Below are positions 1 through 34,014 of a DNA stretch of 34,014 bases, one piece after another. The notes under the pieces are model-generated. The model saw only the letters and a list, made by a program, of their open reading frames with translations. It was not told where the DNA came from and did not search any database. Source of the stretch: a virus. Both the position numbers and the translations under genes were made by a program. The first letter of the stretch is position 1, and the number at the start of each line of letters is the position of its first letter. The stretch covers positions 1 to 34,014 of IMG/VR virus record IMGVR_UViG_3300022934_000082; one strand, given 5' to 3'.

Positions 1-1
1 G

Positions 2-358
2 CACCTCAAGAATCACGAAGATGCTAACAAGCAAAACTACGAGATATATGAGAATCACGCGCACATGGTACTAACTATTGACCCAAAAACAGGTGAAGTC
101 GCGGACCAGCCAGTTATGTTTCACCTTAACAAAAGCAAAGCCAAAACCTCAAAGCTGTGGAACACAAATCTCCGCAACATTGGTGGCGACCGCTTTGCTA
201 CAGTTTGGGAAGTGGGTTCTGAGCTGAAGACATCTAAAGCAGGTGGCTCAAGCTACCAGAACATCACTATTAACAAGCTGGGTTGGGCCACAAAAGAAGC
301 CTACGAAAAAGCAGGGGATGTATACGAAGAGTATGCAAACGTGCCTTTCGATAAGTAG
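2..358 (+). CDS. Conserved phage protein, 5'-truncated (unknown function)
   Basis: The reading frame is open from the left edge of the window, so this is the C-terminal 118 residues of a longer protein. An internal ATG lies at 65, but 21 sense codons precede it in frame. The visible part is mixed alpha/beta, hydrophilic, with a conserved-looking stretch around 'NTNLRNIGGDRFATVWE' and no membrane segment. It ends 6 bases before the nuclease gene and belongs to the same rightward operon. I do not recognise the family securely. Proteins of this look sit among phage replication and recombination genes, so a single-stranded DNA-binding or recombination-accessory role is possible, but that is a guess from context. 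Confidence 0.6.
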   Translation, partial: HLKNHEDANKQNYEIYENHAHMVLTIDPKTGEVADQPVMFHLNKSKAKTSKLWNTNLRNIGGDRFATVWEVGSELKTSKAGGSSYQNITINKLGWATKEAYEKAGDVYEEYANVPFDK

Positions 359-364
359 GTTTGA

Positions 365-760
365 TTGAACGAGCACGGCTTTATTAAAGCCGTGCATCGG
401 CATCTTTCACCTGAAGTGTATCGCTGGAAAATCCACGATACCTATACCGGCGGCGTCCCTGATGCTTTCTACTGTGGACCCGCCGGTTCTTTGTGGGTTG
501 AGTACAAGTACATAAAACTACCCAAACGCAAAACAACAATGGTCACCTTTGGCTTATCCAAATTACAGCAAATTTGGTTGACAAAAGTTGCTTTGTACGG
601 ACAAACTACTCTCCTGGTTGTGGGGTGGGCGCAGTCAGCGCAAGTTTTTTACGGACCCAACATCACAACAACATCAACACAAGATAAGCTTGTGCCAAAC
701 TCTTATAATTTCAAAGAGTTAGCGGCGCTAATAACGAAACACTGCTTATCAGGAGGATAG
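365..760 (+). CDS. VRR-NUC / PD-(D/E)XK-type small nuclease
   Basis: A 131-residue protein with the restriction-endonuclease-like core: Gly-Gly-Val-Pro-Asp (D33), then Trp-Val-Glu-Tyr-Lys (E46, K48), the expected D...ExK metal-binding triad. It is followed by the 'LSKLQQIWL....G' helix typical of VRR-NUC proteins. Phage stand-alone VRR-NUC enzymes are thought to resolve branched DNA during replication or recombination. The start is TTG at 365; the codon just before it in frame is a stop and the next ATG falls after the active site, so TTG is the only sensible start. The gene sits directly behind the preceding one, and its last codons carry the AGGAGG ribosome site of the next gene. Family assignment is good; the exact substrate is unknown. 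Confidence 0.8.
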   Translation: MNEHGFIKAVHRHLSPEVYRWKIHDTYTGGVPDAFYCGPAGSLWVEYKYIKLPKRKTTMVTFGLSKLQQIWLTKVALYGQTTLLVVGWAQSAQVFYGPNITTTSTQDKLVPNSYNFKELAALITKHCLSGG

Positions 761-764
761 CAAC

Positions 765-1355
765 ATGGGCGGACAATTGCCCAAAGCGGTACAAAATCTG
801 AGACGTATATGGGATCAAAAAAAGCATCAACTAGAAATAAACCAAACCCAAGCAGCTGTTGCATTAGGCTGGACACAAGGAGCGTTTAGTCAGTATCTAA
901 ACAACATGACTGAACTGCACGCTGAAGCCGTTGCTAAGCTTGCTAATTTCCTCGAAGTCGACCCTTTAGAAATCGATCCAGATTTTAAACCAATAGAAGC
1001 GCAACGCATTCGCGTCCCCGTGCTGTATGTCTACCCAAAAACACCCCCAAACTTCCACGAAATAGCTTATAGAAGACGTATTATTACTACAGTCTGCGAA
1101 GAAAATAACAAAGCTGTTTGCGCTATTCGTCTGGAAAAAGACCTGCGACCTATTGGGTATAGCGGTCAAATGGTCTTGTGTTCCAATATGCTAAAACTTG
1201 AAAAACCTCGACTCACACCCGGTAGAACACCCGAGTGGTATATCATCAAACGTAAAAATTACGATACGCTCGAAGTAATAGCCATACCAAATTGCCCTCC
1301 TTCCAACACATTAGAAGCAAAACTCTTGCCACTTTTAACTTATGTAATTAATTGA
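765..1355 (+). CDS. XRE-type HTH regulator, possibly CI-like phage repressor
   Basis: A 196-residue protein. Residues about 20-60 form a helix-turn-helix ('NQTQAAVALGWTQGAFSQYL') of the XRE/Cro class. The C-terminal half (about 80-196) is beta-rich and recalls the LexA/CI (S24) dimerisation fold, with 'RPIGYSGQMVLCSN' in the place of the usual 'SMxPxxxxGDxVLVD'. The catalytic Ser is not visible there, so RecA-stimulated self-cleavage is doubtful. A strong AGGAGG site (751-756) precedes the ATG and overlaps the end of the nuclease gene. Unlike a textbook repressor, it lies inside the rightward operon with no divergent partner. It could be the lysogeny repressor or a Cro-like or accessory regulator; HTH call strong, role inferred. 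Confidence 0.72.
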   Translation: MGGQLPKAVQNLRRIWDQKKHQLEINQTQAAVALGWTQGAFSQYLNNMTELHAEAVAKLANFLEVDPLEIDPDFKPIEAQRIRVPVLYVYPKTPPNFHEIAYRRRIITTVCEENNKAVCAIRLEKDLRPIGYSGQMVLCSNMLKLEKPRLTPGRTPEWYIIKRKNYDTLEVIAIPNCPPSNTLEAKLLPLLTYVIN

Positions 1356-1385
1356 GCAAAAAAACAGTTTTATTTGAGATTAATG

Positions 1386-1646
1386 ATGAAAAACGATATT
1401 AGTCAAGGTAATATTCAAGACGAGGTAAACAAACCAAGTCATTACAACAGCGGCAACATTGAATGTATTGCAGCAATCCAAGCATCAATGTCTCGAGACG
1501 AATTTCAGGGTTACCTCAAAGGAAATTGCCTTAAATATCTTTGGCGATATCAATACAAAGGCAAACCAATACAAGACCTTGAAAAGGCAAGGTGGTATTT
1601 AAATCGACTCTTAGGAACCTTCCACGATGGAACAGATACTTCTTGA
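1386..1646 (+). CDS. DUF3310 family protein
   Basis: The protein contains the signature of the DUF3310 (SaV-like) family: 'NKPSHYNSGNIECI', then 'GYLKGNCLKYLWRY' and 'DLEKARWYLNRLL'. The domain fills almost the whole 86 residues, the normal size for this phage family. The family is common in early regions of tailed phages and is sometimes labelled nucleotide kinase, but its biochemical role is not established. ATG at 1386 is chosen because a weak GAGA ribosome site is best spaced for it; ATG at 1383 or TTG at 1374 are in frame and possible. The 3' end overlaps the next gene by 20 bases, suggesting coupled translation. Confidence 0.82.
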   Translation: MKNDISQGNIQDEVNKPSHYNSGNIECIAAIQASMSRDEFQGYLKGNCLKYLWRYQYKGKPIQDLEKARWYLNRLLGTFHDGTDTS

Positions 1647-1836
1647 AAAGTATGGTCCGTTTATGGACCTCTGTGAAATGGCAGACCTTCTCAAAGTACA
1701 AAAGGATGCAATTTACAAACAGGCAGCGCGCGGTAAATTAACGCTGCCTTATATCAAAAACGGTAAAAAATATTTATTTCCCACGCCCGAAGTTGCTGCT
1801 TACCTTGAATCAAAAGTCATTAATTACCCTCTATAA
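1627..1836 (+). CDS. Excisionase-like helix-turn-helix protein
   Basis: A 69-residue protein made almost entirely of a winged-helix DNA-binding domain of the excisionase/AlpA (HTH_17) type: 'MDLCEMADLLKVQKDAIYKQAARGKLTLPYIKNGKKYLF', where a recognition helix is followed by a beta wing, ending in a short helix 'PEVAAYLES'. Small proteins of this kind act as recombination directionality factors or as transcription regulators. It is the last gene of the rightward operon, overlaps the preceding gene by 20 bases, and its 3' end overlaps the 3' end of the convergent integrase by 17 bases. Position beside the integrase favours an Xis role, but no functional motif separates Xis from a regulator. A weak AGGA lies about 10 bases before the ATG. 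Confidence 0.65.
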   Translation: MEQILLEKYGPFMDLCEMADLLKVQKDAIYKQAARGKLTLPYIKNGKKYLFPTPEVAAYLESKVINYPL

Positions 1837-2866
1837 CAGCCAACACCTCTCCAGGTTTCAGCTGCGTGTAGCGCTTCAAGGTGTCCCATGACTTATGACC
1901 GGATACCAAGGCTACCTGTTCTATTGAAAGCCCTTGCTCAAACAAACGGCTACATGCCTCGTGTCTAAGATCATGAAAACGCAGATCAGGACATCCGGCT
2001 AACTGGGCAACGTCTGCAAACTTGTCTGACACAGCACCCGCTGTAGCCACCTGACAAAACACCCTGCCCCGCTGCTTGCTGCACAACCATAAACCATGAA
2101 GCAGGGTCCATGTCTCATGGAGCATGGGGATTGTTTCATCGTTGCCTTCTTTCTCATGAGGATCTTTGCGGTCTCGGATAGTTAGTGTGCGATTGTCAAA
2201 GTCCACATCTTCCCAAGTCTGCCGGTGTATCTCCCCAAGACGCATAGCGTTGTGCACAGCAATAACAATAAAGTGTGAGATCCAGTGTCCTTTTGACGCT
2301 TCCATAAGTTTTTCGTACTCGCCAGAAGCAAGCCTACGTGCACGCTTGCGACTCGGACCCACCAACTTCATCTTTGCAAGCGCGTAGCGCGCGTCTCTCA
2401 CAGGGTTTGTTTCAAATGGCATGTCCCATGAGATGCGAGCAAACTCAACAAGCTCCGCCATATACTGCAGCTGAGTATTAAGCGTGCTTCGTGCTACACC
2501 TTTCCTGTCGTCTGTACCAAGCCTACGTTGCCGCCCATAGTCCAAGACTTTTTCAATCGTAATCTCATGCAGCTTGTAGTGCCCGATGTCGCGTTGCGTC
2601 AGCCGGTAAGTAGCAATTTTGGATTCGCAGAAATTGTTGAGCGGATGGACTTCTTCAATGTAACGATCAATCAGGTCGCCAAACGTAGTTTTCTTTTGTG
2701 ATTGTCGCTTGCGTGCCAACAAAGCGCCGGACTCAATGTCTGCTTCCGTCCGCTTTGCCCACTGTCTGGCTTCAGTTTTAGTGTCAAATGTTTGGACAGT
2801 CGTTGGATATCCTGCTTTCCTAACAACCGCCCGCCACTTATCGCCTCTTTGCTGTATCGACGCCAT
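1820..2866 (-). CDS. int: Tyrosine-recombinase integrase
   Basis: A 348-residue site-specific recombinase of normal phage-integrase length. The N-terminal part (about 1-60) is a small arm-binding domain, then a SAM-like core-binding domain (about 62-150), then the catalytic domain (about 175-345). The catalytic set is visible: R209 in 'NAMRLGEI', K234, H298 and R301 in 'FHDLRH', H324 in 'SGHKSW' and the nucleophile Y333 in 'KRYTQL'. The start at 2866 is chosen because AGGAG lies 7 bases upstream and the protein then begins 'MASIQQRGDKW', typical of the family; an ATG at 2881 adds five residues but overlaps a repeat site. It would integrate the phage at the attP found about 100 bases upstream. 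Confidence 0.95.
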   Translation of the reverse strand: MASIQQRGDKWRAVVRKAGYPTTVQTFDTKTEARQWAKRTEADIESGALLARKRQSQKKTTFGDLIDRYIEEVHPLNNFCESKIATYRLTQRDIGHYKLHEITIEKVLDYGRQRRLGTDDRKGVARSTLNTQLQYMAELVEFARISWDMPFETNPVRDARYALAKMKLVGPSRKRARRLASGEYEKLMEASKGHWISHFIVIAVHNAMRLGEIHRQTWEDVDFDNRTLTIRDRKDPHEKEGNDETIPMLHETWTLLHGLWLCSKQRGRVFCQVATAGAVSDKFADVAQLAGCPDLRFHDLRHEACSRLFEQGLSIEQVALVSGHKSWDTLKRYTQLKPGEVLAVIEGN

Positions 2867-2877
2867 CTTGGCTCCTA

Positions 2878-2900
2878 TCAACTGTACCTAAATTGTACCT
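2878..2900 (+). repeat. Paired AAYTGTACC repeats, integrase-proximal arm
   Basis: Two direct copies, AACTGTACC at 2880-2888 and AATTGTACC at 2891-2899, spaced 11 bases (about one helical turn). A nearly identical pair lies at 3081-3104 on the other side of the tRNA-like core. They probably bind the integrase N-terminal domain (arm-type sites) or the excisionase. The copies lie in the integrase leader, just upstream of its ribosome binding site, so bound protein could also regulate int. Confidence 0.65.
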
Positions 2901-2908
2901 TTTGATAG

Positions 2909-2937
2909 AAATTACAACAGCGATTTTTTAATATCAA
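2909..2937 (-). promoter_or_regulatory. Possible integrase promoter
   Basis: On the minus strand, TTGATA (2932-2937) is followed after 17 bases by TAATTT (2909-2914), a fair -35 but weak -10 for a sigma-70 promoter. Transcription would start close to the paired GTACC repeats. A second candidate -10, TACAAT, lies inside the repeat at 2892-2897 but lacks a good -35. This is a pattern match only. Confidence 0.3.
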
Positions 2938-2969
2938 CAAAAACAGGCACTTACAAAGGCCGTTTTTTG
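2938..2969. repeat. Imperfect inverted repeat next to the attP core
   Basis: CAAAAA (2938-2943) and TTTTTG (2964-2969) can pair, and GGC/GCC further inside adds three pairs after a two-base internal mismatch, leaving a 10-base loop. It abuts the tRNA-like core directly. It could be a weak terminator, part of the recombination site or chance in AT-rich DNA. Confidence 0.3.
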
Positions 2970-2989
2970 TGGAGGCTCGGGTCGGAATC
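2970..2989 (-). other. attP: Putative attP core matching a tRNA 3' end (tRNA-Cys favoured)
   Basis: On the minus strand the 20 bases read as the last part of a tRNA: GATT (end of the T-loop), CCGAC (3' strand of the T-stem), CCGAGCC (3' strand of the acceptor stem), discriminator T, then CCA. U73 is the identity base of tRNA-Cys; tRNA-Gly also has it, but a GGC-starting acceptor stem fits Cys better. The preceding bases do not continue the T-loop, so identity stops there, as expected for an attP that restores only the 3' end of its target. The tRNA sense strand matches the integrase strand, so after integration the restored tRNA would lie about 100 bases upstream of int in the same direction. 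Confidence 0.68.
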
Positions 2990-2996
2990 AGATCGT

Positions 2997-3009
2997 AATC
3001 AACTGATTT
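2997..3009 (+). promoter_or_regulatory. Near-consensus IHF binding site in attP
   Basis: AATCAACTGATTT fits the IHF consensus WATCAANNNNTTR except at the last base. It lies between the putative core and the distal repeat pair, the place where IHF bends DNA in lambda-like attP sites. One mismatch in a short degenerate motif makes this suggestive only. Confidence 0.35.
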
Positions 3010-3080
3010 AGTTAGACTTTCTTGGTTTTAGTAGCATCTACTAGACAGGAATATAGGTCTTATTTAGACACTTTTTGACT

Positions 3081-3104
3081 TCAACTGTACCCAAAACTGT
3101 ACCT
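3081..3104 (+). repeat. Paired AAYTGTACC repeats, distal arm
   Basis: Two direct copies of AACTGTACC at 3083-3091 and 3095-3103, spaced 12 bases. Over the whole 23-24 bases this pair matches the one at 2878-2900 with only a few differences and in the same orientation. The two pairs flank the tRNA-like core at 77 and 69 bases. The last copy overlaps the stop codon of the small basic protein gene. Confidence 0.65.
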
Positions 3105-3210
3105 AATTCTTGCTCTTCTTTTTTGTATACCCACGAGCAGGTTTAGATTTCGGCATCTTCTGCTTCTTGCCGGGCTTTTCGTTAATGTAACACTGTTTAC
3201 CCTTATGCAT
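3103..3210 (-). CDS. Small highly basic protein (35 aa)
   Basis: A 35-residue frame, very rich in Lys (14) with one Arg, one Cys and no hydrophobic stretch; it runs from 'MHKGKQCYINEKPGKKQK' to a Lys-rich tail. Its support is a very strong ribosome site, GAGGTGA, ideally spaced before the ATG at 3210 and placed directly behind the stop of the preceding DUF4376 gene 8 bases away. This makes it the last gene of the late operon. The charge suggests nucleic-acid binding, perhaps DNA condensation or a role at the adjacent att site, but I recognise no family. Confidence 0.62.
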   Translation of the reverse strand: MHKGKQCYINEKPGKKQKMPKSKPARGYTKKKSKN

Positions 3211-3218
3211 TTCTCACC

Positions 3219-3788
3219 TCACCAAGTAATTGCGTCGAGCGCAGTTTGAGTCGTTGCAGCGTCTATTTCCCCACGTTTTGTACGGGATTTGACGTGACAT
3301 GCGTTGACGTGTGCTGCAAGCGCCTGCCCTATCTGCTGCAGCTCCGTCGCGTTAAATGTCTGTACTGTGTTGTCTGCTAATGTCCAATCCAGGGTAGTAG
3401 TAGAGTCAAGCTGAGCTAACTGAACAGCGCCTTGTATGCGGCGTTGACTTGTTTCATCACACTGAAACGTGTGCGTGCTCCATGTAAAAGTGCTGAATTC
3501 TTCAGTGTCACGAGCCGCTTTAATCTCAGCCCATTTCTGTAGCCGATGATTGGTCAGGTCATAAACCCACTGTTTCGTGGCGTAATTAAAGATATGCTCG
3601 TCAGTTGGGCGATCTGGCTTTTCTACCAAAGCACCGTCTTCAACGTAAGGAGCCTGCTCTGTTGCAAAAATGCCATCTACGGCAATCGCAAAATCGGACC
3701 CTTCTGCCGCCCGTTCAACCATCGCTGCGGGTGCACTTGTGCGACCTATAATTTTTCCCTGACTATCAAATGAAATTAATGTGCTCAT
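3219..3788 (-). CDS. DUF4376-containing tail-fibre-associated protein
   Basis: A 189-residue protein. The C-terminal 110 residues ('RLQKWAEIKAARD...FQCDETSQRRIQGA...WTLADN...FNATELQQIGQALAAHV...LDAITW') match the DUF4376 pattern found in proteins encoded next to phage tail fibres. The N-terminal 70 residues are a small beta-rich domain. Its ATG overlaps the stop of the 1154-residue fibre gene in an ATGA junction, so the two are translationally coupled. It may be a fibre assembly factor or a minor tail protein; the family's molecular role is not known. Confidence 0.75.
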   Translation of the reverse strand: MSTLISFDSQGKIIGRTSAPAAMVERAAEGSDFAIAVDGIFATEQAPYVEDGALVEKPDRPTDEHIFNYATKQWVYDLTNHRLQKWAEIKAARDTEEFSTFTWSTHTFQCDETSQRRIQGAVQLAQLDSTTTLDWTLADNTVQTFNATELQQIGQALAAHVNACHVKSRTKRGEIDAATTQTALDAITW

Positions 3789-6700
3789 TTCTTAGCCGCC
3801 AATACCGTCAAACCATTAGCCCCTATCTTATAAGGCGCAGTGCTGTTTACCTGATCATTTGCGTGAACTTGCAAGCCAAAGTAATAGTTTGTGTTTGGCT
3901 GAAGATTCGCAGACGACACGTCGATAGTGGCATTCAGCGAATAAGTCGCACTGAAATCCGTGCGTTGCGACCCCCCCACCTGCTGAACCTGAATCACATT
4001 AGAAGAAAACGTAGGGCTGGTTGACCGAATCAAACGGACGCGCACAGTTTTATGAGCGCTACCGGACTGACCAAGAACATTAATGCAGGCTATAAGATTA
4101 ATCGCCTCGGGAGCTTTGTCAGCATCATCCCAGCTCAGAGGAACCGCTGTTTGTCCACCTGCGCTCCCAGTGTGCGCCGCAAGCCCCCAGTTAGTGCCAA
4201 TAGCAGTATCAGAAGTAGTGCCGGAATACGCTACCCAGTCACCAACATTAATATCATCAACACCGATAGGAACGGTGACAGCATTGCCCGCAATCTGAAG
4301 TGTATCGACCGAAAGATCACGAATATATGTAGACACATACTTAGGTGTAATCTGCGGCGGGGTTCGTGATACACCTACATTGTAGTAATAGACGTAATCA
4401 CCCGTATTAGAACCGAATCTAATTTCCCCATACTCAGCAGAAGCTGGGACTGTTATCGCTGCAATAGACGACTGTCGATTATTCCCACCCGCAGTAATCG
4501 CTTCGGAGTCAAAGTCACCATTTGAATTTGACGCGGAAACGGTCCCCACAGACCCAGTTGTCGATGTGCCATCTGAATGAGAGTAAAACGTAACTGCCAT
4601 CCACAGCCCAGTTAAAGTACTCGTCTGTGCATAAACGTATAGTTTTTCTCCCGGCACTACTGGAAAACGCTGCGTATTAGAGCGGACATACCCAGTGCCA
4701 GTTGAATTATCACCAGCACGTATGTAGCCAAGGTCATTTCGCTCTAATACCGTGCCGCTATAGCTAACAAATCCATCAATATCTGCTGTGTCTTCTGTCC
4801 ACGTCGACGTGTTTTCGTTAAAAGTAAGCTCACCACGTCTAAAATTCGCGTTATAAACAAGATTACCGCCGCTGCTCCCGGTCATGCCACCTGCGTCAAC
4901 AAGCACCGTACCGTCAGGAGCCTTGATCGTAACGCCTTCCATCACAGCAGAGTTGGCATGCATCACGCCGAGTGCATCGACAGAGAAATTACTAGCGCGT
5001 GTATTACTATTAGTAATAGTCCAATCACGGGGATCAGTACTATTGTTGTAACTGATTTGCCCCATGTTAAATGTGCCGCCAAAGATATTTGGCGCGGTTA
5101 GAGCTGCTGTCGCTGTTATAAAATCAGCAACAACGCTGCCTGCAATTAGGTCAAGGACACGGCCTTTATTCATAAAAGCAGTGTCAATATAAACACCGGC
5201 AGGCACTGTTTCGCCTTGCAGCGTTGTTGGACTAGTTATAACCGCAAACGGTAAATGAGTTAATGTTGTACTCCACTGAGTATTATCTGCGTCGTAATAA
5301 TAAGTCTCGTCTAAATCGCTACGATATACAGTACGCCCGGCGTAAAGATTAGTAGTCGGGAAAGATCCATTTGAAACTGTTGTCGCAGGTAAAACAGCAA
5401 ACCGGTCTGCGCGAACATAAAATTCAGAACTAGAGCCGCTGAATGTATTTGAAGAACTTGCTAACCCAAAACCAGCAACAGTACCCCCGGTATCAATTTT
5501 AATTGTGTACTGACCTTCAAGATCTGTTATGTCGTCTTGATTAGTCGCCGTTACTTGATACGCTTCCTCTATAGTGACACCTGACGAATTGCCCGATACG
5601 TCATCTAATCGGGCAGTAATCTGATTAAAATTGTACGCGGAGGCAGTAGCCGATGCTGCCGCAGCGCTAGCTGAAGAAGCAGCTCCACTAGCGCTTGTTT
5701 GCGCTGCGGTCGCGCTGCCAGCAGCTTGTGTCGCGCTACTCGCTGCATTTGATGATTCACTTTGGGCAATAGAAGCGCTACCTGCTGCGTTTGTAGCACT
5801 ACCGGCTGCAGCAGTTTCACTTGTTGCTGCATTACCAGCGCTTGTATTTGCTGCATTTGCGCTAGCAGCCGCATTTGTAGCACTAGTAGCTGCACCAGAC
5901 GCGCTGCCCGCTGCATTTGATTCACTTGTAGCGGCACTGGTTTCGCTTGAAGCTGCATTGGCCTCGGATTGACTAGCGTTGCTTTCACTCGCTGCCGCAT
6001 TTGTAGCTGAACTAGAAGCTGAACTCGCGCTACCAGCAGCATTGGACTCACTTGTAGCTGCTTGAGTTGCACTAGAAGCTGCATTCGCAGCGGATTGACT
6101 TGCGTTGCTTGCGCTGCCAGCAGCTGCTGTTGCTGATAATGCAGCATTAGACTCGCTACCAGCCGCATTAGACTCGCTTGCAGCCGCAGCTTGTTCTGAA
6201 GTATATGCATTTCCTTCTGATGCGCTTGCAAGACTCGCACTATTGGCCGCATTTGTAGCACTAGTAGCCGCTGCAGATGCGCTACCTGCTGCATTAGAAG
6301 CGCTACCCGCAGCGCTAGTTTCGCTTGAAGATGCGTTAGATGCAGCCGTATTTGCTGTGTTTGCAGAAGACGCCGCATTTGTAGCACTAGTCGCTGCAAG
6401 AGACGCACTACCACCGGCAGCAAGTACATCAGCTGCTGTAGCTAACACGTCTGCTGCTGTAGCCAGCGCATCAGCAGCAGTAGCTGCTGCATCAGCTGCT
6501 GCTGCAGTAGCGGAGTTTTGAGCCGCTAACGCAGATGCCGCAGCTGATGACGTTGACCCAAAAGTTGTTTCAAGGTCAGCGACAGTTGTCTCAATATCAT
6601 CAATAGTAGTTGTTAACGCTTGATTTAACTCACTCTCTCCTATTGAGCCAGCAAGCAAATTTAAAAGATAAGTAACGTCAGGCTGTGTCTCACCTAACGT

Positions 6701-7249
6701 TCCAGCTACAGCGTTAAATGGGCCTGCTTGGCCGTTTACATTTACGTGCCGAATCCAGTAATAAAAACTTGCGTCGCTGCCTACACGATCAATAAAAGTA
6801 GTGCCAGGTGATATACCTATTCTTTGATTACCACCTGCTTCGGTTCTATCGTCTACTGTATTACGCCATATTTCTGTTAGAGAATGACCTGAGTAAGACT
6901 GTCCCGGCCAATTCCACCTTAATGATATGTAGGAAAAACCTCCGGTTACAAGAAAACCAGTAGGTGCAACTGGAGCTTCTGCATTCGGATCGTTTTGTGG
7001 ACCAGTAGTAGTTACTACTGTGCCAACGCGCAGCTTTACTCCGCTTAAACCGCCGTCGGTGAGTTCGCGGAGCGTAACGGCACGGTCTCGTGGGTCACCT
7101 TTACGACCAAGACGAATTTCAAGCGCTTCCCCGAGGGACGTAAGATACTGACGCAACTCTGCAGAGATTTTCGTAGGAATCTTCGGGATACCGGGGACTT
7201 TCGTCGCGGTAGTAGATCGCGGATTGCGGCGTCCGTCACCAGTCGTCAT
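3785..7249 (-). CDS. Tail fibre / host-specificity protein with fibronectin-like, Ala-rich coil and J-like (DUF1983) regions
   Basis: A 1154-residue fibre. After a basic N-terminus, residues about 90-190 form a fibronectin type III-like domain ('APTGFLVTGGFSYISLRWNWP...YYWIRHVNVNGQAGPF'). Residues about 233-540 are an Ala/Ser/Asn-rich repeat of the 'SATNAASSA' kind, expected to form a long trimeric coil as in lambda Stf-type fibres. Residues about 570-720 ('YTIKIDTGGTVAGFGLAS...FYVRADRFAVL...PFAVI') resemble the DUF1983 region of siphovirus tip protein J. The C-terminal 350 residues contain beta-sandwich regions that may bind sugar. It is coupled by ATGA overlaps to the nozzle-like gene before it and the DUF4376 gene after it. 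Likely a host-recognition fibre attached at the nozzle. Confidence 0.82.
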   Translation of the reverse strand: MTTGDGRRNPRSTTATKVPGIPKIPTKISAELRQYLTSLGEALEIRLGRKGDPRDRAVTLRELTDGGLSGVKLRVGTVVTTTGPQNDPNAEAPVAPTGFLVTGGFSYISLRWNWPGQSYSGHSLTEIWRNTVDDRTEAGGNQRIGISPGTTFIDRVGSDASFYYWIRHVNVNGQAGPFNAVAGTLGETQPDVTYLLNLLAGSIGESELNQALTTTIDDIETTVADLETTFGSTSSAAASALAAQNSATAAAADAAATAADALATAADVLATAADVLAAGGSASLAATSATNAASSANTANTAASNASSSETSAAGSASNAAGSASAAATSATNAANSASLASASEGNAYTSEQAAAASESNAAGSESNAALSATAAAGSASNASQSAANAASSATQAATSESNAAGSASSASSSATNAAASESNASQSEANAASSETSAATSESNAAGSASGAATSATNAAASANAANTSAGNAATSETAAAGSATNAAGSASIAQSESSNAASSATQAAGSATAAQTSASGAASSASAAAASATASAYNFNQITARLDDVSGNSSGVTIEEAYQVTATNQDDITDLEGQYTIKIDTGGTVAGFGLASSSNTFSGSSSEFYVRADRFAVLPATTVSNGSFPTTNLYAGRTVYRSDLDETYYYDADNTQWSTTLTHLPFAVITSPTTLQGETVPAGVYIDTAFMNKGRVLDLIAGSVVADFITATAALTAPNIFGGTFNMGQISYNNSTDPRDWTITNSNTRASNFSVDALGVMHANSAVMEGVTIKAPDGTVLVDAGGMTGSSGGNLVYNANFRRGELTFNENTSTWTEDTADIDGFVSYSGTVLERNDLGYIRAGDNSTGTGYVRSNTQRFPVVPGEKLYVYAQTSTLTGLWMAVTFYSHSDGTSTTGSVGTVSASNSNGDFDSEAITAGGNNRQSSIAAITVPASAEYGEIRFGSNTGDYVYYYNVGVSRTPPQITPKYVSTYIRDLSVDTLQIAGNAVTVPIGVDDINVGDWVAYSGTTSDTAIGTNWGLAAHTGSAGGQTAVPLSWDDADKAPEAINLIACINVLGQSGSAHKTVRVRLIRSTSPTFSSNVIQVQQVGGSQRTDFSATYSLNATIDVSSANLQPNTNYYFGLQVHANDQVNSTAPYKIGANGLTVLAAKK
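5632..6552 (-). repeat. Degenerate Ala/Ser-codon repeats encoding the fibre coil
   Basis: About 920 bases of short imperfect repeats (GCT/GCA-rich units encoding Ser-Ala-x-x-Ala-Ala-Ser) inside the 1154-residue fibre gene. The compositional bias opens long frames in other phases on both strands; these are artefacts. Such tracts can change length by slippage or recombination, which would alter fibre length. Confidence 0.8.
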
Positions 7250-9015
7250 GTCTGCCTAATCTCATCCATGCTCTGGGCCAAACAAACTTCATCAATAGCG
7301 ACGACGCCGCGTATCTCTACCTCCCACTCTGATCCGATTGCGGCAGGCAAGCGCATCACCGGCTCGTACAACGTTGCGTCTGATATGCCGGAAGGAGTGG
7401 TTACCTCTTGGGTATACGTGTTTGTACTGCTATCGAAGGTGATGTAATAATCAGCAATTAATGTGCCGTCTGCCCAGACAAGAACGCGGTTCTTTGACCC
7501 CGTGCTGGGATAAGACTCCGCTTTTAACGAAACCCATCCCATGCTAACTGGAGCAGGCGTCACGTACTTTTTGGACTTCCATGCTCCAAGGCGGTTATCA
7601 GTGGTGCTGCCTCTGTACGGCTGAATTGCGTTCCCGATGATGACAAACAACTCGCCTGTCTTTGGGTTCTTGTAACCACCTCGCCGCTCTGCAGACGTTG
7701 TAATCGTACAAATAGCTGCTTCGTCTGCGCGTGGATCGTATACCCAGCCCGCATGCGTATTCGTGCTGCTGTCTGTATAAAACGCAACGTAAGTGCCCTC
7801 GTGTTCAAAGGCACGAATGTCTTCGGGGTAAAAGTCGTCGTTCCACTGCTTAGAGGATATGAGGCCGCGCGTAATTACTCTGCCTTCGGTGCCCGAAATC
7901 GCGCACAGCCCATCGGGACCGGCATACAGCACCACGTCTCCTAGATCCACGACAGAATTTGCGTTGACGCACCCCTGTTCGAGATTGATCTGCACCGCTG
8001 ACATGGCGCTTGGGTCGACGCCCGTGACAAAGTACGGCTTGCCGTCCGTCAGCGCGACTACCCCGTTCGCTGTTGTACCTATGGCAACGATGTCATTTTC
8101 CAACGTAATCCGATAATCAACAGGCCACGCGTGTGGTAAGTACGCCTCGCTGAGACACAGTCGCTTGCCTGTAAACCCAGCAAATATGCCGTTTGCTACG
8201 GGCGTCAGTCCTTGCAGCGGTCCGTCAGGGTAGTTAGTAGTGTCGTCATCTGGCGGACCGATCCATGTTGTAGAAGGAATAACTTCGCCTAATTCCGTCG
8301 CCTCTTTTGCGTCAGAATATTGCGTTACTGAATACAACACCTCGGCTACAAACTGAAAGTCCGTTGCATTCGAGCCTACGTTCGCTCGGTAGATACGTTT
8401 TTTTGCCGGTGAGCCAAACGCAAAATCACCCGATACGTTGTAACTAGGTATATTAATAGTTGCAGTCTGACCTGTTGTGCCGCCGTCTGTGGTCGGCGTA
8501 AATTCGTATATGATAGAAGCTTCGCTAGGCGGTCCTTCTTCACCGAACTCACTCACAAACGTGTAGACCCACGCTGTTTCTTCGGCAGTAACAGTCGTGT
8601 CTAAGGTGCCGGTAATAGTAATCGTGGGTGCGGCTTGCGGCGCAGGTATCCCCAGGCGGTAATCGGCGCGGTTTGCCCAGTTGGATAAGCCTGTGTAAAT
8701 ACCCATTCGCGGGTAGTCTTCACCAGTCCAATACAAGCGACCCTCGTCATCACCGGGGATCGGACCTTCTACAGCGTTAACGCCATCTTCATTCCATTCG
8801 ATCCACATGGGGCTGGTGCTGTTGTCGTAGTAATAGATTGAGCGACGCTGTGAATTTGACAGCGTGTGAACCGTCGTACCCTCAATAGGTATTGGAACAA
8901 ACCGGCCTGACTCAAAGTCAAGGTTCTCTGCTTTTTGACCAAACTGTTCTGCTAACAGGCGGGGTGCGACGCCCGGTGCAATCCCGCTAAACCTGTCACG
9001 CTTAAAATATGCCAT
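7246..9015 (-). CDS. Tail nozzle protein (T7 gp12-like / tail tubular protein B)
   Basis: A 589-residue beta-rich protein. The opening 'MAYFKRDRFSGIAPGVAPRLLAEQFGQKAENLDFESGRFVPI' and the mid-protein series of beta-propeller-like blades ('NGVVALTDGKPYFVTG', 'DVVLYAGPDGLCAISG', 'WVYDPRADEAAI') are the pattern of podovirus tail nozzle proteins, somewhat shorter than T7 gp12 (about 790 residues). In such tails the nozzle forms the distal tube and carries the fibres. GAGGGG sits before the ATG and the preceding gene ends 7 bases away. In most podoviruses this gene follows the connector; here it lies about 22 kb downstream, next to the J-like fibre that may dock on it. Confidence 0.78.
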   Translation of the reverse strand: MAYFKRDRFSGIAPGVAPRLLAEQFGQKAENLDFESGRFVPIPIEGTTVHTLSNSQRRSIYYYDNSTSPMWIEWNEDGVNAVEGPIPGDDEGRLYWTGEDYPRMGIYTGLSNWANRADYRLGIPAPQAAPTITITGTLDTTVTAEETAWVYTFVSEFGEEGPPSEASIIYEFTPTTDGGTTGQTATINIPSYNVSGDFAFGSPAKKRIYRANVGSNATDFQFVAEVLYSVTQYSDAKEATELGEVIPSTTWIGPPDDDTTNYPDGPLQGLTPVANGIFAGFTGKRLCLSEAYLPHAWPVDYRITLENDIVAIGTTANGVVALTDGKPYFVTGVDPSAMSAVQINLEQGCVNANSVVDLGDVVLYAGPDGLCAISGTEGRVITRGLISSKQWNDDFYPEDIRAFEHEGTYVAFYTDSSTNTHAGWVYDPRADEAAICTITTSAERRGGYKNPKTGELFVIIGNAIQPYRGSTTDNRLGAWKSKKYVTPAPVSMGWVSLKAESYPSTGSKNRVLVWADGTLIADYYITFDSSTNTYTQEVTTPSGISDATLYEPVMRLPAAIGSEWEVEIRGVVAIDEVCLAQSMDEIRQT

Positions 9016-9022
9016 ACGCCCC

Positions 9023-9220
9023 TCACTGCAAAAGCAGCGTGATAATGAGTCCAGCCATCCCGCTAATCAGAGTAAAGCCAATCAAAAACATGTTTCGCTG
9101 CATTTGTGCCAGCTGCTCATCGATGTTTTCTAACCGCTTGAAAATTGTTTTTGATCGCTCCTCGCACATGGCTTCATGTGTCGATATTCGGTTCAAAGCT
9201 TCCCAGTACTTATCATCCAT
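9023..9220 (-). CDS. Small coiled-coil membrane protein, XhlA-like topology
   Basis: A 65-residue protein with a charged helical N-terminus ('WEALNRISTHEAMCEERSKTIFKRLENIDEQLAQMQRN') followed by one C-terminal transmembrane helix ('MFLIGFTLISGMAGLIITLLLQ'). Size and layout resemble haemolysin XhlA-type phage proteins linked to holins. ATG at 9220 is chosen because it has a GTGGA ribosome-like site; a TTG at 9253 in the same frame would add 11 residues and overlap the previous gene. Proposed as a lysis accessory or spanin-like component, although it lies far from the holin-endolysin cassette. Confidence 0.62.
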   Translation of the reverse strand: MDDKYWEALNRISTHEAMCEERSKTIFKRLENIDEQLAQMQRNMFLIGFTLISGMAGLIITLLLQ

Positions 9221-9239
9221 ATTATCCACGCTAATATTG

Positions 9240-9707
9240 TCAGGCACTAACAATGATTAAATAGGTGCCGTAAACAATCCCCCCACAAAAAATAAAAGCC
9301 ATTGTTAACGCCGATACATCCAACATTCGCTGCTGCCTACGCCTTTGCCTATAGATCAGTCTTTCCCGCTTCGCCTTAATATCGCGGCGCATTTGCATCA
9401 TTTCTTTGTACGTTTCAGTACCGTAGGCCCAAGTAATTAACTCTCGTATTTCTCTCTCTTGCTCTTCAATCTTTTTCTTTGCAATAACTGCGTTTAGCGC
9501 CTGCTCTTCCACCGACTCGCCGTCAAACATCTTTTTAAACAGCGGCGGGTTTTCAGCTTCTTTTTCTACCTGCCGCAGATCACTTACTAAGCTGTACCAA
9601 TGACCCAGCTTTTGTGCGACATGTTCAATCTCCGCACCCTTTGAAACCAGCACCTGAATCCCCTTAAAGGTAGTGCTTGCCATCGCCATAAGAGAAAGCG
9701 GGTCCAC
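9240..9707 (-). CDS. Conserved marine-phage protein with C-terminal membrane helix
   Basis: A 155-residue protein. It has a hydrophobic or amphipathic N-terminus, then a long charged helix region with 'NPPLFKKMFDGESVEEQAL', an Arg-rich stretch ('KRERLIYRQRRRQQR') and one C-terminal transmembrane segment ('ALTMAFIFCGGIVYGTYLIIV'). Proteins with the same order, including the 'NPPLFKKLF' motif, are familiar from cyanophage and other marine phage structural regions without an assigned role. The start is GTG at 9707, placed 6 bases after the preceding stop with a GGGG ribosome site. The topology would suit an inner-membrane lysis or superinfection factor; function unknown. Confidence 0.65.
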   Translation of the reverse strand: MDPLSLMAMASTTFKGIQVLVSKGAEIEHVAQKLGHWYSLVSDLRQVEKEAENPPLFKKMFDGESVEEQALNAVIAKKKIEEQEREIRELITWAYGTETYKEMMQMRRDIKAKRERLIYRQRRRQQRMLDVSALTMAFIFCGGIVYGTYLIIVSA

Positions 9708-9713
9708 AAAGTC

Positions 9714-12197
9714 TTACCCCGCTAACGCAGCAGTTGGTGGGGTAAAGTTAGATGTGTAGCGGGCTAGACCTTTGGTAACTCTGAAGTCAGAAATATACCC
9801 ATGCGCCGGATACGTGCTATTACTAATTGTTAAATCTGATGTGCCAGAAAACGACGCGGACGTAGTTGAAGCAACTTCGCTTCCGTCTATGAACACTTTT
9901 AATGTAGTGCCGTCGTAGGTCACAGCAAAATGATTCCACTGCCCAGATGTCCACCCAGACGACCCTGTTACGCTTCCGGTACTTGTCCAATAAAACGTCA
10001 GGGTGCCGCCATTATTATAGAGACGGCCAGCCGTCGCATATCCTGCGGCGTCTGCGTAAATTGCGTCGAATCCTGAAGATGACGCATCAGGGAAATACCA
10101 ACCCTCTATCGTAAATTTACTTGCGTTCCCTATTAGATCGCCAGAACCAACCAAGGTTAGATAATCACCCGCCCCATCAAAATACATTGACGAAGTTAAA
10201 TACTTTGTCTGAGTAGTGGACGACTTAACGTCACCGTTTAACGTGATCGTTTTGACGGACTGAGACTTATCAATAATGGCAGCGTCCGTGCCGTTAAGAA
10301 GCAGAGAGGTGTTGGTGATAGCTGTTAGTGGTGCTGTTGGAGGTGTGAAGTCTGCTGTACGCACTGCGCTACCTACAACATATCTAAGGTCCGAAACAAT
10401 TGCCTCTGTGTGCCTATTGCCGTTAGTGGCACCGCTCAATATGGCTAGACTGTCACTTGAGTTCATGAATGACAGAGTATTGGTGAATGTTGCAGTTTGC
10501 TTCCCGTTTTTAAAAAATCTAAACGTATTGCCATCTCGACTGAAACATAGATGTTGCCATTTAAAATCATTTTTAGCCCATCCGGTATCAACGTTAGACC
10601 CCAGATCCCACGCACTACCACTTGAAGAACCATACATCACATAATTTGAGCCGCCAGAACCTGTGTAAAGCAGAATTGATCCAAAATTTCCAAATGACCA
10701 ACCTTTAACAAAAAGAGCTTGCTCATTGCCTACCGTCGCAAGTGGGTAAAGCCAGAATTCAATACAGAAATCATTTCCGCTTGGCTCTAGACTCGGATCA
10801 TCTGCTACGGTGATATTGCTTGATCCATCAAAATATATCGACCCGCCGTTGCTGCCTTCTGAGTAGCCGTTGTAGTCGTAGGGGCTAAATGGCTCTGTTT
10901 TGGTGTTGCCATTTACAGTTATAGAATGACTGTTAGTTGAGCCGTCTGCTATATAAGGAAGATGACAGGTAAGCAGGCTGGTGTTGGTTATTGCCGTGAG
11001 GGATTCTGTCGGCGGTGTAAAAGCAGACGTATAGACGGCAGTGCCTTTTACAACACGAAAGTCGCGGATGTAACCATTAAAACATTGAGCAGCCGCAGCG
11101 CCATAGATTGCGCCTATTCCTAAGTACGTCCCTGAGTAGTTTGCCCCGTCGGAAGCTCCTACCACAGCCGTCCCATCTACATAAAGAGTGGTATAACTGT
11201 TGGTGCCACGAACTAAAGCAACGTGATACCACCGATTCAAAGAGTACGTCACGGTGCTTTGGTATGAGGTGTTGTTGGCATAGATAGCCCACTTAGTTCC
11301 GCTGTTAGTAATCTGTATCGCAGAAGAAGCGGACGCAGTCGTTGGGAAATGGCTTCCTCCTGTTTGAAAAATCCCCCGATCTCCTGTTGATAAGATATAA
11401 ACCCACGCTTCTACCGTGAACGCGCCAGTTCCAAAAGCCACTGTTGATGTTGACGGCACTGTTAAAGTATCGCCATTTCCATCAAGGTAAGTCGAATACC
11501 CGCCATGTCGATACGGACTAAACGTGTTTTGCGTTACGTCGCCGCTGACGGTAATTGTGTGGCTGTTTGTGGAGGAGTCAGTAAACGAACTGTTGGTAGC
11601 GTTGTTTGCCCCCACAGACGTAATTAAAGCGGTTGTGTAATTGCTGTCTTCAATTTGAAGCTGCAACGTAAAGCTACTTACCGCCGTCGCGATATTGACT
11701 CCGTCACTTGCTCTGAAAGTCAGACTAAACGTCCCCGCATTGGTGCTCGGAGTGATGGTAAAGACGTTGCTATTAGACCCCGTGCCCTGTGAAACAGTAG
11801 CAATATTTCCAGACGTATCCGACGCAATACTATAAGTAATCGGGAGACCCTCGGGGTCAGTCGCAGTAATCGTAACCGTTGTAGGTGTACCGTCGGCCGC
11901 AAGAGCGTAAGACCCGCTAACGCCACTAATGCTGGGCGTGGTGTTGATCAAAGCAATGTTGTACCAGCCGGTGCCGTTCCAGATATACAGGCGGTTGTTG
12001 CCTGTGACAAACGCTTGATCGCCGGTCGATGCACCAGACAAGGGCAGCAGGTCAATCGTTGCATATACCGTGGTACTTGATCCTGATGCGGCTGCACCAT
12101 CCCAGCGCGTTTTGCTGCTGCTGTAGGTGTAAGTAATCCCGTTCGAGGTTACCGTATCGCCGTCAGAAGGTGAGTTGGGAAAGTTATACGCGGCCAT
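9714..12197 (-). CDS. Tail adhesin with three LamG/concanavalin-like domains (paralogue A)
   Basis: An 827-residue fibre or adhesin. Residues 1-35 carry the phage module 'FPNSPSDGDTVTSNGITYTYSSSKTRWDG'. Residues about 85-185 form a cadherin/Ig-like domain ('ATDPEGLPITYSI...TFRASDGVNIA'). Three LamG-like lectin domains follow (about 225-400, 445-610, 660-825), each with 'YFDGxGD', 'FTIEGW/FTVEAW', 'WYHVALVR' or 'WNHFAVTY' and a closing 'IRDFRVVKG(T)AVYT' motif. LamG folds commonly bind glycans. It is the close paralogue of the next upstream gene, 3 bases away. Probably a surface glycan-binding virion protein; how it attaches is not visible. Confidence 0.78.
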   Translation of the reverse strand: MAAYNFPNSPSDGDTVTSNGITYTYSSSKTRWDGAAASGSSTTVYATIDLLPLSGASTGDQAFVTGNNRLYIWNGTGWYNIALINTTPSISGVSGSYALAADGTPTTVTITATDPEGLPITYSIASDTSGNIATVSQGTGSNSNVFTITPSTNAGTFSLTFRASDGVNIATAVSSFTLQLQIEDSNYTTALITSVGANNATNSSFTDSSTNSHTITVSGDVTQNTFSPYRHGGYSTYLDGNGDTLTVPSTSTVAFGTGAFTVEAWVYILSTGDRGIFQTGGSHFPTTASASSAIQITNSGTKWAIYANNTSYQSTVTYSLNRWYHVALVRGTNSYTTLYVDGTAVVGASDGANYSGTYLGIGAIYGAAAAQCFNGYIRDFRVVKGTAVYTSAFTPPTESLTAITNTSLLTCHLPYIADGSTNSHSITVNGNTKTEPFSPYDYNGYSEGSNGGSIYFDGSSNITVADDPSLEPSGNDFCIEFWLYPLATVGNEQALFVKGWSFGNFGSILLYTGSGGSNYVMYGSSSGSAWDLGSNVDTGWAKNDFKWQHLCFSRDGNTFRFFKNGKQTATFTNTLSFMNSSDSLAILSGATNGNRHTEAIVSDLRYVVGSAVRTADFTPPTAPLTAITNTSLLLNGTDAAIIDKSQSVKTITLNGDVKSSTTQTKYLTSSMYFDGAGDYLTLVGSGDLIGNASKFTIEGWYFPDASSSGFDAIYADAAGYATAGRLYNNGGTLTFYWTSTGSVTGSSGWTSGQWNHFAVTYDGTTLKVFIDGSEVASTTSASFSGTSDLTISNSTYPAHGYISDFRVTKGLARYTSNFTPPTAALAG

Positions 12198-12200
12198 CTG

Positions 12201-14774
12201 TTAACCCTCTAGAGCGGCTGATGGAATGTTGGCGGTTTCGTCTGAGGCTGTGTAACGTGCCAAACCTTTGGTGACTCTCAGATCTGAGGCATACCCTGTC
12301 CACCTCCTGATGCTAGAGTTGTAATGGTTTAAAGTTAAAAAGACAGAGTCGTAGTCAAAGCTATCTGATCCGCTTCCCGTCAGTGACCCATCAACGTAAA
12401 AACGAATAGTCCCATTTTCCCGAGCAATGGCGATGTGATGCCAAGTATTATTACTAAAAGTTGATGAGGTGAAGCCTGTCGTTGGATAGTTCGGGTAATA
12501 CGACCACGACCCGTCACCACTTTGCTGCAGCCACAGATTGGACGTATCGCCAGCATGGCGCATGTCTAGGATGGCTCGGTAATTCGACCCCCCAGGGTTT
12601 ATATTTGTAAAGTACGCCCACCACTCAATAGTAAAATCTCCAGTGCCAATAGTGCCTGGTAGCTCAGCCGTTAAGAAGTCTGTTTGCGCCGCAAAAGACA
12701 TAGACGAGGTCAGGTACTTAGTCTGAGCGGTAGATGATTTGACGTTACCGTTTAACGTGATTGTTTTAGCAGACTGAGACTTATCGATAATGCCTGCGTT
12801 TGTTCCGTTAAGGAGTAAAGAGGTGTTAGTTATTGCTGTCAGTGGGGCTGTCGGGGGAGTAAACGCAGAAGTGTAGACAGCGGTGCCTTTTACAATACGC
12901 ACATCCGCAAGGCTACCCTTAAACACCTGAGAGGGGGCTGCGCTGTCGTATCCTATGCCTATCCCCGTCGTCGCGTTTTGATTGTAACTGTTAGACGCTG
13001 TGCGTTTTGAAACACCATTAACGTAACAAGTAACAGTTCCACTTTCTCGAACAACAGCGATGTGAGTCCACTTATTAATTTCGTAATCAATAGCCGAAGT
13101 GAAAACGGCGCTAGTACCAAATACGAAGTCAAATGTGCCGCTTGAAAGCATTACGATTGACCAAGCTCCCGCGCCTGTTCCCAGAGCGCTAAGAGGGCGC
13201 ATTGTTGCGAAGTGATCGGGGTTCCACCACCATTCAAAAGTAAAATCACCAGTCCCCATTTGCAACGACGCATCGTTTGCAACTCCTGCGTAATCACCAG
13301 AGCCATCAAAGTAAATCGACCCGCCATGCGTAGCGGCGTCGTATTCTTCACGGTCGTAAGGACTAAAAGCTGATATCGAAGGAGCGCCAGAGAATCCAAT
13401 AGTCCCTGCGTTGCTCGAATCGTCTGTTAGTGTAGCGTTGTTTAGTAAAAATAAAGTGTCTGTGTCAGAAGTGAAGCTTTCAGTTGGGACATCAAAAGTA
13501 CTAGAGTATCGCGCCACAGACGATACGCGGACGTCCTTGATATACCCTCCGTAGCTAAAGGTCGTGTAGTTGTACCCAATATTTATGGTGGTATCCGTAA
13601 TATTTAATGATCTAGTAACGGTCCCTAGCGAAGAGCCATTAGCAAAGCACTCTAGGTCGGTTCCATCATATACAAATGCAAAATGTATCCACCGATTCGT
13701 CGTATTTGCTATATTAAAAGTAGAATCGGTAGTTCCTGCGGCACGGAATGTTGTTGTCGAGCCTTGTAAACCAATAGCAAAGCCGGTAGTCGAATTTATT
13801 GCGCCTACGTGAATCGCAACGTCAATTCCAGAGCCGTTACCCCCAGTCCTATAAAACCATGCCTCTATCGTCCATGCAGATGATCCCATAGCGGAGAGCG
13901 TGGAAGTGTGGGACTCTGCGACGGTCTCTCTGTAAAGATGAGAATACCCACCGTGCCTATAGGGACTAAACGTGTTCTGAGTTACATTTCCATAGGCGGT
14001 GATCGCATGAGAATTTGATGAGCTGTCAGTAAACGAATTGTTAACTGCGTTGTTAGCTCCCACAGAAGTAATTAGCGCTGTGGTGTAGTTGCTGTCTTGA
14101 ACAACAGCAGGACCAAAAACCAAACTAAACGTAGAGCTTGCCGACGCGATGTTTGTACCGTCACTAGCCCTAAACACCAGCGTGAAGCTGCCCGCATCGG
14201 CTGTGTTAGTGCTTGGCGTAATAGTCCACTGATTAGTATTTGATCCAGTACCCTGCGCGACCGTGGCAACGCTGCCAGACGTATCGCTGACAATACTGTA
14301 GGTAAGAGGAATGCCCTCTGGATCAGTAGCGGTAACCGTGACTGTCGTAGCCGTTCCATCTGTGGCGAGTGCATACGTCGCGCTAACACCACTGATAGTC
14401 GGCGTTTGATTCACGATGCTGATTGAATACCAGCCAGTATCGCTGTAAATGTAGAGCTTATCCGTAGAGTCAACTAGCGCCATGGAGCCTTCAGTAACGC
14501 CCGTAAGCGGCAGATCATCAATCGTTGCGTATACCGTCACACCCGCGTCCGCGTCAGCCGGTTGCCACTCGCTGTCTGTGCTGTTCCACTGCAGGATCTG
14601 GCCGTTGGTGGGCGCACTGGTGGACGTATCTACGTCGGTCAGCGCGTCGATAGCCTGAGTTAGACCCTGCGGGTTATCAGACCAGACGCCCTGCGTAGAG
14701 TCGTAAGCGTAAGTGATCCCGCTGACGGTAATGGTCTGCCCGTTAGTGGGGTTGCTTGGGAAATTAACTGCCAT
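12201..14774 (-). CDS. Tail adhesin with three LamG/concanavalin-like domains (paralogue B)
   Basis: An 857-residue paralogue of the neighbouring 827-residue protein, with the same order: N-terminal 'FPSNPTNGQTITVSGITYAY' module, an extra 'ALTDVDTSTSAPTNGQILQW' module at about 43-72, cadherin/Ig-like domain (about 122-220), then three LamG-like domains (about 280-440, 485-650, 700-855). The segment after the second LamG ('PTAPLTAITNTSLLLNGT') is almost identical in the two proteins, while the first LamG domain differs more. This pattern suggests duplication followed by diversification of the binding domains and homogenisation of linkers. Predicted glycan-binding virion protein; the ligand is unknown. 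Confidence 0.78.
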   Translation of the reverse strand: MAVNFPSNPTNGQTITVSGITYAYDSTQGVWSDNPQGLTQAIDALTDVDTSTSAPTNGQILQWNSTDSEWQPADADAGVTVYATIDDLPLTGVTEGSMALVDSTDKLYIYSDTGWYSISIVNQTPTISGVSATYALATDGTATTVTVTATDPEGIPLTYSIVSDTSGSVATVAQGTGSNTNQWTITPSTNTADAGSFTLVFRASDGTNIASASSTFSLVFGPAVVQDSNYTTALITSVGANNAVNNSFTDSSSNSHAITAYGNVTQNTFSPYRHGGYSHLYRETVAESHTSTLSAMGSSAWTIEAWFYRTGGNGSGIDVAIHVGAINSTTGFAIGLQGSTTTFRAAGTTDSTFNIANTTNRWIHFAFVYDGTDLECFANGSSLGTVTRSLNITDTTINIGYNYTTFSYGGYIKDVRVSSVARYSSTFDVPTESFTSDTDTLFLLNNATLTDDSSNAGTIGFSGAPSISAFSPYDREEYDAATHGGSIYFDGSGDYAGVANDASLQMGTGDFTFEWWWNPDHFATMRPLSALGTGAGAWSIVMLSSGTFDFVFGTSAVFTSAIDYEINKWTHIAVVRESGTVTCYVNGVSKRTASNSYNQNATTGIGIGYDSAAPSQVFKGSLADVRIVKGTAVYTSAFTPPTAPLTAITNTSLLLNGTNAGIIDKSQSAKTITLNGNVKSSTAQTKYLTSSMSFAAQTDFLTAELPGTIGTGDFTIEWWAYFTNINPGGSNYRAILDMRHAGDTSNLWLQQSGDGSWSYYPNYPTTGFTSSTFSNNTWHHIAIARENGTIRFYVDGSLTGSGSDSFDYDSVFLTLNHYNSSIRRWTGYASDLRVTKGLARYTASDETANIPSAALEG

Positions 14775-14776
14775 AG

Positions 14777-15139
14777 TTATTCACTCACCAAAATCCATGT
14801 ACCACTGGCTTCATCCCACGAATACATTTGCCCATCATCGGGATAAGGTATTGGGGCTTCCCAGCGGCACGTTGCTTCGTCCAACGTCCAGCTTGCAAAA
14901 GGCTTAGGCGGTATAAAGGCATCTCTACCAGAGTCATAAGTAAAGCCTTCTCCAGCAAAATTTTTACGAATGTTTCCGTTGTAGCTGGTTTGCACCCATG
15001 TGCCACCAAACAGATCGCGGCAGAAATCAGCGCCAAGCGACTCCTGCTCTACGCCATCGCCATCAAGTAGCTCTGCGTTATTCACAACAATCACGCGAAG
15101 CACAGTGTTTTCTAATCCGATTTCAGCAAAATGAGCCAT
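14777..15139 (-). CDS. Conserved marine-phage tail-associated protein
   Basis: A 120-residue protein beginning 'MAHFAEIGLENTVLRVIVVNN', with 'FCRDLFGGTWVQTSYN', 'RKNFAGEGFTYDSGRDAFI' and 'ASWTLDEATCRWEAPIPYP'. Proteins with this exact order of motifs recur next to tail fibre genes in cyanophages and other marine phages, without assigned function. It is soluble and rich in Trp and Tyr, and the C-terminus repeats the 'W-x-x-x-x-x-W' spacing of the fibre modules nearby, so a receptor-binding or fibre-capping role is plausible. It starts at the base where the glycine-rich adhesin stops, pointing to coupled translation. Confidence 0.68.
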   Translation of the reverse strand: MAHFAEIGLENTVLRVIVVNNAELLDGDGVEQESLGADFCRDLFGGTWVQTSYNGNIRKNFAGEGFTYDSGRDAFIPPKPFASWTLDEATCRWEAPIPYPDDGQMYSWDEASGTWILVSE

Positions 15140-16059
15140 CAGAAAGTTATGCTCCCTGATCCGGTGAACTTGTAAATGTTGTAAGAGCCGTCCGCTGTTA
15201 CGGTTGGCGATCCAGTGGTTGCGGATGCGGTTGAAGTAGTGCGAAGAATTACAACACCGGCACCGCCTGCGGAACCGCTTGCTTGATAGCCATCTGGAGC
15301 GCCACCGCCGCCGCCCCCAGTGTTAACTGTGCCTGATGAATTTGTAACGCTTACTCCGCCACCGTTGCCGCCACCACCTGAGCCGCCGCTACCGCCCGCA
15401 ACATTCATTTTTCCGCCGCCTCCTCCCCCGCCTCCAGCATAAACCACTGAAGATCCTGTAATTGAGGAAGAAGCCCCGCCACCGCCGTCGCCTCCAGAGC
15501 CATCGCTTGGGGAGTTTTGCCCTGCCGCGCCTGCACCTCCGCCGCCGCCTCCGCCATAATTGTCACCATACGCGCCGCCGCCATTATTACCTTGACCCGA
15601 CACACCAGCGCCGACAGCACCGCCGCCTCCACTTGATGGTGACCCAGCCCCGCCGCCAGAGCCGCCAGCACCTCCAGCTTTTATTGATGACGTGCTACTA
15701 TTTCCGCCGCCACCCCCGCCGCCGCTAGCGGTAGATGTTGAAAAAACAGAGTCATTACCTGTTGCACCTTGACTAGCTTGACCACCGCCGCTACCGCCAG
15801 CTCCGACTGTCACGGTATATGTAGAACCGGCAGTAATAATGAAATTAGTTACGCTGAGGTATCCGCCCGCTCCGCCTCCGCCTGCACCGCCATTACCATC
15901 TAAGTTAGTGTCTCCTCCACCTCCGCCGCCGCCACCAGCCACAACAAGATAGTCTGCTACTGCTTCTAAGCTGGGCCAGTTAGCGCCCATTTTAGCTGTT
16001 CTTTCGTCTTTTAAATTCCAAACGCCTGACGCGCCGGAGATAGAGGGAAACTGAGCCAT
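15139..16059 (-). CDS. Glycine-rich tail adhesin
   Basis: A 306-residue protein. The N-terminus 'FPSISGASGVWNLKDERTAKMGANWP' is a docking segment seen in many phage fibres. Then 'VADYLVVAGGGGGGGG...GGYLSVTNFIITAGSTYTVTVGAGG' opens a glycine-rich domain that runs to about residue 275, with some ten poly-Gly blocks. The C-terminus ('AGGAGVVILRTTSTA...YNIYKFTGSGSITF') closes it with beta strands. Glycine-rich domains of this kind form polyglycine-II bundles in the Gp38-type adhesins of T-even phages, where their exposed loops recognise outer-membrane proteins; a similar receptor-recognition role is inferred here. Its ATG overlaps the preceding stop by one base. Confidence 0.8.
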   Translation of the reverse strand: MAQFPSISGASGVWNLKDERTAKMGANWPSLEAVADYLVVAGGGGGGGGDTNLDGNGGAGGGGAGGYLSVTNFIITAGSTYTVTVGAGGSGGGQASQGATGNDSVFSTSTASGGGGGGGNSSTSSIKAGGAGGSGGGAGSPSSGGGGAVGAGVSGQGNNGGGAYGDNYGGGGGGGAGAAGQNSPSDGSGGDGGGGASSSITGSSVVYAGGGGGGGGKMNVAGGSGGSGGGGNGGGVSVTNSSGTVNTGGGGGGAPDGYQASGSAGGAGVVILRTTSTASATTGSPTVTADGSYNIYKFTGSGSITF

Positions 16060-16412
16060 TAGCTAAGCTCCTCGTAAGAGCAAACCGCCTCAAGGTCTGA
16101 CGCCGCGTTTGCAGTCAGTCGCAAGTCATCGCCCTCTTCCAGATAAATCGCCTTTGAAATTACGTCTAAGGTCGCATCTGCTGGCACCACAACCGTTTTG
16201 GCTATGTGATAAGCGGTAGATGACCTGTAAAGGTCTACGTTGATCTCAGCGTTGTTTGTGCCATCTACGTTGGAGATATACAGCGCATTGATCTTGATTA
16301 CTTTCCCAGAGCTTGCCGCATTGGAGACAATCGCCGTGGCGCTGGTTCCAACAGCCTGCACTGCCGTTTTCGCTGTAAGAGTTGCAACGCTTACAATGTT
16401 AGGTGCCGCCAT
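16059..16412 (-). CDS. Small beta-sandwich virion protein
   Basis: A 117-residue protein predicted to be all beta: 'TSATAIVSNAASSGKVIKINALYISNVDGTNNAEINVDLYRSS' followed by 'IAKTVVVPADATLDVISKAIYLEEGDDLRLTANAASDLEAVCSYEEL'. This layout resembles small Ig-like or jelly-roll accessory proteins in marine phage tail regions, which usually lack an assigned role. A perfect GGAGG ribosome site overlaps the last codons of the preceding gene and precedes the ATG. It may be a decoration or fibre-associated protein; no finer call is possible. Confidence 0.66.
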   Translation of the reverse strand: MAAPNIVSVATLTAKTAVQAVGTSATAIVSNAASSGKVIKINALYISNVDGTNNAEINVDLYRSSTAYHIAKTVVVPADATLDVISKAIYLEEGDDLRLTANAASDLEAVCSYEELS

Positions 16413-16413
16413 T

Positions 16414-17943
16414 TCAGCCTCCGAAGAACATATTTAGGGCGATGATGTTTGAGTTACTTGCTCCGCTTGACCCTGACCCACCGCCACCTGTCGGGTTGGC
16501 CTGCACCCACTGATTTGAATCGCCGTCGTTGTAATAGATGTAGGTCTTGAGAGCGTTGGGGTCGAACCACATATCCCCCGAGCTGGGGTTGCTCGGCGCA
16601 GTTTCTTGGATCGCCACAGATGTATTGGAATCGCGGGAACCGGAGGGGTTAGCCTTGACCCACTGCGACGAAGATCCATCGTTGTAGTAAACGTAAAGCC
16701 GCAGAGTAGTTGTGTCATACCAAAGATCGCCGTCAGACGGGGAGCTTGGTGCTGTATCTGCGGTGGTTACAGATGCCCCACCGCCACCGCCGCCAGACTG
16801 TGCAACCCAGTCGTAGTCTGTGCCGTTCCAGCTCAACACTTCGTTTGTGGCGGCGGTACTGGTGTTCAGGTGGCTATCAACGCTACTATTACTATACGAG
16901 CCGCCGCTCGGAGATACTGCATCCCAGCGACTGTTTGCGTTATCCCAGGTAAGCACCTGCCCGTCTGTGGGCGTCATGGCGTTTACATCAGACAAATCTT
17001 CGATACTTTGTCCGGTGATGTCGGTTAGATACGTTCCGAGATCGCTAATCTGCGATTCAGTGATCGAAAGAGCGGCTTGATGCTGGGTTACGCTGGACTG
17101 CGTAATATTTGCATTAGGCACGTTTGCCCACGTTACAGATGCCGTCAGGTCATTAGTCTCTGTATAGCTAGTTAAATAACCCGCTGTAGAGTGATCGCCC
17201 CAGCCGTAAGCTGTGTTCCAGTTGGTTATGTTAGTGGATGTAATGCCGTAGGCGGCAGACGCTACAAATACGGGGTCTGTTTCTGTGTAGCTGGTCAAGT
17301 AACCAGATAAATCAGGAGGCGTATAAGTGAAAGCGCCCGTGCTGTTGTTGTAGCTAAGGGCTGCTGTGCCTGCGGTGTTGGTGGTAACAGAGAGGTCGGT
17401 CAACGCTATGCCGCCGCTCGCTGTAGCAGGTTCCCACTGACTGTTCGCATTGTCCCAAGTTAGAACCTGCCCATCAGTCGGCGCTGTCGTTGATGTATCT
17501 ACATCACTGAGATCATCGATCTGCGCGGCTCTGGGGATGATAATTTCCCCTGCCATAGAGCCGTGATACTGACAGTTGTAGTAGAGCTTGGATGGGGCGT
17601 CCATTGGCACCGTAAACGTAATTGTCCCTACAGCGGTGCCGTTGTTTGTTACGCCATCAGAATATGCGTTCCCTGTGCCCGTGCCACTTGTACTATTAAT
17701 ATAGAAAGGATGACCAGAGGCATTAACCTCAAAATCGTAGGTCTGCCCCCGCGTCAAATATAGAGTCGGATTTGAATCTGAAGTCGTTCCTGAGCCACTA
17801 AAAAGATAAGCGCTAGAGCCGCTATTCGTAATAGTAAATAGACCGCTGCTGCTGGCGACATTCCAAACGCCGAGCGTTGAGTCGTACACGAATCCGTTAT
17901 GAACGTCACCATCCGAAGGGCTAGCGGGGAAATCTAAACTCAT
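16414..17943 (-). CDS. Tail fibre protein with cupredoxin-like (blue copper) domain
   Basis: A 509-residue fibre. Residues 4-29 are the '[23 protein letters not shown]' module. Residues about 33-137 look like a cupredoxin: '[20 protein letters not shown]' then '[18 protein letters not shown]', with H78, C124, H127 and M130 forming the Cys-x2-His-x2-Met plus upstream His set of type 1 copper sites. Two 'DLSDV...[16 protein letters not shown]' modules (about 143-172 and 315-345) flank a region with '[12 protein letters not shown]' repeats, and two '[23 protein letters not shown]' modules lie near the C-terminus. Its start overlaps the stop of the gene before it. The fibre role is well supported by context; copper binding is inferred from residues only. 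Confidence 0.75.
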
Positions 17944-18800
17944 GTGTCACCTAGCCTCTCAAAATATAGTCTTGCGACCAGCGAGTCACCAGAGCTGGCG
18001 CTTACTCCATATATGCGTACTTTGTGGGTAGACGTGTTTGTTACATCAAAAATATAAGTGGCACTTCCGTTACTGATGTCGTAAGAGCTTTCGCCTAACG
18101 TGCCTGTTACTGTGACGACGTTGCCCCATGAAACGCCGTTACTACCTGTAACTGAGATAGCAGCCTCGACCGCGCTGCTAAAACAAGTAAACTCAAAGTC
18201 GGCCTGTACTTTGTAGATCCCAGTGGATGGAAATGTAAAAACACCGCTCGAAACAGACATCCCTGTTCCAATATAAGAGCCGAGTCTGTTCCAGTTACCA
18301 GTAAGCGCTGCACCATTTAACTGATAGCCGTCGCTTTCCCAGTTGTCTGCCTCGGCAGCGCTCGGAGCAGCGCCTGTCTCCCATTTGGATGTCGATGAGT
18401 TATAGACAAGAAGATCACCATTTGACGGAGTGCCCAAGCTGGTATCGGTCAGTCCATCAAGAGTAGTTCCTCCTGCAACCGATGCCGAAGGAGTACCTGA
18501 TGCTACCCACTGACTGGAGTTGCCATCGTTGTAGTAGACGTAAGTGACACCGTTCGTTTCCGAAAACCACAGGTCACCATCAGAAGGACTAGATGGTGCG
18601 GTTGCAGACGTTGTTACGCTAGCCCCGCCGCCTGTAGCTACAGCCCAAACGCCATCCTTCCTTACATACTCATTTCCATCAGACGCTGCCGATCCCGCCG
18701 CATCTTCTAGCTTGTCTGTATTTAAGTTGGTGAAATTAGAGTCCACCTCTGTGTTAGTCAGAGGTGAACCCTTTCCACTCCGCGTGACTATAGTAGCCAT
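17940..18800 (-). CDS. Tail fibre protein with C1q-like C-terminal domain
   Basis: A 286-residue protein. The N-terminus '[27 protein letters not shown]' is a common start of marine phage fibres. It then has one '[28 protein letters not shown]' module (about 70-98) and one '[20 protein letters not shown]' module (about 118-145). The last 120 residues, '[22 protein letters not shown]...[23 protein letters not shown]', resemble the C1q/TNF-like jelly roll (G-x-F-x-x-P-x-x-G-x-Y), a trimeric binding head used by several fibres. GAGGAAC precedes the ATG. The C1q-like call rests on one motif and the strand pattern. Confidence 0.68.
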
Positions 18801-18814
18801 GCTAGTTCCTCAGA

Positions 18815-19261
18815 TTAGGAAGCTGAGACCGTAATAGTCCACGTAATGGTCATGCTGTCGCTTGCGCCTTTTGTCACAGTGCCAAAGACCGTACGACAGA
18901 GCATGGTTCCTGCTGAAGAGGCATTGAAGATACCGGCTTCGGTCAATGAACCAGTTCCGTCACCTGCGGCCCAGCTACAAACATACGCAATAGAGTTGTC
19001 TGTAACCGTGGTGCTGGTTAAGGCGTTACGGTCCAGCTCGGTGCCGAGAGCAGTGTCAGCACCAGCCGCAGCAGTAGAGCCAGTGCCCACTGCCATGTGG
19101 CTCATTACGTTCTCGCTCGTACCGCTCATGCGAGATGCAATGTAGTCCAGTCCAGTATCGACGATCAGGTTTTCAACCTTCTTCTCGTCTTTGATACTTC
19201 CATCGGGGCCACGAACAATGATGTCCAGTGTTCCCTTCGCTTTGAGTCCATCGATGATCAT
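18815..19261 (-). CDS. Conserved beta-rich tail-region protein
   Basis: A 148-residue protein. The N-terminal 60 residues ('GTLDIIVRGPDGSIKDEKKVENLIVDTGLDYIASRM') are followed by 'HMAVGTGSTAAAGADTALGTELDRNAL' and a beta-rich end ('LTEAGIFNASSAGTMLCRTVF...MTITWTITVSAS'). This pattern (unknown-valued field, 'AVGTGxTxxxxxDTxLxxE', 'ITEAGIF') is widespread in phage tail regions and is thought to be a small structural or baseplate-fibre connector; its role is unproven. A clear AAAGGAAC ribosome site precedes ATG 19261. The gene is 12 bases behind the repeat-rich 426-residue gene. Confidence 0.68.
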   Translation of the reverse strand: MIIDGLKAKGTLDIIVRGPDGSIKDEKKVENLIVDTGLDYIASRMSGTSENVMSHMAVGTGSTAAAGADTALGTELDRNALTSTTVTDNSIAYVCSWAAGDGTGSLTEAGIFNASSAGTMLCRTVFGTVTKGASDSMTITWTITVSAS

Positions 19262-19273
19262 GGCTTAGTTCCT

Positions 19274-20554
19274 TTAGGTTAGGGTTCGTTTGACTCCGAC
19301 AAAGTCGTCGCTGAAGTAATCAGTGCTACTGACGTAGCCCTGAGCCAGAAGAACGCCCGTGTCGGAGCAATTGGCGGGGTCTTCTAGGGTCTTGGAAAAT
19401 GCGGCGGCGTAAGCATCCGCTGCATCGAAAGTGTTTGATTTGTTCGCGCCAAAGGAGAAAGCAGCAGCGTCTGTCGCATTGGCTGTATTGCTGGGGTTAA
19501 CCACTTCCTCAAGTAAGAACGCATCCGAGATGTCAGCAGTGTCAGCAATAACTTTTGAAAATGACTTAGCAAACGTGTCGATGACCGAAGGCGTCTCCGC
19601 TTTGACCAAAGAAAGCGTGAAAACAGTGCTCTCACTAACCTCTGCTGTGTTGCCTGTCTGCAGGCCGGTGCCAAAGTTTTTCTCAAGCAGCAAAAGGGGG
19701 CTGTCAGCGGCGTCAGCACCATCCGACTTAACCAAACTAGGCGCTTTACCTACCTGCTCCGTTACTAAAGGCGTTTCGCTCACTGCCTTATCGAAGGCAT
19801 AGAAGGGGGCGTCGGTCGCTGACGAACTGTCAGAAACCGGCTTGCTGTAATCTAAAGCAGCAACGTCTGTTGCTCCCGCCGTATTTTGGGGGAACTGATT
19901 TAAGCCCTGAAGTACTGAAGGAGAAATTGAGTCTCCAACACTAACTGAGTCGCTAAACGTTCGCACGTACTGTACTACACGGGAAAACACGTCTGCAGCT
20001 ACGGGCGTATCAGTTAAACTTTTATTGACTGTAAATATTTGCGCGTCAGTAATTTGTGGGGCTTCTGACAGATTTTTAGAAAAGCTCCATAGATAGCTGT
20101 CAGTACTAGACGCGGCGTCTGAGTATGCAGGCTGAAAATGTATCTGAGCTATATCAGTTGCCGACCACGCATCTGCGTAAACGGTGTCGAGGTCAAAACT
20201 AAAGCTATCGCTAGCCTCAGCCATTTCTGAGACATTCTTTGCAAATTGAATAGCGGCGGCGTCCAGAACCGTGCCCGTGGACACCACGTCAGAAACATTT
20301 TTGAACAAGTGAGCAACGTAAAGATCAGAACTGCCTGCCGAATCGATAATGGCTTTTTCCACTGCGACTCGCATAAGATCGGCCAATAACATTTCATCAG
20401 TTAAAGAAATGATCTTACCGACAAACAACGATCCAGAGTCCAAATGCACGTTTGTAGCAATCAGTTCTGTTGTGCGAACGTCCGCAAGGCTAATCTGTCC
20501 ATTAGCCTTGCTAATTGCTCTAAGCAGTGCTTGCTGTATGGAAGCGCGAATCAT
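19274..20554 (-). CDS. Repeat-rich fibrous tail protein
   Basis: A 426-residue protein built, from about residue 75 to 400, of at least ten imperfect repeats of 20-30 residues with the pattern [F/L]xxxKxxSDxxxxTDxxxxxF (for example 'WSFSKNLSEAPQITDAQIF', 'LDYSKPVSDSSSATDAPFY', 'FSFGANKSNTFDAADAYAA'). The final segment 'YVSSTDYFSDDFVGVKRTLT' is a separate short motif seen at the ends of similar marine phage proteins. The regular Asp/Ser/Ala-rich repeats suggest an elongated fibre or shaft. The first 70 residues are non-repetitive and may dock to the virion. It is coupled to the preceding gene through an ATGA overlap. No catalytic signature seen. Confidence 0.68.
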   Translation of the reverse strand: MIRASIQQALLRAISKANGQISLADVRTTELIATNVHLDSGSLFVGKIISLTDEMLLADLMRVAVEKAIIDSAGSSDLYVAHLFKNVSDVVSTGTVLDAAAIQFAKNVSEMAEASDSFSFDLDTVYADAWSATDIAQIHFQPAYSDAASSTDSYLWSFSKNLSEAPQITDAQIFTVNKSLTDTPVAADVFSRVVQYVRTFSDSVSVGDSISPSVLQGLNQFPQNTAGATDVAALDYSKPVSDSSSATDAPFYAFDKAVSETPLVTEQVGKAPSLVKSDGADAADSPLLLLEKNFGTGLQTGNTAEVSESTVFTLSLVKAETPSVIDTFAKSFSKVIADTADISDAFLLEEVVNPSNTANATDAAAFSFGANKSNTFDAADAYAAAFSKTLEDPANCSDTGVLLAQGYVSSTDYFSDDFVGVKRTLT

Positions 20555-20925
20555 CCGAAGGCAGCTCTAACCTTTAGTTTAAGTAAATCGACAACTGTCT
20601 GTATTGATCCGTCTTGGAAAGTAGCTTCGATCTCCCCCTCAAAAATCCCCGCCGTGTCGAGCGCTGGCGCGGGAAAATCAGTTGTGGCAACGCCGTTGTC
20701 TGCGTCACTCACCGTCATTGTCAACGTTGACTTAACCGTTGATGAACCAAGCTCCCGAATACGGAGCCGTACTGTGGCCCCGTTTAGGTCAATCGGTGCC
20801 CAAGTATCAGGGTTATTAGGGTCCAGCGTAGCGCCCTCAGCCGCTTCGCTAGCGTCCTTCAAAGTCACGACTACCCTCGGTAGCGTGTCACCTTGAACAA
20901 GTTCGAGAGTATCCGAGTAAGCCAT
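20551..20925 (-). CDS. BppU-like Ig-fold baseplate/fibre protein
   Basis: A 124-residue protein with the layout of the BppU N-terminal (DUF2479-type) domain: 'LELVQGDTLPRVVVTLKD', 'IDLNGATVRLRIRELGSS', 'GVATTDFPAPALDTAGIFEGEIEATFQDGSIQTV'. In lactococcal phages this Ig-like domain attaches receptor-binding proteins to the baseplate; in a short-tailed phage it may anchor a fibre. It is the first gene after the endolysin, separated by 24 AT-rich bases (20926-20949) in which a promoter could lie, though I see no strong one. Family match is moderate. Confidence 0.6.
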   Translation of the reverse strand: MAYSDTLELVQGDTLPRVVVTLKDASEAAEGATLDPNNPDTWAPIDLNGATVRLRIRELGSSTVKSTLTMTVSDADNGVATTDFPAPALDTAGIFEGEIEATFQDGSIQTVVDLLKLKVRAAFG

Positions 20926-20949
20926 AGTTTATATTACCATTACTAATAA

Positions 20950-21303
20950 TTAAACGTAAGTCCAAAGCATTGGGGAATGTGTCCGACGATCCACATGGAT
21001 GAACGATTTGGCGACGCCGACGCCCGTAAAACCCTGCTCAATGGCCTTGGTCACAATTGCCCATCTTTGCGCTCCTCCAGTAACAGCAATATCTGCAGCT
21101 ATCCCTTGAGCATGTTGCCCCGGTGCACTTTTCTTTGCTTCAAGGCTGTGAGTGGGCGACCTATAACCAGAGGTAATAATGAACGGGAATCCACATGCCT
21201 CTCTCAGATCATCTAGACGGCTAATGAACTCAAGGTCCATGGCGTTTTCACCTGTCTCCTGACAGTCGAAATCACTGAGCTTGAAGTACTTAAAAGTCGT
21301 CAT
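20950..21303 (-). CDS. Endolysin, peptidase M15-type
   Basis: A 117-residue compact peptidase of the M15 (D-Ala-D-Ala carboxypeptidase/L,D-endopeptidase) fold. Visible motifs are 'ITSGYRSPTHS' with R48, 'GQHAQGIAAD' giving zinc ligands H64 and D71, and 'FIHVD' giving H103 with D105 nearby: the complete HxxxxxxD...HxD set. The length is typical of single-domain phage M15 lysins with no cell-wall-binding domain or signal peptide. It therefore depends on the holin encoded just upstream to reach peptidoglycan. Its ATG overlaps the stop of the small membrane gene (ATGA), completing a three-gene lysis cassette. Confidence 0.9.
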   Translation of the reverse strand: MTTFKYFKLSDFDCQETGENAMDLEFISRLDDLREACGFPFIITSGYRSPTHSLEAKKSAPGQHAQGIAADIAVTGGAQRWAIVTKAIEQGFTGVGVAKSFIHVDRRTHSPMLWTYV

Positions 21304-21494
21304 TCTTTCTTCCCCAAGAACAGGCCGAACGCCCCCGTCAACGCCCCTGTCATGACAGACACCAACGCTGCCTGCTCGGGCAGCGGGTCAGGAAGCGTCA
21401 TAAACCACTCCACGACCCGATATGTCATAACAAGCATTGCGACCATGAGTAATCGCGGGACGATTCTCCATGCGCTGAGCTGCTCGGGCGTCAT
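21300..21494 (-). CDS. Small two-helix membrane protein, lysis cassette
   Basis: A 64-residue protein with two probable transmembrane helices, 'IVPRLLMVAMLVMTYRVVEWFM' and 'ALVSVMTGALTGAFGLFLG', ending in a charged 'KKE'. It sits between the 3-TM holin and the endolysin, with 4-base ATGA overlaps on both sides. Proteins of this size and place are often pinholins, antiholins or spanin partners; the sequence alone does not decide between them. Confidence 0.75.
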   Translation of the reverse strand: MTPEQLSAWRIVPRLLMVAMLVMTYRVVEWFMTLPDPLPEQAALVSVMTGALTGAFGLFLGKKE

Positions 21495-21862
21495 TTACCC
21501 ACCCCCTTTATCCGCTCAAACGAGCGCGCTCCCCCCAATCCCAGCATGCCAAGTAACAAAGGCATCATTACCCCAGCGTCCGCTTGGGGAATCTCCAGGC
21601 CGAAGCCCGCAGCAATCGGTGCAACAAGGAAATTCACCATTAGACCAAGCACACAGGTATAGCCAGCCAGCGGTCTCCAGCTTGACTGGAACCAATTCCC
21701 TTTAGCGTCCAGCTTGAGCACTTCAATCTGCTGAAGCATAACTTCTTGATGATGCTTCTCGGACATGGTGGCGATCTCATGGGCGAGCTTCGCCTTTTGG
21801 TCCGCGTCAGGGATGAACTTGTCCAGAAGTCCGGTAACTGGTCCTATTAGTGCTTCAAGCAT
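21491..21862 (-). CDS. Holin of the 3-TM gene-transfer-agent type
   Basis: A 123-residue protein. An N-terminal hydrophobic/amphipathic helix ('ALIGPVTGLLDKFIPD') and a charged helix ('KAKLAHEIATMSEKHHQEVMLQQIEVLKLDAKGNWFQSSWRPLAGY') precede two strongly hydrophobic helices ('VLGLMVNFLVAPIAAGFGL', 'MMPLLLGMLGLGGARSFERIKG'). The 'WFQSSWRP' turn and the 'GLGGARSFERIKG' end are hallmarks of the GTA-type 3-TM holin family (GTA_holin_3TM). It would permeabilise the inner membrane so the M15 lysin can act. It is the first gene of the lysis cassette, directly after the ejection protein gene. Confidence 0.88.
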   Translation of the reverse strand: MLEALIGPVTGLLDKFIPDADQKAKLAHEIATMSEKHHQEVMLQQIEVLKLDAKGNWFQSSWRPLAGYTCVLGLMVNFLVAPIAAGFGLEIPQADAGVMMPLLLGMLGLGGARSFERIKGVGK

Positions 21863-21884
21863 GTAAGTCCCCTACTTAAATTCT

Positions 21885-24800
21885 CTATAACTGGTTATAA
21901 ATCGGCGCAAGGCGATTGCCGAAAGTACGGTCTACGCGCCATCCATTCTTAAACGCCTCTTCAATTGTTTCGGCGGTTGGCCCCAACAAGCTGAAGATCG
22001 CAGAGCCGCCCCACTCCGAGTTCTGATGCGCCATTCGCGCCATGCTAAGTGGCCCTAAGAACCCAGACTTTTCGATAATCTCAAACCAGTAATCATCCCA
22101 GTCCATTTTATCGGAGCGGAAATATTTCTGATCTGCTTCAACGCCCGGCAATAACCACGCTAATCCGTTCTTGGCATACTCACGCAGCTCCATGCCCATC
22201 ATCGCAAGTGGCATGGTCGCAACTGCGGTCAGCATCAAGATGGCTGAGACAGCGGTAAGCTGCGCTGCACCAGTCGTGTCGTCTACGCGCGCTTTGCCCT
22301 CGCGCAGTACCCCACCGATGATGGTCTTATAGTAGCTATAGAAATAACCCTTTAGCTGCCAAACCAAAGCCCATCGGGGATCAGAAGCCCAGACAGGTCG
22401 TTCTGCAGCGTTGGGACGCATAATCGATGATTCAACAAAACGCGCCAGCGCGTCTCGCACTTTAGTACCCTCGGGCGTGTCGAAGTTTCTGTTTTCATTC
22501 CACGCCAAAACTTCTTCGGCAGTAACGCCCAGTTCTTGCAAGTACCGCGTAGAGTTAGGATTATCGAATTCGTTACGGGCGTGCTTAAGCAGGAACTGCA
22601 CACCCATGTTAGCCGCAAACTCCCGGCTAAATTTAGTAAAGAAATCCAACCCAATGAGCCGGAAATAGCCGTCTGACAATTGACGGACAAGCGGGTCCAT
22701 ATAGTCCTGCTCCGCTTGGGTCACCCACGCGTTGGCAACCGTTTCGCTGGTAACAACCCCTATATCTCTGGCAAGTTGTTGTGCTTCTTCGCGATTCTTA
22801 ACTGTAGCGATGATCTGCTTAAAACCCATCCACAGACCACTAAAATCTTTGTAGTTGATTATTGGACCCGCCAGATCAGGCAGCGAAGCAATAGTGGCGA
22901 ATGGCAAGATCAATATAAACTGCAAAAACTGACCCCAGCTGTTTAACTTTCGCATCCACGGAGCGATAGGCTCTTTTTGATAGCCAAGGTACGTAGCTAT
23001 TATGTCTTCAGCTGTATTGCGGTCTTCGTCTGACAACTCGTCCAGTCTTTCCCGCAACGCCTCTGGCCCCCCTGTCGCTTTGTTGAACTCGATACGTTTA
23101 ATAACGTGACGCATGTAGTCGATAAACGCCGCATCGGGGGAGTTTACGAAATCACCTAATAGCTCCCTGTCAATATTAGCGGTCAGCTTAATCGCCTGCT
23201 CTACCGCCGCCGCCGGGTTCGTAGGATCAATAGCAGGCTCTTCTTCAATTGACTGACCAAGCCTCACAAGGCGGTCGATTGCTTGGTCAATACTCTTTGC
23301 AGCTGCCGATCTTTTCTCTGGCGTGTCTAGTGTGGGGTCGTTATCAAGCAACAGCTTTTTAAATTCAGCGCGGCGCTCGGTAATCTCGAAAAGATTCAAT
23401 GAAATTGGAAAATAATCAGGCCGCTTACCAATACCCGTATTGCTTGGCTCAATGTACTCGTCGTAGAACGCTTCTAGGTAATCGCGGATCTGCTTCGCTA
23501 CGCCGGTCAATTGGGCAGTCGGGGTGGAGCTAAACGCTTCTTGGAAACCCGCTTGCACTTCAGGCGAACTCATATCGCCAATCTCACGCTCAAACCGATT
23601 TTTCCAACGGCCAATAGTCGTGTTAGTAGCGCGAAGGAAACCAAGCTTGCCGCGTGCTGCCAAATCCTGCGACCGGACGTAGAACATATCCGCAATTTCA
23701 TCCCCCGCTACCCGACGGAGAATGTTATCTGCAGGAAGCAGCAAGCTGCGAATTGCGTTAAACAAGCTGTTCCTTGTCACTTTTTTGTAAGCGCGAGCTG
23801 TGGCGTTAGCTTCTGGGTTTTCTTGTATCTCTTCTACAATGTCAGGGATTAAAGTTTGCTGCGTCGTCTGCGTGTTGGCCTCTGCGCTGTGACGTGCCGC
23901 CGCGTCTAACGTACCTTCTATGTACTGCTCGAACGTCTCGTTGACCATGTCGTAGTTGGCAAAGCGACGCTTAAAATTGACGCGCGTGATGCTGTTAAAC
24001 AGATCCTTAAGGCGTCTCGCTAACTTCTTAAAGTGGCGCTCGGGTAGGTTACGAGCCTGCCGGTTGATATACTGCTTGCTAGCCCAACGAGCAACTTGAT
24101 CGGCATACCACTCCTCAAAGCCATTCTCAAATCGCTCGTAAGAGTCGTATTTTTTGTTGGCTCTGTAAGCAGCTTCCAGACGAGAGCGCAAAGCCGGGTT
24201 TGCCATAGCTTTGGTTTGCTCTTGACGGAACAGTGCGTGTCCAAGTTCGTGAGCAAGAACCAATGCGTCCTGCATGGAGTTGCCGGTCTCTTTGACAACG
24301 ATGGTGTTTGTCTGGCGGTCGTAGTACCCGAAAGCTGTCGACCGCTCAGTCAGTAAGCGACGCATGTTGAGAATTGCAGCAGCAACTGGAGGCGCGTACC
24401 GACTCCGTACTTCGGCATCTGACATACTCTGCAGCATAGAAAAACTAACGATCAAAGGTCGCTCATCAAGGTCAAGACGAGACTGCAGCTCGTCGTGCAC
24501 GCCCTTAACAATCGGGTCACTCTGCCAAGTTGCTGTTGGCCGTACTGGACGAGTTGGTTCGACCCGTGCGTCGGTAGTGGGTGCACCACCTGCGCGCCGA
24601 TCTGGGTTACCCCCAAACACCTCGTCACGAGTAGGCTCCTGAAGGGAGACCTCTTCAGTCTCCATCTCTGTACTAGCAGCTCGCTGCACTACATCACTGG
24701 GATCTTCTTCGGCGGTATTACGGCCATCCAGCTCGGGGTCAAAATCTCGACGTGCATTTACCGGACCAACATCGCTGGTGTTCTCTCGCACTTCTGCAGC

Positions 24801-27215
24801 ATTTACCTCCGAAGTAGAAACGCCGCGTCCCATCATAAAGCTAATACGACGCCCGCCTTTTGCCGCTTCAACGTCTAGCCCTTTAAACTTTCCGTTAGGC
24901 TCGTAATTAGCGTTGTCCAACAAGCTGACACCGTTTTTGTCAGTCAGGTCGTAGTTGTTATCAGCAAGCGTGGCAAACATTTCAGCCATACCGGCGCGCT
25001 GCGCGTTCAAATTACCCGCTTTATCATCTATAAACTGAGTTCCCTCATTGCCTTCAACGAGTATTCGACCAGCATTAACGAGAGCAACAAGGCTAACTTC
25101 TGCGCGAGAGCCATCCGGCTTAATAAGAATGGCATTGCGATCTTCTTTTTTACGCCCCTGCGCGTAGGTTATTTGTTTTTGAAGGAAGGGAATTAAGGGT
25201 AAGCGCTCATCACGACCGTTAAGCTGAAAGCGATAGCGTGTTTCAGCCACATCCTGCCGAACAACTTGAAACTTACCGCGCCGCTTAACAATATATACCG
25301 CAGCTTCCGGGTAGGCTTTTTGCTCTTCAATAGCTCTTTTCATCACAGAGCCGGTATATTCATTTAGCTGGGCGTCTTCACCGAATTGCTCGGTATACTC
25401 ATCACGCAACTCAATCTCATTCGGGAACGGTTCTTTTGAAGTATCTCGGGGAGCGTATTCAGCAATGACCTCGCCTTCTGCTTCGGAGATAGTCCTATTC
25501 TCTTCTATCTCACGTTGCTCAAACCGCTGCCTTTGCTCCTCACCCATGTTTTCAAAGACAGATTGATCTGTCATACCAAGCTCTTCTAGAGTTTCATCAT
25601 CAAACTCCATAGCGCGTGGTGCTTCGTCTTCAAGCTTTCGCTTTCGGTTTTCAAGAGCTTGATCTGCTGACAACACACGAACGCCAGCAGCGCCGAGTGG
25701 CGACAATCCTGCTGCGTTTTCTTGTGCTGTTCCCAGATTAGCAGCCGTCGTTAACTCAGCGGAAACAACGTTCCCATTTGTGTCGAGAGCTTCGACAACT
25801 AAATCCGCACCGTCGACTTTACTGGAGCTATACCCAAGAGCTTCTGCAAGTGACTCGTCGTTAGCGCCCGACTTGACAATCTCATCAGCGAGCGCCACAT
25901 CCTTTGTGACGATAGTGCCGCGCCCTGGCACATATCGCGCAAAAAAGACCTTATTATCGATAATGTAACGGCCATCTTCTGGAAACTGATCTCTGCCCTG
26001 TTCCCCGGCAAGCCATACCGCTTTTTTAGTGCTATTTGGGTCGTGGATGGCGTCCAACTGAGCATTAATGTCAGCTCTCGGCTCAGGGGTGGTTACTCCC
26101 GTGTCGGTTTCACCAAACTGTTCCGCATTGATACCGTCATCAACGCGCTGTTCTTGCGCCTGAGCCAGCTTTTCCCGAGCTTTACCAAAGACACGCTTTG
26201 TTTCGCCTGCAGCAACGCCCAGTGTCCCAGCAGCTGCCCCTGCAGCTTTACCACCTATGGTCCCAGCAAACAAAGCCTCCGCAAGGCGCAACTTTGCTTC
26301 TTCTTCAGTGAACTGATCGTCGAGGTCAAATCTATTAGCTACGCTAATTCCTTCTTGCAAGACTTCAGTCGTTCCTTCCGTTAAACCACCTCTGAACGTT
26401 GCACGACCTATGTCATTCGCTAACTTTTGAAATGGACCGCCGCTAGCCCCAGTAGCACGTCGCTGCGCGACATTGCCTACAATTTTTAACAGAGCGACTT
26501 CGCCACCGACACCAATAGCGGCTTGTGGGACACCTACTAATCCAGCACGCACTGCTTGCTCAGAAGTAAGATCTTGTCCTGACTCCAAAGCTTCAGACAG
26601 GTTACTGCCAGATAGTGGTACATACTCAGACCCAAATGCGCCTGCCAACGCACCGCGCCTAAAATACTTATAGTATTCCTCCGCTAAATACCGCTCTTCT
26701 GGGTCAGCAACGCCCTTTGCAGTGCGCTCTAAAGAATCTTTTATGACTCGTTTTGTAATAAGTTGTCCAGTGGTTGATAAGACACCTCTACCCACAACCG
26801 CTGTAATTCCGCCGACGCCCGCCCCCGCAATACTCGACACGATAGATGGAGTAAGCTGACCACTGGCGCTAGCAGCTTGTGTCAGAAACCCACTAAATGT
26901 CGGCGCATCTAAGAATTCTTTAAACGACTCTACACCTTGCATTGTTGGTGCAGACAACTCTTCGCTATACCTAGCGCGTTCTATCGCTTTTGCGGCAGCG
27001 TTTTCATCACCAGTGAGGGTATTTCCTAACGCCTTGAAGTATTCAATATCTGTACGAAGCCCTTGCGCTCCAGCTTGCAGGCCGCGAGAGAATGTTTCAC
27101 TTATATTAGTAGGGGCTAACGGACCGTCTTGCTCTGGAGCGATACGCGGGCGCGCCTCTCGAATAGCACCTTCTTCGGTCTCTTCTAAAAACCGCTGAAA
27201 CGCTTCTGTAGCCAC
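21885..27215 (-). CDS. Giant internal virion (ejection) protein with zinc-metallopeptidase motif
   Basis: A 1776-residue protein in the place of T7 gp16. Residues about 100-340 contain Gly/Ala-rich, potentially membrane-active stretches. A zinc-peptidase motif HELGH lies at 989-993 ('DALVLAHELGHALF'), and E1034/E1035 in 'GFEEWYADQVARWA' fits the third ligand of gluzincins. The C-terminal third has hydrophobic segments near 1420-1445 ('QFILILPFATIASL') and 1650-1675 ('AVSAILMLTAVATMPLAMMGM') and resembles the LPD38-type domain of large polyvalent phage proteins. No lysozyme-type transglycosylase motif was seen. Probably packaged in the capsid core and injected into the host envelope, where the peptidase could cut peptidoglycan, host proteins or itself; the target is unknown. 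Confidence 0.78.
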   Translation of the reverse strand: MATEAFQRFLEETEEGAIREARPRIAPEQDGPLAPTNISETFSRGLQAGAQGLRTDIEYFKALGNTLTGDENAAAKAIERARYSEELSAPTMQGVESFKEFLDAPTFSGFLTQAASASGQLTPSIVSSIAGAGVGGITAVVGRGVLSTTGQLITKRVIKDSLERTAKGVADPEERYLAEEYYKYFRRGALAGAFGSEYVPLSGSNLSEALESGQDLTSEQAVRAGLVGVPQAAIGVGGEVALLKIVGNVAQRRATGASGGPFQKLANDIGRATFRGGLTEGTTEVLQEGISVANRFDLDDQFTEEEAKLRLAEALFAGTIGGKAAGAAAGTLGVAAGETKRVFGKAREKLAQAQEQRVDDGINAEQFGETDTGVTTPEPRADINAQLDAIHDPNSTKKAVWLAGEQGRDQFPEDGRYIIDNKVFFARYVPGRGTIVTKDVALADEIVKSGANDESLAEALGYSSSKVDGADLVVEALDTNGNVVSAELTTAANLGTAQENAAGLSPLGAAGVRVLSADQALENRKRKLEDEAPRAMEFDDETLEELGMTDQSVFENMGEEQRQRFEQREIEENRTISEAEGEVIAEYAPRDTSKEPFPNEIELRDEYTEQFGEDAQLNEYTGSVMKRAIEEQKAYPEAAVYIVKRRGKFQVVRQDVAETRYRFQLNGRDERLPLIPFLQKQITYAQGRKKEDRNAILIKPDGSRAEVSLVALVNAGRILVEGNEGTQFIDDKAGNLNAQRAGMAEMFATLADNNYDLTDKNGVSLLDNANYEPNGKFKGLDVEAAKGGRRISFMMGRGVSTSEVNAAEVRENTSDVGPVNARRDFDPELDGRNTAEEDPSDVVQRAASTEMETEEVSLQEPTRDEVFGGNPDRRAGGAPTTDARVEPTRPVRPTATWQSDPIVKGVHDELQSRLDLDERPLIVSFSMLQSMSDAEVRSRYAPPVAAAILNMRRLLTERSTAFGYYDRQTNTIVVKETGNSMQDALVLAHELGHALFRQEQTKAMANPALRSRLEAAYRANKKYDSYERFENGFEEWYADQVARWASKQYINRQARNLPERHFKKLARRLKDLFNSITRVNFKRRFANYDMVNETFEQYIEGTLDAAARHSAEANTQTTQQTLIPDIVEEIQENPEANATARAYKKVTRNSLFNAIRSLLLPADNILRRVAGDEIADMFYVRSQDLAARGKLGFLRATNTTIGRWKNRFEREIGDMSSPEVQAGFQEAFSSTPTAQLTGVAKQIRDYLEAFYDEYIEPSNTGIGKRPDYFPISLNLFEITERRAEFKKLLLDNDPTLDTPEKRSAAAKSIDQAIDRLVRLGQSIEEEPAIDPTNPAAAVEQAIKLTANIDRELLGDFVNSPDAAFIDYMRHVIKRIEFNKATGGPEALRERLDELSDEDRNTAEDIIATYLGYQKEPIAPWMRKLNSWGQFLQFILILPFATIASLPDLAGPIINYKDFSGLWMGFKQIIATVKNREEAQQLARDIGVVTSETVANAWVTQAEQDYMDPLVRQLSDGYFRLIGLDFFTKFSREFAANMGVQFLLKHARNEFDNPNSTRYLQELGVTAEEVLAWNENRNFDTPEGTKVRDALARFVESSIMRPNAAERPVWASDPRWALVWQLKGYFYSYYKTIIGGVLREGKARVDDTTGAAQLTAVSAILMLTAVATMPLAMMGMELREYAKNGLAWLLPGVEADQKYFRSDKMDWDDYWFEIIEKSGFLGPLSMARMAHQNSEWGGSAIFSLLGPTAETIEEAFKNGWRVDRTFGNRLAPIYNQL

Positions 27216-27226
27216 ATAAGCCCCTA

Positions 27227-29452
27227 TTAACCGCCAGACCGAGCGGCTGTAAGTGCGGTATTAGCCTTTCCTGCTGCAACTAATAAGTCTACTGCCGCAC
27301 TCGGAAATTGATTCTTTAATGCCCCTACCGACACTGGTTTGCCTTGCTCTCTGCCATCAGGACCAACGTAGCTAAGTCTGTTGCCTGCCGGACTAATCCT
27401 TACATTCGCTAAATCAAAATCTGCGGGTTCTCCAGAAGGACTAAACGTGAACAGGCCGACAAAGTCCTCTACTAAAGTATTCCCAAGCCCTTCAGCCGCG
27501 ACTTGTGAAAACGCCCTACTGACAGCTGCATTAATTCCTTGGTAAGCAATTCTTAATGCATTTTGATCCCCAGATGGGTTACCCCTAGTGGGCATATATC
27601 TCTCAATCTCTGCAATAGCGCCGGGAAAATATTTTTCCATTGCTCGTCTAGCACCTATAGGCTCTTCACCTGATAGGGCTTCATACATGTTGTTGGAAAG
27701 ATCCTGACTAAATTTTACTGCCTGATCAGTCTTATCGCTCTGACGGTCTTCTGAACGTGAGCTGTTAATAGCATTAATGCGTGAAGTCGCAGCGTTTGTC
27801 CGATTAATGTCTGCGGTCTCTTGCTCGTATCTATCCATCCCCGCAAAACCAGTTTCAGACAGATTGTCTAACTCTTTCCTAGCATTTTCACGACTAGTCG
27901 CGTCTTCCGCGAACACACTAGTAATCGCCCTACACGCTAATTCTTCTCTGGTTGGCAACTTCTTAACAGCAGGGAGAGAATTTATCTCTAACTCTTGGGC
28001 ACGCTGTCGCAATGCAGCAGTCATCTCTGGCGTAAACTTCAGCAAGCCTCTGTCAACAAGATCATCAACTTCTTGAGGAGACAGGCCTTCGATTCTAGAC
28101 AAAACATTTGCTTCTAATTGCTTCCAACCATCTGTTTTTGTCGCAGGAGTCTCGACACCGAGTTTGACAAACTTGTCGTACTCACCCTCCAAGAAAGCAA
28201 TTCTTTCTTCCCAGTAAGGCTTTCTGCTGGGTCTTGCTGACTCCAAAGACGTTTTCGCTTTTTCTAAGTCTTCACTGACAGTATCAAACAGCTTTTTGTT
28301 TGCTTTATTTACAAAATCGTCCCGACGTTGACTTACATCTGCGTAATCTTGTTCAAATTTGTCCCTAGCTGACGAACTTAAATCACCTTCAAGAATTTTG
28401 TCGAGTCTTTCCAACTCACTGTCAAAAATACTTACTTGTCTTTCAACTCCGCCCGTTGCGGGGTAATAATCGTTACCTTCACGACCATCAGAATAAAGAA
28501 CGCTGCCCAGTCCTTTATATTTTGGCCCCCCTAAAAATAACTGAGGCACTCCAGAGACATCAGTTTCTTCAGGCGTAAACTCTGGAATCTCTAAACCAAA
28601 ATCTTCTGCAAGTTGCGTATACAACTCCCTTCGCTCTTCGGGAGTTTTTGCTGAAGTAACCATTCCTTCGAACGCTCTTCCAGCTTCTATGCCTCCAGTC
28701 GCATAGATCTGTCGCGCAATCGTTTGACGAGCAACCGCCTGCGCTTCTTCCTCAGCCTGTCGCGCCTCTGCTCTATCCAATGCTTCGCCAGCAGCTCCTT
28801 TTGCAGCGACAAGATTCAAGGCTTTGTCGCCTAACGCGTCCCCGACTAGATCAATGATGTCGTTCTCTATGCCGCCGAAAAATGTGTCTACATCGATAGG
28901 CACTACTCGATCATTCGCATTACTTGTGGCGTTTCTCGTAACCACACCCCCAGCGCTACTACCAGCAATGACAGAGCCGGGGTTAGTCGTAAAGTCAAAT
29001 GTGTCAGGCACAAAGCCTTCGGCATATCGCTCTGGATGCCTACTTTGGATCTGGCTTAAAAAATTGCTGGCTCTCTTATCTCCCGCTCTCAAGGCTTCAT
29101 CAAACTTCGGTGTACGACGATTTGTGACGGGGTCGATAAAACCTTCTTGGATTCCAAATGCAAGTATGCTGGCTGCGTCTTGCTGCAAAATACCTCGTTC
29201 AAAATTGTATTGATCACGGGCATTTATCTGCTTATCTATAGTCAGCCGCCCGCTCTGAGTATTAGCAACTTGCTGATCAATACCTAAAGCGGTATCGCGC
29301 TGCCCAAGCTCTTTGTCTATTTGACCTAGACGGCGGGCGTCGTATTGTTTTTTGTACTCAAACTCACGTTCTGCATCCGCTCGTGCGTTCCGGTTCCTCT
29401 GCATTGCTAGGAACATGTTGAACGCGCTGTCTACACCTTGGCCGATTGACAT
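27227..29452 (-). CDS. Internal core protein (T7 gp15-like position)
   Basis: A 741-residue, largely helical, highly charged protein without transmembrane segments. Coiled-coil-rich stretches occur near 15-80 ('AMQRNRNARADAEREFEYKKQYDARRLGQIDKELGQRD') and 345-430. It begins 'MSIGQGVDSAFNMFLAMQ', like many podovirus core proteins. Length and position, between a small gp14-like protein and the giant ejection protein, match T7 gp15, which helps build the internal core and the trans-periplasmic ejection channel. Sequence similarity to T7 itself is not obvious, so the assignment rests on synteny and architecture. Confidence 0.7.
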   Translation of the reverse strand: MSIGQGVDSAFNMFLAMQRNRNARADAEREFEYKKQYDARRLGQIDKELGQRDTALGIDQQVANTQSGRLTIDKQINARDQYNFERGILQQDAASILAFGIQEGFIDPVTNRRTPKFDEALRAGDKRASNFLSQIQSRHPERYAEGFVPDTFDFTTNPGSVIAGSSAGGVVTRNATSNANDRVVPIDVDTFFGGIENDIIDLVGDALGDKALNLVAAKGAAGEALDRAEARQAEEEAQAVARQTIARQIYATGGIEAGRAFEGMVTSAKTPEERRELYTQLAEDFGLEIPEFTPEETDVSGVPQLFLGGPKYKGLGSVLYSDGREGNDYYPATGGVERQVSIFDSELERLDKILEGDLSSSARDKFEQDYADVSQRRDDFVNKANKKLFDTVSEDLEKAKTSLESARPSRKPYWEERIAFLEGEYDKFVKLGVETPATKTDGWKQLEANVLSRIEGLSPQEVDDLVDRGLLKFTPEMTAALRQRAQELEINSLPAVKKLPTREELACRAITSVFAEDATSRENARKELDNLSETGFAGMDRYEQETADINRTNAATSRINAINSSRSEDRQSDKTDQAVKFSQDLSNNMYEALSGEEPIGARRAMEKYFPGAIAEIERYMPTRGNPSGDQNALRIAYQGINAAVSRAFSQVAAEGLGNTLVEDFVGLFTFSPSGEPADFDLANVRISPAGNRLSYVGPDGREQGKPVSVGALKNQFPSAAVDLLVAAGKANTALTAARSGG

Positions 29453-29462
29453 TACTTACCCC

Positions 29463-30056
29463 TTAAAACGCGAGCGCAAAGATCGCCATAGCACCTAATG
29501 ATCCAATGGTGCTGTAGGTTTGCGCTCTAGAGTTTGCCTTCGCCTGCTGATAAGCATTGTCCAGCTGTACCTTGTTAGCGGCAGACGCTGCGAGCTGTTG
29601 CTGACTTGAGCGGTTGACGCCTTGCCCTATGTTGATCAGATCAGAAAGCAAGCGTGTGTTTGACTCACGCTGTGCGATCTTTGCGTCACTGACTGCCTGT
29701 ATGCCGCCCAAGGTATTACCGAGCTGTAAGCGACGGTCTTGTTGTTGCTGCTGCATAGGCGTCAACGCAGCGCCGTAGCGGCTGCGATTACGCTCTGCAA
29801 TTCCCGCAGTAAGTGCTGATGCTTTCTCGCGATCCTCTCTCGCTTGATCAATTAAGCTTGTGTCAGTCGTCGCTTTATCAATCAAACCCATCTCGAAGTC
29901 GCGATAGTTAGTCACATAGTCGAGATACTCTTGGCGAGTAAGATCGGCATACGCCTTATCGGGATCGCTAACGGTCGGCAACGCTGCCGAGTTCCCGCGA
30001 TAATTCCGCCTGATTTGCTCTATTTCCTCTGGGGTCAAGCTGCCTAAGCCGTTCAT
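29463..30056 (-). CDS. Small internal virion protein (gp14-like)
   Basis: A 197-residue protein. It has a helical, Gln- and Arg-rich middle ('MQQQQQDRRLQLGNTLGGIQAVSDAKIAQRES'), then 'SSQQQLAASAANKVQLDNAYQQAKANSRAQ', and a single hydrophobic C-terminal helix ('YSTIGSLGAMAIFALAF') long enough to insert in a membrane. The Gln/Ala-rich helical composition and gene position match podovirus internal virion protein B (T7 gp14), the protein that inserts in the outer membrane during ejection. Its ATG directly abuts the stop of the preceding gene. Confidence 0.66.
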   Translation of the reverse strand: MNGLGSLTPEEIEQIRRNYRGNSAALPTVSDPDKAYADLTRQEYLDYVTNYRDFEMGLIDKATTDTSLIDQAREDREKASALTAGIAERNRSRYGAALTPMQQQQQDRRLQLGNTLGGIQAVSDAKIAQRESNTRLLSDLINIGQGVNRSSQQQLAASAANKVQLDNAYQQAKANSRAQTYSTIGSLGAMAIFALAF

Positions 30057-30701
30057 CTAACCACCCGTCCCGTATTTAAATCTGTTTTTAAACCCTTGAA
30101 TCGGCTTGCCTTGCTTATCAACTGGCGTGAAGAAACCCCCGCTGACCTTTTTAGGCGGTCCCATACCATCTCCAGCCATTTGAAGTCCTTTTGTTTGCAT
30201 ATTGTCGTAACCCTGCAGACCAACTGCTGTAATAAGCTGCGCCCCTGCTCCGTATAACGCATCCTTTTCAGTCTGCTTCGCCTGTGCTCTAGCAAGTGCT
30301 TCAGATGTACCCAACCGCGCTGCCTGTGCCATCCCAGTTTGTGCGTCTGCAGCCTGTCCTCGCGCCGTACCGAGCACGTTAGTCTGCATCGTGTTCTGTA
30401 TCTCTTTGCCTGCAGCGCTGGCCTGTTGTAGTTGCCCCTGCAACGCGGTGTTCATATCACTGGGTAGGTCACTCATTTGAGTACTACGATAGCCAGTCGG
30501 CGACAAGGCTTGCATGGTGTCAGCGTTGGCACGACCTCGCAGCGTCGCTGAAAAATCTTCGGTCATGGACTTATCGCGCATCTGCTGCAAAAGTGGGTCG
30601 TAGTTCTGCTTGAAGAACCGGTATTCCGCCATAGCAACCGATGCGTTTGCCTTGTCAGCCGCACTAGGTTGGTAATCAGCTGCTTTTGGTTTACTAGCCA
30701 T
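30057..30701 (-). CDS. Small internal virion / core-associated protein
   Basis: A 214-residue Ala/Gln-rich helical protein. The N-terminus 'MASKPKAADYQPSAADKANASVAMAEYRFFKQNYDPLLQQMRDKS' recurs in the core-protein region of short-tailed phages. The middle ('LQGQLQQASAAGKEIQNTMQTNVLGTARGQAADAQTGMAQAARLG') is a low-complexity helix, and the C-terminus ('VSGGFFTPVDKQGKPIQGFKNRFKYGTGG') is polar. No transmembrane segment is evident. It overlaps the Gp13-like gene by 8 bases. A virion core role is inferred from position; the family has no firm function. Confidence 0.64.
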   Translation of the reverse strand: MASKPKAADYQPSAADKANASVAMAEYRFFKQNYDPLLQQMRDKSMTEDFSATLRGRANADTMQALSPTGYRSTQMSDLPSDMNTALQGQLQQASAAGKEIQNTMQTNVLGTARGQAADAQTGMAQAARLGTSEALARAQAKQTEKDALYGAGAQLITAVGLQGYDNMQTKGLQMAGDGMGPPKKVSGGFFTPVDKQGKPIQGFKNRFKYGTGG

Positions 30702-31122
30702 TTCTCAGATCTCTTCTGTAGACAACTGTCTCTTTTTCCCACCCAAGGTGATCTTCTATGTACCGGCCAAGCTCCTCGTAACGGGTTCTCACTTCGATAA
30801 AACTGAATCCCGCTTCCTCCGCGACCTGCTCAAAAAAATCCGAACACTGGGCCGCAATGTTCATGCCTTTCTTCTTCGCCCACGCAAACCAGATTAATAA
30901 GGTCCGCTTACCGCTATACGGGTCGGTCAAGCCCGTCGTTACAACAAACCCATCATCCGTAACCCAAAGATGTGCAGATTCTGTTTTACACGCTGTATAG
31001 ACATCTTCAGGGAGGACATCCAAAAACGGATCTTCCTCAATAATTTCTTCCAATCCCGCCTTAACCCAACTCCAGTTTTCACGAATGTCTGCCAGTCTGG
31101 GTTCATGCAATTTCTCGTCCAT
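30694..31122 (-). CDS. Gp13-like / GNAT-fold virion-assembly protein
   Basis: A 142-residue protein. ATG 31122 is chosen because AGGAAG lies at the right spacing; an in-frame start at 31317 would run far back through the preceding gene. The middle 'AHLWVTDDGFVVTTGLTD....TLLIWFAWAKKKGMNIAAQCSDFFEQVAEEAGFSFIEVRTRYEELGRYIEDHLGWEKETVVYRRDL' shows the GNAT-like order of strands and helices seen in the phage Gp13 family, which sits just before core proteins in T7-like phages. The usual acetyl-CoA loop (RxxGxG/A) is not clear, so it may be non-catalytic. The call is structural intuition, moderately sure. Confidence 0.6.
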   Translation of the reverse strand: MDEKLHEPRLADIRENWSWVKAGLEEIIEEDPFLDVLPEDVYTACKTESAHLWVTDDGFVVTTGLTDPYSGKRTLLIWFAWAKKKGMNIAAQCSDFFEQVAEEAGFSFIEVRTRYEELGRYIEDHLGWEKETVVYRRDLRNG

Positions 31123-31792
31123 ACTTCTTCCTAGAAAGACCATAAGACCGGTGAACTCCTCCATACCGGACCTTCCTCGCAATCGGCATGTCGCCGTGTC
31201 GCGCTTTTGTTTCGGCATCTCGAATGCCTTGCTGAAACAACCCGCCGTACACTTGGGCACCTGCGTAATCCGTCCACTCTTTACTTGGCAAACGAAGTAA
31301 ACGGAACAGTGCTCCATTGATTATCGTGTCGCGATAATCGTCCATGATCTCGTTTTCGCATGCTGTCGACGTATGCGTCGGCTTCAGCTGCACACGGAGC
31401 ACGGTGCTAGACACGATGGTTTCGTTCGGAACGGGCACCAGCCAGAACAGCGCCTGCGAAGGCTTTACAAAGTACTCAGGCTCGCCGCGCTTATCCGCAT
31501 CACGCCAGCTAGGTTTGCGCTGTTCCAGCAAATTGGTTGAGATCGGCTCAAGATCTTTGCCCTTGTGAACCACCCAGAGAATCTTATGCACCACCGTGTT
31601 GGCCGGTGGCTCAAGATCGTACTCGTATAGCCCCGCGACAGTCGTGACTGGGTCCAACTCAGCCTGATAGACCCCAGATTTTTCACACAGTTCTATAACA
31701 GCAGATCGAATATTGTTTTCGATCAGCGTGTCAGGGCACCCTGGCACCATGGGTATAAGCTCTGGAAGCAGCGACTCGTATAAGATCGCCAT
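31103..31792 (-). CDS. Putative head-tail connector protein
   Basis: A 229-residue protein. 'LLPELIPMVPGCPDTLIENNIRSAVIELCEKSGVYQAELDPVTTVAGLYEYDLEPPANTVVHKILWV' is a recurring start of proteins encoded between capsid and core genes in N4-gp56-type podoviruses. It is followed by beta-rich sequence and a helical C-terminus ('DYRDTIINGALFRLLRLPSKEW'). The fold layout (helical N-terminus, beta barrel, helical end) is similar to the DUF6682 protein before it, so the two may be related connector or gatekeeper proteins. It starts immediately after that gene's stop and overlaps the next gene by 20 bases. Confidence 0.65.
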   Translation of the reverse strand: MAILYESLLPELIPMVPGCPDTLIENNIRSAVIELCEKSGVYQAELDPVTTVAGLYEYDLEPPANTVVHKILWVVHKGKDLEPISTNLLEQRKPSWRDADKRGEPEYFVKPSQALFWLVPVPNETIVSSTVLRVQLKPTHTSTACENEIMDDYRDTIINGALFRLLRLPSKEWTDYAGAQVYGGLFQQGIRDAETKARHGDMPIARKVRYGGVHRSYGLSRKKYGREIA

Positions 31793-32506
31793 TTACTGAG
31801 CTACCATCTGACCACTAGCAGTCAAGTTAGGGTTGGAGCGCGACTCCGCATTAGGCGTGGTAATTAAGTCGACCTGTGCTTTGCCGGTGACTGACGCTGT
31901 GAAGAGCTGATAGTGATTAGCAGCACGCTGGCTATTGCCCGCGTACTCTGCGTCCTTCATGTAAGCCATGTACAGCACATAGTTCATGACCGCGTTAGCG
32001 TAGATGTCAGGGATCGACAGATCATCGCTGGCAGTTACTGTGCTTGGGTTGGCAGAATAGACGATCTCAACATAGGCACTGCCACTTACACCGGGATACA
32101 CATAGAAATTACGGGGATCTTGCTCGTCATACATGTAGTGTTTGACGACGGATGTGTGCGCTGCATCGCCGCTAACAGTCGGGTCATGCCAATCAGGTGT
32201 CTGAGCGTCCAAAATCTCGCGACTAACCAATCGAATAGATCGCTTTCCAGTGCCGCCAGTGGCCGCAGACATATTCCGCACTACCCGCAACAAACGGTTT
32301 CCGGCGCTTGGGATGGTCTGTTTCGTACCAGTAACGAGCGTGATTGTGTCATTAGTGGCAGATGCGTCAGGCTTTAACAGCGCTATCTCACGTTGTGCGT
32401 CGTTAACCCACAGAACCAACTCGTCTGCAACCGGCCACCTTATTCCAGTGGTGTCTTGAAGGGTCGTTTGAACCCTATCGATCACGCTTTGTACTGTAAC
32501 GGCCAT
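31793..32506 (-). CDS. DUF6682-type phage adaptor protein
   Basis: A 237-residue protein. It matches the DUF6682 family strongly by eye: 'VQSVIDRVQTTLQDTTGIRWP', 'ELVLWVNDAQREIALLKPDA', 'TIPSAGNRLLRVVRNM', 'IRLVSREILDAQTPDWHDP', 'YDEQDPRNFYVYPGV' and 'YVEIVYSANPSTV' in the expected order. The family lies between capsid and tail genes in podoviruses and is considered an adaptor joining portal and tail, comparable in place to T7 gp11 or P22 gp4. Domain coverage is full length with no truncation. 11 bases separate it from the preceding small gene. Confidence 0.85.
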   Translation of the reverse strand: MAVTVQSVIDRVQTTLQDTTGIRWPVADELVLWVNDAQREIALLKPDASATNDTITLVTGTKQTIPSAGNRLLRVVRNMSAATGGTGKRSIRLVSREILDAQTPDWHDPTVSGDAAHTSVVKHYMYDEQDPRNFYVYPGVSGSAYVEIVYSANPSTVTASDDLSIPDIYANAVMNYVLYMAYMKDAEYAGNSQRAANHYQLFTASVTGKAQVDLITTPNAESRSNPNLTASGQMVAQ

Positions 32507-32517
32507 CTTTTACCTCT

Positions 32518-32877
32518 CTAGGAGTTAAGCGCTTGTTCCCAAGCTTGTTCACGTTCCTCCGGTGGCACTATCCGACCGGCTGCTTTGTTGACGACAGCCG
32601 CTTTTGGGGTGCCGTCTGATTTAAAATTGTCAGGGTCCGCTGAATCGATTAGCCCATTCATGACGCCGACTAATGCTTCCTCTTCATCCTTCGTGATTAA
32701 TGGTTCATCGATCACGATTTCATGGTTGACTGCAGGCTCGTCTACACGTCTTGCACCCATCTGTATGGCTATAAGCCCTATTTCGTCGCCAAGATCTCTC
32801 TCGACCCCGGCTTGGAGTAACACCGCCGTACCACCTAGCGTCGCCACCCGTAAATCTTTGTCGGAAATCACTTTCAT
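32518..32877 (-). CDS. Small head-region protein downstream of capsid
   Basis: A 119-residue acidic protein. The N-terminus 'MKVISDKDLRVATLGGTAVLLQAGVERDLGDEIGLIAIQMGARRVDEP' is a small alpha/beta unit met regularly just after N4-gp56-type capsid genes. The rest is charged and probably extended, ending 'PEEREQAWEQAL'. It is separated from the capsid gene by a strong terminator, so it should be made at a lower level. It may be an accessory head or decoration protein; no function is established for the family. Confidence 0.66.
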   Translation of the reverse strand: MKVISDKDLRVATLGGTAVLLQAGVERDLGDEIGLIAIQMGARRVDEPAVNHEIVIDEPLITKDEEEALVGVMNGLIDSADPDNFKSDGTPKAAVVNKAAGRIVPPEEREQAWEQALNS

Positions 32878-32893
32878 TAATTAGTCCTTAAAG

Positions 32894-32917
32894 AAAAAAC
32901 CCCCTCCGAAGAGGGGG
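32894..32917 (-). terminator. Rho-independent terminator after the capsid gene
   Basis: On the minus strand CCCCCTC-TTCG-GAGGGGG forms a perfect 7-bp GC stem closed by a UUCG tetraloop, followed at once by TTTTTT. It lies 9 bases behind the capsid stop. Because the next genes follow without a clear promoter, it probably works as a partial terminator that raises capsid output relative to downstream genes. Confidence 0.92.
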
Positions 32918-32926
32918 CGGTCAGTC

Positions 32927-34014
32927 TTACTGAGCAGTGTCGAGACAGATAACGCCAAAGTCTTCAACAGTGCCGTTGTGGTCGCTGTTGTACTTAGGCT
33001 TACGCAGGCCGAAGATCTTGCCGATTGAGATACCAGCTTGGTTCTCGTAATCGAAAGTATCTTCTACGATCTCTGGGAGACCGATGTCAGCCATGGCGAG
33101 CGCTTGAGCACCACAGAACAGCGCGCGTGCACCAACTACGTCAGCGTCAGCGCCCCACTGATAACCAGCAGCGCCAGCATTAGCGCTAGTACCAGTCGTA
33201 GCACCTTCGGTTGAGAAGACGTGGCGGAACTCATGGACCATCACACCATCAACCATCAGTGAAGCAGAGCCTGAGAACAGCTCGTTATTAGGACCACGAA
33301 CGCCGGCGTTACGAACGTTAGTGAGGAAGTCGTTATCGAGCTTCAGGTTAGCCATCTGCTGCGGAGTGACGAACAGGTGGAATAGCTCCTGATTGCCTTG
33401 ACCACGCATGCCACGGATGTAGTTGTCTTTGGCGTAAGCCTTCAACTCTACGATGTGGCGGTAGCCCAACTTGTCAGTAGCAGTTACAGCCGTGGTGTCT
33501 CCAGCAACGATGTCGTTGCCTGAGATGCGGCGGTGACGGTTAGCAGTAGGCGCAGACACGTCAGACGCATACTCCAGATCTACCAGCTCGTGACCAGTGC
33601 TTCCAGATGTGGGCCGCAAAGCACCGTTAGTCTTGTGGGTGTAAGCCACACCAGACAGGGTCAACAGCGCCAGCTGGTCCATACGGTCAGCCATAGCATA
33701 CGCCAGCATGTCCCGAGAAGTCTCACGGAAGTTGACGACAGACTTCTGGTCGGCCAATCGGCCAGCGATTCGGTTCGCGAAACGCAGCTGATCAAGCTCA
33801 ATGGTAATGTCGTAGCTTCTGAGAGCTTCTTCATTACCTTCCAGGGTGTTGTCACCAGTGATACCGTCTCCGGTCATGTCGGCGAGCAGGGTCAGTACAG
33901 CGCGGGTGCCCTTCTCAGACTTGGTGAGTTCAGTGACTCGCTGGACCATGGCGTTAGAGCCACTGCCTGCGAACTGGTTAATGAAAGATGCGTTGCGAGC
34001 AACACGCCAAAAAT
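32927..34014 (-). CDS. Major capsid protein, N4-gp56 family, 5'-truncated
   Basis: The frame is open to the right edge, giving at least 361 residues; the apparent ATG at 33949 is internal, because 'FWRVARNASFINQFAGSGSNA' continues upstream in frame. The sequence 'MVQRVTELTKSEKGTRAVLTLLADM', 'DNTLEGNEEALRSYDITIELDQLRFANR', 'VNFRETSRDMLAYAMADRMDQLALLTL' is the hallmark of N4-gp56 capsid proteins, and the C-terminus ('PEIVEDTFDYENQAGISIGKIFGLRKPKYN') is complete. It forms the icosahedral shell. Probably only a few dozen N-terminal residues are missing. Capsid genes of this kind usually follow portal and scaffold genes, expected beyond the window. Confidence 0.95.
   Translation of the reverse strand, partial: FWRVARNASFINQFAGSGSNAMVQRVTELTKSEKGTRAVLTLLADMTGDGITGDNTLEGNEEALRSYDITIELDQLRFANRIAGRLADQKSVVNFRETSRDMLAYAMADRMDQLALLTLSGVAYTHKTNGALRPTSGSTGHELVDLEYASDVSAPTANRHRRISGNDIVAGDTTAVTATDKLGYRHIVELKAYAKDNYIRGMRGQGNQELFHLFVTPQQMANLKLDNDFLTNVRNAGVRGPNNELFSGSASLMVDGVMVHEFRHVFSTEGATTGTSANAGAAGYQWGADADVVGARALFCGAQALAMADIGLPEIVEDTFDYENQAGISIGKIFGLRKPKYNSDHNGTVEDFGVICLDTAQ

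Follow-up and report, generated by a model that had tools for sequence, protein, structure and literature searches.

The window analyzed here covers positions 1–34,014 of the IMG/VR record IMGVR_UViG_3300022934_000082, a stretch of 34,014 nucleotides belonging to an aquatic phage. On its minus strand, an ORF at 16414–17943 encodes a 509-aa putative virion structural protein. Its matches to PHROG tail families (phrog_9729, tail fiber protein, 4.8e-79; phrog_677, baseplate wedge tail fiber protein connector, 2.3e-44) and its position among structural genes identify it as a putative tail or fiber protein. The gene lies in a minus-strand structural run, with the major head protein (32927–33949; related to Pseudomonas phage KPP25) on one side and tail-fiber genes and an integrase on the other. 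The integrase gene (1820–2881, minus strand; phrog_1, 8e-51) adjoins the tail-fiber genes, which suggests that the window phage is temperate. Also on the minus strand, a gene at 21885–27215 encodes a virion-like protein of 1776 aa with an M78/IrrE-type metallopeptidase motif (PF06114, 1.9e-6). The region 9714–14774 (minus strand) encodes two proteins, 827 and 857 aa long, that match virion and baseplate proteins in PHROG. The longer one carries laminin-G/ConA-like domains (PF13385, 1.9e-41), and both proteins are likely to be adhesion proteins.

Three parts can be distinguished in the 509-aa protein. Its N-terminal 32 aa (17848–17943, minus strand) are conserved in close relatives (alignment A6), where they follow the pattern FPxxPSxGDxxNGFxY...LGVWxV, and correspond to a small repeated module of marine phage fiber proteins. 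No N-terminus of the T4 gp9/gp10 type was seen in the window protein in this alignment. Residues 33–137 (17533–17847, minus strand) form a cupredoxin domain according to an AlphaFold2 model, fold matches in the PDB, and a family profile. Toward the C-terminus, similar units recur ([13 protein letters not shown]...SSQW). An adjoining 286-aa protein has, in the stretch encoded at 18477–18770 (minus strand), the C-terminal module in common with the 509-aa protein (51% identity) and lacks the cupredoxin domain.

Fold and Ligand Set of the N-Terminal Domain

A sequence-only reading of the window had described a cupredoxin strand pattern in the N-terminal domain, and structure prediction bore this out. 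From an alignment of 30 domains, AlphaFold2 produced an eight-stranded model with a mean pLDDT of 95.6 and a pTM of 0.87. In this model, numbered as the residue number minus 31, H47 (H78 of the protein) stands just ahead of strand 49–52, C93 (C124) closes strand 88–93, and H96 (H127) and M99 (M130) are found in the loop before strand 100–104. The predicted placement of the ligands is that of cupredoxins. The model of the full-length protein (pLDDT 50) was too poor to locate the cupredoxin domain within it.

Copper proteins occur all through the top 32 matches of the domain in the PDB (Foldseek, ≤1e-3). Using VIA-align, the N-terminal cupredoxin domain of the Hyphomicrobium nitrite reductase (HdNIR, 2dv6) superposed with a Z of 11.7 and 1.9 Å over 93 residues, followed by rusticyanin (Z 9.4–10.0) and small laccases (Z about 9.5). 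At the level of the fold, the confident cupredoxin model and its nearest neighbors among copper proteins support a predicted geometry able to bind metal, on which the sequence-only reading depended. Structural neighbors in BFVD include A0A481YVH3 and A0A481Z6J5, annotated as "beta-sandwich proteins" of Marseillevirus- and pithovirus-like giant viruses.

The cupredoxin nature of the domain is visible by profiles and folds only and not by single-sequence search. The window protein matched no copper family in Pfam or PHROG, remaining below the Pfam cut-offs, and a phmmer search of the PDB with its single sequence gave no match. A profile built from 36 members of the family, searched against PDB sequences, retrieved 34 matches, mostly blue copper proteins, among which are amicyanins, plastocyanins, azurin, and auracyanins; the best is a nitrite reductase (4e-4). 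Thirteen of the 36 members match PF00127 (Copper-bind), and the relative L041 clears the gathering score of this family (23.7 vs. 21.2 bits). A weak profile match was also obtained with the At5g54830-like domain (PF25489), whose member proteins are cellular, and secreted or membrane proteins.

The four candidate ligands lie exactly where the sequence-only reading had put them in the 509-aa ORF. Given by their minus-strand codons, they are H78, the first ligand, within a G-H-P-F motif (17710–17712); C124, the thiolate ligand and sole cysteine of the whole protein (17572–17574); H127, the second histidine ligand (17563–17565); and M130, the axial ligand (17554–17556). Residues 33–137 contain no other histidine than H78 and H127. 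The type 2 and type 3 histidine clusters of multicopper oxidases are therefore absent, and the domain holds no oxidase site.

The C-x2-H-x2-M spacing of the ligand loop had been presented as the exact arrangement of blue copper proteins. This is correct for amicyanin and for the copper domains of some nitrite reductases, which share the spacing, but not for plastocyanin and pseudoazurin, in which it is C-x2-H-x4-M. The closest solved folds, those of rusticyanin and of the Hyphomicrobium nitrite reductase N-terminal domain, have a C-x4-H-x4-M loop and, unlike the phage domain, belong to redox enzymes or carriers. Amicyanin combines the cupredoxin fold, the same ligand types, and the short loop with sequence-profile matches to the phage family. 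However, it is a free periplasmic electron carrier and not a part of virions, and its first histidine occurs in a P-H-N context, compared with G-H-P-F in the phage domain. The best score with the NCBIfam amicyanin equivalog TIGR02657 was 19 bits, versus a cut-off of 110.2. In the profile alignment with amicyanin and plastocyanin, the H-P of the family sits two residues ahead of their P-H. For this reason, the equivalence of the first histidine rests on its position in the fold and on its joint loss with the other ligands. The first ligand of rusticyanin is found in a G-H-x-F context, and the type 1 histidine of multicopper oxidases and small laccases in an H-P-x motif.

Distribution among Phages and Cellular Relatives

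By tblastn, relatives of the domain were identified in 353 phage records, 347 of which are named Synechococcus, Prochlorococcus, or cyanophage. Carriers include myoviruses, such as P-SSM2, S-SSM7, and Bellamy, and podoviruses, such as P-GSP1 and P-SCSP2; scans of IMG/VR added hundreds of further copies. In annotations, the carrier proteins mostly appear as "baseplate wedge tail fiber connector," as tail fiber, or as hypothetical. In most phage copies, the domain lies at the C-terminus of a baseplate protein with a T4 gp10/gp9-like N-terminus. In cyanophages of the T4-like group, the N-terminus of this protein matches T4 gp10 (2.9e-10) and gp9 (1.5e-8), and its C-terminal stretch matches amicyanin. 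T4 gp9 and gp10 thus have the N-terminal segment in common with the cyanophage carriers, but lack the cupredoxin domain. By homology, the predicted domain is widespread as a module of baseplate and fiber proteins in cyanophages, far beyond one marine phage.

A longer relative, with an extra insert between the first histidine and the cysteine, occurs in further cyanophage baseplate or fiber proteins: P-HM1 gp7 (L060, 1–6294), S-SM1 SSM1_104 (L250, 15618–19781), and proteins of 1532 and 1524 aa (L035 and L040, respectively). Several of these longer copies end in the same YY-x-C-x2-H-x2-M. In P-SSM2 (L050), a gene annotated piuC (5137–5730) lies three genes after the cupredoxin-bearing fiber gene.

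In S-SM1, whose virion proteomics has been published (PMC3037559), the domain is present in gp9 with all its ligands, and the same genome has a separate plastocyanin gene with a different ligand loop. Like the domain described here, this petE plastocyanin of cyanophages is a phage-borne cupredoxin. Unlike it, petE is a separate auxiliary gene whose product has an export signal and a C-x2-H-x4-M loop and is not a virion protein. An origin of the domain from petE is not supported, as both the ligand loop and the context of the first histidine differ.

A scan of genomes with alignment A2, using a pattern that ends before the cysteine, identified 27 contigs encoding the domain, some of which (e.g., L164) seem to be of phage origin and to have been binned with bacteria. 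The best cellular matches are secreted lipoproteins of flavobacteria that bear a C-terminal copy with 53–60% identity and all four ligands (HCHM). Those of the CHRD type have the same ligand set at about 60% identity, but are cellular, secreted or membrane proteins and not virion proteins. As secreted lipoproteins carry it, the domain is at home outside the cytosol. In the flavobacterial loci L145–L163, CHRD-like repeats (HPAHIH) or other repeats are paired with the C-terminal cupredoxin domain. Proteins of the PS1 clade contain two copies each.

Ligand Conservation and Joint Loss

In alignment A1, 35 of the 36 rows have all four ligands and the remaining row has none of them. The pattern used for the second IMG/VR scan contained C, H, and M and was thus biased toward ligand conservation. 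Less biased counts were for this reason taken from the third IMG/VR scan (alignment A4, ending before the cysteine) and from the genome-contig scan. Among the 96 domains retrieved without the Cys/His/Met loop (non-redundant at 80%), 81 have HCHM intact. When all scans are considered (156 domains at the same redundancy), 140 carry the four ligands; the other 16 are each missing at least two and up to four, and the loss of exactly one was never observed in this set. In these 16, the three in-plane ligands are all gone in 12 cases and two of them in four. The sequence-only reading, which hinged on the conservation of the ligands across homologs, is strengthened by these counts. H78 is conserved, and lost jointly with C124 and H127, the latter being conserved as well; M130 is the best-conserved ligand, and some otherwise ligand-less copies retain this methionine.

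The coupling of the ligands stands out when conserved columns are compared pairwise (406 pairs). The top three places go to the in-plane His/Cys/His pairs (phi 0.93, 0.93, and 0.84), compared with a mean of 0.13 and a maximum of 0.73 for the other pairs. In 10,000 trials of column shuffling, a procedure that ignores relatedness, at most ten rows had two or more in-plane losses, versus 16 observed. When the ligand columns were left out of tree building, parsimony required eight ligand changes on the resulting tree, at least three of them forced by well-supported branches; this tree is based on 98 columns and most of its forks are poorly resolved. The single-ligand change seen in L031 (C to A alone) is the only one of its kind and was removed at 80% redundancy. 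This copy is 98% identical to the intact L028, from which it differs by a local block of four residues. We rejected it as a true single-ligand loss and took the change to be a sequencing error or a fresh lesion.

Copies without ligands retain 84% of the other conserved columns, as against 88% in intact copies, which indicates that they are related domains that still fold rather than debris. A group of ligand-less copies (L225–L228, L239–L241, L243, L248, and L249), a natural metal-free version of the domain, lies near aa 205–300 of phage proteins of about 2290 aa. Some of these copies in large proteins keep the cysteine without any histidine (FCQM). In the intact non-redundant copies, the C-x2-H-x2-M spacing is invariant (140/140) and a proline follows the first histidine in 137 of 140. 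Such an identical loop argues against chance. The codons of the ligands are mixed (TGC 58 and TGT 82 for the cysteine; CAT 114 and CAC 26, and CAC 40 and CAT 100, for the two histidines). Because their third positions vary in this way, the ligands are held by selection rather than by recent common descent.

Nature and Role of the Site

The ligands are kept in most copies and lost jointly, form the most strongly coupled pairs, and are shared by the lipoprotein copies. We infer from this a working metal site, almost surely of type 1 copper, under selection on proteins that belong to the virion by homology. The interpretation that we favor, with good confidence, is that of a genuine cupredoxin domain whose type 1 site is functional and whose loop is amicyanin-like, serving as a module of a virion structural protein. 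Taken by itself, the predicted binding of copper is highly probable. For copper working mainly as a structural cofactor that holds the ligand loops in place within a joint or adhesion module, the chances are about even.

Because the cytosol holds little free copper, loading would most likely follow export or lysis and take place beyond this reducing compartment, in the lysate or seawater. Once bound, the metal would make the ligand loops stiffer in a module that joins fiber parts or meets a partner. The long tail fiber of T4 attaches to gp9. Since cyanomyoviruses have the domain at the C-terminal end of a baseplate protein with a T4 gp9/gp10 N-terminus, it may sit at the joint between baseplate and fiber. 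In the window phage, it lies near the N-terminus of a modular fiber-like protein. The existence of ligand-less copies implies that the fold has uses without bound metal and that copper is probably dispensable for some versions of the domain. Type 1 sites usually serve electron transfer, and a structural-cofactor role leaves this ligand type unexplained.

Host-surface binding or copper piracy is a possible but rather unlikely alternative, according to which a host protein handling copper or cupredoxins would recognize the loaded domain, in a copper version of the "Ferrojan horse." Tail fibers with iron-bearing HxH motifs are a published precedent (PMC11705849), nearly all carriers are phages of cyanobacteria, which use copper for plastocyanin, and the about 60% identity to domains of secreted flavobacterial lipoproteins indicates that an extracellular setting works. 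However, no host partner is known, the domain occurs at the baseplate and not only in fibers, and other likely adhesion proteins (LamG) are encoded near the gene in the window phage.

The almost perfect coupling of the in-plane ligands, in a set of the electron-transfer type, would also suit a redox or copper-sensing switch. The type 1 copper would take an electron, or gain or lose copper, at the host surface, and thereby change the baseplate–fiber joint and help trigger infection. From what is known of T4, the end of the gp9/gp10-like protein, where cyanomyoviruses have the domain, is where the fiber signal would pass. As no redox partner is known and ligand-less copies sit in similar large phage structural proteins, we regard this switch as improbable. 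At least as improbable is a cupredoxin fold of purely structural value, in which H/C/H/M would hold another metal (e.g., Zn) or none. The 10–15% or so of copies that lack the ligands and keep the other conserved positions do imply a fold useful without metal, but the saturated synonymous codons at invariant ligands and their all-or-none loss favor a working site, and Cys-His-His-Met is the copper set. Finally, the idea that the residues came together by chance in an ordinary immunoglobulin-like fiber domain has nothing in its favor beyond the short motif itself. Against it stand 353 phage records, a spacing without exception in the intact copies, and copper proteins as nearest folds, and the conservation data refute it.

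The sequence-only reading had seen no obvious precedent for a metal-binding domain on a phage tail. This has to be restricted, as iron is held by HxH motifs in T4 gp37 and in tail fibers of marine phages (PMC11705849). Those sites resemble the one proposed here in placing a metal on a phage fiber, but they are of a different kind: the metal is iron, in octahedral coordination by histidines only, and the sites belong to trimeric fiber shafts and not to a dedicated metalloprotein domain (PMC11705849). In the open-licence text of PMC, we found no paper linking a cupredoxin to cyanophages or to a tail fiber in this way; a subscription paper may exist.

The analysis extends the sequence-only reading by the family itself, by its distribution across cyanophage baseplates, and by an all-or-none pattern of the ligands. 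The domain represents a cupredoxin placed in a new setting. A module so far labeled "baseplate wedge tail fiber connector" or "hypothetical protein" thereby receives a likely nature, and its metal-less versions provide a natural control series. By prediction, the spread of the domain suggests that many virus particles display copper. In its boldest and unlikely form, this would mean that marine phages, cyanophages above all, bear loaded blue copper centers on their baseplates and fibers, that this copper takes part in infection, whether by giving a redox trigger at the baseplate–fiber joint or by baiting the copper handling of the host, and that virions are also a pool of protein-bound copper in seawater. 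If virions do carry type 1 copper, cyanophages, which are among the most abundant viruses of the ocean, would display a redox-capable metalloprotein domain on their host-facing part. Copper would then join iron as a known metal of tail fibers, effects of trace metals on infection could be tested, and isolates already in culture would offer an easily scored marker (blue color, EPR, ICP-MS).
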